This document shows positions 1 to 64,000 of a stretch of DNA of 64,000 nucleotides, one piece after another. A program made the translations under genes and the position numbers. The stretch is from Candidatus Helarchaeota archaeon (GTDB lineage Archaea > Asgardarchaeota > Lokiarchaeia > Helarchaeales > HEL-GB-A): assembly GCA_013375455.1 (NCBI GenBank), contig JABXJT010000004.1, positions 55,927 through 119,926 of the forward strand, written 5' to 3'. Numbering within the stretch: position 1 is the stretch's first letter; each line of letters starts with the position of its first letter. The notes beneath the pieces were generated by a model. That model did no database searches, was not told the DNA's origin, and was given only the letters and a program-made list of their open reading frames with translations.

Positions 1-521
1 TGTAATCCGAATGTAGAGAGATCTAGTTTATCAATTTGAATGATGGCAGGAACAAAAGCTAGAACCATAATTCCCATTAAAATTAGCCCAACTAAAACGC
101 CTAAAAACATTTTGACATTTGTGCGTGAGGATACTTTCCCCTCAAGGATTAAATCCACGGCATATCTAAATTCTTGAAATTTAGTGATATCAGATGAATA
201 TTTAGTTTCTAGGTCTCGTTGAAAAATAGCTGAGAATTCTGTTAGGATTTGGAATAGAAGCTTGCGAATAAGTTTCGAGTTATCCCTTGGATCTACAATG
301 ACAATTCCTATAATTGGCGGATTTTGTAATGGATAAATAAAAAGTTGTTCACCAGTCTGTAATTTAAGGCTCTGCATTCCAGATCCCAAAGCTTCCGTTG
401 CAAAGGCACCTAACGCATTAATAAATCCAGTTATTAATTGGGAATCTATTTTGCTTTTAGTAAAATGTTGCTCGAATATGCAAACTCCACTTTCAGTCGT
501 GATAAAAAGAGAATGAAACAT
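1..521 (-). CDS. Longin-like domain protein with C-terminal membrane helix (partial)
   Basis: An open frame reads leftwards from ATG at 519-521 and runs off the window edge, so at least 173 residues are present without a stop. The N-terminus (MFHSLFITTESGVCIFEQHF) has the alternating strand pattern of longin/roadblock-type small domains that work with small GTPases. A hydrophobic stretch near residues 137-160 (MFLGVLVGLILMGIMVLAFV) looks like a transmembrane helix that would anchor the domain to a membrane. The longin assignment is by pattern only; no enzyme motif is visible. The Arf-like GTPase 3 kb away is a possible functional relative, which is inference. Confidence 0.6.
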   Translation of the reverse strand, partial: MFHSLFITTESGVCIFEQHFTKSKIDSQLITGFINALGAFATEALGSGMQSLKLQTGEQLFIYPLQNPPIIGIVIVDPRDNSKLIRKLLFQILTEFSAIFQRDLETKYSSDITKFQEFRYAVDLILEGKVSSRTNVKMFLGVLVGLILMGIMVLAFVPAIIQIDKLDLSTFGL

Positions 522-615
522 AATTCTTTATAAGAATTATGACTTTTAATCCTTCTGAAAGGTGCCGATTTTCCATCAAAGATGAAGAATGGAGATTGAA
601 ATTAGAGTATTTAGG

Positions 616-723
616 CTATTTAGGTGATTCAGAATCTGATGTATAAATGACATACATCATTAAGCCTAAATATGCCAAAATAACTATGAAACTTATTATA
701 AGACCTTCGAAAAGCAAATTCAT
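616..723 (-). CDS. Putative 35-residue single-span membrane peptide
   Basis: A short open frame starts at ATG 721-723 and stops at TAG 616-618. It encodes a short polar start, one hydrophobic segment (LIISFIVILAYLGLMMYVIY) and a polar tail (TSDSESPK). It lies upstream of and in the same direction as the longin-like membrane gene at the left edge, and could be co-transcribed with it. Such short frames can arise by chance, but the clean hydrophobic core with a polar acidic end is typical of small membrane proteins. No family is recognised. Confidence 0.4.
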   Translation of the reverse strand: MNLLFEGLIISFIVILAYLGLMMYVIYTSDSESPK

Positions 724-882
724 CACACCATAATATATTTCACATCTATAAAATATTTTAAGTTTAAATAATGGTTCTAAACTCCGAAGTAAATGGAGTA
801 AGGTTGAAAATTAACTAAGTCAATTCAATGCCATCTTTTTCACTCAATCAACTTTTTGAATAAGAAAAAGAATGATTTTAAC

Positions 883-1338
883 ATGAGTTTCACTAATCCA
901 ATTGATAAAGTGCTCCAGTTAATTCGAAACTTGGGATTGTTTACCGAGGTCAAGGGTGCCAACGAAATTCATTCCGAGGTTCGGGGGCTTTTAAGAGATA
1001 TTTATGACTTGTTTTTGGGCTTGGAATCCTTCAATCGCAAAAAAAGATTAGCCCTATTAAAGCTGGCACACTTATTTCCCAAGACGCTGACTACCGCTGA
1101 CCTCAGAAGAGTAATGGAATATTCAGACAATACCTCGCTCAGTTACGTGCGTAATGAGATTAAAGAATTAGAAGAAGCGAATTTAATCATCATCAACAAA
1201 TATAAGGATAAAAAATTGCCTTTCCAAATTCAAATTAACCATACTCACAAGCTCATGCGGCTTTTGATTGCATTAACCAGCTTTGGAATCGAATACAAAG
1301 AGATGGTAGAAGAACAGGTGGAAGATAAGAATGAATGA
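883..1338 (+). CDS. Winged-helix DNA-binding protein
   Basis: The ATG at 883 gives 151 residues; an upstream in-frame TTG at 856 would add nine. Residues about 50-125 contain a helix-turn-helix with wing: a helical segment (RKKRLALLKLAHLFP), a recognition region around TLTTADLRRVMEYSDNT, and a basic wing (INKYKDKKLPFQIQI). This suggests a transcriptional regulator. The gene overlaps the start of the next membrane protein gene by 8 bp, so the two are probably co-translated, and a third membrane gene follows. No specific family or target is recognised. Confidence 0.6.
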   Translation: MSFTNPIDKVLQLIRNLGLFTEVKGANEIHSEVRGLLRDIYDLFLGLESFNRKKRLALLKLAHLFPKTLTTADLRRVMEYSDNTSLSYVRNEIKELEEANLIIINKYKDKKLPFQIQINHTHKLMRLLIALTSFGIEYKEMVEEQVEDKNE

Positions 1339-2029
1339 TCCAGCAGAATATGATGATGAAGAGCTTAGTTTGTTCTTAAAAGGATTGCGACGATATATCA
1401 CGGCTAGAGCATTATTGATCTACATATTTATTGGTGGAGCTACCGTGGCGTTCGGATTGATATATTATTATAGTTTGTATTTATTGTTACCTTCAATACA
1501 CAGAGATTATTTTTTTATTCTAATAATGATTGGATTTATTGTGGGTTTAAACGTGGTATTCCAGCGTAGTCTTTTCATTCATCATTTACCTCCATATACA
1601 TTGGATATCATAAAAAAAGCAGGGTTTAAAATCCATCCATTTAAGCATCTTCTATTCTTCAACCGTGCAAAGGTCTATCCTACACGAAATACTTACATTA
1701 GAATAGGATTGATTGTGGGATATTTGCCCTTCTTCGAACTTCGCTTTAAAAGTTATAAAATCAGCCTTCAAAGTGGAAAATTAGCAGAGAAAAGTGATTT
1801 ATTAGGAACACATATTGTAAGAAAAATCGCAGAAAAAAATCTGATAGGATGGGATGAAAAGAGTGATAGTAAGCGAGTCGGCCTCACTCGTAAAAAGATG
1901 GGGGGACTTCGCTTTAAGACTATATGTTTGCCTGAAGAAATGACGGGGAGATTATTGCAAATGGGAAAAGCTATTAGAGAGTGGGAAAAATCACTTGAAA
2001 AAATAGCTGAATATGCAGTTTCTAATTGA
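1331..2029 (+). CDS. Membrane protein with two N-terminal helices, unknown function
   Basis: This encodes 232 residues starting at ATG 1331 inside the end of the preceding winged-helix gene. Two hydrophobic segments (about residues 28-54 and 60-80) form a hairpin in the membrane. They are followed by about 150 mostly basic cytosolic residues with no recognisable motif. The 8-bp overlap with the regulator and the near-contiguous downstream membrane gene suggest a three-gene operon. I do not recognise the family. Confidence 0.65.
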   Translation: MNDPAEYDDEELSLFLKGLRRYITARALLIYIFIGGATVAFGLIYYYSLYLLLPSIHRDYFFILIMIGFIVGLNVVFQRSLFIHHLPPYTLDIIKKAGFKIHPFKHLLFFNRAKVYPTRNTYIRIGLIVGYLPFFELRFKSYKISLQSGKLAEKSDLLGTHIVRKIAEKNLIGWDEKSDSKRVGLTRKKMGGLRFKTICLPEEMTGRLLQMGKAIREWEKSLEKIAEYAVSN

Positions 2030-2043
2030 GGTATTGTAGTTTA

Positions 2044-3171
2044 ATGTCTTCTTTAATAAATCGCTTCTTAAAGGGAATTAAGGCATATTTTGGAGCCGAA
2101 TTCCGTTATTATACCATTACTTTTTTTTTCTTCTTGGTCTTAATCGCAATTCTTGCCCCATTATTCATTCTACTAGACATTAAAAGCTTAAATAACATTG
2201 AAATAGTATATGTGATTGGCACCTCTTCCGCATTATTTTACGCTATTTATATATTTTTGACATTGAGCTCTAGAATGCGAGATCTCTTTTTTAGGACCAA
2301 ATGGAAATATCTTCTGGGAATTGTAATTCCTATCGGGGGAACTCTTGGATTAAGCTTGTTTGTAATCAAATTAATTGAAGTATTGCCACCTCAATTATCT
2401 TATGCTATCGTAACTATAACATTGTTAGTCGCCTTCTTAATTTGGCTAGTTATTCAATTATTTGCCTTTGGACTTTTCATAAAAGACATAAATATTTATT
2501 TCCTCGAAAAAATTGAGAGAAATTCCGAGAAAGAAAAAAAGCGCCTCATTTTATTTGCGATAATATTTCAGGTGGTCTTAGTAATTTATTTATTTCTTGT
2601 AAGAACTGGATTTAAGGATGTTAAAAAACTCATTAGTGATAATCTTTTTCCTTTTCCATTTAATTTATGGCTAATTCCATTAATAATTACGGTGTTTTCA
2701 GGAATTCTCTTGATTATCTCAATGATCAGGAAGAAATACTATTCGGCTTTTTTTTCGACTGGTTATATCCTTTTATATAACCTGTATTTGCTTTACCACA
2801 TTGGTTACCTGATGTTCTTAATTTATGTCCCTCCAGCTTTATTTATTGGAACGATTAACATCCTGAGTCTTTTATTTTTTACAATTTCAATTATTTATAC
2901 ATTACAAGCAACATCTGGAATGATTAATACGAAATTAGAACGATGGTGGCAACCTTTGAGCTTTTTCCTATTCACGATTGTTCTTTTGTATATAACTTGG
3001 AGTATTACCTTTTTATATGATTTAGCCGCTGCTGGAGTTCCTGAAATTTACCTAGAAGAATTTTTCTGGGCTATAAATCATTTTATTTCGTATGTTTTCG
3101 GGATTATTCTCTTGATCGTAACAGTATTCATATTTATGGGCAAATTGAAAAGAAAAAAAGAGGTAGAATGA
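2044..3171 (+). CDS. Polytopic membrane protein, unknown function
   Basis: The ATG at 2044 gives 375 residues; the longer frame begins at TTG 2026, overlapping the previous stop. At least eight strongly hydrophobic segments are visible from about residue 20 to the end, with short charged loops such as RNSEKEKKR. The C-terminus is a basic tail (GKLKRKKEVE). It follows the two-helix membrane protein by 14 bp, so the pair may form a complex. Composition suggests a membrane sensor or transporter-like protein, but no family motif is recognised. Confidence 0.65.
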   Translation: MSSLINRFLKGIKAYFGAEFRYYTITFFFFLVLIAILAPLFILLDIKSLNNIEIVYVIGTSSALFYAIYIFLTLSSRMRDLFFRTKWKYLLGIVIPIGGTLGLSLFVIKLIEVLPPQLSYAIVTITLLVAFLIWLVIQLFAFGLFIKDINIYFLEKIERNSEKEKKRLILFAIIFQVVLVIYLFLVRTGFKDVKKLISDNLFPFPFNLWLIPLIITVFSGILLIISMIRKKYYSAFFSTGYILLYNLYLLYHIGYLMFLIYVPPALFIGTINILSLLFFTISIIYTLQATSGMINTKLERWWQPLSFFLFTIVLLYITWSITFLYDLAAAGVPEIYLEEFFWAINHFISYVFGIILLIVTVFIFMGKLKRKKEVE

Positions 3172-3708
3172 TTACTCAATCTTAATAGTCCATATTGTTT
3201 CGCGTCCTTTTTTACCTTCGCGCTTGACTTTTCCAGAAAGTACCAATTCTAGAAGATAGCGTCTGATTGTTTTTCGATTGTATCTGAAATATTTCCGCAA
3301 TTCGGAGATCGTCAGTCTCTGTTGCTCACACAGGACATCTACCATTCTTTCCTTTACTGGTTTTGTTTTCGGTTTTTTAGTGGAGGTCTTGGGATAAAAG
3401 CTTTTGGCAAATTTTAGTAATGCTTGATAGTTCTGTTGTGCTTCTCCACTATCTAGAAATAGCAATAATAGATTCATATCTTCAGAAAAAGCCACGACTG
3501 AAAAATTCTCGAAGAAAATCGCCCGTGGTTTGATGCCGTTGCCACTTTGAAACATTAGATAAAATGGCGTGCAAAATTGATCCAAATCCAATTCAAATTC
3601 CTTTGCAAGTGTTTTTTTCCATTCAACTATCGGTCCCTTTAATGTATCGAATCCAATCATGGCTATCGATTTAACTTGGTCCGTCGTTAGGTCCATCTTT
3701 ATTTTCAC
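3172..3708 (-). CDS. Longin-like domain fused to winged helix
   Basis: This 178-residue protein has an N-terminal domain (about residues 10-105) beginning IAMIGFDTLKGPIVEW. That resembles longin/roadblock-like small domains, which often open with a strand followed by a Gly-Pro turn. The C-terminal 70 residues are a winged helix (VLCEQQRLTISELRKYFRYN, then RKTIRRYLLELVLSGKV). Its start lies 38 bp inside the end of the upstream Arf-like GTPase gene, so the two are translationally coupled. A GTPase-linked sensor that binds DNA is a reasonable inference, not shown. Confidence 0.6.
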   Translation of the reverse strand: MKIKMDLTTDQVKSIAMIGFDTLKGPIVEWKKTLAKEFELDLDQFCTPFYLMFQSGNGIKPRAIFFENFSVVAFSEDMNLLLLFLDSGEAQQNYQALLKFAKSFYPKTSTKKPKTKPVKERMVDVLCEQQRLTISELRKYFRYNRKTIRRYLLELVLSGKVKREGKKGRETIWTIKIE

Positions 3709-4189
3709 CCATCTCAGTTGCTTTTAATAATTCCTTAATTAAAATATAGTACATTTTCTCTTTTTGGCGGGGATTGATTGCTGTAATTCCATAAGTCGGG
3801 ACGTGTAAGACGTTTTCTACTCTTTTAGCACTAAAATGCCCATCCATATCCTGTTTATTTGCTATTGCTACGACTCGTGCGTTTTTTTGAGTTCTGCTTA
3901 CCCACTCTATAAGTTGTTTTGTTTGAAGCACATTTTGGGGGGTTGAATCTGTTACCACAAAAACGAGATAAGAACCATTTAAATATTGGTTCCAAAAGGG
4001 TTGAAAAGCAGCTTGACCGCCAATATCCCAAAGTTTTACCTCATGTTCTCCAAATTGAAGGTTTCCGAAATCTAATCCTATTGTGGGCTTATAGTCTAAT
4101 GGTGGAACTTCTCCTGAGAGTAATTTAATCAATGTAGACTTCCCGACTGAAGGCGCTCCTAAAAAGGACACTTTTACACTGGTACCCAT
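3671..4189 (-). CDS. Arf/Sar-like small GTPase
   Basis: The G1 P-loop GAPSVGKST, the G3 WDIGGQ and the G4 NKQD are intact. The WDxGGQ and NKQD forms are those of Arf/Sar/Arl GTPases rather than Ras/Rab. I chose ATG at 4189 (MGTSVKV), because the longer frame from 4204 adds only five residues. A glycine right after Met could allow N-terminal modification as in eukaryotic Arfs, which is inference. The gene overlaps a longin/winged-helix gene downstream, the kind of partner expected for an Arf-type GTPase in Asgard archaea. Confidence 0.88.
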   Translation of the reverse strand: MGTSVKVSFLGAPSVGKSTLIKLLSGEVPPLDYKPTIGLDFGNLQFGEHEVKLWDIGGQAAFQPFWNQYLNGSYLVFVVTDSTPQNVLQTKQLIEWVSRTQKNARVVAIANKQDMDGHFSAKRVENVLHVPTYGITAINPRQKEKMYYILIKELLKATEMGENKDGPNDGPS

Positions 4190-4362
4190 TCTATTCCATC
4201 TCACTTAGCATTATTTGTTAAAAAAATAGCAGTAGAAAAAAGAATTAAAAGCACGTAATATTGTGATATTTGCATCTGATCTAAGTGACATTAGGCGAAT
4301 ATTTCAAAAGCAAAAATGGATTTCATATTATGATTAGAGTCATGCAATAGTAGGGGTTAAGA

Positions 4363-6192
4363 ATGAAAGAATTGAATAAAACAGCAATCTCAGTATTAAA
4401 TCAGCGATATTTGATGAAAGATGATGATGGTCACATCATAGAAACTCCTGATGGGATGTTTAAGAGGGTTGCAAAAAATATTGCGGCAGTTGATAAATAT
4501 TATGGGGCGACTGATAAACAAATTCAGGAGATTGAGAATAAGTTTTTGGATATAATGGTAAACCTAGATTTCCTTCCTAATTCTCCTACTTTAATGAACG
4601 CCGGGCGTAAATATCAGCAATTAGCTGCTTGCTTTGTGTTGCCCATTGAAGATTCCATGGAAAGTATTTTTGATGGTCTTAAGAATGCGGCGATAATTCA
4701 ACAAACAGGGGGAGGTACTGGCTTTTCCTTCTCGAATTTACGCCCGAAAGGTGACCCTGTCAAATCATCAAGTGGTGTGGCGAGTGGCCCCGTCTCCTTT
4801 ATGAAAATTTTTGATGCTGCGGCTGAACAGATAAAGCAAGGTGGGATGCGCAGGGGCGCTAATATGGGAATTCTCAGAATTGATCATCCGGATATCATCG
4901 ATTTTATCACAGTTAAGGACGATCCCAGCATATTAACAAATTTTAACATTAGTGTTGCCATTACAGATGAGTTTATGGATGCCGTAAATTCAAATAAAAC
5001 ACTTCATCTAATAAATCCAAGGATTAAACAAATAGTACGTGCAGTAGAGGCCAAAAAAATCTTTGATTTAATTGTCTTGATGGCTTGGAAAAATGCAGAT
5101 CCCGGTGTCATTTTCATTGATACCATAAATAGAGCAAATCCTACCCCCTTGGTGGGCAGAATTGAGAGCACGAATCCATGTGGCGAGGTCCCACTTCTTC
5201 CGTGGGAAGCTTGCAATTTAGGGTCCATCAACGTGGCCAATTTCATAAAGGATGGGAAGATTGATTATGAACGGCTTTCAAAAACGGTGGATGTTGCTGT
5301 ACATTTTTTAGATAACGTGATTGATGCAAGCAAATATCCTTTAGAAAAAATAGATGCTATGGTCAAAAAGAACCGTAAAGTGGGTCTCGGTATCATGGGA
5401 TTTGCCGATTTGTTGATCCAATTAAAAGAAGTCTATGGATCAGAACGGTCGTTTAAAATTGCCGAGGAGTTAATGGAGTTTATTGAAAAAAAGGCTCATA
5501 AAAAATCTGAACAACTAGCAGAAGAGCGAGGAGTGTTCCCCAATTATAAAGGTAGCATCTATGATGGCAAATATCAACTTCGCAATGCGACTCTCACGAG
5601 CATCGCACCAACTGGAACGTTAAGCATCATTGCTGGTTGCTCGAGTAGTATCGAAACAATATTCGCGGTTGTCTTTCGACGGGAAATATTAGGCGGGCAG
5701 GTGTTTTATGAAGCAAATCCCCTCTTTGAAAAATTGGCAAAAGAGGAGGGATTCTATAGCGCAAAATTAATGGAACAAATTGCGAAACAAGGAAACATCA
5801 GTAATATTTCGGAGATTCCAAAAGAAATTCGAGAAATTTTTGTGACTGCATTAGAAGTGACACCAGAAGCCCACGTAAAGGTACAAGCGGTATTTCAAAA
5901 GCATGTCGATAATGCAGTGTCTAAAACAGTTAATCTTCCAAGGAGTGCAACGCCGAAAGATATTGAAATCATTTTTAAACTTGCTTATGATTTAGGATGC
6001 AAAGGAATTACGGTTTATAGATATGGGTCAAAAAAGCATCAAGTACTCTCTATAGGAAAGGGAATAAATGTTGCGGATGAAAAATCTGCAGTTACTGATA
6101 GAAAATGTCCTGAATGTGGTGCAACGAGCGTTATTCAGCATGCTCGTTGCAATTTCTGTAAAAATTGTGGTGCATCCAATTGTTTATTATAG
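4363..6192 (+). CDS. nrdJ: Adenosylcobalamin-dependent (class II) ribonucleotide reductase
   Basis: This enzyme reduces ribonucleotides to deoxyribonucleotides with a B12-derived radical. Visible marks are [10 protein letters not shown] (about 73-82), the first substrate-site Cys in LAACFVL (about 88), [13 protein letters not shown] (about 115), NPCGE and ACNLGSINV (about 270-290), and [15 protein letters not shown] (about 415). The C-terminal 30 residues form a zinc ribbon with CPECG and CKNCG, and the protein ends with a further Cys. At 609 residues it is compact and shows no N-terminal ATP-cone. The gene stands alone, flanked by a divergent GTPase gene and a small zinc-ribbon gene. Confidence 0.93.
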
Positions 6193-6344
6193 TTAGCAGA
6201 AAAAAAATGTTATAAAAACAATTAGAAACCTTTTAAAATATTAGGAAGTTTTAAAGAATAGACAAGGCAACGCAAAGAATTTATTTAATTTAATTATTTG
6301 AGAAAGAAAAGCACAACATTTCACGAATGATGAGGTGATTTAAA

Positions 6345-6560
6345 GTGCCTAGATGCCCAGAATGTGCGGGATTGATGAAATTTGATAGAAATATACATCA
6401 ATACGTTTGTCAAAGATGTGGGCTTACTCTTGAGAGAATTGAATTAGATAAAATGAGAGAAGCGCATCGAGATAAAATCCGCGAAATAAAGGGAAAGGAA
6501 TTTGAAGAGAAAAGAAAGCGAAAAGAATATTTGGATTGGTGGCTTTCTAAAGAAAAATAA
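6345..6560 (+). CDS. Mini zinc-ribbon protein with basic helical tail
   Basis: GTG at 6345 follows a good ribosome-binding site (gaggtgat). The 71-residue product has one four-Cys ribbon (CPEC then CQRC, spaced by a short hairpin), a GLTLERIE turn, and a highly charged C-terminal helix rich in Lys, Arg and Glu. The ribbon resembles the N-terminal zinc ribbon of TFIIB-like factors, but nothing else of TFIIB is present. A paralogue with the same CxxC, YxCxxCGLT, ER layout lies at 8310-8504. Nucleic-acid binding is likely from composition. Confidence 0.7.
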   Translation: MPRCPECAGLMKFDRNIHQYVCQRCGLTLERIELDKMREAHRDKIREIKGKEFEEKRKRKEYLDWWLSKEK

Positions 6561-6596
6561 TTTCTAAAGCTGAGAATATAAGATTAGGCGAAATTT

Positions 6597-7592
6597 TTAT
6601 TCTATTTGAATTTGTGCGCCAATATTATTTACATTCGTTATAAAAATATCTGCTTTGCATCGATCGTTTAAAAATTCTATTGTTTTTTGTTGCAAATTCT
6701 GTGCCTTTGAAGAACCTTTTACAAGGGCGAAATTTACGGGACCGAACGAACTCATACCAGCCCCATAGGCACCGTTATTCATATAAAAATTAATTAAATC
6801 CAATATAATTCCATCTTGTAATCCGATCTCAATCTTCTTAAATCCCATGCCTTGTATTTCATATATTCCTTGACCGAAATCTTCTATGCGCTTTTGTTTT
6901 ATTGCAGGTAGGATTTTCATTAAGATGATGTGACTAATAGTTCTAACATCAGTTAAGGAAATAGGACAGTTCTGTTGAAAAATGTCAATTTCTTCAATGC
7001 CATATGCCCCTGATTTTATGCGAGGGATGGTAACGACAAAATACCAGTCGTCCGGGACTGGTTCCCATGCTAAGAGTGGGGCAGGGGGAGCTGATGAGGC
7101 AGAAGAGGGAAGGTAAGTCTGTTTTTCCTTACCATTACCAAAAGAGTGACCTCCATCGAGGATAAAGCCGCCTCTTTCAAAAGCAGTAAGACCAATTCTT
7201 GAAGTGCCAGCTCGTTTTGTTAATTTAGCAAGTTCATACGGAGATTTTTCGATATCATTCAATAAACATAAGGCTTTACTTATTGCAAGAGAAAGTTGGG
7301 TTTTTGATCCGAGCCCTTTATGAGCAGGAATGTTTAATTGAATTTTAAGAGAAACCTTGTTTTCTATATTTAAGGATTTCATAATATCTCTTATGATTTC
7401 GGTGATTTCTTTATTTGAATATCCTTGAGAATTGGTTACATTTAAATTAAATTCATTAGATAACTCAGCCTCAACAATAATTTGTGGATTATTAAGGGCG
7501 ACTCCTAGCCCACCGTCAATTCTTCCAATACTTCCATTCAAATCAATTAGACTGAAGTGTAACCTACAAGGTGTAGTAATTTTAACTTTCAT
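6597..7592 (-). CDS. Beta-ribofuranosylaminobenzene 5'-phosphate synthase (GHMP family)
   Basis: The enzyme condenses PRPP with p-hydroxybenzoate or p-aminobenzoate in the first committed step of tetrahydromethanopterin synthesis. The start PCRLHFSLIDLNGS with DGGLGVALNNP is typical of the family. The GHMP glycine-rich motif is PAHKGLGSKTQLSLAI near residue 90, and the C-terminal GAYGAGMSSFGP is also typical. Length (331) fits. A Ser/Pro/Ala-rich loop near residue 165 is unusual for the family. It implies a methanopterin-type C1 carrier in this organism. Confidence 0.85.
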   Translation of the reverse strand: MKVKITTPCRLHFSLIDLNGSIGRIDGGLGVALNNPQIIVEAELSNEFNLNVTNSQGYSNKEITEIIRDIMKSLNIENKVSLKIQLNIPAHKGLGSKTQLSLAISKALCLLNDIEKSPYELAKLTKRAGTSRIGLTAFERGGFILDGGHSFGNGKEKQTYLPSSASSAPPAPLLAWEPVPDDWYFVVTIPRIKSGAYGIEEIDIFQQNCPISLTDVRTISHIILMKILPAIKQKRIEDFGQGIYEIQGMGFKKIEIGLQDGIILDLINFYMNNGAYGAGMSSFGPVNFALVKGSSKAQNLQQKTIEFLNDRCKADIFITNVNNIGAQIQIE

Positions 7593-7654
7593 TCCTTAAT
7601 AACTCTCTATTTGGCTCTAAAAACAACCTTGATAATTGAGATATTTTAGTTTTA

Positions 7655-8221
7655 TTATTGAGAGTGCTGTGTCAGATATCCATCAGTGATTAATTCATTC
7701 GACTGTATGATTGACAGAAGGACTGCACCCGTGACTTCGTCACGCAGATCGTCCCAGGCTTTGCCATGTGCGTAATTTATTCCTGGGCACTCTTCCCACC
7801 CATTCGGACTATAATCAATTGCAACGGACGTTTGTTTCGGATCACATTTTGAGGTTTTCCAGGTGAAAGGAAAAAGCCTGCAGACTATGGGTCTGAAATG
7901 GTAGATATTACAAAATGCTTTTTGCTCTATTTCCTGATAAAACGGACAAATCTTTTGTTCTTTTTTCTTAAGAATATAAACTTCGCCCTTTATCTCAAAT
8001 CTATCAGAAAAAATGCTTCTAACTTTGTGAATTTCTTTTTTAATTAGATATTCAGACTTAAACTCTTGAATTGAAACATATAAATGGGTCGATATAGCAC
8101 GTATTTCCCGGTTTGAAAGAATAATTTCGGAAAATTTGCAACATTTTCCACACTGAAGACAAGAAAAGGTTGAGTTTTTGACACGTGGGGAGATAAAACG
8201 TTTAAAATTTTCAATTATCAT
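7655..8221 (-). CDS. YkgJ-type cysteine-cluster protein
   Basis: The 188-residue protein has the family Cys cluster CLQCGKCC near residues 20-27, followed downstream by CPFY, CNIY and RPIVCRLFPF, which supply the remaining metal ligands (zinc or iron-sulfur). A further Cys pair lies in the second half. Function in the family is not well defined. It precedes the beta-RFAP synthase gene on the same strand with a 60-bp gap, so joint transcription is possible. Confidence 0.75.
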   Translation of the reverse strand: MIIENFKRFISPRVKNSTFSCLQCGKCCKFSEIILSNREIRAISTHLYVSIQEFKSEYLIKKEIHKVRSIFSDRFEIKGEVYILKKKEQKICPFYQEIEQKAFCNIYHFRPIVCRLFPFTWKTSKCDPKQTSVAIDYSPNGWEECPGINYAHGKAWDDLRDEVTGAVLLSIIQSNELITDGYLTQHSQ

Positions 8222-8309
8222 AATTATATCCCTAATAGTATCTGAAATATTTAAACTCTAAAAACCATACATAAATACAATTAACGAAAATTTGATAGGA
8301 ATAGCCTCT

Positions 8310-8504
8310 ATGACAAAATCGTCTAGGCGGAAAGATAAAATTGCAGGCCGCCCCCTCTGGGAAGCAACGGATGAGCGGTGCGAGGAGTGCAAAGGCGAAA
8401 TGCTCAAGACTGGACGTTTCTCGTATTGTTGCACCGCCTGTGGATTGACCCAAGAGCGTTATCCAACGAGAATATATCGAAAAAGGGGATCAAGAAGAAG
8501 ATAA
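8310..8504 (+). CDS. Mini zinc-ribbon protein, paralogue of 6345-6560
   Basis: ATG at 8310 (MTKSSRRKDK) is preferred over an in-frame TTG at 8292, giving 64 residues. One ribbon (CEEC then CTAC) is flanked by basic residues, and the C-terminus (YRKRGSRRR) is strongly basic. The ribbon and the following GLTQER match the GLTLER of the protein at 6345, showing a shared origin. Nucleic-acid or RNP binding is a reasonable inference. The opposite-strand open frame over this stretch has no domain signal and is taken as a shadow. Confidence 0.65.
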   Translation: MTKSSRRKDKIAGRPLWEATDERCEECKGEMLKTGRFSYCCTACGLTQERYPTRIYRKRGSRRR

Positions 8505-8598
8505 ATTCGATGACATTTCAGACAAATGCCTTTTCCTCATTTGAGAGTCAGCAGTTGTTTTCTTCATTAATGCCATTTTTAATTTAAATAATTGTAAT

Positions 8599-11500
8599 TT
8601 ATACCTTTTTCCCTAATTTTTTCAGCTTATTAAGCAATTCCTGTTTGCGTTCTTGCATGTCAAGAATCATTCTAAGTTTGTCGGGATCACGAATCTTTGG
8701 TTTTTTGAGTAATTCATCAATCTCATTAACATATAACTGATATTCGCTCAATAAGTTGGAAATTTCACGTTGCATTTTTTCTTTCAACTCAACGATTTTC
8801 ATTTTTCGGTGCCATTGGCGTCGCTGATAAAAGAAAATTCCCATTATGATGTTAGTAATTATGAATGCGATGATGATGCCAAGTAATATCTGGAAATCAG
8901 TTGCCCATGGGCGATCGATTGTTGGATCTTCATCAACTGGTAGTGCGTCTTCTAAAGTCAATTCTTGGGTGAAATAACTGGAGACTTGAGAAGGATTGTT
9001 AGCATAGATGACGAGAAAATAGGTCCCTGTTTCATTGAGCCATTCATCAAGATAGATCGTGTTGTACCACCCATCTTGCACGTAGAAAAAGATCATATAC
9101 AGCGTTCGATTTGAAGGAGTAATTAGGTAAGTCAATAAAGTCAGATTGTCGGTCAAATCTGTTCCATTTATTGATGTTAAATGCATAGTAATGGACAAAT
9201 GCTGGTTAATTCGTAATGGTTCAGAGGCGTTCTCTTGGTTAATAATAATAGAAATGTTGATTTTTTCCTTTAAGAGCCAATTTATTGATTGATTAATGAA
9301 GGGCAGATTATCAGCTTCATGTAATAGGGTATCATTGAATAAACTCGAATCACCAATACAGAGTACTTTCCCAAAAGATTCATTCAGGAGCAGAGTTGGT
9401 TCATTTGAATACTCAGTAAAAATGGTCAAGGCAGAAAGATTTTGAAAGGTCACAAAGGAATGGAGCTGAATACCAGTAAGGCCGAATGAAATTTCATGTT
9501 GGCTGGGAAAAAGAAAATTTTGAGTGGAGGTAGTACTAATTGAGTTATTAATTTGAATGCCGAACGGGTTTAATACTGAATTGATTGAATAATGTTCACT
9601 TTCGAAATCTGGTTCGGCCCAGAAAAAGAGGTTCCCACCATTATGCCCAAAATCTACTAAAGCATCAATTTCTTCCTGGGTTAAATTGATTTCTGGGTCA
9701 CATAATATGACAAGATCATAATTTGAAAGATAGGAGGAATTTTGTTGCAGCGTACTTGTTGGATACGGCAATTCAAATGGAAGTGAAATAATCGTATCTA
9801 ATGACATGTTCGGGCTGAGCTGTTTTAATAATCCAAAATCATCCACGTCGTAATTATTTTGAAGGCATAAATTGTAAAATTCGAAGTAACCACTATAAAC
9901 AGTATCTAACCGTTCATTCCAAATCGAAAATAGGTTAGTTATTTCATAAAAACCTTGAGCACTAAGGTTGAATGTTGGTTTATAGAATAGAATGCGACCT
10001 GAGGGATACTGAATTGAAAAGTTGACCCAAAGTTCGCCAATGTGATGTGTATCTGAGGTTACATTTAATCTGCGATAGAAGAATCCTTCATTAGGATTAT
10101 GAGGAATAGTTATGGTGATTTGGATGCTTCCATAATTTTGGAGGTCAATTGGAAAGTTATAGGATATCCAATCAAGGGAAAGGTTTCCTTCAAGTGGAAG
10201 AACCTGAAAATTAGTAAGAGGATGATTTGTAATTACAGAAATATTAAAGATAGCAACATCATTGGGAAAATAGACAAGCTGAGGTGCAATGGGAATATTT
10301 TTCGGAAATAAACTATGTAGCTTATGATTATTGTTTTTGATAAATATATTGCGAGCAAAAAAATTATCCAGAAAATTCTGTTCTTCGGAGATTATTTGTG
10401 AGATATTCATAATATACAGAATAATCTCATTAATATTAGATTCAGTTCCTGTTATCCAGTATAGAGAATAAATATCCACATCAGTGGGATTCCATGTGAC
10501 ATTTAGCCATCTAAAATCAAAAGGTTCCAATCTACCTAAATCGGTGTATTTTGAAAAAAAGGTTTGAGTTTGTTCCTCAGTGGAATTAATAATAAACGCC
10601 GTGAAAGTGTTATTCAGGGGCACATTTCCCAAATTGATAATTAAAGCATTACTCGTATATGGCTGTCCAACAAAACCTATTCGAGATAGATTTGATGAAA
10701 GCACCGCCAAATTAGTCATATTTTCATTGGATTTATAATTTTTAATGGCCTGAATGGAATTATTTAGTGTATTATAGGAATCTCCAATACCAATGATTTG
10801 AGAATGTCGAACATATTTCGAACTATTTAGCATTGAGGTTAAATACCATTCCATTGCAATACTTGCATTTCCAAGTAAATTCGTATTACTTTGTAATTTA
10901 CCATCGTTAATTTGGCTCCAAATTTCTGCACTAGAATTTATTTCATAACCACTTGATGGATTCATTCCAGAAAAGCCAATATATGGCGAATTATTGCGTT
11001 CATCATCATGTACAAAAATTATGTCATCAGTTGAGTTGTATTCGCCCACATCGGAAGTGAATGGGGCAGATTGGTTCCAAAATAAATCCGTATTCCAATT
11101 GCTAAATACAGTGATATTTTGAATTGGAGAAGGTTCCAAATTGATTATTGTTAGGTTAACCCGGAACCCGCTGGTAACAGATAAGCCTTCAATCGTGAAT
11201 ACTATTATCAAGGAATGATCGGTAATAACGGATTGCATTATTGAAAAATTTGCTGTTAAATTATGTAATTCACGTAAAACATACATATCGGATAGATATT
11301 TGATTTGATTATCATATTTTATTGCAAATTGACCTTGAATCAAATGCGTGGATATATTAGTTTGATAAGCATCAATTAAGATAAATAAAGACCCATAGGG
11401 AGTAACGAGTAATGTTGAATTACGGGTTGAATTTTGGCTGACTACATATCCTGGTGAAAATAAACTTGGTGTATATAATCTTGTTTCTACAAGTGAATTA

Positions 11501-12918
11501 TTCAGGTTATTTTCAACGATATAGGAATGAGCATTAGTAATATTAATCAACCCGGCTCCTTGAACGTTAGGCCCGACACCTGAAAGAGGGGTGGCAGTAG
11601 TTTGAAGGATGATTTTTACATCTTCAGCTGTTAAAAATTTTGAATGTTGTAGTAGAGAGGCTACTAGTCCTGTGACATTTGCAGCGGCGGCGCTGGTACT
11701 ATTTACAGTAGTATAATAATCTGAAATGTTCCTTCCATATCCAAGACTTATTGGAAAGAGATCAGTTAGATTGATTGGAAGCTCTCCTGGGAGTAATTCG
11801 GATAAATTATTTACTGGACGGCAGGATGTTATGTTTACGCCAGATGCTAAAATATCAGGCTTGCTATGAAATGATAAGGTAGATCCTCTCCCACTAAAAA
11901 AGGCCACTTGTTGAGTAATATCATTGAAGGCACCAACGGTTATTGCTCCTTGCGTCATTCCAGGCGCACTCACACTAGAATAGGCGGGTCCTTCATCGCC
12001 AACAGCAGTAGTTACAATCATTCCACGCTTAATTGCGGCATCTATTGCAAGATTGACTGGATCACCAGGATAACCCGGCATTGAGAAACACATTGCGATA
12101 ATATCTGCGCCATGAACTATCGCATGCTCAATTCCAGAGATGATCCAAGACCATAAACCAATTCCAAGGCTACTCAAGACTTTTATATTGAGAATACTAG
12201 CGCCCGGAGCAACTCCCTTATATTTGGAATCTTGAACTCCATTACCCGTAATTAATCCTGCACAAAAAGTGCCATGTCCATGCAAATCAATAAAGGGAAT
12301 TGGCTCACCTTCTACTAAAGAAACTCCACCAAATGCTAGGATCGAGCCATCTTTTAAATCGGGATGAGTTATATCAACGCCTGTATCTAGTAATGCGATA
12401 ATTACGTTGGTACCATTATATATTTCGGTAAAGTTTTCAACATCACTGGTGGAAAGGGGTGTATTGATGGAAGGCTCATTCAAATCAGCGATAAATGCAT
12501 TGTCCGGAGTTCTCCCCCAAAATTTGGTAATTGAAAACGTAATATCTGACCAGATTCTTTGTACTTCTGAAAATTGGGCAATATTTTCAATAAAATGAGT
12601 GGGAGAACTAAAAATAGCCGCAGATATGAAACTCCATTCGCGAATAAATTGAATTCTTTCAGATAAAGACTTAATCTTTGGAATAGCCTCGTCCATTACG
12701 AGTCTGTTTTCAAATACGACGATAATGCGAATTGGATCTGAGTTAATATTATTGGAATGACTAATTAAAAGCCGTAAATTAGGCCCCAGCTTATTCATTA
12801 GCGAAGAATTATCGGGAGATTTATGACTGTGAGAAATACTTCCCAGGATTCCAGTAAAGAGAAATATACTTATTAAAAATAAGCATAATAAGAAGAACTT
12901 TTTCTGCTTAGATGTCAT
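8599..12918 (-). CDS. Large secreted, membrane-anchored subtilisin-like protease (S8)
   Basis: A signal sequence (FFLLCLFLISIFLF) begins a 1439-residue protein. The catalytic triad is visible: Asp in ALLDTGVD (about 178), His in LHGHGTFCAG (about 214), Ser in STSAAAANVTG (about 408). The oxyanion Asn is replaced by Asp (AVGDEGP). After the protease comes a long beta-rich region with very many N-x-S/T sites. A ThuA/GATase-like alpha/beta segment follows (about 990-1210, with YDLVILCDPEINL and GKVLCIGDSSLF), then one transmembrane helix (about 1335-1357) and a charged coiled cytosolic tail. This order resembles eukaryotic site-1 protease; that comparison is inference. Confidence 0.85.
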   Translation of the reverse strand: MTSKQKKFFLLCLFLISIFLFTGILGSISHSHKSPDNSSLMNKLGPNLRLLISHSNNINSDPIRIIVVFENRLVMDEAIPKIKSLSERIQFIREWSFISAAIFSSPTHFIENIAQFSEVQRIWSDITFSITKFWGRTPDNAFIADLNEPSINTPLSTSDVENFTEIYNGTNVIIALLDTGVDITHPDLKDGSILAFGGVSLVEGEPIPFIDLHGHGTFCAGLITGNGVQDSKYKGVAPGASILNIKVLSSLGIGLWSWIISGIEHAIVHGADIIAMCFSMPGYPGDPVNLAIDAAIKRGMIVTTAVGDEGPAYSSVSAPGMTQGAITVGAFNDITQQVAFFSGRGSTLSFHSKPDILASGVNITSCRPVNNLSELLPGELPINLTDLFPISLGYGRNISDYYTTVNSTSAAAANVTGLVASLLQHSKFLTAEDVKIILQTTATPLSGVGPNVQGAGLINITNAHSYIVENNLNNSLVETRLYTPSLFSPGYVVSQNSTRNSTLLVTPYGSLFILIDAYQTNISTHLIQGQFAIKYDNQIKYLSDMYVLRELHNLTANFSIMQSVITDHSLIIVFTIEGLSVTSGFRVNLTIINLEPSPIQNITVFSNWNTDLFWNQSAPFTSDVGEYNSTDDIIFVHDDERNNSPYIGFSGMNPSSGYEINSSAEIWSQINDGKLQSNTNLLGNASIAMEWYLTSMLNSSKYVRHSQIIGIGDSYNTLNNSIQAIKNYKSNENMTNLAVLSSNLSRIGFVGQPYTSNALIINLGNVPLNNTFTAFIINSTEEQTQTFFSKYTDLGRLEPFDFRWLNVTWNPTDVDIYSLYWITGTESNINEIILYIMNISQIISEEQNFLDNFFARNIFIKNNNHKLHSLFPKNIPIAPQLVYFPNDVAIFNISVITNHPLTNFQVLPLEGNLSLDWISYNFPIDLQNYGSIQITITIPHNPNEGFFYRRLNVTSDTHHIGELWVNFSIQYPSGRILFYKPTFNLSAQGFYEITNLFSIWNERLDTVYSGYFEFYNLCLQNNYDVDDFGLLKQLSPNMSLDTIISLPFELPYPTSTLQQNSSYLSNYDLVILCDPEINLTQEEIDALVDFGHNGGNLFFWAEPDFESEHYSINSVLNPFGIQINNSISTTSTQNFLFPSQHEISFGLTGIQLHSFVTFQNLSALTIFTEYSNEPTLLLNESFGKVLCIGDSSLFNDTLLHEADNLPFINQSINWLLKEKINISIIINQENASEPLRINQHLSITMHLTSINGTDLTDNLTLLTYLITPSNRTLYMIFFYVQDGWYNTIYLDEWLNETGTYFLVIYANNPSQVSSYFTQELTLEDALPVDEDPTIDRPWATDFQILLGIIIAFIITNIIMGIFFYQRRQWHRKMKIVELKEKMQREISNLLSEYQLYVNEIDELLKKPKIRDPDKLRMILDMQERKQELLNKLKKLGKKV

Positions 12919-12953
12919 CTTAGTATTGAATTAGGAACGTTGAATTATAAAAT

Positions 12954-15371
12954 TTATTCGTTGAACTTGATTGAAACCTCAGTTGAATTAGACGTGGAGA
13001 AATGGAGGATGAGTTCGAGTTTTTGTGTAGATGTATCATAGTCCCAATTTACGCTAACGGAATTATCCGTTAATGTTACATCACGAGGTGCAATTCGGGA
13101 ATAGATTAATAATTTTAACGATGAATTTGGGGAATATTCAATGGCAAGATCGAGGCCTGAGGAATCTGTTTTGACCTTTGGTATTAATTTATTAGCACAG
13201 GTAACGAATTTCTCAGGGGTCCCAATCAAAGCGAGACCTTCCTTTAAAAATGGGACAAAAATGAAATATTTGTGTTCCATTCTTTTGAGTTTGAGCTTTA
13301 TAACGTCATCTGGACCTATCTCTCTAATTTCTCCAGAGAAAAAATCGTAAATCACCCCTGTTTCTGCATATCCCAATTCTCGCAAGGTTAGGGTTGGGTC
13401 CTTAACGCGTCGAGGCCACAAATTCACCACGAATATATAACGCCAGAACCGATCTTCCTTCTGACTCCACGTATCCATAATGTAGGGTTTCTGGTTAATT
13501 TTGAACATCAGATCATTTGCCGTAATAGGACGATCCGGCTTGAGGAGCAGCCCTTCTTCGGTGCAGGTTTTCATTAATAGCCCCTTATTGACACGTTCGG
13601 CTTTATCAGCGGGACAAATGATGCCTCCTCCAAGGTTGCTAAGTAGTGTCATTTGTTCGGGGTACTTCTCTCGATAAAGGCCTTTGGAAAGGGGAGTTTT
13701 GGTAGTGAGGAAACAATCCAAGGAGGGCCAAATTCCGATGCCCCAGGCAATAATATTCGTCTGGCTGAAATGAGGGTAGAAAAATTGCTTTGTAACCCTA
13801 GCATGGTAATCACCAGTGACTCGTGCATTTGTAATTGCAGGTAATTTTAACGCATAAAGAAAAGTACCTGATGAAGCCATACAATATTGAATTGAAATGT
13901 TATTTCGATCTGCAGCTTCAGCCATCCATGTTAACCAATTTTCTGCAGCATTTATATCCTCTTGAAGATGGGGAACGCGAGTGAAAGTAGTTCGTAGCCA
14001 ATCTTGCTCATACATTATAATGCCCCGTTCTGCTGATTGTTTCATGAGGTCATTCCAAAATTGGGGGTCCATCGGAAGCCCTGCCGTCTTTCCTAAAGCA
14101 GATTTATATTTTTGGAGATAAGGAGATTTCGTGGAGAACCAACGGGCGTGACACGCAAATGGCAATCCGATTTGTTCGTGCAATGCCTTTAAACCATCAG
14201 GGAATTCTTCAGGAATGACTTCCCATAATATCGTGCCACCATAAGCACCACCTCCAATGAGCCGTCCAAGCCAACTGAAAGGTGGAATTTTCCAAATTGC
14301 TTTCATATCTTTTTGATACCACCAAGAATCCAGTTGGTAATATTTGAAGGGGATTCCAACATTTTTGAACACTTCAGAGGCGTATTGGACTGTTTGTGCA
14401 TAGTTCATTCCTTTTTCTTTACGATAATAATAATGGGCGCCATTATCCGTCCAGAATCCGATATTAGCAACGATCGGATCAGCGTAAGGATCCTTTGGTT
14501 CCGTCCCATGATATTGATGGAGGTATCCACACCATTGAACAATTGCTTGATTAATTCCTTTTGTTAGTAAAAAGAGACAAGAGTGCTCAAAAGTTTCCGG
14601 TATTTCCTTGATTTTGCCTTCCAAACCGTGAAAGATCGCTCCATCTTTTTTTGTATAGGCAATCATAAAGTGATCCATTGGACCAAAAACTACTGAATTC
14701 AAATCATTATCATAAAAAACGACGGGTCCGTGAATTCCCTTTTTTGGGATTTTTCGAATTGGGGGACAAAACAAGGCATCACGGTAACCCAGAATTTTTC
14801 GATTGGGAGCTTCAAGATTAAAGCAAGGAAATTTAAAAATCAAGTCCTCATATTTTCCCGTCGATACATCCTTGAGGCCTTCAGGAAATTTAATTTGAAA
14901 CTTTATTATAGGTTGATTAGGATAAATTATTATGTTACAATGAATGGGTATTGATGTACCCTCTATTTCCCATTTCATGGAAGTTATTTCACAGTTTTCA
15001 AACTCATCAGAATCTGATTTCTTTTCGATCGATTGAAGACGAAGAGCTTTCGCCCCATTAGAGGAGTCTGCAGATGGATGCGCGTGATACCATTGTCCTT
15101 GAAAATGGATTTGAAGGGTTCCACCTGAAAATGTACGACCTTCTCCAAATGCAATTTCATACGAACCGCTCTCGTCGACCTTCACCTCGGGAACAGTAGC
15201 TTGAATCTGATTGGGTTGGGGTTGAGCAATCTGGTCCCATTTACTCGGTTTATAAGATGCATCGAGAAAGCGTGCCCATACTTTCCAGAGAAGAGGTAAT
15301 ATTAGATATATTATGAGAAATGTACCCACAACGTATAAAATATATCTGATTACAGTCCATAAAACCATCAC
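12954..15371 (-). CDS. Membrane-anchored glycoside hydrolase, alpha-galactosidase/raffinose-synthase-like
   Basis: The 805-residue protein opens with a hydrophobic helix (about 5-30), then a beta-rich domain. A TIM-barrel region follows in which acidic candidates appear in strand-end contexts: YQLDSWW (about 345), MYEQDWL (about 455) and ARVTGDYH (about 519). These resemble the GH36/GH31 retaining glycosidase layout, and a C-terminal beta domain follows. The substrate is unknown; alpha-linked sugars are likely. It lies 35 bp downstream of nothing co-directional but just upstream of the protease gene on the same strand, so both may act on surface glycoproteins, which is inference. Confidence 0.65.
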   Translation of the reverse strand: MMVLWTVIRYILYVVGTFLIIYLILPLLWKVWARFLDASYKPSKWDQIAQPQPNQIQATVPEVKVDESGSYEIAFGEGRTFSGGTLQIHFQGQWYHAHPSADSSNGAKALRLQSIEKKSDSDEFENCEITSMKWEIEGTSIPIHCNIIIYPNQPIIKFQIKFPEGLKDVSTGKYEDLIFKFPCFNLEAPNRKILGYRDALFCPPIRKIPKKGIHGPVVFYDNDLNSVVFGPMDHFMIAYTKKDGAIFHGLEGKIKEIPETFEHSCLFLLTKGINQAIVQWCGYLHQYHGTEPKDPYADPIVANIGFWTDNGAHYYYRKEKGMNYAQTVQYASEVFKNVGIPFKYYQLDSWWYQKDMKAIWKIPPFSWLGRLIGGGAYGGTILWEVIPEEFPDGLKALHEQIGLPFACHARWFSTKSPYLQKYKSALGKTAGLPMDPQFWNDLMKQSAERGIIMYEQDWLRTTFTRVPHLQEDINAAENWLTWMAEAADRNNISIQYCMASSGTFLYALKLPAITNARVTGDYHARVTKQFFYPHFSQTNIIAWGIGIWPSLDCFLTTKTPLSKGLYREKYPEQMTLLSNLGGGIICPADKAERVNKGLLMKTCTEEGLLLKPDRPITANDLMFKINQKPYIMDTWSQKEDRFWRYIFVVNLWPRRVKDPTLTLRELGYAETGVIYDFFSGEIREIGPDDVIKLKLKRMEHKYFIFVPFLKEGLALIGTPEKFVTCANKLIPKVKTDSSGLDLAIEYSPNSSLKLLIYSRIAPRDVTLTDNSVSVNWDYDTSTQKLELILHFSTSNSTEVSIKFNE

Positions 15372-15433
15372 GTTACACCAACCATTGTTTATAAGTCAAG
15401 ATTGACTTTTTGGTTTATGTTTTTAAAATTAAT

Positions 15434-16444
15434 CTAAAAGAGTGCTAGAATAATGGCTGCTGCCAAAATGATTAAAGCGGCGAGGACAATGAGGAGATCT
15501 TTTCGAGCAGTGCGAGCTCTCAATTTTTCCATGCGCTTGCTTTGCACGGGTGATTTAATTCCCGAGAGAAAGAAGGTGATAGTACACATAAAATTGATAC
15601 ACAGGAGGTTAATTAAAAGGATCCATAATGAGCCAACGGCTAAACCAAATTCGCCCATTGATAATAAAAGCCCCACATTAGCCGCAGGTGGCATTAATGA
15701 GGCAGCAACAGCGACACCCACTAAGGCAGTAGCAATGCCGCTCACGAAACACAAACCTGCGGCAATACCAGAGGCAATACCCAGACCGAAATCTGCAAGT
15801 GTAGCGTTTGTCCGAAGGAACATTTCTGAGAGCCGCCCACCAAACTCTTTTTCGAATTCACCATTAGATAATACTCCTACATAATAAAACAAGAATCCAA
15901 GAAGTAATCCAACCATAATAGAAATAGTTAACCCGACAAATTCTGTAAATAGACCCCGTTTCAGAATTTTTCTATTACTGGTTACAGTACCAAGGGAGGA
16001 GCCTACTATAGGTCCTAATAGAGGTGCTATCACCATGGAACCCACAATGACTGCGACATTATTGTATATTAATCCTAAGGCAGCCACAATAGCAGATACT
16101 ATAATGAAAACTATGTACAATAGATCGGGGTGTGTTTGGGGTTCAATTATTGAATACAATTCTTCAAAGGAAAGGGATTGAATTTTAGGTCTCTGTTCTG
16201 CCCTTCCTCGAAGTGGTGGGATCAACCCAGCAATTGGTAAAATATTGATTCGCCCGTAAGTAGTACTAATTCCAATTCGCTTTAATTCTTCTAAGGTTGT
16301 TTTAGAACCACTTATGTCTGTAAAAATAATTACAAGGGCTTCATCCGTGCCTTCTATTATGTTATATTCGTAAAATAATCTATTTAGGGTTTCTTTAGTC
16401 TCATCGACCTTGTCTTTTGGGATGATTATCTCGATTTTTCGCAT
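15434..16444 (-). CDS. DUF389/TIGR00341-type membrane protein
   Basis: The first 85 residues form a soluble alpha/beta domain (IEIIIPKDKVDETKETLNRL). They are followed by six or more membrane helices containing the family signature VIVGSMVIAPLLGPIVGSS and ATALVGVAVAASLMPPAANV. The biochemical role of this family is unknown. The gene sits 19 bp downstream of the CofD-like gene on the same strand, so the two are probably one transcript. Length of 336 residues is normal. Confidence 0.85.
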   Translation of the reverse strand: MRKIEIIIPKDKVDETKETLNRLFYEYNIIEGTDEALVIIFTDISGSKTTLEELKRIGISTTYGRINILPIAGLIPPLRGRAEQRPKIQSLSFEELYSIIEPQTHPDLLYIVFIIVSAIVAALGLIYNNVAVIVGSMVIAPLLGPIVGSSLGTVTSNRKILKRGLFTEFVGLTISIMVGLLLGFLFYYVGVLSNGEFEKEFGGRLSEMFLRTNATLADFGLGIASGIAAGLCFVSGIATALVGVAVAASLMPPAANVGLLLSMGEFGLAVGSLWILLINLLCINFMCTITFFLSGIKSPVQSKRMEKLRARTARKDLLIVLAALIILAAAIILALF

Positions 16445-16463
16445 CTAAATACCCTAAATAGAT

Positions 16464-17444
16464 TTATATCTTCTTTTTTACTAATCGATTAAAAAACCGA
16501 GATACAGCACTCGCCTTGCTCGGTTTAACGGTTTCTTTTAATGGAAAGAGATTAAATAAATAACTCGCTAATTCGAAAGATTCGGTTTTATTCTTTATCG
16601 CTAAATTTCCAATATTTACTTGAAACCCTAATTTCTGTATTGGTTCTTTGTAGTCTTTCTGAGATTCGTCTATTATGATGGTATCAGCTAGATTTTCCAC
16701 GGTTTTTACAAATTCTAAGGCATTAATTTCTGCATATCCCATTTTGGAGAGGACATTAATCTGCTTTTCTGTTATGATATTTGATCCAGTAATCGGGCAA
16801 ATAGCGAAAATAGGACAGGGGACGTCTTCTAATATTTTCCTCACGCCAGGAACTTGGAGCATTGCATGAAAACCAATTAAATCATTGGGTAGTAGTAGAA
16901 TGTATTCGGACTTATTCGCCATTTCCTTTAAACGTTCGTTTGGCTTTTTTTCTTCATATCCATTAAAGGATACTTCCTGAAATTTTATGTCTGAATTGTT
17001 TGAACGGATATATTCAAGATAATCAGTAGTTTTTGTACCTAATTTGAGACTTATTGGCAAAACCTCTTCGCAAACAGGAATAATTTGTGCGTCTATGGAA
17101 AACTGAGCGCGAATTTGTTCGATTATTTCAGAAAATTTTTTCCCCTTTAAATTTATTTCCTCTGTTAAAAAGATAGAGATTGCTAGATCAAGGTCTGTAA
17201 ATTGAAGTTGTGTCTTCCTGTATTCAAATTTTTTAAGGAATTTAAAGATTCGGTAAGTACTTGTATATTCGACACGCATTAATCCATGTATTAATGCACG
17301 CAAGCATAAATTCATTTGGGTTCCTGAGAGATCAAGTACATTACTAGTGTCTATTACGAATCCTAATTTGTTTTGGGGTAAATAAGTTATTAAACTATGC
17401 AAAATGTTTGAAATTCGGGTGCCCGAATAAAAAATTAATAACAT
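16464..17444 (-). CDS. CofD-like 2-phospho-L-lactate transferase family protein
   Basis: CofD transfers the phospholactyl group in coenzyme F420 synthesis. The 326-residue protein shows the family plan: an N-terminal GTR loop (IFYSGTRISN), a central GFHAMLQVPGVRKILED matching the CofD pattern of a loop followed by VPGIREAL, CPIFAICPITGSNII, and near the end a VID-like strand (TIIIDES). Several motifs are diverged: the usual GPSNP is LLPNDL and the first glycines are reduced. It may therefore be a bona fide divergent CofD or a related UPF0052 protein. Confidence 0.65.
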   Translation of the reverse strand: MLLIFYSGTRISNILHSLITYLPQNKLGFVIDTSNVLDLSGTQMNLCLRALIHGLMRVEYTSTYRIFKFLKKFEYRKTQLQFTDLDLAISIFLTEEINLKGKKFSEIIEQIRAQFSIDAQIIPVCEEVLPISLKLGTKTTDYLEYIRSNNSDIKFQEVSFNGYEEKKPNERLKEMANKSEYILLLPNDLIGFHAMLQVPGVRKILEDVPCPIFAICPITGSNIITEKQINVLSKMGYAEINALEFVKTVENLADTIIIDESQKDYKEPIQKLGFQVNIGNLAIKNKTESFELASYLFNLFPLKETVKPSKASAVSRFFNRLVKKKI

Positions 17445-17644
17445 ATTTCTTTCCTAAGTAAGTTATTTCAAATACGTTGATTTTACCCGAACTTACGATT
17501 TCTACGATTTAGAACTCCTTTTTTGCGATTTTTTTCACGTGGGGTTTCTTCTCTTAATTGGACTACACTATTTTAAAAAGTTTTGTTTTTCAAAATGTCT
17601 ATTTTTCGATAGATTTAAGAGTTTATTTCAAATTCTGTATTGTC

Positions 17645-17983
17645 ATGGAGTATTGCGACGATTGTGGAAGCATAATATACCCGATGAAACAAGGAGAGGG
17701 AACTGTATTAAAATGTAGGCGCTGCGGGTTTGTTAAAGAAATGACGGAAGATATAGATAAAGATTCTTTCAAAATAACAACAGAATTCACACATTCAGTA
17801 AAGGATAAGATTGAAATTATAAAAACCAATGATTTAAAAACAATGCCAACTACGAGAGCTGAGTGTCCGAAATGTGGTCATAAGGAAGCGGCGTATTGGC
17901 AATTACAAACCCGCTCAGCTGACGAAGGGATGACTACATTTTACCGATGTGTTAAATGTAAACATACTTGGCGGGCGTATTGA
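17645..17983 (+). CDS. tfs: Archaeal transcription elongation factor TFS
   Basis: TFS stimulates RNA cleavage by backtracked RNA polymerase. ATG at 17645 gives 112 residues; the longer frame from 17558 adds 29 residues unrelated to the family. The N-terminal ribbon (CDDC then CRRC) and C-terminal TFIIS-type ribbon (CPKC then CVKC) are intact. The catalytic acidic loop appears as RSADEGMTTFYRC, with the essential Asp-Glu pair. The gene stands upstream of a co-directional RNase III-like gene. Confidence 0.92.
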   Translation: MEYCDDCGSIIYPMKQGEGTVLKCRRCGFVKEMTEDIDKDSFKITTEFTHSVKDKIEIIKTNDLKTMPTTRAECPKCGHKEAAYWQLQTRSADEGMTTFYRCVKCKHTWRAY

Positions 17984-18055
17984 GTTCTAAAATAATGAAA
18001 AACATCGATAAATTTTAAACAATTAATTTTTATTTAATCTATTTTGGGAAAAAAA

Positions 18056-18481
18056 ATGACTATAGAAAAATTGAAGGCAATTAAAGAGTTCTCGAACGTG
18101 AGACAAATTTTAATTGATAAAAATCTAGCTAAGTTAGGAGATCCTTTTGTAAATTTCATTTATTCATTAGCTAAATCATATGTATTGGGGAAATATGATA
18201 GTTGGAAGGTGCCTGACAAAGTCCTCGCACAAGCGTTGCGGGATGCTGAAATGCGCAATTTAGTTTCTCAAAAAGCAAGCACTCATGATTTAGGAGATGC
18301 AGTTGAAGCACTTCTCATCCATGAATGGCTATTTCAAAAAATCTCAATTGATGAATTGGTTACCATATTATCTACTCACTTACAATCCGGAGATTTTTCA
18401 GATAAAAAGAAAGAATCAAGAGCTGCCTTGCAAGCATTCACCGCAGTATTACTCACAACCCGTGAAGGATTTGAAAAATAA
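18056..18481 (+). CDS. Archaeal ribonuclease III-like small protein
   Basis: ATG at 18056 (MTIEKLKAIKE) gives 141 residues. The sequence LGDPFVNFIYSLAKS, then KVPDKVLAQALRDA, and THDLGDAVEALL resembles the archaeal small RNase III-like family: a helical fold with a GDP motif and a later acidic DLGDAVEA helix that carries acidic residues in true RNase III. It lacks a double-stranded RNA-binding domain. Assignment is by family memory and is moderate. It lies between tfs and the convergent rpoL gene, consistent with an RNA-processing role. Confidence 0.6.
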   Translation: MTIEKLKAIKEFSNVRQILIDKNLAKLGDPFVNFIYSLAKSYVLGKYDSWKVPDKVLAQALRDAEMRNLVSQKASTHDLGDAVEALLIHEWLFQKISIDELVTILSTHLQSGDFSDKKKESRAALQAFTAVLLTTREGFEK

Positions 18482-18507
18482 GGTTCAAGGTTGAAAGAAA
18501 TCGTTTA

Positions 18508-18798
18508 TTAACTTTCGGCCATTATATCTTCGAATTTCGTTTCAAATTCATCAATAAGGCCTTCAAGTCTTTTTAAGGCGTCTTTTAAGGCTTGTAAAGG
18601 TTTTTTATCTTTTTTTGTTTTAATATAAAACCGGACTTCTTTAATGAGTGGATGTTTCACCATATAACCCGTATGAATGACTGATGGGTCATTAAAAAGC
18701 TCTTTGCGTAATATGCTCATCAAGGTATGGCCTTCCCCTGTCAGCACGAGCTCGAGTTCGTTTTCCGTTTTTTTTAGAATTTTTATTGTTTTATCCAT
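18508..18798 (-). CDS. rpoL: DNA-directed RNA polymerase subunit L
   Basis: The small assembly subunit pairs with RpoD in the archaeal RNA polymerase platform. ATG at 18798 (MDKTIKILKK) is chosen over the 10-residue longer frame. The family core ELVLTGEGHTLMSILRKEL, DPSVIHTGYMVKHPLI and a C-terminal helix of about 30 residues are present; length 96 is standard. It is convergent with the RNase III-like gene and lies in the csl4 region, a common archaeal neighbourhood. Confidence 0.93.
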   Translation of the reverse strand: MDKTIKILKKTENELELVLTGEGHTLMSILRKELFNDPSVIHTGYMVKHPLIKEVRFYIKTKKDKKPLQALKDALKRLEGLIDEFETKFEDIMAES

Positions 18799-18932
18799 TT
18801 TGACTAACCAATTTGTTAAAAGAATCAATTAATAATTGTTTCAAAAATTCAATCAATTTAAACTTTCTCCAAAAAGAAGTTTCCCCAAAAATACTAAAGG
18901 ATCGGCTTCTTTATTAGAATTATAATAACGGA

Positions 18933-19169
18933 ATGGAATTGGAGCATGAACCTGTGGCAAAAACGAGAAAAAAGGAATTGGCATTCTATTTGAAAGATCC
19001 TAAGGCGCGGACACAATTTCTCGAAACAATCCGTAAGAAAGTTACGATGGTTAACATACGTCTTATGGTAAAACAAGATAAAGTACGGATAATTGTCACG
19101 GGATCTCATGAAAGCGTGCGGTATGCAATTCAATTAATAAAACGGATTCAATCTTCATTGAAAGAATGA
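18933..19169 (+). CDS. Small conserved-type basic protein, unknown
   Basis: The 78-residue protein (MELEHEPVAKTRKKEL start) has an alpha-beta-beta-alpha look: a basic N-terminal helix, strands NIRLMV and VRIIVTGSH, and a C-terminal amphipathic helix (RYAIQLIKRIQSSL). This is compatible with a small KH-like or dimeric RNA-binding fold. It lies on the plus strand between rpoL and csl4, both on the minus strand. No family is firmly recognised. Confidence 0.6.
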   Translation: MELEHEPVAKTRKKELAFYLKDPKARTQFLETIRKKVTMVNIRLMVKQDKVRIIVTGSHESVRYAIQLIKRIQSSLKE

Positions 19170-19179
19170 GAGAATTTAA

Positions 19180-19767
19180 TTATAAAAAGTATTTGCCATA
19201 ATTATTAGCAACTTTTCGCCGTTCAATATTTCTACAGGTTGGGCATTGGAGGCGGCGCCCTTCGAGTTTTAGAACATCACCACATTCCGAACAATGAGCA
19301 AGGATTACACCCAGATTAGGATCAGAAGTTTTAATATGAAAGGGAATTACTTCATCATTGATAACAGATGCTCGAATAAGATCCCCGGTTTTAAATGCAT
19401 CCGAAAGGCTATCTAAATATGTTCTGGAGACCTGAGAAATGTGAATCATCCCTTCAAAGTCAGTCGTTGGATAAAAGCCCCGAATATTAGTGATATCTGC
19501 AATTGCCATTTGTTTTCGGACCATGCTGATTCTACCGATGACTAAATCTCTGTTTTTGGGTAAGGAAGGTTTATCCTCTCTGGGAACGATATAAACCTTT
19601 TTTTCGCGCTGATCAATATGAATTTCGCCAATTATTGAGGCATAAATAATGCCATTTTCCTCATAAGTTCCTGGCCCGGGCACGTACATTTCTATCACCG
19701 CGATTTTTTGTCCAGGTAGGACAATATCACCCGGCTTCATTTCGCTATTGCTTTTCGCTTCCGCCAT
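19180..19767 (-). CDS. csl4: Exosome RNA-binding subunit Csl4
   Basis: Csl4 forms part of the cap of the archaeal RNA exosome. The 195-residue protein shows the N-terminal domain (GDIVLPGQKIAVIEMYVPGP), a central S1 domain (RDLVIGRISMVRKQMAIADI) and a C-terminal zinc ribbon (CSEC then CPTC). Other exosome subunits (Rrp4, Rrp41, Rrp42) lie 4-7 kb away on the other strand. Length and start match the family. Confidence 0.93.
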   Translation of the reverse strand: MAEAKSNSEMKPGDIVLPGQKIAVIEMYVPGPGTYEENGIIYASIIGEIHIDQREKKVYIVPREDKPSLPKNRDLVIGRISMVRKQMAIADITNIRGFYPTTDFEGMIHISQVSRTYLDSLSDAFKTGDLIRASVINDEVIPFHIKTSDPNLGVILAHCSECGDVLKLEGRRLQCPTCRNIERRKVANNYGKYFL

Positions 19768-19941
19768 TTTATTTCATCGCCTTTACTTAATTTACTTGCT
19801 TATTCTTCTAATGATTATTGAAAGTCATATTAATTAATTTTTACCTTAATTGAAAGCCACTTTATTTAGGGAGTCGATGGATTAAATTTATAATACTTTC
19901 AGGTATCTCTCTTGCTTTTATAGTACCAACTCCAATAATAA

Positions 19942-20070
19942 TGTAAGAAACCCGTGTCGGTTGGACATGCTACCGTAGGGACTACGGGAAGTCACGCCTC
20001 TGGAGATCGTGTAAGACCCGTGTTAGCAGGCAGTGGTCAAGGAACGAGGAATCCATCTACCTTTAGGTAG
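19942..20070 (+). pseudogene. 3' remnant of an IS200/IS605-type tnpB
   Basis: One frame reads VSVGHATVGTTGSHASGDRV followed by RPVLAGSGQGTRNPSTFR and a stop at 20068-20070. This matches the kind of C-terminal tail that TnpB proteins carry where their coding sequence runs into the transposon right end. An in-frame stop lies at 19939-19941 and no catalytic part of TnpB is present. Only the last 40 or so codons survive, wedged between csl4 and a methyltransferase gene. The call rests on the characteristic right-end sequence that overlaps it. Confidence 0.6.
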
Positions 20071-20080
20071 TGGTAGTTCA
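19948..20080 (+). ncRNA. Orphan omega-RNA / IS605-family right end
   Basis: The stretch ending ggaatccatctacctttagg then tagtggtagttca has the form of the right end of IS200/IS605 TnpB elements. It has a GGAATCC box, then a hairpin whose arms are CCA-CTACC and GGTAG-TGG around TTTA, then the terminal TTCA. In intact elements this segment is both the transposase-recognised end and the 3' part of the omega RNA that guides TnpB. Upstream paired segments (ctaccgtaggg-actacggg, and gtgtaagacccgtgttag) fit a structured RNA. No tnpB or tnpA is in the window, so it is either a scar or a guide-like RNA working in trans. Confidence 0.65.
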
Positions 20081-20722
20081 AATTGAAGAAATAATTCTAA
20101 ATAGATCTATTTCAATGGGATATCTTTTCTTTCTATGAAAATTATAGAGATGTGGAATTAAAATTTGAAGAGAAACGATTGCATCTATAACAGCATTTTG
20201 GTCCTGGATGAAATCCCGTAAAAAACTTCGATTTTTTTCACCAGATTTGTGAATGGAATAGATAATTCTTGCATTTTTAATAGCTGTCTTTAAAAAAACC
20301 AAATCCATCCCACGATCTCTCTTTTGAACGCCAAAGGGAGGGTTTTGTATGATGATTTCGAGTGATTTTGAAAAATTTTGAATATTACTTTGCACCCATT
20401 CGATTTTATTGGATACTTTCAATTGTCTTGCATTTTGCGCTGCGATAGCTAATTGCTGTTGGTCGATATCCACGCCTATAACACGTTTAGCGCCTAATAA
20501 GGCGGCACCTATTGCCAAAATTCCAGTACCGCATCCTAAATCTCCAATAATTTTTCCTTGAATATCGTTGTACGTATTCGATATAATCGAAAGAATTGTT
20601 GAAGCTCCTTTCGGAGTAATTGGATATTGTTCCAGCTCGACTTTAGGATCCACGAAGTCTTCTATGCCTTGCAGTAAGATTTCTAATTGTTTTCTCGGCA
20701 TTAATTTCCTTTGATGTGACAT
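20078..20722 (-). CDS. METTL5-like N6-adenine RNA methyltransferase
   Basis: The 214-residue protein carries a class I SAM site (IGDLGCGTGILAIGAALLGA, about 58-77), an acidic VIGVDID strand, and the catalytic NPPFG motif near 125. This combination, with a short N-terminal helical lead, matches the METTL5/COG2263 group that methylates adenine in small-subunit rRNA or tRNA. Its stop codon abuts the TnpB right-end remnant on the opposite strand, so an insertion close to the 3' end may have reset the C-terminus. Confidence 0.82.
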   Translation of the reverse strand: MSHQRKLMPRKQLEILLQGIEDFVDPKVELEQYPITPKGASTILSIISNTYNDIQGKIIGDLGCGTGILAIGAALLGAKRVIGVDIDQQQLAIAAQNARQLKVSNKIEWVQSNIQNFSKSLEIIIQNPPFGVQKRDRGMDLVFLKTAIKNARIIYSIHKSGEKNRSFLRDFIQDQNAVIDAIVSLQILIPHLYNFHRKKRYPIEIDLFRIISSI

Positions 20723-20779
20723 ATTTATTTTCTCTAAGCATGAATGAATTTAAAAATCTAGTTTTATTTGGGAATTAGT

Positions 20780-20902
20780 TTATTTATCTTTACATTTACA
20801 AACCCAATACTCGTGAACTTTTTTCTTTCCATCCCAAAATGAAATTAGCAGCATTGGTTTATTGCATTTACTACAAATCTTTGAATTTTTTGTTTGATTC
20901 AT
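20780..20902 (-). CDS. 40-residue zinc-ribbon peptide
   Basis: ATG at 20900-20902 opens a 40-residue frame ending at TAA 20780-20782. It encodes a CSKC pair and a CKC pair separated by about 21 residues, with aromatic and basic residues between (SFWDGKKKVHEYWVC). This is the layout of a minimal rubredoxin-like or ribosome-associated zinc ribbon. It lies between enolase and the METTL5-like gene on the same strand, so it is likely part of that transcript. It is too short for routine gene finders. Confidence 0.6.
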   Translation of the reverse strand: MNQTKNSKICSKCNKPMLLISFWDGKKKVHEYWVCKCKDK

Positions 20903-20938
20903 TTCAAATTCCAATAGAAATTCTGATAAAAAAAATGA

Positions 20939-22249
20939 TTAAGTGAAATTTCTCCACGCAGATTTATAGTTAATCCCCGAGAAAACGGACTGGTTGCTTA
21001 ATTGTTCTTCAATTCTTAGGAGTTGATTGTATTTACTGGTCCGTTCACTTCTAGCAGAAGCACCGGTTTTAATTAAACCTGAATGTAATCCTACAGATAA
21101 ATCAGCAATAAATGTATCTTCAGTTTCACCGCTTCGATGACTTACAATCACCCCATAATCGCGGAAATACGCCATTTTTGCCGTGGATATTGCTTCAGAT
21201 AGAGAGCCGCATTGATTCACTTTAAGAAGAATGCAATTACCCGCTTTTTTTTCAATGCCCATTTGAAGTCTTTTTTCCTGGGAAACAAATAAATCATCAC
21301 CCACGATCATTACATCAGATCCGAGAATGTCAGTCAATTCGGCAGTATTCTCAAAATCATTTTCTTGAAAAGGATCTTCAATAGACCCAATTGGGTATGA
21401 TTTAACGAGGTTTTGATAGTAATCAACTAATTTTCCAGGTTCCAATTGTTTTCCATCGATTTGATAGGTTCCATTTGTATAAAACTCATTTGCAGCTGCA
21501 TCAATTGCAAAAATTACATCGGTTTTTGGGGTATAATTTGCATTCTCGATGGCAGAAATGAGGATTTCAAAAGCTTCTTGGCTTGTTTTTAGATTCGGGG
21601 CAAATCCACCCTCATCGCCTACATTAATCGCGACTTTGCCATATTTATTCCTCAAAAGTTCTTTCAAAGTCTGATAAATCTCGCTTATCGCTTGGACTGC
21701 CCTGTGGAATGTTTCAAAATTAATGGGTAATATCATAAATTCTTGAATTGCAAGGTCATTTCCCGCGTGTTTCCCACCATTTATAATGTTAGCCATCGGA
21801 ACGGGAAGTAAGAAATTATTAGCTGGTTTATTATGGAAAAGTTCATATATATATTTGAAAATCGGTTGATTCTTTACTTTGGCAGCTAGTTTTGCAACTG
21901 CGAGCGAGACGGATAGAATGGTGTTGGCCCCTAAATTAGCTTTATTGGGGGTCCCATCGAGTTCGATCATCGTTTTATCAATATTATTTTGCTCAAAAAC
22001 ATTCATGTGAATCAATTTAGGCGCAATTTTTTCATTAACGTTTAGAATTGCCTGCTTTACACCTTTTCCCTTAAATTCTGAAGTATTATCACGAAGTTCT
22101 AGTGCTTCAAAGCTTCCAGTGGAAGCCCCTGAAGGAACAGCTGCACGGGCGAAGAGAGTATCCGTAAATACTTCAGTTTCTATTGTTGGATTACCTCTTG
22201 AATCTAATATCCACCTTGCATGAATTTTTTTAATTACATCACTCATCAT
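20939..22249 (-). CDS. eno: Enolase
   Basis: The enzyme converts 2-phosphoglycerate to phosphoenolpyruvate in glycolysis and gluconeogenesis. The 436-residue protein has the N-terminal RWILDSRGNPTIETEV, the mobile loop GASTGSFEALELRD, GDEGGFAPN, the metal ligand region SIEDPFQENDF and DDLFVS, the catalytic Lys in LLKVNQCGS, and SHRSGETEDTFIADL. A strong ribosome-binding site (ggatggtg) precedes a double ATG at 22249/22246. The gene is divergent from psmA. Confidence 0.96.
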   Translation of the reverse strand: MMSDVIKKIHARWILDSRGNPTIETEVFTDTLFARAAVPSGASTGSFEALELRDNTSEFKGKGVKQAILNVNEKIAPKLIHMNVFEQNNIDKTMIELDGTPNKANLGANTILSVSLAVAKLAAKVKNQPIFKYIYELFHNKPANNFLLPVPMANIINGGKHAGNDLAIQEFMILPINFETFHRAVQAISEIYQTLKELLRNKYGKVAINVGDEGGFAPNLKTSQEAFEILISAIENANYTPKTDVIFAIDAAANEFYTNGTYQIDGKQLEPGKLVDYYQNLVKSYPIGSIEDPFQENDFENTAELTDILGSDVMIVGDDLFVSQEKRLQMGIEKKAGNCILLKVNQCGSLSEAISTAKMAYFRDYGVIVSHRSGETEDTFIADLSVGLHSGLIKTGASARSERTSKYNQLLRIEEQLSNQSVFSGINYKSAWRNFT

Positions 22250-22597
22250 TTACACCATCCGGTGTTTTTTTCGTGAGAATTTTGTTATTAATTTTTAAGT
22301 TATTTAATAGTTTTATAAAGTATTTTTTATTTAGTAATTTTGAGTTGTTTGAGATAAATTTTAATGCATAGATGTAAAAGTGCTTAATAAGATATCTCAA
22401 ATAATTGAAAAGTTCTTAGGAGATATGTGTAAATAGAATGAGATTCTAAGTTCTTCAGAGTATTTGAGTTTAAAAAGTGGTTTGATTGAAGAATTTGGAA
22501 GAAATAATAAATAGAAATATAAAAAAACGAGATATTTGAAAAATTTTCTAAACGAAATTTAATAAGAGAAATGTAAGTTTTGAAAGAGGTGGTTTAT
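22250..22597. promoter_or_regulatory. Divergent intergenic region eno / psmA
   Basis: This 348-bp A+T-rich stretch separates the divergent enolase and proteasome genes. On the minus strand a TATA-like CTTTATAAAA lies at 22311-22320, about 65 bp before enolase. On the plus strand AAATTTAATAAG at 22555-22566 lies about 32 bp before the psmA start, followed by a ribosome-binding site gaggtg at 22586-22591. No other gene or structured RNA is apparent. Confidence 0.45.
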
Positions 22598-23351
22598 GTG
22601 TTCGCACCCCCCGGACATTATCTGATCTTCGCAGATAACCGGACTCGGGTACGACCGAGCCATAACAATTTTTTCCCCTGATGGCAGACTTTTTCAAGTT
22701 GAGTATGCAATTGAGGCGGTTCGAAGAGGAACAACTGCAATTGGAATTAGATGTAAAGATGGAGTTGTATTAGCAGTTGAAAAAAGAGTATTAAATTTAC
22801 AAGAACCTGAATCGGTTGAAAAGATTTTTGATATTGATGCTCACGTTGGAGCTGCCATTGCGGGATTGACTGCGGATGCACGAGTTTTGATTGATAATGC
22901 TAGAATTCAGTCACAAGTTAACAGACTTTATTATAATGAAGCAATAAGCATCCCAATGTTAACAAAAAAAATCTGTGATTTAAAGCAATTATACACGCAA
23001 CACGCAGGAGTTCGTCCATTTGGAGTTTCATTATTAGTTGCAGGAGTTGATGATGCTCCGAAATTGTTTATGACAGATCCGTCTGGTGCGTTTTGGGGTT
23101 ATCGGGCTCAAGCTATTGGGTCAGGTGCCCAAACGGTCCGTGAAGAACTAGAAAACGAGTATGACGAAAGCAAATCAATAGATGAAATCATCGTAATAGC
23201 TCTGAAGGCATTGAAAAAGGTAATCGAGGCCGATTTAGATCCGACAAAAGCTGAAATTGCAATCATTAAAACGGATACCAAAAAATTTGAACGCCTTTCT
23301 CTTAAAGAAATGGAGAATTATATCAATCAGGTTAATGATAGCGGCACGTGA
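22598..23351 (+). CDS. psmA: Proteasome subunit alpha, interrupted by a BHB intron
   Basis: The alpha ring subunit of the 20S proteasome. Reading starts at GTG 22598 after the site gaggtg. Exon 1 is 22598-22616, and removal of 22617-22644 joins it to exon 2 at 22645-23351, giving 241 residues. The spliced N-terminus is MFAPPGLGYDRAITIFSPDG, which matches the archaeal PsmA gate region (compare Sulfolobus, which has GYDRAITIFSPDG after a short lead). Unspliced, the frame ends at a stop after 27 codons, and no ATG, GTG or TTG starts exon 2 before residue 75. Downstream GGVRPFGVS-type and IGSGAQTVREEL segments are normal (here AGVRPFGVS). First gene of the superoperon. Confidence 0.93.
22617..22644 (+). 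other. 28-nt bulge-helix-bulge intron in psmA
   Basis: Folding gives an outer helix ACCC 22606-22609 with GGGT 22647-22650, extended by TCG 22602-22604 with CGA 22652-22654. A C-C mismatch follows, then the 4-bp central helix CCGG 22611-22614 with CCGG 22639-22642, the 5' bulge ACA 22615-22617, the 3' bulge ACT 22643-22645, and a 7-bp inner helix TTATCTG 22618-22624 with CAGATAA 22632-22638. Cutting after the second bulge nucleotide at both sites removes 28 nt and joins codon C|TC in frame. Confidence 0.92.
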
Positions 23352-23356
23352 AATGA

Positions 23357-24073
23357 ATGGTAGGTATGCGCGGGAGAGCGCGAGTAGACATCGGCGATGC
23401 AGTCAGGGCGAGATATGAAACAGACGGAGAACGATTCGAAATCCTAGTAAAGCCAGAATTGGCGTGGGATTTCCGTGATGGGAAAGAAATAGATATACGA
23501 GACATATTAGTTGGATACATTATTTTTGAAGACGCGCTAAGAGGAAAAAAAGCAACGGATGAATCAATTCAAAATGTTTTTGGTAATGTTGATACCATAG
23601 ACATTGCTAAGCAAATCCTACTTGAAGGAGAAATTCAGCTTACTACAGAACAAAGACGGAAAATGGTTGAAGAAAAACGAAAGCAAGTAGTTACCTACAT
23701 AGCCCAAAACGCAATTAATCCACAGACCGGACTTCCGCACCCACCTCCTCGAATTGAACGCGCTTTAGAAGAAATCAAAGTGTCTATTGATCCTTGGGAA
23801 AATGTAGAAGCTCAAGTGAAAACTATTGTTAAGGATTTAGAACCAATAATTCCCATACGATTAGAGAAAATAACATTTGCCATAAAAGTGCCTGGGAAAT
23901 ATCAGGCGAAATCCTATCAAATAATAATACGAATAGGAACGATCACCAAGGATGAATGGCAACCAGACGGAAATTGGATTGCGATTTTAGAAATGGCAGC
24001 AGGCTTACAGCCAAAATTACTTGACCAGTTAAAAAAACTTACAAAAGGTCGTTTAGAAGTTAAAAAACTTTAA
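23357..24073 (+). CDS. Ribosome maturation protein SBDS
   Basis: The SBDS family releases anti-association factor from new large ribosomal subunits in eukaryotes, and the archaeal role is thought similar. The 238-residue protein shows the N-terminal FYSH domain ([20 protein letters not shown]), a helical middle domain ([20 protein letters not shown], then [12 protein letters not shown]) and a C-terminal ferredoxin-like domain. It starts 5 bp after psmA; ATG 23357 or 23366 are both possible. The first 10 codons are unusually G+C rich and add a short lead (VGMRGRARV) relative to most family members. Confidence 0.92.
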
Positions 24074-24108
24074 AATTGGATACTAAGGAAAATATTGAGG
24101 TGTTTTTA

Positions 24109-24834
24109 ATGAGTATATTTTTTGAGAAGAAAAAAATTGTAGTCCCCGGAGAAAACCTTGCCGAAGGGAAATATAGGGCAGGTTTCGGCACTTATAAGGA
24201 TAAGGGGTTGATTAAAGCATCGATCATAGGATTGCCTGAACTTAGAAATAATTATATTACAGTAATCCCCCTTCAGGGAGCGTATATATCAAAATAATTG
24301 ATGACGTAAATCCCTAAAGTGGGAGATCTTGTAATTGGTAAGATAATAAATACCACTATAGTATCTTGGAAAATTGACATTAATTCTGCGTATACGGCAA
24401 CACTTCATGCATCTACCGTTTTAGATCGATCTTTTAATCCATTGAAAGATGATATTCGAAGACATTTTGAAGTAGGAGACATAATAGCTGCAGAAATAAC
24501 TGCTTTTAATCGTACAAGAGATCCAGTATTATCCTTAAAAGGAAGGGGATTAGGGAAATTAAGAAGAGGTCGGATAATAGAAATTATTCCGGCAAAAGTT
24601 CCCCGATTAATTGGGAGAAAGGGTTCAATGATTAACCTGATAAAAAATGAAACAAATTGTAGGTTGATAATTGGACAAAATGGGCGAGTATGGATGAGTG
24701 GAAAAACACTCGAAATTGAACTGTTAATTGAAAGATTGATTCGTAAAATAGAGAAGGAAGCCCATACATCTGGTTTAACAGATAGAGTGAAGGAATTAAT
24801 TCAAGAAGAAATGAAAAATCTTGAGGTGAGTTAA
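24109..24834 (+). CDS. rrp4: Exosome RNA-binding subunit Rrp4, interrupted by a BHB intron
   Basis: Rrp4 forms the RNA-binding cap of the exosome. ATG 24109 follows gaggtg. Exon 1 (24109-24285) encodes the N-terminal domain and exon 2 (24310-24834) the S1 and KH domains; removing the 24-nt intron gives 233 residues. The joined sequence GAYIPKVGDLVIGK is the expected link between the N-terminal and S1 domains. Unspliced, translation stops at TAA 24295-24297. The KH signature is VPRLIGRKGSMINLIKNET. The gene ends directly at the rrp41 start codon. Confidence 0.94.
24286..24309 (+). other. 24-nt bulge-helix-bulge intron in rrp4
   Basis: This is a textbook BHB: outer helix AGGGA 24275-24279 with TCCCT 24311-24315 (extended by CTT with AAG after one mismatch), central 4-bp helix GCGT 24280-24283 with ACGT 24304-24307 (one G-U pair), 5' bulge ATA 24284-24286, 3' bulge AAA 24308-24310, inner helix TATCAA 24287-24292 with TTGATG 24298-24303 and a 5-nt loop. 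Cutting between bulge nucleotides 2 and 3 joins TAT directly to ATC with the frame kept. The intron holds an in-frame TAA. Confidence 0.95.
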
Positions 24835-25608
24835 ATGGCATTGATAAAATTTGAACCTCCAGAGAGATTAATAGATAAAAATGGATTGAGGATGGATAAA
24901 AGAAAATTTAATGATTTAAGACCTGTTTCCTTCAAATTAGGTATTCTACCAAATTGTGATGGCTCTGCTTATGTCGAAATGGGAGGAAATAAAATAGTAG
25001 TAGGTGTTTATGGTCCAAGAAAAGTACAACCACGACATATAGCACATCCTAATGAGATGGTTATTCGTACTTTATACCGAATGGCAACTTTTTCTGTAGA
25101 TGAAAGAAAATCACCAGCACCCAGTCGAAGAGAAGTGGAATTATCAATGGTAATTCGCAATGCATTAATCCCATCAGTTTTTATTAATTATTATCCGAAA
25201 ACTTTGATAGATGTATCTATTCAAGTTTTGGCTGCAGACGGAGGGACAAGGTGTGCTTGTATTAATGCAGCATCATTAGCCATTGCTGATGCTGGAATTG
25301 CACAGAGAGATCTTGTTTCTGCAGTTGCAGTAGGAAAAATTAATGGGAAAATTGTACTTGATTTGAGTGATGTTGAAGATAAAGAGGGGGAAGCAGATTT
25401 GCCTATAGCCATTATGCCACAAAGTAATAAAATAACACTACTTCAATTCGACGGAAAAATGACCAAAGATGAATTTGTAGAAGCAATGAACTTGGGATTA
25501 GAAGGAATTAAGAAGATCTATAAGCTTCAACAAGAGGCTATCAGAGCCAAATTTATTGAAATTCCGGAAAAAAAAGAGGAACAACCTGAAATACCGGGGG
25601 ATGATTAA
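24835..25608 (+). CDS. rrp41: Exosome catalytic subunit Rrp41
   Basis: Rrp41 carries the phosphorolytic 3'-5' RNase site of the archaeal exosome hexamer. The 257-residue RNase PH fold shows GLRMDKRKFNDLRPVSFKLG, the RNA and phosphate-binding RxxxR context (GPRKVQPRH), SRREVELSMVIRNAL and AADGGTRCACINAAS. The catalytic Asp region is DLPIAIMPQSNKI. The C-terminus is charged. Start and stop codons abut those of rrp4 and rrp42, so the three are translationally coupled. Confidence 0.95.
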   Translation: MALIKFEPPERLIDKNGLRMDKRKFNDLRPVSFKLGILPNCDGSAYVEMGGNKIVVGVYGPRKVQPRHIAHPNEMVIRTLYRMATFSVDERKSPAPSRREVELSMVIRNALIPSVFINYYPKTLIDVSIQVLAADGGTRCACINAASLAIADAGIAQRDLVSAVAVGKINGKIVLDLSDVEDKEGEADLPIAIMPQSNKITLLQFDGKMTKDEFVEAMNLGLEGIKKIYKLQQEAIRAKFIEIPEKKEEQPEIPGDD

Positions 25609-26403
25609 ATGGATTCATATAAAATCATTTCTGATGTGGAAAAAAGTCATATTTTATCCCTTTCCAAAAAAGGGCAAAGAATCGATGGACGTGGATTTAA
25701 CGATTTTCGAGAGATCTCATTAGAATCAGATTATGTGCCGAAAGCGGAAGGTTCCGCTAAAATAAGTCTTGGAAACACACAAATTATTGCAGGAATTAAA
25801 ATTTCTATCGGAACACCATATCCTGATACACCAAATTCTGGAGTTATCACTGTAAATGCTGAATTATCACCAATGGCAGCGCCACATTTTGAACCAGGAC
25901 CTCCAGGTGAAGTATCAGTGGAAGTGGCACGGGTGGTAGATCGAGGTATTCGGCATTCTGATATAATTGATAAAGAAAAACTAGCCATTATCCCTGGTGA
26001 AAAGGTATTCATAATATTTTGCGATCTTTATGTCATCAGCTATGATGGAAACATGTTTGACGCAGGTGAATTAGGCGCTGTTAAAGCACTATGCACGGCT
26101 AAGATCCCGAAACTTAAAGTCAAAGACGGGGAAGTCAAGGTGATTGACGAATGGCATCCCTTGGAGATTGAGGATTACCCTGTTTCAGTAACTATCGCCA
26201 ATATAGGTGGCGCTTTGCTTGTTGATCCGAATGCAAATGAACAGCGGGTATTGGATAGCAGGATTACTTTAGCTTTAAATGCTAAAAATGAAATTGTGAG
26301 TGCGCAAAAAGGTGGTAAAGGATCATTCACCATGGATGAGATAACGAAATCCATTGAAATTGCTCAAGACATTGCACCCAAATTAAGAGAGTATTACAAA
26401 TAA
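25609..26403 (+). CDS. rrp42: Exosome structural subunit Rrp42
   Basis: Rrp42 pairs with Rrp41 in the hexameric ring and lacks catalytic activity itself. The 264-residue protein has the RNase PH fold: [39 protein letters not shown], the long insertion EFGPPGE-type segment here [20 protein letters not shown], and [17 protein letters not shown]. The start codon follows the rrp41 stop without a gap. Length and order match the conserved archaeal superoperon. Confidence 0.95.
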
Positions 26404-26506
26404 TGAATCAAAAAAACTTTATATCATCGAGTTCGTACAATCACATGATTTAGATATTTCAGATGATGGAGAAAGAAAACAAGGCATTATCGCAGGACGG
26501 ATCTCA

Positions 26507-26785
26507 TTGGGAAAGAGAACTAAAAAAGTAGGAATTACAGGAAGGTATGGAGCACGTTACGGTTCTACCATACGAAAAAGAGTTAAAAAGATTGAAGAAC
26601 GAATGAAACAACCACATGGCTGTCCTCAATGCCGAACAAAAGCCGTTCGACGAGTATCTGTAGGAATTTGGAAATGTAAGAAGTGTAATTATACGTTTTC
26701 GGGAGGAGCCTACATACCTCAAACAAGTGAAGGTAAAAAGACAGCACGAGTGACCAAACGCATCGCAAGCCAAGCGACAGAGTAA
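26507..26785 (+). CDS. rpl37ae: Ribosomal protein L37Ae
   Basis: This large-subunit zinc-finger ribosomal protein is 92 residues long. TTG at 26507 gives [19 protein letters not shown], the expected family start; no in-frame ATG exists upstream before a stop-free but non-homologous lead. The zinc ribbon is CPQC then CKKC. I tested the 100 bp upstream for a BHB that could supply an ATG and found no convincing one, so TTG is kept. Position after rrp42 is the usual archaeal order. Confidence 0.92.
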
Positions 26786-26827
26786 TTACATCTTTCTTTT
26801 TAATTTTAATAGATAAAATGATTTGAA

Positions 26828-27085
26828 ATGGAACGCATTAAAGCAAGCATTTCGGTTAAATTCTCGGATTCTAAAACTGCAAAAGATTTTTTCATTTCTT
26901 TAGAGCCTGAGACACTAAAATCATTTTCAGATAGATCGAGGATTTCTATGAAACAAGAAGATGATAACATTCAATTTCAAATTGATGCAAAAGACATCAC
27001 GGCCTTCCGAGCTACATTAAATTCATATTTAATTTGGATGCGAGTTCTCTCTACCATAACTCCATTATGTGAAACTCAAAAATAG
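26828..27085 (+). CDS. pcc1: KEOPS complex subunit Pcc1
   Basis: Pcc1 is the dimerising small subunit of KEOPS, which makes the t6A modification of ANN-decoding tRNAs. The 85-residue protein has the family pattern: strand-rich start (IKASISVKFSDSKTAKDFFI), LEPETL, DDNIQFQIDAKDITAFRATL and a final helix (NSYLIWMRVLSTI). It follows rpl37ae, as in many archaea, with no rpoP gene between them. Confidence 0.88.
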   Translation: MERIKASISVKFSDSKTAKDFFISLEPETLKSFSDRSRISMKQEDDNIQFQIDAKDITAFRATLNSYLIWMRVLSTITPLCETQK

Positions 27086-27148
27086 CAAACGTTCAAATAT
27101 CAAAAATTATCTAAAATCATAAATAAAAAAATAGGATTTGTAACAAAA

Positions 27149-27529
27149 ATGGCAAAAATATCACCTCAATTACAACAACAGTTGCTGCAATTACAACAAT
27201 TGCAACAGAAAATGGAAATTTTAGTTGGTCAACGGATGCAGCTTGAACGAGAATTAAAAGAAACGGAAAGGGCACTAGCTGAGTTAGAACAATTGGACGC
27301 AAGTGCTACTGTTTTCAAGACAATTGGTGCAATTCTTGTAAAAGCTAATAAAGACAAAGTAAAAGAAGAATTAGATGACAAAAAAGAAACTCTCGATATG
27401 AGAATTAAGACGATCGCTAGACAAGAAGAACGAGCAAAAACTGATTTAGAAGAGAAAAGGAAAGCTCTTCAAGCAGCCCTTCAACCTCAAATGGGCGGTA
27501 TGGGTGGAGGCTTTCCAGGCCCGATGTAA
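27149..27529 (+). CDS. pfdB: Prefoldin subunit beta
   Basis: Prefoldin hands unfolded proteins to the group II chaperonin. The 126-residue protein has two long coiled-coil helices rich in Gln, Leu and Glu (QLLQLQQLQQKMEILVGQRM and the C-terminal helix after residue 70), separated by the hairpin ATVFKTIGAILVKANKD typical of the beta subunit. It ends in a Gly/Met/Pro-rich tail. Its position between pcc1 and a DUF3194 gene is conserved in archaea. Confidence 0.93.
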   Translation: MAKISPQLQQQLLQLQQLQQKMEILVGQRMQLERELKETERALAELEQLDASATVFKTIGAILVKANKDKVKEELDDKKETLDMRIKTIARQEERAKTDLEEKRKALQAALQPQMGGMGGGFPGPM

Positions 27530-27580
27530 TCATCTTATTTTTTTCTAATTTTATGAAGAATCGAGTCCTAAAGACACAAA

Positions 27581-27874
27581 ATGAGTCACAAAGCTTCTTT
27601 CTCAATTCAAAATTTATCAACGGAAGAAATCGAAGAGCTTCTTTTTCAAGCAGAAGAACATGCCCGTGATTATATTCAGAAACAAATCCCTCCTAAAGAA
27701 TTAAAAACGCTTGATATTGTGATTGAGTATAATAGCGATGAACTTCAAATCGAATGTGTTATTGATTTAGAGTTAATAAAGCGATCTAAACATAACCCGA
27801 AAAAAGTAACTGATGAAGCTATCCAAAAAATATTTGACCTTATTGAAATCGAACTTCAAAAAAGGATTTCATAA
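27581..27874 (+). CDS. DUF3194 family protein
   Basis: A 97-residue acidic protein with helix (STEEIEELLFQAEEHARDYI) then strands (LDIVIEYNSDELQIECVIDL) and a final helix. This matches the small DUF3194 family that is found just downstream of prefoldin beta in archaeal genomes. Function is unknown. It is the last gene of the superoperon, convergent with a zinc-ribbon membrane protein gene 7 bp away. Confidence 0.8.
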   Translation: MSHKASFSIQNLSTEEIEELLFQAEEHARDYIQKQIPPKELKTLDIVIEYNSDELQIECVIDLELIKRSKHNPKKVTDEAIQKIFDLIEIELQKRIS

Positions 27875-27881
27875 ATAAAAA

Positions 27882-28130
27882 TCAGCCACCAGTAAACATT
27901 GGTAGCACAAACATCATTACAACTACTACTACAATCATTAAAATCATACAGAGCCACATATTTCGATTTTTGCCCTTCTGTTTACCTTTCCATTCTAAAT
28001 ATTCGGTTTCACAATTGGTCGAACAGAATTCCTTGTTCGTAGCTGTCGCTATTCCACATACGAGGCAGTGTTTATGGGGCTCCCATTTCTTGACCCATTT
28101 CTTTTTCTTTTGTTTTTCTTGCATGCTCAT
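27882..28130 (-). CDS. DUF2116-type zinc-ribbon membrane protein
   Basis: ATG at 28130 (MSMQEKQKKKKW) gives 82 residues; the open frame extends to 28163. A very basic N-terminus is followed by a treble-clef ribbon (CLVCG, then FCSTNCETEYL) and a C-terminal transmembrane helix (LCMILMIVVVVVMMFVL). This is the layout of the archaeal DUF2116 family. The protein is expected to be tail-anchored with the ribbon in the cytosol. Confidence 0.78.
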   Translation of the reverse strand: MSMQEKQKKKKWVKKWEPHKHCLVCGIATATNKEFCSTNCETEYLEWKGKQKGKNRNMWLCMILMIVVVVVMMFVLPMFTGG

Positions 28131-28207
28131 CGTTAATGCCCGAGAAGTACTGTAAGGAAACAATAAAATGTAAGGTATTTAAATTTATACATATTTTAAC
28201 TTAAAAA

Positions 28208-28897
28208 TCAGAATATGATACGAGTCCCGACTTTCTCGCCCTTTACGACTTTCACGATATTTTCTGGATTGGTTCCTGAGATGAAATGGGTATAAATTTT
28301 TGATCGCTCAATTATTTTCAGTGCTAAATAATCAAATAGTTCATATTTCCCTGCAAGAGTAGCTTGGGGTTTGTCAATTAATTTAAAAAGTTGTTCGGTA
28401 GCAATCTCATCAAATTTCTCAGCATTGGGATCTTTATTGGGGTCAGCACTGTAAATACCATCAACATCTGTAACATTAATGAGCATCTTCGCATTGATGA
28501 GTTCAGCAACTATAGCTGCCACCGCATTCGTGGATTGACCTGGTTGGAGTCCTCCAAGTATGACAAGCCGTCGAATGGAAGCTGCTTGTAATGTTTCTTC
28601 CAAGGTTCTTGGCGGGATTGGATAGACAAGCCCTTTTAAAGCGCTAATTAGAAGTCTAGCATTTACACGTGATACACGAATCCCAATTTCATCACAATAA
28701 CCCTCAGATGCGCCTAATGCGCGCATCGCTGTAATGTATTTTCTGGCTTCAATCCCACCACCGACCACCACGACGATTTCATGACCTTCTTTTAATAGTG
28801 ATTCAAGAGTTTTCGTGAATTTTTTAATTAATTCGACCTTTATTCGAGCGTCCTTATCTAAGAGTAGTGATCCTCCGATTTTTATGACCAATTTCAT
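28208..28897 (-). CDS. pyrH: Uridylate kinase
   Basis: The enzyme phosphorylates UMP to UDP. The 229-residue amino-acid-kinase fold shows LVIKIGGSLLLD at the start, VVVVGGGIEARKYI, LQPGQSTNAVAAIVAELI and NVTDVDGIYSADPNKDP, and the Lys/Thr-rich C-terminal GEKVGTRI. This is the short archaeal form. It lies directly downstream of alaS on the same strand, 63 bp apart. Confidence 0.92.
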   Translation of the reverse strand: MKLVIKIGGSLLLDKDARIKVELIKKFTKTLESLLKEGHEIVVVVGGGIEARKYITAMRALGASEGYCDEIGIRVSRVNARLLISALKGLVYPIPPRTLEETLQAASIRRLVILGGLQPGQSTNAVAAIVAELINAKMLINVTDVDGIYSADPNKDPNAEKFDEIATEQLFKLIDKPQATLAGKYELFDYLALKIIERSKIYTHFISGTNPENIVKVVKGEKVGTRIIF

Positions 28898-28960
28898 TAA
28901 TGAACACCTTAAGAGTTAGAAATTATGCTTTAATTTAAAATTTTTTTCACGAGTATCTCA

Positions 28961-31741
28961 TTATTTTTTTGCTAATAATTTTCTAATTATTGATAAACAA
29001 ATTTCCTTCAATTTTTTCTGGTCCATTTTAGGAATGCCACCACCTTGACCCAACTCTGGTTTGCCACCGCCACCACCACCAACTTCCTGAGTGATAGCTT
29101 GGACTATATTACCTGCATGAAGCCCTTTATCAAGTGCTACCTGACCTAAAAGAATAACCAAGTTCATTTTTTGATTAAGACCGAAAAGGACAGCCACTAC
29201 TGCCTTATTTACTTGATTGAGAGCTCCACCTAATTTAATAAGGTCATCTTGTGTTTTCCCTTCAAAGAATTCTATGATCATTTTTAGATTTTTTTCATCT
29301 ACTGCATTTTCTAATAAGTGAATCTTCTCAATTTCGACGAGTTGTTCTAAAAGCTTATCCTTCTCCTTTCGAAATTGTTTCCATTCCTTGAAAAAGCGTT
29401 CTGCCGTTTTTGGAACTTCACTATCGCCAACTTCAAAGACTTTGGCGGTATCTTTAAGTAACTTCTCCTGCTGTTGGATAGCTTTAACACCAGCCGCTCC
29501 TGCTGTATATGTAAGTCTAACAATACCGTCTCCTCTTCTCGTTGCACTAATAATTTTTATAGGACCAATTTCCCCCGTATTTTTAAGATGGGTACCACCA
29601 CAAGCTTCTACATCCCAATCTATAATGTCGATGACTCGAATTTCCTTTCCAGGAACAATACCGCCTTGGTACAGTGTAAAACCATATTGTTGTTCTGCCT
29701 CACCTCGAGGCATGAATTTAATCTCGACTGGCCTGGTTTCCATTACAACCTCATTTGCCAAGCGCTCAATTTCCCATAATTCCTCTTGAGAAACAGCTTT
29801 ATAATGTGTTATATCTAGACGGGCAATATCCGGCTTTTTTTCTGCACCGGCTTGCCATATATGATTGCCTAGAACGCGTTTTGCTGCACCATTTATGACA
29901 TGCGTGCCCGTATGGTGACGCATGAGTGCCGTACGCCGGTCTTTATTGATTTTAATTTGAGCTCGAGCACCTTCTTTTAGTTTAGTAGGCTTTTTCTTCA
30001 GCTCATGGATTACTACTCCACCTACTTTCTCCACATTTTTAACAGTATAATCTGCAATATATCCTTCATCATGAATTTGTCCGCCCCCTAAGGGGTAGAA
30101 GATCGTTTGATCGAGGATGACATTATTCCCTGGGAGTATTTTAATTATTTTAGCTTCTGTCGAATCGAGATATTGATCCTCATAGTACAGGAGACGTGTA
30201 TCGGGTACATCTTTAAGTGAATCTTTAAGCTTCTCCTCCAAGGTGACTTCTTTTGCTTTTCTTGTTTGGATTTTCTTTTCCTCAAGCTTCTTAAAGAAAT
30301 CAGGAGGAATTTCCACCCGAATACCTTGTTCAGCTGCTATTTCCTCGACTAATTCAGGTAAGATTCCTTCCGATTGATAGAGTTTGATTAATTTATCTAG
30401 GTCAAACTCGACATTCTTTTTAATTAAATTGTTAATGTGATTCCTGCCCATGGTAAGAGAGGTATCATAACGTTCTTGTTCGATTTTAAAAATATCATCA
30501 ATGGAATCTTCAGCATTCTTAACTCCCTTATAGGTTTTTTGTAAATAATCGATATGCCAATGACAAATATCTAGGAGATCTAGATTATTAAACTGGAATC
30601 GCTGCTTTAGGTTTATGGCACGCCGTAAAATGGTTCGGAGATTATATCCACCACCAACATTAGAGGGAATCGCCCCATCAGAAACGGTATATATTATTGT
30701 CCGGAGGTGATCAGCTATGGCATATAAAGCTTCTAATGGTCCTATGATCTTCTCAAGTTCGGTATAATCGATTCCGATTTCCTTAGCGACTCGTTGACGT
30801 TCGACCTTTATATCAACCTCATCAACATTCAGTAAACCAGAAAGAACATAATATTTATTCAGTAATTTAGTGTCGATTTCAATGCCAACAGCGTCCCGCA
30901 TCTTGGTTAATACCGGACCGAATGTTGCCTCATAAACCGTGGGTGATCCTATAGCGTACCAACCAACCCGCTCCACGCCCCAGCCGACATCCACCACTGT
31001 CATTTCCATTTGGCGGTAGGTGTCATCAGGGAGAACTTCATACTGCATGAAGACACTATTGACAATTTCTAAACCATCACAAAATGATTCTAGGCAGGGA
31101 CCGAAGTTTCCACCTCCTAGCCAGATATCCTCACGCAATGTAATTTTATCTTCAGGAATCTGGAGAACCTGAGTTAAAAATTGAAAATCGAGTTCTATGC
31201 AACGATCCATCCAATATCCTTTGTAGCCAAGCTTCTTAGAGTTAAAGGCGTGTTGACCACCCATGATAAAAGAGGTAAGATGCCTTCCAGTTCGCCCAAC
31301 ATTGTCAATGTCGTTGAAACCTTTGCCACCAAACCGAATGCATGGTTGAGGTAGAACTAGTGGATTCGCTGGGGGTTTGATCGTTCCATTCAAAATGTTT
31401 GGTTGAAAGCATGCAATAGATGCAATGGTGAATTCGATATCATCACGCCATCGTGCTACCGTTGGGTATTCGGTTATCCAAGTATGCCCTTGATCCTCAA
31501 AAAACTTGCACCAATTTCGCACGGTGTCATGAAAATCCCAAGATTTCCCTGATCCTTTTCCAATAAACGTATATCCGCCGATACAGTTTGTATCACCGCA
31601 ATCTGAGCGGTCAGGATTTAAAGTCCAATAATAACCTCCACAATGAGGACATTGTTTCCTATTAAAACCCTTCTCTTTGAAAAGTTGGACTTCGTAGGCT
31701 GCTCGGCCGAAAATTTTCCTCAATTTGTTCTTATCCAGCAT
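28961..31741 (-). CDS. alaS: Alanyl-tRNA synthetase
   Basis: The 926-residue archaeal-type AlaRS. An N-terminal CPHCGGYYW zinc motif precedes the class II core; tRNA-recognition helices follow. The editing domain shows HHTGTHVINGAAKRVLG (about 608) and the CGGTHL zinc motif (about 714). The C-terminal region ends with a Gly-rich loop (EVGGGGGGKPELGQGGG) typical of the DHHA1 domain. The N-terminal zinc motif is a hallmark of archaeal AlaRS. The plus-strand frames inside it are shadows. Confidence 0.96.
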   Translation of the reverse strand: MLDKNKLRKIFGRAAYEVQLFKEKGFNRKQCPHCGGYYWTLNPDRSDCGDTNCIGGYTFIGKGSGKSWDFHDTVRNWCKFFEDQGHTWITEYPTVARWRDDIEFTIASIACFQPNILNGTIKPPANPLVLPQPCIRFGGKGFNDIDNVGRTGRHLTSFIMGGQHAFNSKKLGYKGYWMDRCIELDFQFLTQVLQIPEDKITLREDIWLGGGNFGPCLESFCDGLEIVNSVFMQYEVLPDDTYRQMEMTVVDVGWGVERVGWYAIGSPTVYEATFGPVLTKMRDAVGIEIDTKLLNKYYVLSGLLNVDEVDIKVERQRVAKEIGIDYTELEKIIGPLEALYAIADHLRTIIYTVSDGAIPSNVGGGYNLRTILRRAINLKQRFQFNNLDLLDICHWHIDYLQKTYKGVKNAEDSIDDIFKIEQERYDTSLTMGRNHINNLIKKNVEFDLDKLIKLYQSEGILPELVEEIAAEQGIRVEIPPDFFKKLEEKKIQTRKAKEVTLEEKLKDSLKDVPDTRLLYYEDQYLDSTEAKIIKILPGNNVILDQTIFYPLGGGQIHDEGYIADYTVKNVEKVGGVVIHELKKKPTKLKEGARAQIKINKDRRTALMRHHTGTHVINGAAKRVLGNHIWQAGAEKKPDIARLDITHYKAVSQEELWEIERLANEVVMETRPVEIKFMPRGEAEQQYGFTLYQGGIVPGKEIRVIDIIDWDVEACGGTHLKNTGEIGPIKIISATRRGDGIVRLTYTAGAAGVKAIQQQEKLLKDTAKVFEVGDSEVPKTAERFFKEWKQFRKEKDKLLEQLVEIEKIHLLENAVDEKNLKMIIEFFEGKTQDDLIKLGGALNQVNKAVVAVLFGLNQKMNLVILLGQVALDKGLHAGNIVQAITQEVGGGGGGKPELGQGGGIPKMDQKKLKEICLSIIRKLLAKK

Positions 31742-31800
31742 GGGACTCTTCCTTCAAAGCAAGCTTAATTATTATAAATTGCGAAGTTATTATTAAAAGG

Positions 31801-32868
31801 TTATTAGTATCGAAACTTAAAATTAAGAAAAATGAGGGATTCGGAATAAATATTGACCTCGATGAACATCAAATCGAGAAAGTTGCTGATGTACTAGCCT
31901 CTTTAAGTTTTAAACCATTCTCTTACTTAAATCCATTTTTAGATCCGCCCAGCCAAGCACCTCCCGAATTAGTAGCTGATTACTATTTCTTCATTGTTTC
32001 AATTGATTACAGGACTTCCACTCCTAGCCAACATTTTGAAGGAACAATCCAAGGTAAGTTTTTTCATGGGGCAGACTTGCTCTATGCACTTGCAATTCAA
32101 AGACTGAAGGAAAATTCAGCATTTTTTATTGCAGAAAACATGCAACACATCACGGATGAGGAAGTTAAAAATTGGTTAAGCATCCTGGAGGATGGAAAAC
32201 GGGTGACTATTTATAATCCCGAGGAAAGAGCTGAACTACTACGCAATTGTGGAGAAAATTTAATCAAATTAGGACATCAGTCATCTTTTGGTTTAATTCA
32301 TCAATGTGATGGCTGCTTAATTCGGAGCGACGGGAAAGGTTTGCTCCAAATTCTGGAGAATTTTAAGGCGTACAGTGATCCTGTAAGCAAGAAATCTTTC
32401 CTGTGGATTAAATTTCTAACTGGGAGAAGACTTTTGGAGGTCAAAGATATGGAGAATCTGAACGTGCCAATTGATAATCATTTGGCTCGAATTGCACTCC
32501 GGAGCGGAATGATAAAAATAAAGGATGTAGAAATTAAAAATCGTCTTAGGGCAGAGTCCCCATTTACGTTACTTGAAGATATAGAATTACGAAATATGGT
32601 TCGAAATGCCTTTAAAGAAATAATGAAACATAAAAAATTGAATTTCAGAAACCTTGATGATTTCTTTTGGGTCCTTGGGAGAACGCATTGCGTTCATTCT
32701 AAAAATCCCTTATGTGAGAATTACAAACATGAACCCGCTTGTCAATTATTGGTGGAACTTAAAATTAATTGTCAGGAAAAATGTCCACTTGCCTCATGCT
32801 GTCGCGGTTTTCGTGAGTACGCATATCGGGAATTGTTTGAGCCGAATATAAGGACATATTTTTATTGA
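31801..32868 (+). CDS. HhH-GPD-like protein with C-terminal Cys cluster, start unresolved
   Basis: A continuous frame with protein-like sequence runs from about 31801 to the stop at 32868 (roughly 355 residues). The first ATG, GTG or TTG in frame is TTG 32077, which would delete about 90 good residues. A helical core contains NVPIDNHLARIALRSGMI, reminiscent of the helix after the catalytic site in HhH-GPD DNA glycosylases. The C-terminus has a cysteine cluster (HCVH, LCENY, ACQLL, CQEKCPLASCC) fit for an Fe-S centre. No exact family is recognised. A TATA-like sequence at 31772-31780 suggests transcription begins near 31800. A non-AUG start or another intron is possible. Confidence 0.6.
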   Translation, partial: LLVSKLKIKKNEGFGINIDLDEHQIEKVADVLASLSFKPFSYLNPFLDPPSQAPPELVADYYFFIVSIDYRTSTPSQHFEGTIQGKFFHGADLLYALAIQRLKENSAFFIAENMQHITDEEVKNWLSILEDGKRVTIYNPEERAELLRNCGENLIKLGHQSSFGLIHQCDGCLIRSDGKGLLQILENFKAYSDPVSKKSFLWIKFLTGRRLLEVKDMENLNVPIDNHLARIALRSGMIKIKDVEIKNRLRAESPFTLLEDIELRNMVRNAFKEIMKHKKLNFRNLDDFFWVLGRTHCVHSKNPLCENYKHEPACQLLVELKINCQEKCPLASCCRGFREYAYRELFEPNIRTYFY

Positions 32869-33123
32869 ATTTACAAAGCTTTTCTCGTGAGATTGGTCCA
32901 AGATCCTGCATTCTTCAAATATGTTTCTATGGTACTCCCAGAGGATTAAAGGAAAGTTTTCCATCGTAAGCCTATTCCTCATCCTACTTATTTACTCCTT
33001 AAATAAGAAAATATCTCTATTTTTTGGTTTTTTTGAATTTTTGATAATTTAACACCATCAAAATTACCTAAAAGTTTTAATTAAAGCGTTGAGAGATTAA
33101 TTGTTAAGTGAGCCAAGAAAGAT

Positions 33124-33210
33124 GCCGGCGTGAACCGAAATGGATAGGTGGCGGCCTGCAGTTTTATAGGAGATAGCCGTATTATGAGGGTTCGAGTCCC
33201 TTCGCCGGCT
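33124..33210 (+). tRNA. tRNA-Cys (GCA) with a 13-nt anticodon-loop intron
   Basis: Acceptor GCCGGCG 33124-33130 pairs with CGCCGGC 33203-33209, and discriminator U is at 33210, as expected for Cys. The anticodon stem GCGGC 33151-33155 pairs with GCCGT 33176-33180; anticodon GCA is 33158-33160. The variable loop is ATTAT and the T-arm GAGGG-TTCGAGT-CCCTT. The D-arm is short of one base and has G where A14 is usual. CCA is not encoded. The intron follows nucleotide 37, the standard archaeal place. cysS lies 1.6 kb downstream. Confidence 0.88.
33162..33174 (+). other. 13-nt intron in tRNA-Cys, position 37/38
   Basis: Between G37 at 33161 and A38 at 33175 lie 13 nt (ttttataggagat). With the anticodon stem as outer helix, CTGC 33156-33159 can pair with GGAG 33169-33172 (one G-G mismatch) as the central helix. 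The bulges are then AGT 33160-33162 and ATA 33173-33175. Cutting between bulge nucleotides 2 and 3 gives exactly this intron. The inner helix is reduced to a 6-nt loop. Confidence 0.8.
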
Positions 33211-33257
33211 TCACCTTTTTTTCTAAAGGAGCTTGAAGAATGAAAATATACAATACA

Positions 33258-34247
33258 TTATTCTAGATCTAATTGTCCCTCTAAAGTCTTCACGCATTCC
33301 CCCGTCTCAACATCCCAAATTTTGATGGAATCACCGCGATCAGCGGTCTGACCGCCATTTGAAATGATCCTCTTCCCATCGGCTGTAATCGCGATGGCCT
33401 CGATAAATCTACCGGGGTTCTCAAATGTTCTCAAGCACTCCCCAGTTTCGAGGTCCCACATGCGCATGGTATGGTCGATACTTCCAGAGATGACCTTCTT
33501 TCCATCCGGTGTTACAATAACAGTATCAATCATGTCTGCATGTCCCTTGAGCGTTTTTACACAGCTCCCCGACTTTGCGTCCCAAATTTTGATGCAGTGA
33601 TTTTTGAATTCGATCCGATAATCAACTTCTACCGCTTCACATTCTGCTGAAACCAACTTATCTCCATTGGGAGTAACTGCAATGGAATTTGGGTAGGTGG
33701 GGCCGTGTTCGAAGGTCATCATGCAAGTTCCTGAGGCGCGGTCCCAAATTCGTATCGCATTGCTCACTGTAATGATTTGTTCTCCACTGGGTGAAATTAC
33801 CATGGACGTAACTCCAGAGGGGAACTGTAAAGGTTGCCCCTTCACGGTTTGTACACACTCCCCTGATTGAAGGTCCCACAGTTTTATGGTCCGATCGCCA
33901 CTCCCTGAGACGATGATCTTCCCATCAGGAGTGATGACTACGGTATTTACATGCATCTTATGACCTTCCAAAGTCCTGAGGCAACACCCTGTTTTAACAT
34001 CCCAACTTTTGATCGTTCCATCGCCGCTCCCTGAAATTAACCTTTTCCCGTCAGGTGTTATGGCTAACGATGCAACAAACTTCCCATGCCCCTCCAAGGT
34101 ATTTAAGCACGTCCCCGATTCCATTTCCCATATTTTTATTGCAAAATCGCCTCCTGAAATGATTTTTTCCTCATCGGGCGTAATGACAATAGAATAGATG
34201 CAACCTCGGTGCCCTTCGTTGGATGCGGACGGAGTATTTTTCATCAA
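33258..34247 (-). CDS. WD40-repeat beta-propeller protein
   Basis: The 329-residue protein is built almost wholly of WD repeats of about 40 residues; units read like VITPDGKKVISGSIDHTMRM followed by WDLETGECLRTFE. About seven blades can be counted, so it should close as a single propeller with no extra domain or signal sequence, in the cytosol. Such proteins act as binding platforms. Its base composition is visibly richer in G+C than its flanks, which suggests later acquisition (inference). Confidence 0.9.
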   Translation of the reverse strand: MMKNTPSASNEGHRGCIYSIVITPDEEKIISGGDFAIKIWEMESGTCLNTLEGHGKFVASLAITPDGKRLISGSGDGTIKSWDVKTGCCLRTLEGHKMHVNTVVITPDGKIIVSGSGDRTIKLWDLQSGECVQTVKGQPLQFPSGVTSMVISPSGEQIITVSNAIRIWDRASGTCMMTFEHGPTYPNSIAVTPNGDKLVSAECEAVEVDYRIEFKNHCIKIWDAKSGSCVKTLKGHADMIDTVIVTPDGKKVISGSIDHTMRMWDLETGECLRTFENPGRFIEAIAITADGKRIISNGGQTADRGDSIKIWDVETGECVKTLEGQLDLE

Positions 34248-34527
34248 ATTAAATAACCTCCTACTATTTTATAAATGCATTAAAGAAATTTAAAATTTAA
34301 CTACAGTAATTGTTTGCTTAATAATCAGAGCCGTAACTTTAATGGGATTGTCAAATTTCTCAATGCTTGGATTTCTTATATTCTTTTAATTACATTTAAA
34401 TATTGAAAGAATCACTTAATTTACAGCCAAACAGTGTGGTTTTTGGTAAAATCAAAGAGGGCCCAAACCAAGTCAATTCTCGGATTTTATTGGATTTGAA
34501 GGAAAAAATTTAAAGGATTTTGAAGAG
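34248..34527. other. Gene-free stretch with possible eroded 5' coding sequence
   Basis: The 280 bp upstream of the small 34528 frame hold no complete gene. A short frame beginning GTG 34436 (VFGKIKEGPNQV, then NSRILLDLKEKI and a stop) lies out of phase just before it. This could be the detached start of the same gene after a frame break. No convincing BHB was found between them. The region also contains the upstream side of the WD40 gene. Confidence 0.3.
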
Positions 34528-34746
34528 TTGGTGTATTTAGCAGAGAGGGCAGTTTCTAATTTGAGTATCAGGAGAAATTTACAAGATTTAGCAAAAAATA
34601 GTCAAGAATTATTGAAAAAAAGGTTTATTTATACACAAAAGGAACTTGAAGAGGAATTAGAGGAAAAGGGCAAATTAAATTTACTTAAAGAATCATCAGA
34701 CATTATGACCCTCGATTCATGGTTGCATGATGAAACAGAAGATTGA
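34528..34746 (+). CDS. Small helical protein, possibly truncated
   Basis: A frame from TTG 34528 gives 72 residues that are almost wholly helical and charged (NLQDLAKNSQELLKKRF, then YTQKELEEELEEKGKL), ending WLHDETED. No ATG start is available, and the same frame stays open upstream for about 25 more codons without a start. It may be the 3' part of a broken gene whose first part is in the neighbouring frame from 34436. No family is recognised. Confidence 0.35.
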   Translation: MVYLAERAVSNLSIRRNLQDLAKNSQELLKKRFIYTQKELEEELEEKGKLNLLKESSDIMTLDSWLHDETED

Positions 34747-34829
34747 AGGTAAAATTTAGCGAATCTATTAAGAATAATCATCTCTTTTTTTATTCTATAA
34801 TAAATCTACAAGTAAAAATTGTGACATAA

Positions 34830-36245
34830 ATGTTGAAGATCTACAATACATTGACTGGTAATAAAGAAGTTTTTCAGCCGATCAATGAAAATATCATTAA
34901 AATCTACGTCTGCGGTCCCACTGTCTACGATTATTGCCATGTTGGGCATGCTAGGGCAGGTGTGGCATTCGATGTTATCCGTAGGTATTTAGAATGGCGT
35001 TTCCCAGAAAAGAGAGTAGTTTTTATAACGAATTTCACGGACGTAGATTTAAAGATGATTAAGCGTGCTAGAGAAGAAGGAGTTACCATTTTCGAGCTAG
35101 CAGACCGCTTCATCAAGCAGTATTTCCAAGATTTCGATGCCTTAAACGTGAAACGCGCCAGTTATTATCCGAGGGCCACGGATCACATTCCGGACATGAT
35201 TAAATTCATCGAAGGATTGATTGAGCGTGGATTTGCGTATGAAGTGGAGGGAAGCGTGTATTTTGACATTGACCAGTTTAAGAATTATGGCCAACTTTCT
35301 CATAAAAAATTGGAGGAGTTACAACCCAGTGAGGAAGCCGAGGAAATGAAAAAGAAAAGCCCGCATGACTTTGCCTTGTGGAAAAAGAGAAAGGATGACG
35401 AGCCATTTTGGGAGTCCCCATGGGGTCCAGGTCGCCCAGGTTGGCATATCGAGTGTAGTGCAATGAGCATAAAATATTTAGGAGATACATTTGACATCCA
35501 TGGCGGAGGCTTAGACCTTATTTTTCCCCATCACGAAAATGAAATTGCTCAAAGTGAAGCATTAACGGGCGAAACTTTCTCTAGATGGTTTGTTCATAAC
35601 AATTTCATAACGCTATTGCAAGAGAAGATGAGTAAAAGCGTAGGAAACTTTCGAACTATTCAAGAGATATTGACTCAATATTCGCCAATGGCTGTCAGGT
35701 TCTTTCTAATCTCCACTCATTACAGGTCTCCGATTGATTTTAATGAAGAACAAATAAGTCAAGCTCAACAAAGATATAAGAGATTTCAGCTGGCGCTCGC
35801 TTTTTCTGGACAAAAGGATCCTAGTTCTCCTATTTCAGATACTTTTTCTAGTGAATTAGAAGAAATCGTTGAAAAGACGAGAAAAAGTTTCATAGAGGCA
35901 ATGGACGATGATTTTTCCACGCCCAGAGCCATCGCCAGTATCAATAACCTCGTGAAGTACGTGAATGGGTTAGCAGCAGAAAAAGAAACAGTTGCTCCGG
36001 AATTTCTACGACAGGCTCATAATTTGCTTTTAGAATTAGGCTATGTTTTAGGCTTAGTGAAGAGTCCAGGAGAGGAGAAAGAGGAGATATTAATCAATAA
36101 TTTAGTGAAATTTATCCTCGAATTAAGAAAGGACGCTAGGGACAAGAAACAATATGAAATTGCAGATAGGATACGGGATAAACTGAAGGAGTTAGGCATA
36201 ACGCTATTAGATTATCCAACTAGAACGATTTGGACGAAAGAATAA
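34830..36245 (+). CDS. cysS: Cysteinyl-tRNA synthetase
   Basis: The 471-residue class I synthetase has zinc ligand Cys in YVCGPTVYDYCHVGHARAG (HIGH motif within), the second zinc region WHIECSAMS with HHENEIAQSEA, and KMSKS near residue 268 (EKMSKSVGNF). The C-terminal helical domain is complete. Direct charging with Cys is implied, rather than only the SepRS pathway. tRNA-Cys lies upstream in the same direction. Confidence 0.96.
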   Translation: MLKIYNTLTGNKEVFQPINENIIKIYVCGPTVYDYCHVGHARAGVAFDVIRRYLEWRFPEKRVVFITNFTDVDLKMIKRAREEGVTIFELADRFIKQYFQDFDALNVKRASYYPRATDHIPDMIKFIEGLIERGFAYEVEGSVYFDIDQFKNYGQLSHKKLEELQPSEEAEEMKKKSPHDFALWKKRKDDEPFWESPWGPGRPGWHIECSAMSIKYLGDTFDIHGGGLDLIFPHHENEIAQSEALTGETFSRWFVHNNFITLLQEKMSKSVGNFRTIQEILTQYSPMAVRFFLISTHYRSPIDFNEEQISQAQQRYKRFQLALAFSGQKDPSSPISDTFSSELEEIVEKTRKSFIEAMDDDFSTPRAIASINNLVKYVNGLAAEKETVAPEFLRQAHNLLLELGYVLGLVKSPGEEKEEILINNLVKFILELRKDARDKKQYEIADRIRDKLKELGITLLDYPTRTIWTKE

Positions 36246-36326
36246 AATTCAAAGACTTTATAAAATCATAGGAGCTTGTTTCAAATAGCCTAGCGAGTAA
36301 ATTGAATTTATGGTAGGGCATGCTTG

Positions 36327-37370
36327 ATGGTAAAACTCCATGAAATTTACATTATTTTAAAAAAACGAGGTCTTCCCGCCTTTCATGCCAAGTTTGGGCG
36401 AGCTGAACTGCATCCTGACTTGGTTAGTGGATTACTAACAGCAATTTCGCATTTCGCAAAAGAATTGCGACCTAACGAGCAAAAGGATATCAATACGATT
36501 AAAAGAGAAGATTTTACCATAATGATTGAAGATGGAAACAAGACTTTTGGAGCTATTATAGCCGATTTCGATAATAAGGATGCACGGTTAATTTTAAAAC
36601 GAGTTATTGACAAGTTTGAAGAGCGATATGATAAAAATTTGGACGATTTTGGTGTAAATACTTTAATTTTTGATAAATTCAAGGATGTAGTAGTTAAAGA
36701 ATTTGGGGAATTACTCATCAATCCATTTTACTTTCCCATGTTGCTGGAAAGTGATAAGGAACTTCCTGAAGATCCATTTATTAAAAAAATCGTTAATTTA
36801 ATTGATGGTAATAAGAATATTAGCGAAATCGCGAATAGTCTGGAAGTATCAATTGAAGAAATTTGTCAAAACATTGCGTTACTTGAGAGCCAAAAATTCA
36901 TCGAGTTAAAGATTAAAATCGAAGAATCAGATATTTTTAGTCCAACTGAAAAGGCAATTGAAGCTTTCAGCAGAGAAACGAAATCACATCAAAAGATCAT
37001 CGAATTATTTGGTGATACAGGGATTGACATGCTTTATGCACTTGATGGAAAAAGAGATCTCAAAGATATAACAAAGGAATTACAAATATCTTATACAGAT
37101 GTTTTGAAAATCATAAAATATTTACTTAGAGAGGAATTAATTGGTTGGGTTGAACTTTTTCCCGTAATGCGCCCAGTTCCCTTTGAAAAACTCATGGAAC
37201 TCACTGCGAATAAGGAAGAACAGGCGCTCCTTTTCACCTTGAGAAATCTCTGTGACGGTTCTTATGCCTTATCAACTCTAAGTCGAAAATTGAACTTACC
37301 TAAAGAGGGAATTAAAAAGTTCTTGGAACAATTTGGGATCAACGTGCGTTGGATAGAAAAGAAAATCTAG
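36327..37370 (+). CDS. Longin-like plus tandem winged-helix protein of GTPase cluster
   Basis: ATG at 36327 gives 347 residues. The N-terminal 125 residues (LHEIYIILKKRGLPAFHAKF, later DFTIMIEDGNKTFGAIIADF) show the alternating pattern of a longin/roadblock-like domain. At least two small helical or winged units follow (IDGNKNISEIANSLEVSIEE and LDGKRDLKDITKELQISYTD), each like a PatA/FrzS-type DUF4388 or winged motif. It is followed after 25 bp by a degenerate GTPase and a Rab-like GTPase on the same strand. A role as GTPase regulator or partner is inferred from context. Confidence 0.6.
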   Translation: MVKLHEIYIILKKRGLPAFHAKFGRAELHPDLVSGLLTAISHFAKELRPNEQKDINTIKREDFTIMIEDGNKTFGAIIADFDNKDARLILKRVIDKFEERYDKNLDDFGVNTLIFDKFKDVVVKEFGELLINPFYFPMLLESDKELPEDPFIKKIVNLIDGNKNISEIANSLEVSIEEICQNIALLESQKFIELKIKIEESDIFSPTEKAIEAFSRETKSHQKIIELFGDTGIDMLYALDGKRDLKDITKELQISYTDVLKIIKYLLREELIGWVELFPVMRPVPFEKLMELTANKEEQALLFTLRNLCDGSYALSTLSRKLNLPKEGIKKFLEQFGINVRWIEKKI

Positions 37371-37395
37371 AAATTAGATAGTAAAATGAAATAAA

Positions 37396-37926
37396 ATGCC
37401 GATTAAATTCAAAGTTGTGTTAGTCGGGAGCTCCGAACAGCATAAAGAATTACTCCTCCTTGATGAAAAGGATATAAAGGAGGGGGAGAAATATGAAACC
37501 AATCTAGGGTTAGATTTTAAGCTAGAATATGAATTAGTCGGAGAAAAAGATGTAAATTTAGTTCTATGGCTAATGAAAGGAGAAAAATTTAAAGAAATCA
37601 AACAAGATTTTTATGAAGGTGCAGATGGAATAGTAGTTTTATTTGATATCAGCCCAGAAGAAGATAATGCGGATATTATTTCACGCATCAATGAATTACG
37701 AACTAGCTCTCCAAATTCATCAATTTTACTTATAGGACGGAACATAAAAACAAGAATGAACAAAATTGTTGATGGATATACGAAGCATTTAATTAAAGAA
37801 GGGAAAGTTAAAGAAAAATTGCGCCTAAATATTGATTTTTTTGACATATTGGATGAAGATAAAGTGATTTCAGAAAAATTTCTTGAATATCTTGCTCGGA
37901 AACTTCTTTCAAGAACTGATTATTAG
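37396..37926 (+). CDS. Degenerate small-GTPase-like protein (pseudo-GTPase)
   Basis: The 176-residue protein follows the Ras-fold order (FKVVLVGS, a DFKLEYELVGEKDVNLVLW strand pair, then FYEGADGIVVLFDIS and ILLIGR). The nucleotide motifs are lost, however: the P-loop is GSSEQHKELLL without Gly-Lys-Ser/Thr, the WDxxGQ is LWLMKGE, and NKxD is GRNIK. The segment YEGADGIVVLFD closely parallels YDGADAVIIVFD in the Rab-like protein encoded next, so the two are paralogues. It probably does not hydrolyse GTP and may dimerise with its neighbour. Confidence 0.75.
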   Translation: MPIKFKVVLVGSSEQHKELLLLDEKDIKEGEKYETNLGLDFKLEYELVGEKDVNLVLWLMKGEKFKEIKQDFYEGADGIVVLFDISPEEDNADIISRINELRTSSPNSSILLIGRNIKTRMNKIVDGYTKHLIKEGKVKEKLRLNIDFFDILDEDKVISEKFLEYLARKLLSRTDY

Positions 37927-37937
37927 GAGAGAGAAAG

Positions 37938-38753
37938 TTGCCCACATTACACTATAAGGTCGTTGTAGTCGGAGATGGAGCCGTCGGGAAAACTACTTTA
38001 ATACTAAGATATACCGAGAAACGGTTTCGGGAGAGTTATATCCCAACTATTGGAGTTCAATGGGTTGTAAAAACAGTTGATCTTGGAGAGACCAATGTGA
38101 AACTAATATTATGGGATATTGCGGGTCAGGAAAAATTTAAGGTGATGCGTTCCAATTTCTATGATGGGGCAGATGCCGTAATAATCGTGTTTGATGTAAC
38201 GAACTTAATATCTTTCGACCATGTAGAAAACTGGTTGAAAGAAGTTCAGAAATTTTGTGGAAATGTTCCATACATTCTATTAGGAAATAAGATAGATTTA
38301 GTGGAAGAACGAAAAATCTCTCCTGAAATTGCTGAGTCTTTTACTAGAAAATATGATCTCCCTTATTTTGAAACATCAGCTAAGACTGGTAAGAACGTTA
38401 TTGACATGTTTAAAGCGGTAATTGAGAAAACTCGCCAATTTGAAACAGCAGATATGGAGATGCCTGCGGAGCCATCCGAAATAATAGAAGAAAGAAAAAT
38501 TAGTCTTTCCGATGAATTAGAGATTTTGGAAGAAATGATAAAAAACGATGAAAAAATATATATGATTAATCAAGAGTTCAGAACGATCACCAATGAAATA
38601 TTTAAACAAAACCCATATCACGAAAAATTAGAAGAAATGGCTCAATTTCGACTCGAAAAATTGATTCCTTATCGGGATGATGCAAATCTCACTCCTTCAG
38701 ATAAGGAAATTTTTATAGAAAAAATCCAAAAATGGAAATCTGTCGTGGTTTAA
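37938..38753 (+). CDS. Rab/Ras-like small GTPase with helical C-terminal extension
   Basis: All five G motifs are present: GDGAVGKTT (G1), Thr in SYIPTIGVQ (G2), WDIAGQEKF (G3), GNKIDL (G4) and ETSAKTG (G5). The switch and WDIAGQ form is Rab/Ras-like. A helical extension of about 90 residues follows the G domain, with no terminal Cys for prenylation. Translation starts at TTG after a good ribosome-binding site (aggagag). It lies 11 bp after the degenerate GTPase and ends 9 bp from convergent leuS. Confidence 0.92.
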   Translation: MPTLHYKVVVVGDGAVGKTTLILRYTEKRFRESYIPTIGVQWVVKTVDLGETNVKLILWDIAGQEKFKVMRSNFYDGADAVIIVFDVTNLISFDHVENWLKEVQKFCGNVPYILLGNKIDLVEERKISPEIAESFTRKYDLPYFETSAKTGKNVIDMFKAVIEKTRQFETADMEMPAEPSEIIEERKISLSDELEILEEMIKNDEKIYMINQEFRTITNEIFKQNPYHEKLEEMAQFRLEKLIPYRDDANLTPSDKEIFIEKIQKWKSVVV

Positions 38754-38762
38754 AATAGAAAA

Positions 38763-41561
38763 TTATTCGATGATTATGACGGGTTTTCCAGGAATTGCTT
38801 GACTAGCCTTCTGTTCGGAACTGTCTTCTTCTTTGATGATTTCAATTGTAGTGGAGAATTTCGTTGCAAGGTTTTGTTTGATATCTTCGTAAAATCCGAT
38901 TTCTTCAGTTTGAGTCAATATTATGGGCGGTAGGCTTTTTGGACTTTTTAAAATCTTGTTTATGATATTGCTTGCTTGTTTTCCGTGTTTTTTCAGGTTG
39001 GTTTGCATGATATTTTTTATCAGATCTTTTCGTTCAGTCCCTTTCTCAAATTCTTTTGCTATTAGGTTGAATAATTGATTTTTCCACTCTTTTGCTACAA
39101 TTAGCTGTATTTTCGAGATTTTTGACAGTTTTATGACTTTTAGAATGCTGTTTATATCCGAAATTAGATTTTGAAGAAGAGTCCATTTGTAATCTAGTAA
39201 AGGCGTGACATGTTGCTCATCATATGGCGGCCATTCTTCTCTACTAATGAAATTTTTATGGGCGAGTTGCTCCCAAATTTCCTCACACATGTGGGGCATG
39301 AATGGAGCTAGCATCAGCACTATCTTTTCGACACATTCCTCGAAGATTTCTTTTCGTACAGGTTGGGTTCGATAACTACGCAATTTCTCTGTAAATTGAA
39401 TTAAACCTGTAGCTCCATCGCGAAGTTGTAAGTTTTCTAAGCTGTTAGTGACATCTCGGATTGTCTTATGCAAGTGAAATGTAATGAATTGGTCGTCAAT
39501 GGTCTCCTTCTTACGAAACTTGGTTGGCTTCTCTAGGAGTAAATTATAAACTTTGTTGGTGATGCTCCACGCGTATTCGACGCCCTGATCAGACCATTCC
39601 ATTCCTTTCTCGGGATTTGCTGAGTATAGTATGAAAAATCGAGAAGTATCTGCACCATATTTATCTATTAGCACGTTAGGATCAACAACATTTCCCAGGC
39701 TTTTCGACATTTTAGCGCTTTTCATTTCATAAGTGTTCCCGCATTCAACGCATTTCTCATCTTTAAATTCCCCTATATGAAGGAATTTTTGACAATACGT
39801 GCAATAAGGGTGTTCTTTATTGACCATACCTTGAGTCAATAGTCTTAGGAAAGGTTCATCTTGTTTAAACAATCCCAAATCGCGTAGGCTCTTCGTAAAG
39901 AAGCGGGCATACAATAAATGCATGATAGCATGTTCAATTCCACCAATGTATTGATCAACTGGCATGAAATAATCAGTAATTTCAGTGTCAAAAATTGCCT
40001 CGGTGTTTTTTGGGTCACAAAACCGGAAGAAATACCAAGAAGAATCCACAAAGGTGTCCATGGTATCGGTTTCTCGTCGGGCGTTTCCTTTACACTTAGG
40101 ACATTTACAATTTACAAACTCCTTTGAGGTTTCTAAAGGATTTCCAGAGCCAGTGAATTTAATATCTTTTGGTAACTTCACGGGTAGGGCCTCATATGGG
40201 ATGGGTACAACTCCACACTTGTCACAATAGATGATAGGAATGGGAGTACCCCAGTATCTCTGCCGTGAAATTAACCAATCTCTTAGTTTGTAATTGATTG
40301 TTTCCTCACCTTTTCCCATTTTTTCTAGTTTTTTAGAAATTTCTTTAATAGCCATACGATTTTCTAATTGATTGAATTCATCAGAATTGACTAAGTAACC
40401 GTCGCCTTCATAGGCTCTAATCATCTTGTCAGCATTAAGTTCATATTCGAAAGGTTGGATGACCACCCGAATGGGAATGTTGAAATTCTTTGCAAATTCG
40501 AAATCTCTTTGATCATGTGCAGGTACTGCCATTATGGCGCCAGATCCGTATTCATACACGACAAAGTTTCCGACATATACTGGAATTTTTTCGTTATTGA
40601 TTGGATTTATAGCATGCTTTCCAATAAACATCCCTTTCTTTTCAACAGTAATTGCAGTCCGTTGAAACTTCTCTTCCTTTAGAACTTCCTCATAAAATTC
40701 CATAAAAGGACGTTCATGCTCGGTTCCCTTTACCCAATCTCGAACTAGAGGATGTTCTGGAGCAAATACCATAAAGGTACAACCATATAAAGTATCAGCT
40801 CGTGTCGTAAATATCCGAATTTTTTCCCCGGTGTTAATTATTTCAAATTCGATATCCGTCCCTTCACTACGTCCAATCCAATTCCTTTGCATTACTTTTA
40901 CACGGTCGGGCCAATCTATTTCCTCGAGTTTGTATAGAAGTTCATCAGCATAATTACGTATTTTGAAAAACCATTGCTCGAGAAATTTTTGGGTAACAAT
41001 AGAAGAGCAACGCCAGCACTTCCCATTGATTACTTGTTCATTCGCCAAGACCGTGTTACAAGAAGGGCACCAATTAACATATGCATTTTCTCGATAAGCT
41101 AAGTCCTTTTCTAGCACTTTTAGGAAAAACCATTGGTTCCATTTGTAATAATTCTCATCATGACTATAAATTTCACGTCTCCAGTCATAACTTAACCCAA
41201 TCCGTTTTTGTTGGCTTTTTATTTGTGCAATATTGTCGTTAGTCCATTTTTCAGGATCAATGCCGTGTTGAATCGCTGCATTTTCAGCAGGAAGCCCGAA
41301 ACTATCGTACCCCATGGGATATAAGACGTTAAAACCTCGCATTCGTTTGTAACGGGCAAAACAATCTCCAATTGAATAATTTCTTAAGTGTCCCATGTGA
41401 AGGGTTGCGGACGGATAGGGGTACATCTCCAAGCAATAGTATTTTTCTTTTTTTGGGTCCGATTCTACTTCAAATATTTTTGCTTCTGCCCATTTTTTCT
41501 GCCATTTTTTTTCGATCTTCTCAGGATCGTATGGAGGCAATTTCGTGTCTTTGGAGCTCAT
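38763..41561 (-). CDS. leuS: Leucyl-tRNA synthetase, bacterial type
   Basis: The 932-residue class I synthetase shows MYPYPSATLHMGHLRNYSIG (HIGH motif), GYDSFGLPAENAAIQHGI and KMSKSLGNVVDPN near 618. CP1 editing and zinc sites are CPSC, CWRC and CDKCG. The HMGHLRNY and GLPAENAAI forms are those of bacterial LeuRS; archaeal enzymes differ here. This suggests gene replacement from bacteria. The C-terminal tail (SSEQKASQAIPGKPVIIIE) is not the archaeal-type C-terminal domain. Confidence 0.93.
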   Translation of the reverse strand: MSSKDTKLPPYDPEKIEKKWQKKWAEAKIFEVESDPKKEKYYCLEMYPYPSATLHMGHLRNYSIGDCFARYKRMRGFNVLYPMGYDSFGLPAENAAIQHGIDPEKWTNDNIAQIKSQQKRIGLSYDWRREIYSHDENYYKWNQWFFLKVLEKDLAYRENAYVNWCPSCNTVLANEQVINGKCWRCSSIVTQKFLEQWFFKIRNYADELLYKLEEIDWPDRVKVMQRNWIGRSEGTDIEFEIINTGEKIRIFTTRADTLYGCTFMVFAPEHPLVRDWVKGTEHERPFMEFYEEVLKEEKFQRTAITVEKKGMFIGKHAINPINNEKIPVYVGNFVVYEYGSGAIMAVPAHDQRDFEFAKNFNIPIRVVIQPFEYELNADKMIRAYEGDGYLVNSDEFNQLENRMAIKEISKKLEKMGKGEETINYKLRDWLISRQRYWGTPIPIIYCDKCGVVPIPYEALPVKLPKDIKFTGSGNPLETSKEFVNCKCPKCKGNARRETDTMDTFVDSSWYFFRFCDPKNTEAIFDTEITDYFMPVDQYIGGIEHAIMHLLYARFFTKSLRDLGLFKQDEPFLRLLTQGMVNKEHPYCTYCQKFLHIGEFKDEKCVECGNTYEMKSAKMSKSLGNVVDPNVLIDKYGADTSRFFILYSANPEKGMEWSDQGVEYAWSITNKVYNLLLEKPTKFRKKETIDDQFITFHLHKTIRDVTNSLENLQLRDGATGLIQFTEKLRSYRTQPVRKEIFEECVEKIVLMLAPFMPHMCEEIWEQLAHKNFISREEWPPYDEQHVTPLLDYKWTLLQNLISDINSILKVIKLSKISKIQLIVAKEWKNQLFNLIAKEFEKGTERKDLIKNIMQTNLKKHGKQASNIINKILKSPKSLPPIILTQTEEIGFYEDIKQNLATKFSTTIEIIKEEDSSEQKASQAIPGKPVIIIE

Positions 41562-41890
41562 TCTTATACGCCGCTAGAATTTTTTAAAAAATTTATACTA
41601 CTCAACAAAATAAAACTAGCTCTTCTTATTCGTCGAGTTAATTTTGGTTTTTGAGAGAGATTTTTTACTCGAGTTAGTGCGGGGATCGCTCTAGAAGAAG
41701 AATTAAATGTCATCATTTTATCCATTACAGAGAACGCGATCCAACCATAATCACCTTGTTGATAAAGTTAGAATTCATCTATTATAAATGTTATTAACAC
41801 GACTGCTCTAATATTTTATTAAATTAATAACTCATAAAATCAGTATAGAAGTACCACCAGATTGAACAATTACGTAGGTGGAGTAATATT
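41562..41890. other. Intergenic region between divergent leuS and osmC-like genes
   Basis: The 329 bp contain no gene. An inverted repeat GGATCGC 41683-41689 and GCGATCC 41736-41742 (with a further TCT/AGA pairing) could form a hairpin with a loop of about 40 nt, about 120 bp upstream of leuS. TATA-like A+T-rich tracts occur near 41815-41830 upstream of the OsmC-like gene. No tRNA or known RNA family fits. Confidence 0.35.
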
Positions 41891-42352
41891 ATGGCCAAAT
41901 CCGAAAATATATTTAAAACGAAGGTTGTCGTTGAGTGGGTTGAGGATCTAACTTTTAAGTTAGATTTCCAAAATCCATCGCTTCCAAAATTTTTCATCGA
42001 TGAAACGCATGATGTAGAATCACCCGAGGCCATCGGTCCAGATCCTTCAAAACTCCTGATTTCTGCAGTAATGGGATGTCTCAACGCGAGCTTTGGATTT
42101 TGTCTGAAGAAATCTCGAATCCCTCTCAAAGGTATGAAAGCTATAGGAGAACTGACCTCAAAACGTAATGACGAAGGATATTGGCGAGTGTTGCAAATTG
42201 ATGTCGAATTGGTTCCTGAAATTGAGAAAGGAGCTGAGCGGTTCGAAAAATGTGTTGAAATATTTCATGATTATTGTACAATAACTCAATCGGTACGGCA
42301 AGGTATTCCTGTTAATGTGACAATAAAACGTGATAAAGTTAAAACAAGTTAG
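41891..42352 (+). CDS. OsmC-like protein
   Basis: The 153-residue protein follows the OsmC/Ohr plan: a strand-rich start, DPSKLLISAVMGCLNASFGF with the first Cys in the conserved helix, KKSRIPLKGMKAI, and the second part with a HDYCTITQSV segment holding the second Cys, then RQGIPVNVTIK. The two cysteines correspond to the peroxide-reducing pair of the family. Function as a thiol peroxidase is likely but the substrate is unknown. Confidence 0.82.
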   Translation: MAKSENIFKTKVVVEWVEDLTFKLDFQNPSLPKFFIDETHDVESPEAIGPDPSKLLISAVMGCLNASFGFCLKKSRIPLKGMKAIGELTSKRNDEGYWRVLQIDVELVPEIEKGAERFEKCVEIFHDYCTITQSVRQGIPVNVTIKRDKVKTS

Positions 42353-42362
42353 ATTTTTTAAC

Positions 42363-43025
42363 TTATTCTATTTTTAATATATTCTCATCGCTTAATTTTT
42401 TGTCCTCTATAAGTAGAGAAATCAAATTCAAATGATTTCTAGCTCTTTCAAGAATTACACGATCACTTGAAACGACAACTTCACCATTCATTATCACTGA
42501 TTTATCAGAGCTCGGCACGGTTTGAGCATCGCCCTCTAATTTAAAATTATTTAATTCCTTCTTTATCAATGCAGCCAATTCGCCGCTACGACTGATATTT
42601 TTATCCAAATAGAATAAGATTTCTTTGGGGTGGTGGGGTTGTAATTCAGTTAAAATCATTTGAATCGATTGAAGTGTATAGGGGGACTGCTTATACTTGT
42701 TGAATACTCTGGAAATGTCTCGTAAATACTGATCATCGGCTTGTATTATCACGAGACCTTTCAGGAAACTTTCAATCGTGATTAAAATATTATATGTATC
42801 AATAGCTACAGTTTTTCCTTCAATATCTTCTATTTGGACTTCATTCCACTGACGAACTTTGATCTCCTCAAGCGAAAAAATTGCCCGATAGAGGATATGA
42901 CGTTCATCTCTATTAAGATTCCATTTATCTCCAACTAGATCTATTATAGATTTTCTATTGTATCCACGGCTTAATAAATATCGAAGATCGATTGCAGCTT
43001 CTCTTAAATTTATTTTATTTAACAT
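42363..43025 (-). CDS. DUF434-containing protein
   Basis: The 220-residue protein begins LREAAIDLRYLLSRGYNRKS, with DKWNLNRDERHILYRAIFS, which matches the DUF434 family of archaea. A C-terminal half follows with VAIDTYNILITIESFLKG and a PIN-like alternation of strands and helices with acidic residues (ILFYLDKNISRSGELAALI; VVSSDRVILERARN). A nuclease-like C-terminal half is a guess from pattern. It is convergent with the OsmC-like gene. Confidence 0.72.
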   Translation of the reverse strand: MLNKINLREAAIDLRYLLSRGYNRKSIIDLVGDKWNLNRDERHILYRAIFSLEEIKVRQWNEVQIEDIEGKTVAIDTYNILITIESFLKGLVIIQADDQYLRDISRVFNKYKQSPYTLQSIQMILTELQPHHPKEILFYLDKNISRSGELAALIKKELNNFKLEGDAQTVPSSDKSVIMNGEVVVSSDRVILERARNHLNLISLLIEDKKLSDENILKIE

Positions 43026-43114
43026 AAAATTAATCCACTCATCTATAAACTAATTAAACAAAAGCAAAACCTTAAAATTTATTGTTAGATTGAATTATAA
43101 GTAAAATAAAATTG

Positions 43115-43189
43115 GGACCCGTAGCCTAGCCAGGATAGGGCGCCAGCCTTCTAAGTTGGATTTCGTGGGTTCGAATCCCACCGGGTCCG
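43115..43189 (+). tRNA. tRNA-Arg (TCT)
   Basis: Acceptor GGACCCG pairs with CGGGTCC; the D-arm is GCCT/GGGC; the anticodon stem CCAGC/GTTGG encloses loop CTTCTAA with anticodon TCT. The variable loop is ATTTC and the T-arm GTGGG-TTCGAAT-CCCAC. The discriminator is G and CCA is not encoded. No intron is present. A TATA-like TTAAAATTTA at 43072-43081 lies about 35 bp upstream. Confidence 0.95.
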
Positions 43190-43265
43190 CTCTACCAAAT
43201 AATTCAGTTGTTTTTAGGATAGTTGCGACTTTAATCTTGGATTTGCATATGACTTGGCGCGGATT

Positions 43266-44330
43266 ATGAGTTCATCGTGGTGTATTTTTGTTCAAAGGAA
43301 AGATGGAGAGACATTACGCCAATGGTTGATACAAACTGCTCTTCTAAACCGGGACATAAAAATACATTCAACTGATGAAGGGTTATTTTTTCCTTTAGTA
43401 AGGGAATTGGAAGAAAATGAAAAGAAAACTTTAGAGAAATCATTTGAAAATATCAAATTTGAACGTCGTATTATGGAATTAAAAGAGTCAAAAAGACCTA
43501 AAGACTTATTCACAGCCCTAAAAGAGATAATTCCGGAGGAATCACATGGATTTATTCCGAAATCGTACGATATTATTGGGCAATTAGTAATTATTGAAAT
43601 TCCTGAAGAAATACGATCATTTGAAACGATAATTGGTAAGACTCTATTAGATTTTCATCCCTCTTTAACTTCTATCTTTAAAAAATTAGAGCCAATTAAA
43701 GGCGATTTCCGATTACGTAATCTCCAATTAATTGCTGGAACTGATAATTCGATAACAGTTCATAAAGAAAATAAATGCGTGTACGAATTGGACATCAAAA
43801 AAGTATATTTTAGTCCAAGATTAGTAACAGAGCACGCCAGAATTAGTTCATTAGTGAAAAAAAATGAAATAATTTTAGACATGTTTGCAGGAATTGGACC
43901 TTTTTCCATTTTGATTGCAAGGCAAAAGCACGTCCAAGTTTATTCGGTGGATGTGAATCCAGCTGCAATCTATTATCTGAAAAAAAACATTATTCGTAAT
44001 AAAGTTGAAGATTTCGTCACGCCTTTTGAGGGTAATATAAGAGACGTGCTCAAAAAGGATATTAAACAAAAATTTGATAGAATCATCATGAATTTGCCTT
44101 CGAAATCCTATCAATTTTTAGATATCGCATTAAATGTCTTAAAAGATGAGGGGATCATTCATTATTACCAATTTGCCTCAGAATCCGATTTTCCGGCGAA
44201 GGTTCTCGAAAATTTGAAAGGATTAATTGAAGAAAATGGTCGTAGGATTGGAAAGGTATTGGAAGCTCGAAAAGTACGACCTTATGCACCGTACATTTGG
44301 CAAATTGGGATCGATCTGCTGATTAAATAA
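43266..44330 (+). CDS. trm5: tRNA (guanine-N1)-methyltransferase Trm5
   Basis: Trm5 methylates G37 of tRNAs. ATG 43266 (MSSSWCIFV) gives 354 residues; an in-frame TTG at 43254 is less likely. The D1 and D2 N-terminal domains precede the class I SAM core: LDMFAGIGPFSILIA (about 203), VYSVDVNPAA, and the catalytic MNLPSKSYQFLD (about 274). The C-terminal RKVRPYAPYIWQIGIDL is typical. It follows tRNA-Arg on the same strand. Confidence 0.92.
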   Translation: MSSSWCIFVQRKDGETLRQWLIQTALLNRDIKIHSTDEGLFFPLVRELEENEKKTLEKSFENIKFERRIMELKESKRPKDLFTALKEIIPEESHGFIPKSYDIIGQLVIIEIPEEIRSFETIIGKTLLDFHPSLTSIFKKLEPIKGDFRLRNLQLIAGTDNSITVHKENKCVYELDIKKVYFSPRLVTEHARISSLVKKNEIILDMFAGIGPFSILIARQKHVQVYSVDVNPAAIYYLKKNIIRNKVEDFVTPFEGNIRDVLKKDIKQKFDRIIMNLPSKSYQFLDIALNVLKDEGIIHYYQFASESDFPAKVLENLKGLIEENGRRIGKVLEARKVRPYAPYIWQIGIDLLIK

Positions 44331-44393
44331 ACTTGTAAATGATGAAAATCCTATAATATGTTATTGAGATCATTAGCTTGGATGGAGCTGTAA

Positions 44394-45102
<709 letters not shown>

Positions 45103-45152
45103 CAAATAATATTTTTGAAGAATTAGAAAGAAAATACAAGTTTTCTCAAGAT

Positions 45153-46283
45153 ATGATTAAAATATTTTGGGAAAACTATGGCAAAAGAACCGAGAAAATC
45201 ATTCAAGCGTTAAAGAGACCATCTGAGAAGTACGCAATTCGGGTAAATACATTAAAAACTACCACTAAAGAAGTGCTACAGATTTTTCATGATATGCACG
45301 TGGGGGCGGAATTGCATCCTATTCTTGAAGAAGTCATCGATTTACCTGTCGATGGACCATTTGAGATTCCAGAATATCAGAAAAAGGTCGTGGTTGATAA
45401 ATTCACGGCTGAGAGTCTGATGCAAGGGGCCGATTTGTTTGCACCTGGAGTGTTGCGAACCGCCAAGGTCCGTATCGGAGATAAAGTCACGATATTTGCC
45501 AAGTCAGGAGAAATTGTCGCAGCTGGGATGGCCAAAATGACTGCAAACGATATGTTAAAGAAGCGGAGAGGGTTGGCAGTGGGAGTGACAGATTCGATCT
45601 ACAAGGTATTTGGGATTCGAGACTCAGATCTCTTCAAAAAGGGGTTCATCTTTGACCAATCCTTACCTTCGATCGTGGTCTCAAAGGTGTTGGAGCCCAA
45701 ATCCAACGATTTCATAATTGATATGTGTGCGGCGCCTGGGGGAAAGGCAACCCATCTTGCGCAGTTAATGCGGAATAAGGGGCATATTTTAGCGGTAGAT
45801 CGGTCAGCTCCGCGGCTTAAGAGACTAGAAGAGCATGTTACTCGCTTAGGCATAAAAAATATCGAATTGCTTCGTGGAGACTCTCGGAATCTACCAGAAG
45901 AATACTCTCACAAGGCTGATAAAATATTGATAGATCCACCCTGCTCTGCGCTTGGCGTTCGTCCTAAATTATTCCAAGGGAACAAGGACATTATAAATAC
46001 CGCCAATTATCAGCGTCATTTTCTTAGATCTGCGGTGAAATATGTGAAACCTAAAGGGACGTTGGTTTATAGCACCTGTACGTTAACGACTGAAGAAAAT
46101 GAAGCTAATGTTAAATTTCTACTGGATAATTTTGATTGTGAAATCATTGATCAACCGATTTTCTTAGGGAGTCCTGGAGAAAAAATAGAGGGTTTATCAA
46201 ATTGGCAAAAACTCCAAAGATTTTATCCAGATATGCACGAAACTCCGGGATACTTCATTGGAAAAATTCGGATGCAATCTTAA
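45153..46283 (+). CDS. NSUN-family m5C RNA methyltransferase with PUA domain
   Basis: The 376-residue protein has an inserted PUA domain (about 70-150: VVVDKFTAESLMQGADLFAP, KVRIGDKVTIFAKSGEIVAA). The SAM domain follows: IDMCAAPGGKATHLA, VDRSAPRLKRL, the catalytic DPPCSALG (about 261) and STCTLTTEEN (about 306). The PUA and two-cysteine arrangement recalls NSUN6, which methylates tRNA C72. The frame stays open upstream of ATG 45153 and encodes FEELERKYKFSQD, which looks like the true N-terminus, yet no AUG, GUG or UUG is available there. Confidence 0.88.
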   Translation: MIKIFWENYGKRTEKIIQALKRPSEKYAIRVNTLKTTTKEVLQIFHDMHVGAELHPILEEVIDLPVDGPFEIPEYQKKVVVDKFTAESLMQGADLFAPGVLRTAKVRIGDKVTIFAKSGEIVAAGMAKMTANDMLKKRRGLAVGVTDSIYKVFGIRDSDLFKKGFIFDQSLPSIVVSKVLEPKSNDFIIDMCAAPGGKATHLAQLMRNKGHILAVDRSAPRLKRLEEHVTRLGIKNIELLRGDSRNLPEEYSHKADKILIDPPCSALGVRPKLFQGNKDIINTANYQRHFLRSAVKYVKPKGTLVYSTCTLTTEENEANVKFLLDNFDCEIIDQPIFLGSPGEKIEGLSNWQKLQRFYPDMHETPGYFIGKIRMQS

Positions 46284-46289
46284 TTGAGC

Positions 46290-46796
46290 TTACAAAGTGA
46301 TGATTTCAGCTTCCATCTTGTCTAAATCGATAATCCCAATGGTTGCTTTTCCTGTCAGATACCCACATGCTTCTCCTGGATTAACTACTAGTGTTTTATT
46401 GATCTTTTTAATTGATGGATTATGGGTATGACCGAAAATGATAACATCAAACTTATTAGAATTAACTAAAGAATCTTGGATTTCGGTGTTGATAGTGTGA
46501 AACAATACAATCTTTTTGCCTTCTATTTGAATGGAAAATTGCCCTACTTCAAGGGTGGCATCTATTTCTGAGAAAAATTTCTTAAGACCTAATATTTCCC
46601 CATCATTGTTTCCATAGACACCAATTAATTCACATTTTAATTCATTTAATGCTTTGGGAATAATAAATGGTGCTATAAAATCACCTGCATGAAAAACATA
46701 TGCCACTCCGCGTTCATTAAAAATTTTAACAGCTTTTTTCGTGTTCTCGATGTGATCGTGCGTGTCTGAAATTACACCAATTTTCAATTCATTCAC
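46290..46796 (-). CDS. YfcE/MJ0936-type metallophosphoesterase
   Basis: The 168-residue protein has the small calcineurin-like fold motifs: GVISDTHDH (metal site), FHAGDFI, GVYGNNDGE and IIFGHTHNPSI, with VNPGEACGY near the end. Family members hydrolyse phosphodiesters such as cyclic nucleotides or NAD-like molecules with Mn or Ni. A TATA-like CTTTTTATAG (46824-46833, minus strand) lies about 28 bp before the ATG, suggesting a nearly leaderless mRNA. Confidence 0.9.
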   Translation of the reverse strand: MNELKIGVISDTHDHIENTKKAVKIFNERGVAYVFHAGDFIAPFIIPKALNELKCELIGVYGNNDGEILGLKKFFSEIDATLEVGQFSIQIEGKKIVLFHTINTEIQDSLVNSNKFDVIIFGHTHNPSIKKINKTLVVNPGEACGYLTGKATIGIIDLDKMEAEIITL

Positions 46797-46838
46797 CTTC
46801 CTTTACATTAATGCCGGCTAAATCTATAAAAAGACAAA

Positions 46839-46850
46839 TTTTTATACAAT
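46839..46850 (+). promoter_or_regulatory. Likely TATA box upstream of rpl11
   Basis: The sequence tttttatacaat resembles an archaeal TATA element and lies about 130 bp before the rpl11 start codon, implying a leader of about 100 nt. A second TATA-like element (ctataaaaag, 46824-46833) on the other strand fits the divergent phosphoesterase gene. Confidence 0.4.
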
Positions 46851-46978
46851 CTAAATTTAGTAATAACCACTCTATGTGAATCTGTTATTAAATTTTCTAA
46901 GCATTATGATTAATACTGTAATCAATTTTAGCATTATGAATCCATAATCACGTTGTTGAAGCATTAATTGAAGGTGGA

Positions 46979-47479
46979 ATGGTTATGAGTGAAAAAGTTA
47001 CAATCGAAACGCTAGTTGAAGGCGGTCATGCATCAGCTGGACCCCCAATTGGTCCTGCCCTTGGTCCCACGGGTGTGAATCTTTACCAAGTCGTGCAAAA
47101 AATTAACGAACTCTCCAAAGATTTTTCAGGAATGAAGATTCCAGTGAAAATTATCGTCAACACTAGAACCAAGGAATTCGACATTGAACTGGGCATTCCA
47201 CCCACTTCAGCTCTCATACTTAAGGAAGTGGAAGGGGTTCAGAAGGGTAGCTCAGAACCTGGGACGAACACAGTCGGTGACATTGATATGGACGAAATTA
47301 TAAAAATATCGAAAATGAAAAAAGATGTCTTATTGTCAACCAGCTTAAAAGCTGCAGCTAAAGAAATCCTTGGAACTTGTGTAAGCATGGGAGTTACAGT
47401 GGATTCAAAATCCCCTAAAGAAATTCAACGAGACATTGACGAAGGTCTTTATGACGACCGCTTGAACCTAGAATTGTGA
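46979..47479 (+). CDS. rpl11: Ribosomal protein L11
   Basis: L11 is the base of the ribosomal GTPase stalk. The protein shows [37 protein letters not shown], and [20 protein letters not shown], with the C-terminal RNA-binding domain ([21 protein letters not shown]). Starts at ATG 46979 or 46985 are both close behind ggtgga. The 27 bp before the start also translate in frame as VVEALIEGG, mirroring TIETLVEGG inside the gene. First gene of the stalk operon. Confidence 0.95.
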
Positions 47480-47496
47480 GTGATTCACTCATAATA

Positions 47497-47509
47497 TTTT
47501 TATATATAG
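47497..47509 (+). promoter_or_regulatory. TATA box for the L1-L10-L12 unit
   Basis: A strong TATA-like tttttatatatag lies 17 bp after the rpl11 stop and about 122 bp before rpl1. This indicates that L1, L10 and L12 can be transcribed apart from L11, with a leader of about 100 nt that holds the direct repeat described separately. Confidence 0.55.
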
Positions 47510-47593
47510 TTAAAATGTAGATCTAAAGCAACTTATATTAATGAAAATCGATGAACGTGAGAATTAGAAATATATATTGATTTACCCTCGATA

Positions 47594-47685
47594 AACAAAG
47601 CAGTGGATGAATTTAAGGAAAGATTTGTAAATGCCTGTTAATTTAGCCCCAATAATCAAAGCAGTGGATGAATTAAAGGAAAAGT
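47594..47685 (+). repeat. Direct repeat: leader copy of rpl1 codons 9-18
   Basis: The leader segment from 47596 (caaagcagtggatgaatt then taaggaaa) is repeated 61 nt downstream from 47657 inside the rpl1 coding sequence with one mismatch over about 27 nt. The leader copy lies in a short frame starting GTG at about 47551 (INKAVDEFKERF versus IIKAVDELKEKS). This is a partial duplication of the 5' end of rpl1 rather than chance. Confidence 0.75.
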
Positions 47686-48308
47686 CAAAAAAGAGAAATT
47701 TTATTCAAAGTGTAGACCTAGCTGTTAATATAAAAGACGTTGATCTAAAGCAACCAAAAAACAGGATTAACACAGAAGTGTTTCTACCACATGAATTAGG
47801 AAAAGGAAGCAAGATTTGTGTTGTTGCTAGCGGAGATTTAGGGATTAGGGCTAAAAATATGGGGCTTACTGTTCTAGATAAAGATGAATTAGGAAAGTTG
47901 GGAAGTGACAAGAAATCAGCTAAAAAGTTTGTGAGGGATTACGATGTATTTATTGCCGGGGTTGATTTAATGCCCACGTTGGCAAAATCGCTGGGTCCCG
48001 TCTTGGGACCAACTGGTAAAATGCCCTTAGGCCCTCCAAAAGGGCGGGGAATAATTCCTCCAAATGCGGATTTAAATCCTATAATTGATTTATATAAGAA
48101 GATGGTACGGATTCGGTTGCGTAAAAGTTTGGTTATAAACTGTAAAGTTGGCTCGGAAAAAATGAGTTCGCAGGACTTAGCAGAAAATATTCAATCAATT
48201 ACGAATTATCTTGAAGAAAATCTAGAGAGTGGATTACGAAATATTGCTAAACTGGGTGTTAAAACAACTATGGGGCCTTATATCAAAATAGAAGCGAAGG
48301 TTGGATGA
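47631..48308 (+). CDS. rpl1: Ribosomal protein L1
   Basis: L1 forms the mobile stalk at the E site. The 225-residue protein includes RNFIQSVDLAVNIKDVDLKQ, SGDLGIRAKNMG, LMPTLAKSLGPVLGPTGKMP and the C-terminal TTMGPYIKIEAKVG. ATG 47631 fits the family start. In methanogens L1 binds its own mRNA a short way inside the coding region to limit translation (established). Here that stretch is duplicated in the leader, which may affect such control (inference). Confidence 0.95.
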   Translation: MPVNLAPIIKAVDELKEKSKKRNFIQSVDLAVNIKDVDLKQPKNRINTEVFLPHELGKGSKICVVASGDLGIRAKNMGLTVLDKDELGKLGSDKKSAKKFVRDYDVFIAGVDLMPTLAKSLGPVLGPTGKMPLGPPKGRGIIPPNADLNPIIDLYKKMVRIRLRKSLVINCKVGSEKMSSQDLAENIQSITNYLEENLESGLRNIAKLGVKTTMGPYIKIEAKVG

Positions 48309-48309
48309 A

Positions 48310-49314
48310 ATGGCGACCGATAGTAAGCATGTACCTCAATTTAAACTAGAAGAAGTGCAGATGCTCAAAAAATTGCTCGATGAATATAATGTTATTTGTA
48401 TGGCAAGGATGCACAAGCTGGGAGCCCGGCAATTACAGTCAATCAGAAAAAAATTAACTGGACAAATTGTTATTCGCATGACAAAGAATAAATTATTCAA
48501 GATCGCAGCTTTCCAAAGCAAAAAAAAGAATATTAAGGAGTTTATCGATAAAATTGAAGGGTCTACATCCTATATATTCACGCAAATGAATCCATTTAAT
48601 TTAAAAATATTTCTGGATAAAAATAAGGTTAATGCCCCTGCTAAAGGCGGAGATATCGCACAAAAAGATATAATAGTCCCGCAGGGTAATACGGGATTCC
48701 CACCTGGCCCGCTGATTAGCGAATTTAAAGAAGTAGGGATAGATTCCATGGTTAAGGGTGGGTCTATTTATATCAAAAGAGATTGCGTGGTAGTAAAAAA
48801 AGGTGAGGAAATATCTCGCATTCTTGCCTTAACATTGTCCCGATTAAATATCAGCCCTATGGAAATTGGCTTAAATTTATATGCTTCTTACGATAATGGA
48901 GTTATTTTAGAGGAAAAAGATCTAGATATCAGTTTAGATAGGATTTTGTATCAAATAAGAACTGCGATTGGAAATGCCCTGAGTCTATCTGTGGGAATTG
49001 CATATCCAACAAGAGAGAACATTCCCATTCTTCTTCAGAAGGCCTACATGAATGCAAAAACTATAGTGATAAAAGCGGGCATCATTACAAAGGATACTGT
49101 ACCTGATATACTCGCCGTTGCAAAAGCTCATGCACTTTCCCTATCCAATCTCATTCTTCAAGTTGATCCAAAGGCGTTACCATCTGACCTCAAACAACAA
49201 ATAGAAGAATCCGGACCAGCAGAATTAAAACCTACTGAACCAGAAAAAAAGAAAGAAGAAGTTAAAGAAGAGGAGAAGACAGAAGATTTAGGTTTTGGAA
49301 GTTTATTTGATTAA
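48310..49314 (+). CDS. rpl10: Ribosomal protein L10 (P0)
   Basis: The stalk anchor to which L12 dimers bind. ATG 48310 lies 1 bp after the L1 stop; the longer frame begins at TTG 48301. The 334-residue protein shows LDEYNVICMARMHKLGARQL, QGNTGFPPGPLISEFKEVGI and VKGGSIYIKRDCVVVKKGEE. The C-terminus has helical L12-binding segments, a Glu/Lys-rich linker and the final acidic motif EDLGFGSLFD, which recruits translation GTPases in archaea. Confidence 0.95.
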   Translation: MATDSKHVPQFKLEEVQMLKKLLDEYNVICMARMHKLGARQLQSIRKKLTGQIVIRMTKNKLFKIAAFQSKKKNIKEFIDKIEGSTSYIFTQMNPFNLKIFLDKNKVNAPAKGGDIAQKDIIVPQGNTGFPPGPLISEFKEVGIDSMVKGGSIYIKRDCVVVKKGEEISRILALTLSRLNISPMEIGLNLYASYDNGVILEEKDLDISLDRILYQIRTAIGNALSLSVGIAYPTRENIPILLQKAYMNAKTIVIKAGIITKDTVPDILAVAKAHALSLSNLILQVDPKALPSDLKQQIEESGPAELKPTEPEKKKEEVKEEEKTEDLGFGSLFD

Positions 49315-49332
49315 AACTTTGGAGGTTTAAAT

Positions 49333-49632
49333 ATGGAATATGTATATGCATCTCTTTTGTTGCATTCAGCTGGAAAAAAAATTAACGCGAAAAATATCGA
49401 CTCAATTTTAAAGTCTGCTGGTGTTGATGTAGATCAAGCACAGGTAAAATCCATTGTAGCAGCTCTTAAAAATGTTGATATTGAAGATGCCATTAAATCT
49501 ACAGCTTTACCAGCTGCTGCACCAGCTGTTGTAACGACCACAGAACAGCCCAAAAAAGAGAAAAAGAAAGAAGAGAAAGAGGAAAAAGAAGAAGAAGAAG
49601 AAATTGCAGGGTTAGGCGCCCTATTTGGTTAA
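49333..49632 (+). CDS. rpl12: Ribosomal protein L12 (P1-like)
   Basis: The archaeal stalk protein of 99 residues: MEYVYASLLLHSAGKKINAK at the start, IVAALKNVDIEDAIKSTALP, an Ala/Pro hinge, a long Lys/Glu-rich stretch, and the C-terminal GLGALFG hook that binds elongation factors. It follows L10 by 18 bp with site ggaggttt. Last gene of the operon, with a T-rich stretch after the stop. Confidence 0.95.
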   Translation: MEYVYASLLLHSAGKKINAKNIDSILKSAGVDVDQAQVKSIVAALKNVDIEDAIKSTALPAAAPAVVTTTEQPKKEKKKEEKEEKEEEEEIAGLGALFG

Positions 49633-49877
49633 ATCATTCATTATCCTTTATTTTTCAGTGAGAAGATGGGTTATTTAGCCACTTCAGCATTCCCCTTTTC
49701 TAAAATTCAAGAACTTTTTAAAATTATTTTTCATTTATAATAACGTTCCTTGAGAAGAGTTAAATATTTCTTTATAGTTTTAATTATATGTCGTTTTTAC
49801 AAGGACAATAAGAGCATACACGTGAAATTAGGATAGTTTAGGAAAGACATCTAAAAAACTATAAAGGTGATACTCTC

Positions 49878-51602
49878 TTGCCCAAAGGTATTTTACTGGT
49901 TCGTTGGGATGATAAGTTAGGCGTTGTCGTTGAAGGGATGTATCCTAAGACGCTTAAAATCAGTGAGGATCACGTAATGCGCATTTTCACTACTCATGCT
50001 ATGGGTGGAGGCGAAGCAGGGTTTATGTCGATGAGCATTGAAAACTTGAATGTCGCATCCTATTACACGGGACTTCCCGAAGAGGGAAGGAGCCAATACT
50101 ATATGGCTCTGTTATTAGAAGATGAGGAAAATGGAGACATTTTTGAAGAGCCCCTCATTGAAGTGTCTAAACTATTAGTAGATCACGTGAAAGACAAGTA
50201 TTTCAACCAATTTTTAGCCAAGCAGTTCGAGGATATTCAGAAATTAACTGAAATTACAGAGGAACAACGATATTCAATGATCCATCGAGATTCGAGGAGA
50301 ATATTAGTATTGCGAAAGTTAGGGCTAGGCGCACTGCCAAGAGATGAGCTGAGAAAATGGTTATCGGATCAAATAGGTGAAGAAGTGTTAGATTTAGACG
50401 CGATATTATTGCCATTTGTTAAGACGCAAATGATATATGAGATTCCGGTTGAAACGACGGAGGGATCAAAAACAAACTGCATCTTTTTAGTTAAAGATGT
50501 TTTCACGATGCGAAGTCCTGTTGAAAAATTCTATAAAGCGAGTAAGGATGGGGGAGCACCTCCCGAGATGAGACCAGTTTTTCAGATTTATAAAGAAGAA
50601 ACAGAGAGTTATTTTAAAGAATACAAGTTTGGAGATGTTGATTCGAAGCAGATTGCGGAAATTATTGCAGATCCAAGCCATTACAACTTAATTACGATTT
50701 TACGTAATAATTACATTGAAACCCATCAATTACTCGATATTTATGAAAAAGATATGGACCAGATAATGCCGCAAATTAATGATTTGAAACGTTATAATGT
50801 AGTAGAGGAAATTAAAGATAAAAGAGGTAATAGCTGGATTTTTTTAAAGACAGATATCGTGTTTCCGAGCTTCTTTCCAGAATATATCGTGGATTCTATA
50901 CGAAGGAGATGGATGGAAAAGGGAATCACCCAGAATTTGGCTTTAAAACATCTGGAATTACTGAAGTCGGTATATCGTGGTGAGGAGGAGAAGTTAGAAT
51001 TAGAATTTGAAAGACCCGCAAAACCAATTGCAGTAGAACAATTACCAATAAAAGCGGCACCCAAAGAGGCAGTACCAGCTGTTGCGGCTACAAAGACAAT
51101 GTCAGACGAAAATTTATTTAAGCTCGTAGAACGCGTTAATATCCTGAGAAAAGAGGCTAAGATGGATTTAGATGATAAAGATCGAGAAGTCGCTTATAGA
51201 AAATTAGAAGAAGCTATAAAAATTACTAAAGATTTAATAGCTGCGGGTGCAGTCGGGCAAGATAAGAGATTGGAAAAACTAGAACAAGTCGCAAGTAGTG
51301 TAAAAAAGCTTATCGATAAAGAACTAGCTAAAAAACCAACCCCAATAGCTGCACCTACACCGGCAATTTCAAGAGCAAAACCTGTATCTGAAAAAGACAT
51401 GCAAAAGTTATTACGTAAAGAACGGGATGATGCAATTGCGAAAGCAGATAAAGCATTAACAGAAGGTAACTTTAATTTAGCAGTTACTTTTCTTGAAAAA
51501 GCTGCAGGGTTATCTGAAAAAATGGGAGAGAAGGATAAAGCAGCCGAGATCACGAAAATGGCAGAGGATATCAAAAGTAAATTAGAAAAATTAGGGATGT
51601 AA
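49878..51602 (+). CDS. Large longin-like, helix-turn-helix and coiled-coil protein
   Basis: TTG 49878 behind aaaggtga starts a 574-residue protein. The N-terminal 110 residues (GILLVRWDDKLGVVVEGMYP, then YMALLLEDEENGDIFEEPLI) look like a longin/roadblock-like domain. Two or more winged-helix-like segments follow (LPRDELRKWLSDQIGEE; LITILRNNYIETHQLLDIYE). The C-terminal third is Ala/Pro-rich with helices reminiscent of an MIT/TPR hairpin (ADKALTEGNFNLAVTFLEKA). I do not recognise a named family. The layout suggests an Asgard-type GTPase or membrane-traffic adaptor, which is inference. Confidence 0.6.
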   Translation: MPKGILLVRWDDKLGVVVEGMYPKTLKISEDHVMRIFTTHAMGGGEAGFMSMSIENLNVASYYTGLPEEGRSQYYMALLLEDEENGDIFEEPLIEVSKLLVDHVKDKYFNQFLAKQFEDIQKLTEITEEQRYSMIHRDSRRILVLRKLGLGALPRDELRKWLSDQIGEEVLDLDAILLPFVKTQMIYEIPVETTEGSKTNCIFLVKDVFTMRSPVEKFYKASKDGGAPPEMRPVFQIYKEETESYFKEYKFGDVDSKQIAEIIADPSHYNLITILRNNYIETHQLLDIYEKDMDQIMPQINDLKRYNVVEEIKDKRGNSWIFLKTDIVFPSFFPEYIVDSIRRRWMEKGITQNLALKHLELLKSVYRGEEEKLELEFERPAKPIAVEQLPIKAAPKEAVPAVAATKTMSDENLFKLVERVNILRKEAKMDLDDKDREVAYRKLEEAIKITKDLIAAGAVGQDKRLEKLEQVASSVKKLIDKELAKKPTPIAAPTPAISRAKPVSEKDMQKLLRKERDDAIAKADKALTEGNFNLAVTFLEKAAGLSEKMGEKDKAAEITKMAEDIKSKLEKLGM

Positions 51603-51726
51603 TTCAATATTTTAAAAAAAATCCAGAATAAAAACTGATATCTCACGATGTAGAGGATTTCCATTAAAGAAATTTTTTATTTCATCTTTGCTTAAATAAG
51701 TTTAGCAATAAGAAGAAAGAGATCTT

Positions 51727-52242
51727 ATGCCCATACAGGATACCCCAGATAGTCAGTTGAGCTCATTTGAAAAGGGGATAAAAAGGCGGTTAAGTAAAGA
51801 GAGAGTGGTTATTGAGTGGTTAATTGGGGATTACATTGTTGGGGTCAATTCGAAATGGCACAGCGATAATTTCCCAAGCACGCAACTCACTAAAGTCGTG
51901 CTTAACATCACAAGAAGATCTAGACATGAATTCTCTTCGACTCATCGTCTGATTCGTGAAATTTTGAAAGATTGGGAAAAAAAGGGTTTGTGTGAATACG
52001 TCACGACAACCAAATATGCTCATTGCAGAAAAACAAAGATGATTTATCATTTTCCCTCAAGTGGTTTGAAAAAAATCAAAGAAATGATCATTGATCGTCA
52101 TATAGATTTCATTAAAAATTGGGATAAATGGGAACGTTATGTAAAATCGGACGATGTAATGAAAACTCGAGAAAACGCTATTAAATTAATAATTTTTGAG
52201 TATAATAACAAAATCGACGAGAATATTCTACGCTATCAATGA
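51727..52242 (+). CDS. Winged-helix-like protein, unknown
   Basis: A 171-residue basic protein starting MPIQDTPDSQLSSFEKG. The middle (RRSRHEFSSTHRLIREILKD, then WEKKGLCEYVTTTKYAHCRK) resembles a winged helix with a wing, and the end is helical (IIDRHIDFIKNWDKWERYV). It may be a DNA-binding regulator. It lies between the longin/coiled-coil gene and a ribbon-helix-helix gene, all on the plus strand. No family is recognised. Confidence 0.55.
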   Translation: MPIQDTPDSQLSSFEKGIKRRLSKERVVIEWLIGDYIVGVNSKWHSDNFPSTQLTKVVLNITRRSRHEFSSTHRLIREILKDWEKKGLCEYVTTTKYAHCRKTKMIYHFPSSGLKKIKEMIIDRHIDFIKNWDKWERYVKSDDVMKTRENAIKLIIFEYNNKIDENILRYQ

Positions 52243-52366
52243 TTTTCGGACTTGTTTTTTGTACTTAATCCACTAGTATTATGTGAATATTATTAAGTTT
52301 TAATTGAGTGATTATTCATTCTTTTACACAGAAGCTAAATGATAGAGTTTAAAGGAATGAAATGAG

Positions 52367-52510
52367 ATGAGATTAGTTACAGTTCATCTGCCGAAGAGTT
52401 ACATAGAAGGATTAGAAGAGTTAGTGAAAGAACACTTATATCCGAATAGAAGTGAAGCCATTCGGGTAGCTGTCCGAGATATGCTTAAAGCGGAATTATG
52501 GAAAAAATAA
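52367..52510 (+). CDS. Ribbon-helix-helix (CopG/Arc-type) transcription factor
   Basis: ATG 52367 opens a 47-residue frame: strand MRLVTVHLPKSYIEGLEELV followed by HLYPNRSEAIRVAVRDML and a short basic end. The pattern of a basic strand, a first helix, an N-R-S-E-A-I-R turn and a second helix is the classic RHH DNA-binding domain. It should bind DNA as a dimer. The gene is short and easily missed. It could regulate the neighbouring genes. Confidence 0.85.
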   Translation: MRLVTVHLPKSYIEGLEELVKEHLYPNRSEAIRVAVRDMLKAELWKK

Positions 52511-52549
52511 AAATACTCAGTCATTTCCTTTCTTTTTATTAGAGGAAAA

Positions 52550-53098
52550 ATGAGTCATAAGAACATAATTAAAATCCGATATGAAGAAACGGCAGATGTA
52601 TTTGATCGTAGGTATCATGAGATTCAAAATTCAAAGTATGAAATCATATTTCAAAATATTTCAATAAGTTCTAAGCAAAGAATATTAGATGCGGGCTGTG
52701 GTACCGGGTTTTTTTTTCAGTTTATTGATGATTTTGAATGTAAGAAGTATGGCTTAGATTTTTCAATAGAGTCCTTGAAGATATGTCGGAGGAGGATTGG
52801 TAAGGAAAGCTCAATTGCCATTTTGTGTGCAGATGCTGATTTTTTACCTTTTAGAGAGGAATATTTTGATATTATCCTTGCGATTACTGTTTTGCAAAAC
52901 TTACCTACTCCTAAAAAGAGCCTTGAAGAATTTAAAAGAGTTTGTAAATTAAATGGGCTCATAATTTTATCATTGTTAAAGAAAAAATTTCCCCCTAAAC
53001 GAATTAATAATCTCTTAAACGATGCCCAACTTTCTCCGAAACAAATTATTGATGATGAAAAATGTGAAGATGTTATTGTTGTAATCGAAAACAAGTAA
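52550..53098 (+). CDS. SAM-dependent methyltransferase (class I)
   Basis: The 182-residue protein has the class I fold marks: RILDAGCGTGFFFQFIDDF (motif I), YGLDFSIESLKICRRRIG, LCADADFLPF and FREEYFDIILAITVLQNLP, typical of small-molecule or UbiE/COQ5-type enzymes. The substrate cannot be told. It follows the RHH regulator by 39 bp and is convergent with the DUF4350-like gene. Confidence 0.82.
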   Translation: MSHKNIIKIRYEETADVFDRRYHEIQNSKYEIIFQNISISSKQRILDAGCGTGFFFQFIDDFECKKYGLDFSIESLKICRRRIGKESSIAILCADADFLPFREEYFDIILAITVLQNLPTPKKSLEEFKRVCKLNGLIILSLLKKKFPPKRINNLLNDAQLSPKQIIDDEKCEDVIVVIENK

Positions 53099-53109
53099 AT
53101 ATTTTCAAT

Positions 53110-54504
53110 CTAAGTACTTTCTACTTTTTTAGATTTTTTTAAGAACTCGCGATGTTTTTGATATAAGCGTTTTTCTGCTGGATAATCCTTCAATTTGTTT
53201 GATAATTTTCCCGCTTTTTTATAGAGTTGAGCGGCAGCTAAATACATTCCTTCTTTAACTCGAGCTCGTGCTTGCTTGAGAATTATCGCACGTTCTAAAA
53301 AATCTACTTTTTTAGATTTTTTTAAGAACTCGCGATGTTTTTGATAAAAGCGTCTTTCCGCTGGATAATCCTTCAATTTGTTGGATAATTTTCCCGCTTT
53401 TTTATAGAGTTGAGCGGCAGCTAAATACATTCCTTCTTTTACTCGAGCTCGTGCTTGCTTGAGGGTTGTTGCACGTTCATTTCGGAGATCTTCTGATTCA
53501 ATATCGTAGACAGGTGATTTTCGAGAGGTAAAATAAGAATTATAGACGATGAGGCCTACGCCCACGGCAAAAAGAATGGAGATTACGATGAGGAAAATCG
53601 TGTTTAGATCAGGGACTTCTGTTATTAATGTCCATTGAATTAAATTGGCCCATAAACGTAAATTATCCACAGCATTAATCCAAAAAATTCCAAAATATGT
53701 ATCATTAGTAGAAGTTGTAATGTTAGTATCGCTGAACATAGCATTTGAACCGCATAATAGTATCCTCGATGAATTTACTTGAGTGGCGAATAGCCAAGGA
53801 GTTTCTACATTTAGTTCGCCGGTTATATTTTTCAAATAAGAATCTTCATAGCCTGTTGCGACGATTTCTTCACCCATTGAAACGTTCAAGACCGAAGTGA
53901 AGGTCAAAGCCTTCTTGACTTTAAATTTTATGGGGTGGAACATTTTAAAATTCGGATCTTCAATCTCAACGACCCACCGTTTCCCTATTGGATTATGGTT
54001 GTTATCCCAGAGATCATAGGAGGTGAATAAAACGGGAAGATTCAGCGCTATTGTTATGTTATTTAGGTTGGCAAACTTGCCCGTGATATTTTCATTCGGG
54101 GACGCGCCTACATCGTTGTAATTACAAAGAAGGATTAAATTTCCGCCATTTTCAGTATAATTCTTCAGTGAATCTATTTCGGTTGGAGTAAAATTTCCAT
54201 TTGGTCCTGGATTTCCAATGATAATGAGATCATATGGTAATAATTCAGTATGATTATCTAATTCTTTAGAGTTTAAAATTACTTCAAAATCAGCGGTTTG
54301 ATTAAGATAATCTAGAGCTGTCTTAAAACGCCCATTTGTGTAGGTATAGTATTGGTCATGCGCCTCATCAAAGAGAATCAAATAAGGGCTAGAGGAGGAC
54401 TGAGCTTTTACATTTAAAAAGATGAATTGAGAACAACATAGAATGATCAAAATAGTAATCATCAGAATTGTTGAGAATCTTTTGTGATACGTGTTGTGCT
54501 TCAA
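53110..54504 (-). CDS. Membrane-anchored GATase-like protein with tandem helical repeats
   Basis: A signal sequence (LMITILIILCCSQFIF) precedes an extracytosolic alpha/beta domain (LILFDEAHDQYYTYTNGRF, later LLPYDLIIIGNPGPNG and ENGGNLILLCNYND) of DUF4350/GATase-like type. A transmembrane helix (about 300-322) and a cytosolic C-terminus follow. The tail contains two almost identical 61-residue units beginning ARARVKEGMYLAAAQLYKKA, each a basic helical hairpin like an MIT or TPR repeat. The GATase-like part parallels that in the large subtilase at 8.6-12.9 kb. Confidence 0.7.
   Translation of the reverse strand: MKHNTYHKRFSTILMITILIILCCSQFIFLNVKAQSSSSPYLILFDEAHDQYYTYTNGRFKTALDYLNQTADFEVILNSKELDNHTELLPYDLIIIGNPGPNGNFTPTEIDSLKNYTENGGNLILLCNYNDVGASPNENITGKFANLNNITIALNLPVLFTSYDLWDNNHNPIGKRWVVEIEDPNFKMFHPIKFKVKKALTFTSVLNVSMGEEIVATGYEDSYLKNITGELNVETPWLFATQVNSSRILLCGSNAMFSDTNITTSTNDTYFGIFWINAVDNLRLWANLIQWTLITEVPDLNTIFLIVISILFAVGVGLIVYNSYFTSRKSPVYDIESEDLRNERATTLKQARARVKEGMYLAAAQLYKKAGKLSNKLKDYPAERRFYQKHREFLKKSKKVDFLERAIILKQARARVKEGMYLAAAQLYKKAGKLSNKLKDYPAEKRLYQKHREFLKKSKKVEST
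53121..53487 (-). repeat. Tandem duplication of a 183-bp coding unit
   Basis: The blocks starting at 53121 and 53304 (offset 183 bp, 61 codons) match for about 178 bp with only a handful of differences. They include the identical run agatttttttaagaactcg. The high nucleotide identity means a recent duplication within the C-terminal region of the gene, in frame, doubling the helical repeat. Confidence 0.9.
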
Positions 54505-54661
54505 ACTAGGATACCTCGTCTCACAATACTACTACTGTATTATATTTATGATTCGATTTTGACCGACAAAAATCGGATACTTATTAAAAATGAAAAATTT
54601 AATGATTATAATTAACTTTTGGCTCTACTATGGTCGATGCGAGGATCCATTGTGTGGATAA

Positions 54662-57600
54662 GTGAAAGATATGCAGGGATGTAGTGAAGCAATCCAGGAC
54701 TATTTTGCGAAATTAGATGCTGAGATAAAGCGAATTTATGACAAAGCAAAAAAAGCAAGGGAAGTTGGCTTTGATCCCACGGAATTTCCAGAAATACATC
54801 CTGCAAGAGACCTTGCATCACGAGTGGAAGCCTTGACTGGACCACCTGGTGTTGCGGAACGTATAAGAGAACTAAGCGTTAAAATGGATTCAGAGGAAAC
54901 TGCCTTCAAAATTGCAGAAGAAATTGTAAATGGAAAATTAGATTCAAGGGATTCTTTACACGTAGATGAAAAGGGTTTCACTGATAGATTTGATCCTGCT
55001 GAAAAGAATAAAATTGCAGAATTAGCGACGCGCGCTGCTTTGTCAATTTTAACTGGGGGAATTACTGCTGCGCCTATAGAAGGTATTTCAAGTGTTAGAA
55101 TTCGAGAAAATTTTGATAGAACGCAATATTTGGCAATATATTTTGCTGGCCCAATTCGGTCAGCGGGCGGAACTGAGGCAGCACTCGCCGTTCTAGTTGG
55201 AGATTGGGTAAGAACTCTGTTAAAATTAGATAAATATAAGCCCACAAAGAATGAAGTGGAACGATATGTGGAAGAAACTCAGGCATATAAAAGGGAAAAA
55301 AATTTACAATATCCTTCCATAGCAGAAGAAATCCGGACTGCAGCAATGAACATTCCTATCGAAATAACTGGCGAACCTACTGAGACCGTTGAAGTGTCAG
55401 GTTATAGGGATCTAAAACGAGTGGAAACAAATCAACTTCGGGGTGGTGCGTGTCTTGTCTTAAATGACGGTATTATTGGAAAGGCACATAAATTAACCAA
55501 AATTATTAAAAAATTGAATGTACTAGGCTGGAATTGGATTAAACACCTTCAAGCTAAAAAGACCTCGGGAGAAAGTCAAGAAGAAGAAAAAATCCCTCCG
55601 AAGGAAAAATTCATTGCTAAAGTCATAACTGGTCGCCCAGTATTCGCATACCCTTCACGAATTGGAGGATTTAGAGTACGATACGGTCGATCTAGGGATA
55701 CTGGTTTTGCAGCTGTTGGTTTAAATCCTGCTACTATGATTTTACTTGATAATTTTTTAGTGCCCGGGACTCAATTTATCACTGAACGTCCTGGAAAGGG
55801 ATCGATCGTGCTTCCAGTTGATTCTATTGAGGGCCCAATCGTGCGATTAGAAGGAGGAAAAATTCAACAAATAAATACTGTAGCAGAAGCAATTAAACTT
55901 AAAGACAAGGTAGAGAAGTTTCTTTTTTTAGGCGACTGTTTAATTGCATTTGGGGAGTTTTTAGAGAATAACCACATTTTAATTCCTTCTGGATATTGTG
56001 AAGAATGGTGGAGTGAGGAATTAAAGGGTGTTCTTGAGAGTAAATATGAAAGTATGAGCGAAGCAGCGGATGATCTGTCAATTTCAGTCGATTTATTAAA
56101 TAAATTTTTAGCCGATCCTTTTTTATCAAAGCCAAATGAGGATCAAACCTTAATTATATCTACCAAATTGCAAATTCCCCTTCATCCTAAATTCAACTAC
56201 TTTTGGGGGAGTGTTTCTGAGCAAGAAATTGCTTCGCTTCGGATTTGGTTATTAACTGGGAAGTCGGAGGACGACTCTCCCTCTCTAGAACTAGATCACG
56301 ATTTAACTATGAAAAAGATTTTGGAAAAATTGGGAGTTCCTCATGACCTGCAAGAAAATAAAATAATTATAACTGACCATATAAAAATTATTAAAAAAAT
56401 ATTTGCTATTAATTCTGATCACTTTGAATTCATAAAACCCATGAAGGAAAATCTTTGGAAAGGGTCCATTTCATCCCTTGTAATTCGGGACCGGGCACCA
56501 TATTATATCGGAGCGCGTATGGGACGGCCGGAAAAGGCGAAAGGACGAGAATTTTTCCACATTCTTTTCCCAGTTGGCATTGAAGGAGGAAATCGAAGAA
56601 GCGTCCTAAAAGCTGCGGAAGCAAGAAAAATTAATGTGGAAATTGTATTCCGCGAATGTCCATCATGTGGGAATAAAACCTTCCTTAATAAATGTCTTAA
56701 ATGTAATGTTAGAACTAAATCCATCCAGAAATGCTCACAACTCAATTGTCAGACTAAGACCGATGATGATTATTGTCCTCGATGTGGTAATGTCACCAGA
56801 TTTTACGATCAGCGAGACATTCCTATTAGGAAATTACTGACTAGCCGATTAAAAAAGTTGAATGAGCCGCTACCAAAGGAGATCAAGGGAGTAAAGGGGC
56901 TCATAAGCAAGAAAAAAATTCCTGAAATCCTGGAGAAGGGAATACTTCGAGCAAAATATAATATTTTTGCATACCGGGATGGGACAATCCGTTTTGACGC
57001 GACTGACGCGCCTCTTACGCACTTTATACCTTCAGAAATTGGAGTTCCTGTCGAAAAATTGAGAGATCTAGGTTACAACCAGGATTATCGGGGTCAATCT
57101 CTAAAAACTAAAGATCAAATTTTGGAACTTCGGATACAAGATATTGTAATTCCTATGGTGGGAGCGGAATTTCTAATTAAAGTTGCTAAATTTATAGACG
57201 AACTATTAGTGAAGGTATATAAACTGGAACCATTTTATAATATTTCAAAAAAGCAAGATTTGATTGGGCAATTAGTAATAGGATTGGCACCACACATTTC
57301 GGCGGGTGTAGTTGGGAGAATAATAGGGTTTACAACTGCGAGAGTTTGCTATGCACATCCTTACTGGCATTCTGCGAAGCGAAGAAATTGTGATGGGGAT
57401 GAAGATACGATTATTCTTGGGTTAGATGCCGTTCTTAACTTTTCAAGGAGCTATCTTCCCTCTAAGAAAGGAGGAATGATGGATGCACCTCTAGTTTTAA
57501 CTTCACAATTAAACCCAAAAGAAATAGATGATGAAGTGTATAACATGGAGGTAGCTGAGAAATTTTCAAAGGAATTTTATGAAAAAACGTTAGAATATGC

Positions 57601-58138
57601 CCACCCAAAACAGATTCAAGAAATCATTGATATTGTTGAACATAGGGTAGGATGTGAAGCTCAATTTGAGGGTTTATTTTTCACCCATCCAACTGGTAAC
57701 ATTAATGAGGGTCCCAAAGTTTCAAGATATAAGGAGTTAAAGACGGTAAAACAAAAAGTGCATGCCCAATTAACGTTAGCGGTGAAAACGGAAGCAGCAG
57801 ATGCAAAAGATGAGGCGCGCCGCTTGTTAAATACTCATTTCATTCCAGATATAATTGGGAATTTGCGATCATTCTCAACCCAACAATTCCGCTGTATTAA
57901 ATGTAATGCAAAATTCCGACGCCTCCCTTTATTTAATCAATGCAATCGGTGTGGGGGGAGAATAATTCCAACAGTAACAGAGGGAGGAATAATTAAATAT
58001 TTAGGATTATCCTTAGAGATTGTTAAGAAATATAATCTCGATAATTATACCAAGCAACGTCTTCTTCTTGCTCAAGACTATGTTGATTCGATTTTTACGA
58101 GTGACAAAGGGCGGCAATTGAAATTAGATAAGTTTTAG
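54662..58138 (+). CDS. polC: DNA polymerase D large subunit (DP2)
   Basis: The catalytic subunit of the archaeal replicative family D polymerase, 1158 residues. GTG 54662 or ATG 54671 can start. Marks include DLASRVEALTGPPGVAERI, YFAGPIRSAGGTEAALAVLV, SRIGGFRVRYGRSRDTGFA, zinc modules (CPSC, CLKC, CPRCG and C-terminal CIKC then CNRCGGRI) and the catalytic aspartates in CDGDEDTIILGLD (about 910). No intein is present. The small subunit DP1 is not in the window. Confidence 0.96.
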   Translation: MKDMQGCSEAIQDYFAKLDAEIKRIYDKAKKAREVGFDPTEFPEIHPARDLASRVEALTGPPGVAERIRELSVKMDSEETAFKIAEEIVNGKLDSRDSLHVDEKGFTDRFDPAEKNKIAELATRAALSILTGGITAAPIEGISSVRIRENFDRTQYLAIYFAGPIRSAGGTEAALAVLVGDWVRTLLKLDKYKPTKNEVERYVEETQAYKREKNLQYPSIAEEIRTAAMNIPIEITGEPTETVEVSGYRDLKRVETNQLRGGACLVLNDGIIGKAHKLTKIIKKLNVLGWNWIKHLQAKKTSGESQEEEKIPPKEKFIAKVITGRPVFAYPSRIGGFRVRYGRSRDTGFAAVGLNPATMILLDNFLVPGTQFITERPGKGSIVLPVDSIEGPIVRLEGGKIQQINTVAEAIKLKDKVEKFLFLGDCLIAFGEFLENNHILIPSGYCEEWWSEELKGVLESKYESMSEAADDLSISVDLLNKFLADPFLSKPNEDQTLIISTKLQIPLHPKFNYFWGSVSEQEIASLRIWLLTGKSEDDSPSLELDHDLTMKKILEKLGVPHDLQENKIIITDHIKIIKKIFAINSDHFEFIKPMKENLWKGSISSLVIRDRAPYYIGARMGRPEKAKGREFFHILFPVGIEGGNRRSVLKAAEARKINVEIVFRECPSCGNKTFLNKCLKCNVRTKSIQKCSQLNCQTKTDDDYCPRCGNVTRFYDQRDIPIRKLLTSRLKKLNEPLPKEIKGVKGLISKKKIPEILEKGILRAKYNIFAYRDGTIRFDATDAPLTHFIPSEIGVPVEKLRDLGYNQDYRGQSLKTKDQILELRIQDIVIPMVGAEFLIKVAKFIDELLVKVYKLEPFYNISKKQDLIGQLVIGLAPHISAGVVGRIIGFTTARVCYAHPYWHSAKRRNCDGDEDTIILGLDAVLNFSRSYLPSKKGGMMDAPLVLTSQLNPKEIDDEVYNMEVAEKFSKEFYEKTLEYAHPKQIQEIIDIVEHRVGCEAQFEGLFFTHPTGNINEGPKVSRYKELKTVKQKVHAQLTLAVKTEAADAKDEARRLLNTHFIPDIIGNLRSFSTQQFRCIKCNAKFRRLPLFNQCNRCGGRIIPTVTEGGIIKYLGLSLEIVKKYNLDNYTKQRLLLAQDYVDSIFTSDKGRQLKLDKF

Positions 58139-58140
58139 GT

Positions 58141-58977
58141 TTATATTTTATTTTGAAACGCTGTTGCGAGTCTTTGGTCTTCCATCATTCCAATTAATTC
58201 TCCCTTTGCATCTAAAACAGGTATTTGGTCAATTTTATGTTTACGCATTCGAGATGCACATTCACTAACCGAGGTAAATTCATTTATTGTTACAACTTTT
58301 TTTGTCATTACCTCTCGCACCGGTTTATTGGGAAGTTTCAGTTTCTTCTTGGTAATTAGAAGTATGTCGCTAGTTTCCCAGCTCCATTCCTTATCGGATG
58401 AACTCGAAATTGAAGAAGACTTTTCTTCCGAAACAATTTTACTTTGTTTAATAAAATCGACATCAGATATGATCCCGGAGAGCGTGCCATTATCATCAAT
58501 GCAGGGGACTGCCCGAATATTGCTGAGCCGCATAATTATAGGGACCGCGGAGAGTGGAGTCCCCTCCCATACCACGTGAATATTTGTATTAATTAACTCC
58601 TTAACTGGAGTTTTTATATTCATTCGGGAAATAGCTTTAATGATATCAGCAATGCTAACCATTCCCACGACTTCTTTTCCTTTCGTAACTGGAAGCCTAC
58701 GTAAGTTTTTTTCAATCATCAAATTTACTAATTCTTTCACGGACGTGTTTGGATTGATTTGAATGGGATCTCGGCTCATTAACAATGCAATTTGGTCTTC
58801 ATCAGGATTAAGCAGCAAATCAGTTTGAGAAATGACCCCTACGATCTCTTTGGTACCCTTCTTTACAACAGGCATAGCTTTAACATTAGTTTTTCGAATA
58901 ATTTCCATTACATCGATTCTAGTGCCTGGTACTTCTGCATATACCACATCTGTCTTCATAATTTCGTCCACTTTCAA
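58141..58977 (-). CDS. Four-CBS-domain protein
   Basis: The 278-residue protein is made of four CBS motifs in two Bateman pairs: MKTDVVYAEVPGTRIDVMEI, LMSRDPIQINPNTSVKELVN, NTNIHVVWEGTPLSAVPIIM and VMTKKVVTINEFTSVSECAS. Each pair is followed by an IGVIS/GMVSIADI-type strand. Such proteins sense adenine nucleotides and regulate partners. There is no attached enzyme. It is convergent with polC, 2 bp apart. Confidence 0.92.
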   Translation of the reverse strand: MKVDEIMKTDVVYAEVPGTRIDVMEIIRKTNVKAMPVVKKGTKEIVGVISQTDLLLNPDEDQIALLMSRDPIQINPNTSVKELVNLMIEKNLRRLPVTKGKEVVGMVSIADIIKAISRMNIKTPVKELINTNIHVVWEGTPLSAVPIIMRLSNIRAVPCIDDNGTLSGIISDVDFIKQSKIVSEEKSSSISSSSDKEWSWETSDILLITKKKLKLPNKPVREVMTKKVVTINEFTSVSECASRMRKHKIDQIPVLDAKGELIGMMEDQRLATAFQNKI

Positions 58978-59103
58978 TATAATGGGCCTCCAGCCGAGTC
59001 TGCTGCATTTGAAATTATTCTTATTTTTTAAAACGAGGGAGTACTGAAGAATTTAATTAAATCCTTATCTTTAAAGTTTTTCTAAATTCCAATTTTAGAA
59101 ATA

Positions 59104-59421
59104 TCATTCAGTGTCACAGCAACACGGATTTTTGCGACATTTCGGGCAAACGTCAGGATATTTCTCGTACATTGCCGTTTCTAAGTCAATTCCTAACACA
59201 TTTGCTAATGATGCTACCCATGCAATAATATCTGCCATTTCCATCTCCACATTTTTAAGGGCTTGTTCATTTTTTTCATTATGTTCTTGGTATTTACGTA
59301 AAGCCTCGGCTAATTCCCCGATTTCTTCCACGATCCACATGAATATTTTAGAAAATCCGCGACCTTCATCCCGCTTGAAATATAAGGTCTTCATTAATTC
59401 TTGGAACTCACGAATGTGCAT
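59104..59421 (-). CDS. MazG-like nucleotide pyrophosphohydrolase
   Basis: ATG 59421 (MHIREFQELMKTLYF) gives 105 residues; a longer frame runs to 59469. The metal-binding helix pair is visible: WIVEEIGELAEALRKY (EExxE) and MEMADIIAWVASLANVLGID (ExxD). The Cys-rich tail CPKCRKNPCCC is an extra zinc-type element seen in some archaeal members. The role is likely house-cleaning of non-canonical NTPs. Confidence 0.85.
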   Translation of the reverse strand: MHIREFQELMKTLYFKRDEGRGFSKIFMWIVEEIGELAEALRKYQEHNEKNEQALKNVEMEMADIIAWVASLANVLGIDLETAMYEKYPDVCPKCRKNPCCCDTE

Positions 59422-59483
59422 AATCTTATTAAACAGTAATAGTTTATAACTTATAGAACATTGCTGCAAAATGGGATTGAATT

Positions 59484-59675
59484 ATGTCCAAGAAAAAATC
59501 GAAACGACAAAGGCGCCGTGGGCGAGAGGGACCCATGCCATTTGCAGGTGCTGGATTAATTCGGTTTTTTGAAGAAGAATCTGCAGGAATCAAAGTTGGG
59601 CCCATTGCAACTGTTATAGTTTCGTTGATTTTGATCATTTCAGTAGCCGTTGCTCTGGCTGTAGTGAAAACTTAA
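59484..59675 (+). CDS. secG: Protein translocase subunit Sec61 beta
   Basis: The 63-residue protein has a strongly basic start (MSKKKSKRQRRRGREGPMPF), the conserved AGAGLIRFFEEESAGIKVGP, and one C-terminal membrane helix (VIVSLILIISVAVALAVV). This is the archaeal/eukaryotic-type beta subunit of the SecYE translocon. It is divergent from the MazG-like gene. Confidence 0.93.
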   Translation: MSKKKSKRQRRRGREGPMPFAGAGLIRFFEEESAGIKVGPIATVIVSLILIISVAVALAVVKT

Positions 59676-59719
59676 TAAAATAAATATAAAAAATAAGAAT
59701 CTCGATTTTAGCCTAAAGT

Positions 59720-60337
59720 TCAATCTCCTTCTGTTAATTTTCGGAGTTCGTCAATGTCTTTTTTCGCCTTTTCTCGTCGAGAGACTGGCTCACCTAAATC
59801 TCCTTGAGGAGCATCAGGGAGGGGTCCTTCACCGAGAATCGATTCAGCTTCGAAGCGAGAGAGTTCTTGATCAGCTTCCACATCCAGATCCAGATCATCT
59901 ACTGACATCTCTGCGTAGATTTCTCCAACTTGGTCGATTTCGGCCATCGCTGCATCTGATTCAGCTGCTACTTGTTCAGCCTTTTCAATACTGATATCCT
60001 TTTGAATGCTTTTCATTTCTACAAGACCCATCTTAACGGCTTCGTCGACTCCTTTGATATCCATTGCTTGATCAATAACAATGATCATGTTTTCCAGGCG
60101 AGAAGAATAATTTACATAGCGCTCAGCATACTTATTCAATCGTGACCATTTTTTAAGATGCTGTTTTGCAGCGCGCTTATTTCCAGATCGATAATATTGC
60201 TTTGCCTTATAATAATCCATTTGTGCTCTTTTTTTGAACGCACGTTCTCTTAAATCTATTTTGTTAATCATTTGTCGAAGCCTGGCGATGGTACTCTCTT
60301 TATCTTTCTTTTTTCGCCCGGGTAAAATCTTTTTCAT
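59720..60337 (-). CDS. ESCRT-III (Snf7-family) protein
   Basis: ATG 60337 (MKKILPGRKKKDKEST) gives 205 residues; the open frame extends to TTG 60361. A short amphipathic basic N-terminus, long helices (RLRQMINKIDLRERAFKKRA, then YYKAKQYYRSGNKRAAKQHL), a helical core and a very acidic C-terminus (VDDLDLDVEADQELSRFEAE) fit the Snf7 fold, with a final helix that could be a MIT-interacting motif. It would polymerise on membranes for scission. A second ESCRT-III gene lies 2.8 kb away, beyond a HerA-like gene. Confidence 0.82.
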   Translation of the reverse strand: MKKILPGRKKKDKESTIARLRQMINKIDLRERAFKKRAQMDYYKAKQYYRSGNKRAAKQHLKKWSRLNKYAERYVNYSSRLENMIIVIDQAMDIKGVDEAVKMGLVEMKSIQKDISIEKAEQVAAESDAAMAEIDQVGEIYAEMSVDDLDLDVEADQELSRFEAESILGEGPLPDAPQGDLGEPVSRREKAKKDIDELRKLTEGD

Positions 60338-60420
60338 AAAAGACAAACAATCACTTCCCAATCAATTTTCTTAAGTCGTTTTAATAATTTAAACATTTCA
60401 TAAATGATATGAAACGAAAG

Positions 60421-63096
60421 TTATTCTATTAAGGAAATTAATGCTTGAAAAAGTTCTTCAATTTTATGAACGTCAGCAGTGTTAGGAAGCGTCCCAATGA
60501 AAATTAGGACGGATTCATCAGACTCAACAACTTGTGCTAGAGAAATGCCAACATGGAATTGACCTTTGGAAATGAGTAACACGGGCAAATCGCTATCAGA
60601 AATTGTTTTGTCAATCACCCACTCTTGTTCAAGAATTTTATCCTTTATTTCATCAATGATAAGAGCTGGATGTTTGGATAGAGTATGAAACATTATTTTT
60701 TCATGGAGTTTTCCAGATCTAACAGGGTAAAGATGATTCCGATATTTATATAGGAGCAGGCGTTTCATATAATCTTTTAATTGATTTTTCGGGAGATTTA
60801 TAGAAAACGCGGGTGCAGTTGAAGTGCTCGTCGTGGAGGTCTCAGGACCTGGGCTTGGGGGTAAATTGATGTAAGTTTGTTCCACAGAAGTTTCCTCATC
60901 AGTCGCGGTTTCGGAATTGGATTTATCAGGGCGGAAAATGACTGGCCGATCCATTTGATCTATAATTTTAGGAAGCGCCTCACGCCCAGCATGCTGGCTA
61001 ATTCGTGGTCGAATTCTGCCAATAAAGACCCGGTTTGTAGTTATGGATTCATCAGCGAGAACTCCAACTCCTACGGGAATGCCTCGAAAGAAGGCTGTAT
61101 CTTTTATTTTGTCAGGGATTTCGCCAGGAGCACGATGAGCAAAAGCGTCAATATCTGAAGTATAAGTAAGAAAATGTGTGATTGAAATATCCATTTGAGA
61201 AAGAATCTGTGTATTGGTCGCACTAGGTTGCTGAGTACAAAGGACTAGAGCGCAGCCTGGTTTCCGGCCCAATTTGGCATATTGAACAAGGGGTTCTGTT
61301 GCCGCAGTACTTCCGCGAGCGGGAACGAGAAGGTGAGCTTCGTCAATTAATAGCCAGGTAATTGGAATGCTTTCTGTTTTTTTAGTTACTTCAACGGCTA
61401 TTTTAGCAGCCTCAGTCTGACGAGACATATGAAGACGAGCGCGTAATACTTTCCGAGCAAGAACACCAGAGATCAAGGCATGTAGTCCTTGATCCAGCAT
61501 GCTTACATCGATAATTGATACTTGATCGGGCTTACTAAGTTCTATTAGTGGTGTTCCTTCAGTAGAGAATATACCCCATTCTTTTGCAATTTCAAATCGA
61601 GAAACCATAGCTCTTCGAGTTTGGCGAGTGAAGCCCTTATCTTTATTGGTAATAAAACTAGAAGTATTAACACAACGAATTACGTCTTGGATGGAGTAAT
61701 TATCCCCTTTCCCCTTAACCTTTAGTACTGCATCTTCCAATTCAGCTTGGTAACCCTCTTGAACCAATTTTAGTGCTTTCTCAACCATAATGCCACGTGG
61801 AGTAAATCGACCGACTTTAAAGACGTAACACCAATCATCGACCGAGAGTTCACTGGGACGAATAGAGAAGGGCAAGTCTTTTGTTTCTTTTGGAGTTAAG
61901 TTGAATTGACCCAGTGGAATAAATACACGCACATTTTCTGCGAATGACTTTGGCTGGAGGTTCCATTTTTTTAATAATTCAAGTTCCTTTTCCTCCCAAT
62001 TCGGATATTTCATGCTCCAATAGACGCCAAGAGGATCAATGATAATGATGCCGATACCAATACGTTCTATAGCGAGTTCCTCTGCTATCACTCCCATTGT
62101 ATAACTCTTGCCACTCCCTCGATGCCCTGAAATAAAGATCACGTGAGGTTGCGTGCAATCTAGTAAAAGTCTTCGGGCGTAATGACCGATTCCATGAGCC
62201 GGCCGTTCACATATTTTACCAATTTCCATTGTTCCTTTTAACCTAACTTTGCGATAGAGGCTCTCAGATCGACCAATAATAGCAGCCCCCGTGTCTTTAT
62301 CAACTAATAACTTAAGAAACGCGTCAATTTTAGGAGTATAATTCCCAAAAATTTCTTCGCCCCAAAATTTAGTCTCACCGAGAATAAATGCCAATGATAA
62401 ATGAATCGTTTCAAGATCTTCCGCTTCCCCTTCTAAAACTTGATTAATTTTGGTGGTCAGATATTGGCGGAATTCTGGAGTGGAAGGATATCTATCTGCC
62501 TTATAATCCGTAACTTCCCAAAGATAGTAATCGAGAGTATTACCTTTTGAAAGACCTTCTAATGGAATGACTAATTCATAAGCTTGGGTTAGATATCTTT
62601 CTTCTCGCGTTATTAAATAACATATAGCAAAATTTTTAATTTTTTCAATTCCTGTCACTTTATCTGTGCTTTCGAGGATTTTTTCCTGATACTTCTCTTC
62701 CTTAGTCTTTTCAAATGCTTGATAAAGTATAGTAGAAGCCCCTGGACTTGTGGGTTCATTATGAAATATATGATTGAAGAGGACGTAAGGAATTTTCTTG
62801 AGGAATGGATATTCTTCAATTTTTAACGTGGCAATTATTGCATGGCTGAGTCTAACAGCAGATACTGGATCTTCTCGGAATAAATTAATTAGCCAGTCCT
62901 CTGTATCCACATCCGGCAATATATCCTGGATGAATTTTACTATTTGGTCTTGCATATTTCGAAGATGACGTGATTCGCTAATTAAATCATATTGTAATAC
63001 CCAAATATCTAATAAATGAATTTTTTCTGCTAAATTTTGGGGAGTCACTTCTCGAACTTTTTTAAAAACTTTAAGAATTTCGGTGTGTTCTATCAT
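60421..63096 (-). CDS. HerA/FtsK-type ATPase with long helical N-terminal region
   Basis: The 891-residue protein has about 310 helical residues of unknown type at the start. The ATPase shows Walker A SGHRGSGKSYTMGV (about 325), IIIIDPLGVYWSMKYP, the Walker B LLIDEAHLLVPARGS (about 584), and TQQPSATNTQILSQMD as the Q-motif/sensor region. These are HerA features. A Pro/Ser/Thr-rich linker and a small C-terminal domain follow. It is not Vps4: no AAA+ second region of homology is seen. It is encoded between two ESCRT-III genes on the same strand. Confidence 0.85.
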   Translation of the reverse strand: MIEHTEILKVFKKVREVTPQNLAEKIHLLDIWVLQYDLISESRHLRNMQDQIVKFIQDILPDVDTEDWLINLFREDPVSAVRLSHAIIATLKIEEYPFLKKIPYVLFNHIFHNEPTSPGASTILYQAFEKTKEEKYQEKILESTDKVTGIEKIKNFAICYLITREERYLTQAYELVIPLEGLSKGNTLDYYLWEVTDYKADRYPSTPEFRQYLTTKINQVLEGEAEDLETIHLSLAFILGETKFWGEEIFGNYTPKIDAFLKLLVDKDTGAAIIGRSESLYRKVRLKGTMEIGKICERPAHGIGHYARRLLLDCTQPHVIFISGHRGSGKSYTMGVIAEELAIERIGIGIIIIDPLGVYWSMKYPNWEEKELELLKKWNLQPKSFAENVRVFIPLGQFNLTPKETKDLPFSIRPSELSVDDWCYVFKVGRFTPRGIMVEKALKLVQEGYQAELEDAVLKVKGKGDNYSIQDVIRCVNTSSFITNKDKGFTRQTRRAMVSRFEIAKEWGIFSTEGTPLIELSKPDQVSIIDVSMLDQGLHALISGVLARKVLRARLHMSRQTEAAKIAVEVTKKTESIPITWLLIDEAHLLVPARGSTAATEPLVQYAKLGRKPGCALVLCTQQPSATNTQILSQMDISITHFLTYTSDIDAFAHRAPGEIPDKIKDTAFFRGIPVGVGVLADESITTNRVFIGRIRPRISQHAGREALPKIIDQMDRPVIFRPDKSNSETATDEETSVEQTYINLPPSPGPETSTTSTSTAPAFSINLPKNQLKDYMKRLLLYKYRNHLYPVRSGKLHEKIMFHTLSKHPALIIDEIKDKILEQEWVIDKTISDSDLPVLLISKGQFHVGISLAQVVESDESVLIFIGTLPNTADVHKIEELFQALISLIE

Positions 63097-63176
63097 TTAT
63101 CTCACCTGCTCTTTGAAGGATTCACCTCTCGTTTAATCCAAAAAAAGTCTGAGCAATTAAAAGGAAAAAAAAATTT

Positions 63177-63791
63177 TTATCTTTCCTCTTTAATTCTTCT
63201 GATTTCATCTTCTAATTTTGCGATTCGGCTATCCGTGGGGGTTGATGGTAGAGCAACGCCAGTCTCTACTGCAATTTCCTGATTAATTTCGTTCATAGTT
63301 CTTTGAACATCAGAATCCTTGATCTCCGTAGATACTGTAATCTCCTCGAGACCACCTTGGGCCACTTCCTGTGTCATCTCGAAATGCTCAATTTGTGAGT
63401 CGATATTATCAACAAGTTGGGCGATATTTTGGGTGCGCACGGCACTTTTTAATGCGCCCAATGCGTTTGTTATACCCCCTAATATTTTTGCCGTTTCAGC
63501 AACAGCTTGTGATTGTTTTAATTTCATCAACAAATTCATGATATGTAAGCGGTAAGCATCAACACCCATTGCCCATTTCTGATATCGCACAAAATGTTCA
63601 GCATACAACTTTGCCGAGTCCGAATTTCCATCCATTTGATATTTTTTCGCCTTAGTTCGATTATTTCTCGCTTCTTTCTCTAGTTGCTTCCTTTGCCGAT
63701 CTAATTTTCGGGTAAAAACATCAACTTTAAAAATGATATCATTTAAATTGGCTCCCTTCAACCAATTTACAAATTTTCTCCAAGCGCCCAT
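63177..63791 (-). CDS. Second ESCRT-III (Snf7/Vps2-like) protein
   Basis: A 204-residue helical protein: basic start (GAWRKFVNWLKGANLNDI), a long alpha1-alpha2 hairpin (LDRQRKQLEKEARNNRTKAK, then LYAEHFVRYQKWAMGVDAYR), ALKSAVRTQNIAQLVDNIDS, and an acidic C-terminus ending with a charged helix (RIAKLEDEIRRIKEER). The pattern resembles the Vps2/Vps24 side of the ESCRT-III family, whereas the gene at 59.7 kb looks more Snf7-like; the assignment to sides is tentative. Confidence 0.8.
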   Translation of the reverse strand: MGAWRKFVNWLKGANLNDIIFKVDVFTRKLDRQRKQLEKEARNNRTKAKKYQMDGNSDSAKLYAEHFVRYQKWAMGVDAYRLHIMNLLMKLKQSQAVAETAKILGGITNALGALKSAVRTQNIAQLVDNIDSQIEHFEMTQEVAQGGLEEITVSTEIKDSDVQRTMNEINQEIAVETGVALPSTPTDSRIAKLEDEIRRIKEER

Positions 63792-64000
63792 TTTTTAATC
63801 ATCTTTTCAAATTTTCTTTTTTATACATTATTACTTAAAGAAATCCTACTTTATTTATTTGATGTCTCTCTAATAACTAACAATCAAAAGATATGAAAAA
63901 TTATTATTTTTTGGCTAATAAAATAAAGCGTACTGAGAGAGAAGTTTTTTTTGATAGGAGGGTATCGAAAATTTTAAGAATTAAGCTTGGTTTAAGATCC
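63792..64000. other. Right-edge intergenic region
   Basis: The last 209 bp upstream of the ESCRT-III gene are A+T rich. A ribosome-binding-like taggaggg at about 63956-63963 on the plus strand is not followed by a standard start codon within the window. Nothing else is recognisable. Confidence 0.4.

What the first reader, a model, noticed from the sequence alone, without database searches (positions are those of the whole stretch)
24270..24325. Textbook BHB intron of 24 nt in the exosome gene rrp4
Between the N-terminal and S1 domains of Rrp4 lies an insertion carrying an in-frame TAA. Outer helix AGGGA/TCCCT, central helix GCGT/ACGT, bulges ATA and AAA, and a 6-bp inner helix make a canonical hBHBh structure. 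Excision at bulge positions 2|3 joins TAT to ATC and yields GAYIPKVGDLVIG, the family consensus. The structure and the protein homology were derived independently and agree to the nucleotide.
Basis: partly seen in the sequence, partly recalled or inferred. Interest (0 to 1): 0.96.

Follow-up and report, generated by a model that had tools for sequence, protein, structure and literature searches.

The report
tRNA-type intron inside exosome gene rrp4
In an archaeon that is likely a Helarchaeon (Asgard group), the gene for the RNA-exosome subunit Rrp4 is interrupted by 24 bases with a stop codon, which are predicted to be cut out of the messenger RNA by the enzyme that normally splices transfer RNA.

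Summary
Bases 24286-24309 interrupt rrp4 with an in-frame TAA and sit in a bulge-helix-bulge (BHB) fold; removing them gives a 233-aa Rrp4 that matches the family end to end. One correction: protein homology fixes the junction only to 24286-24289; the BHB picks 24286. Hel_GB_A (Helarchaeota) has an insert at the same site, 25 nt long and different inside. Of 38 nearest database hits aligned, the window's own left out, 18 are fragments starting at this site; 10 of 11 small N-terminal hits stop just past it. In a tree the split genes form one clade with one intact member nested inside, which carries the predicted junction GAYIPK. Three of four Helarchaeal genomes encode a crenarchaeal-like splicing endonuclease alpha subunit and all four RtcB. 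The same 64 kb holds two more likely interrupted genes, psmA and pcm. The kind is known (cbf5); the gene and the Asgard lineage are new in the papers searched. Splicing itself is untested.

The parts
24109..24285 (+). rrp4 exon 1 (59 codons, N-terminal domain), start ATG 24109 preceded by GAGGTG 24097-24102
   Evidence: Pfam ECR1_N_2
24286..24309 (+). predicted BHB intron, 24 nt, with in-frame TAA at 24295-24297
   Evidence: relatives
24310..24834 (+). rrp4 exon 2 (S1 and KH domains)
24275..24279 (+). outer helix, 5' strand AGGGA
24280..24283 (+). central 4-bp helix, 5' strand GCGT
24284..24286 (+). 5' bulge ATA, predicted cut after 24285
24287..24303 (+). inner 6-bp helix TATCAA/TTGATG with 5-nt loop
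24304..24307 (+). central helix, 3' strand ACGT (GCGT in Hel_GB_A)
24308..24310 (+). 3' bulge AAA, predicted cut after 24309
24311..24315 (+). outer helix, 3' strand TCCCT
22617..22644 (+). likely second BHB-like intron, 28 nt, in psmA (proteasome alpha subunit; gene name recalled)
44553..44583 (+). likely third BHB-like intron, 31 nt, in pcm (fragment carries PF01135; gene name recalled)
33124..33210 (+). predicted tRNA-Cys(GCA) gene with a 13-nt intron (33162-33174 as placed by ARAGORN, insertion position 38-39)
   Evidence: second of two option sets; not found

Best explanation
Bases 24286-24309 interrupt rrp4 and are likely a tRNA-type (BHB) intron, predicted to be cut from the mRNA by splicing endonuclease EndA and the exons joined by the ligase RtcB. 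Shown: the insert, its stop codon, the fold in silico, the restored protein, the same split in relatives, and EndA-family and RtcB genes in related genomes. Inferred: that the pre-mRNA folds so, that EndA cuts after 24285 and 24309, that RtcB joins the exons to code TAT-ATC (Tyr-Ile), and that the 24-nt piece is released, perhaps as a circle. Tree and junction sequences suggest one gain in a Helarchaeal clade and one precise loss.
For: Fold and geometry. Spliced protein: Pfam ECR1_N_2, RRP4_S1 and KH in order; archaeal Rrp4 3l7z_C, E 4.8e-54 over residues 3-228, with a one-residue gap beside the junction. Hel_GB_A insert: 25 nt, so frame-shifting; CTTCAGGGAGCGTA and CGTAAATCCCTAAAGTGGGAGAT kept, inside diverged, one central pair U-A changed to U.G. 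Database: of 39 hits aligned (the best 39 of 120 listed), 19 begin at [V/M]GD or one residue on, P0002 being the window's own, and 20 are intact (P0003/P0004 and P0029/P0031 are near-duplicates). Of 12 small N-terminal hits, P0121 is the window's own, 10 others end at GAY plus 2-10 residues, P0132 reads through intact. Three of the ten (P0125, P0126, P0128; P0126 reads as Hel_GB_A's own) end in VNP, the conserved 3' intron edge read in the shifted frame. Exon-2 tree: 17 split rows and the intact P0001 form one clade (96/88), P0001 inside it (95/85). Enzymes: EndA alpha-type genes in G002, G003 and G004 with a second EndA-family gene in each; Lys-Pro-Lys in the alpha type aligns to K44-P-R46 of 3p1z_B; RtcB in 4 of 4. 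Predicted intron-bearing tRNA-Cys in the window.
Against: No RNA reads or protein data. The window's own genome is not held, so its EndA was not seen; in Hel_GB_A (G001) only the beta-type gene was found, not the catalytic alpha type. Hel_GB_A lacks the inner helix (z -1.6, 17 of 200 shuffles fold as well). DNA was in hand for only two intron-bearing genes, so helix covariation could not be tested. Silent-site conservation at the junction is only suggestive (10 of 12 codons identical against 95 of 167, p 0.06). Identities of the split hits are over exon 2 only, the better conserved part.
Confidence: 0.93

Rival explanations
1. rrp4 is truly split into two genes: an N-terminal domain peptide and a separate S1-KH protein starting at GTG 24319, as public annotation of a relative shows.
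For: A relative is deposited as two proteins with neighbouring tags, HWN66_15080 and HWN66_15085; the first start codon of exon 2 is GTG 24319.
Against: ATCCCTAAA (Ile-Pro-Lys) before the GTG would be untranslated, yet it is identical in Hel_GB_A and codes the same residues as the intact, nested P0001. Read by eye: no GAGGTG-like site in the 20 nt before 24319, while rrp4 (24097-24102) and the next gene (24823-24828) have one. The tails after GAY vary: ISK, IS, ISD, MKKLKRSVNP.
Confidence: 0.04
2. Ribosomes hop over the insert (translational bypassing, as recalled for T4 gene 60).
For: The insert is short and structured.
Against: Bypassing needs matched take-off and landing codons (recalled). 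In the window the frame leaves at TAT or ATA and resumes at ATC after TAA; in Hel_GB_A it leaves at TAC or ATG and resumes at ATC: no match. Length changes from 24 to 25 nt with the 3' BHB edge kept.
Confidence: 0.02
3. Pseudogene, or a sequencing or assembly error.
For: Likely metagenomic source; the frame is broken.
Against: The same site is split in 18 of the 38 non-window hits aligned, from several sources, and in the named genome Hel_GB_A; the rest of the frame is open and conserved.
Confidence: 0.01

Closest known systems
cbf5 pre-mRNA intron of Desulfurococcales and Sulfolobales (Watanabe 2002, cited there, not read; Yokobori 2009, PMC2738675, passages and conclusion read)
   Same: Short BHB-like intron in a protein gene for RNA metabolism, predicted cuts between bulge positions 2 and 3, linked to hetero-oligomeric EndA, one gain with lineage losses, mis-annotated genes.
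   Different: Another gene and another lineage (Asgard), 24-25 nt (cbf5 sizes of 33, 36 and 39 bp are named in the passage read). cbf5 itself is uninterrupted in the four Helarchaeal genomes searched.
Archaeal tRNA BHB introns
   Same: Same fold and presumably the same enzymes; a predicted intron-bearing tRNA-Cys lies in this window.
   Different: Host is an mRNA, and the exons must keep a reading frame.
HVO_1309 5' UTR intron of Haloferax (PMC7714728, passages read)
   Same: EndA-cut BHB in an mRNA.
   Different: It is outside the coding sequence.
Putative introns predicted in other archaeal and viral protein genes, incl. 12-bp viral inserts (mentioned in PMC2738675)
   Same: Short inserts in protein genes proposed as introns.
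   Different: Splicing was not shown there; rrp4 is not named in the passages I read.

Membership tests
BHB intron | 4-bp central helix between two 3-nt bulges on opposite strands | tested here: met
   for the window; in Hel_GB_A the 5' bulge merges into a loop (relaxed form)
BHB intron | Cutting between bulge positions 2 and 3 restores the host product | tested here: met
   same residues in intact P0001
BHB intron | Insert absent from relatives at the same site | tested here: met
   by the table, 77 of 82 other genomes of the class match; 75 of these cover the site without a break there, 2 (G005, G082) match only from residue 106-107 on and leave it unseen; 20 intact rows
BHB intron | Host lineage encodes EndA and RtcB | tested here: met
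   relatives only: alpha type in 3 of 4 genomes, RtcB in 4 of 4; the window's own genome is not held
BHB intron | Excision and exon ligation in vivo | not testable with these tools
   no transcript data
BHB intron | Compensatory changes in the helices | tested here: inconclusive
   only two DNA sequences; one U-A to U.G in the central helix, inner helix not kept in Hel_GB_A
cbf5 intron family | Located in cbf5 | tested here: not met
   host gene is rrp4
Group I or II intron | Ribozyme core | tested here: not met
   24 nt; Rfam at gathering threshold finds only one tRNA in the window
Translational bypass element | Matched take-off and landing codons | tested here: not met
   sequence reading; the criterion is recalled

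The most novel reading that the evidence does not exclude
Helarchaeia are a lineage in which tRNA-type introns have escaped into mRNAs of core genes and are still moving: rrp4 (one gain, one precise loss), psmA (two different sites in two genomes) and pcm, three in 64 kb. A loop-bearing heteromeric EndA tolerant of imperfect BHBs, with RtcB, forms an mRNA-splicing system without a spliceosome in kin of the eukaryotic ancestor, and splicing of rrp4 gates exosome supply.
Probability: 0.5. Interest if true: 0.88.

Novelty: new member of a known kind. Interest (0 to 1): 0.7.

Why it matters
A 2020 paper says that besides the mRNA it describes only the cbf5 intron had been reported as a BHB intron of this sort in archaea (PMC7714728, passage read). 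A conserved intron in an exosome gene of Asgard archaea, with two more likely interrupted core genes beside it, would suggest that mRNA splicing by the tRNA machinery arose more than once and may be spreading in kin of eukaryotes. It also means that gene prediction can truncate core proteins in these genomes: one relative's rrp4 is deposited as two proteins.

Tried and rejected
Structure-only search is too weak: 75 loose BHBs in the window; 485 candidates in 1,416,197 bases once open frames are asked for. A strict scan with coding score in 291,516 bases (window, Hel_GB_A stretches and five other loci) left 3 candidates, rrp4 among them; the one in L106 reads to me like a gene border, the one in L114 was not examined. 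The first version of that scan had too high a coding cut and missed rrp4 itself. A relaxed scan gave 129 candidates, 60 of them printed; many look like gene borders by eye and only two in L106 and one in L110 were translated. So I make no genome-wide count. Viral contigs: no relative. The genome-contig scan kept 80 of 319 loci. The N-terminal tree has few columns, and three rows (P0023, P0026, P0039) were trimmed wrongly; I do not rest on it. In the exon-2 tree I left out P0002 (the window itself), P0004, P0013 and P0031 as duplicates or near-duplicates, and, by choice, P0040, P0042-P0047 and P0049-P0120, among them two shorter fragments, P0046 and P0062. My note first put the psmA insert at about 22621-22648; one search gives 22617-22644.

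Full report
WHAT IS THERE. The rrp4 frame opens at ATG 24109 and meets TAA at 24295-24297; the S1-KH part continues after 24309. Removing 24286-24309 gives a 233-aa protein with ECR1_N_2, RRP4_S1 and KH domains in order that aligns over residues 3-228 with a solved archaeal Rrp4 (3l7z_C, E 4.8e-54). The removed 24 nt are the core of an hBHBh fold: 5 outer, 4 central and 6 inner pairs, two 3-nt bulges, cuts predicted at bulge positions 2|3. The fold is -11.4 kcal/mol, z -3.8 against 200 dinucleotide shuffles, 1 of which folds as well.

CHANCE. At fixed length 24 the same geometry occurs at 5 of 2,821,578 tested positions on both strands of the window and 103 loci (some overlapping), this site included. 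The loose motif by itself is common (75 in the window) and would prove nothing without the frame.

RELATIVES. No genome is held for the window. Its Rrp4 is nearest to proteins of which several are named Helarchaeota, so the source is likely a Helarchaeon. In the one DNA relative with the split that I could fetch, Hel_GB_A (L013, SUPS01000269.1), an insert sits at the same site but is 25 nt and shifts the frame. The 14 nt that run into the 5' bulge and 23 nt across the 3' edge are identical to the window, while the inside has diverged. Exon identity is 70% over the last 150 nt of exon 1 and 85% over the first 150 nt of exon 2. Its fold keeps outer and central helices and the 3' bulge, without an inner helix (z -1.6): a relaxed form.

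In the protein database I aligned the best 39 of 120 listed hits: 19 are fragments starting at this site, the window's own P0002 included, and 20 are intact. The intact ones are 57-75% identical to the window protein, the split ones 77-99%, but the latter over exon 2 only. Of 12 small N-terminal hits, P0121 is the window's own, 10 others end at GAY plus 2-10 residues, and P0132 is intact across the site. Three of the ten (P0125, P0126, P0128) read through a frame-shifting insert to ...VNP and stop, i.e. through the conserved CGTAAATCCCTAA edge; P0126 reads as Hel_GB_A's own. On the exon-2 tree (17 split, 21 intact rows) the split rows form one clade (96/88) with a single intact row, P0001, nested inside (95/85); starred branches force two changes, read here as one gain and one loss. 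P0001 has QGAYIPKAGD without insertion, which is what the predicted splice gives. By the table for 83 genomes of the class, 78 match; of the 77 besides Hel_GB_A, 75 cover the site without a break there and two match only from residue 106-107 on; a few are in two pieces elsewhere, and one (G083) shows a TGA inside its match.

MACHINERY. EndA-family genes: two each in G002 and G003 and in G004; one, of the beta type, in Hel_GB_A. I call 'alpha' the type closest to 3p1z_B (E 3.9e-45; Aeropyrum pernix, organism recalled) and 'beta' the other, closest to 1a79_A; the second gene of G004 was not read. The alpha type has KPK aligned to K44-P-R46 of 3p1z_B. That crenarchaeal loop and its Lys are proposed to serve relaxed substrate recognition (PMC12397907, passages read), which would fit the imperfect BHBs seen here. 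RtcB is in 4 of 4 Helarchaeal genomes. The window carries a predicted tRNA-Cys with a 13-nt intron, a likely EndA substrate in the same cell; it was not found.

MORE THAN ONE GENE. psmA in the window is interrupted by 28 nt, 19 nt after the likely start GTG 22598; removal gives VFAPPGLGYDRAITIF, which other archaea such as L009 have uninterrupted, with a BHB-like fold with one C-C mismatch in the outer helix (z -2.4). In Hel_GB_A psmA is interrupted between MFAPPGLGYDRA and ITQFSPDG, six codons further on by my reading. pcm in the window is interrupted by 31 nt; Hel_GB_A has [21 protein letters not shown] uninterrupted, the same as the spliced window sequence there. The pcm fold is imperfect (z -1.6), and the one non-window hit to its N-terminal piece, P0134, is split at the same place. 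These two are likely, not certain.

ALTERNATIVES. Two separate genes: the Ile-Pro-Lys codons before the would-be start are kept, no GAGGTG-like site precedes it, and a nested relative is fused. Bypassing: no matched codons. Error or pseudogene: recurrent across sources and genomes. Silent-site conservation near the junction points the right way but is weak (p 0.06).

LITERATURE. cbf5 in Crenarchaeota is the known case (PMC2738675, passages and conclusion read); the same paper notes putative introns predicted in other protein genes and in a virus, without shown splicing. In 2020 cbf5 was called the only other such BHB intron reported (PMC7714728, passages). Asgard tRNAs can be very intron-rich: 92-95% of tRNA genes in three genomes (PMC11291895, passages). 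No report of BHB introns in Asgard protein genes, or in rrp4, showed in the listings of my searches, which cover open-licence PMC papers only.

VERDICT. A BHB intron in rrp4, confidence 0.93; a new member of a known kind, in a new gene and lineage, with signs of a wider set. Actual splicing remains to be shown.

Noticed in passing
window 22617-22644: psmA (name recalled) has a 28-nt insertion near its start with a BHB-like fold; removal restores FAPPGLGYDRAITIF.
   Followed up: partly
L013 about 261-291 (by reading): Hel_GB_A psmA is interrupted about six codons downstream of the window's site, suggesting independent gains or intron movement.
   Followed up: partly
window 44553-44583: pcm (name recalled) has a 31-nt insertion; Hel_GB_A pcm (L124) is uninterrupted, and one database relative (P0134) is split at the same place.
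   Followed up: partly
window 33124-33210: Predicted tRNA-Cys(GCA) with a 13-nt intron, missed by the default tRNA scan and by Rfam at gathering threshold, found by ARAGORN with introns of 10-150 nt allowed.
   Followed up: no
window 3674-4204 and 63180-63791: Small Arf/Ras-like GTPase and Snf7 (ESCRT-III) domain genes, in keeping with an Asgard archaeon.
   Followed up: no
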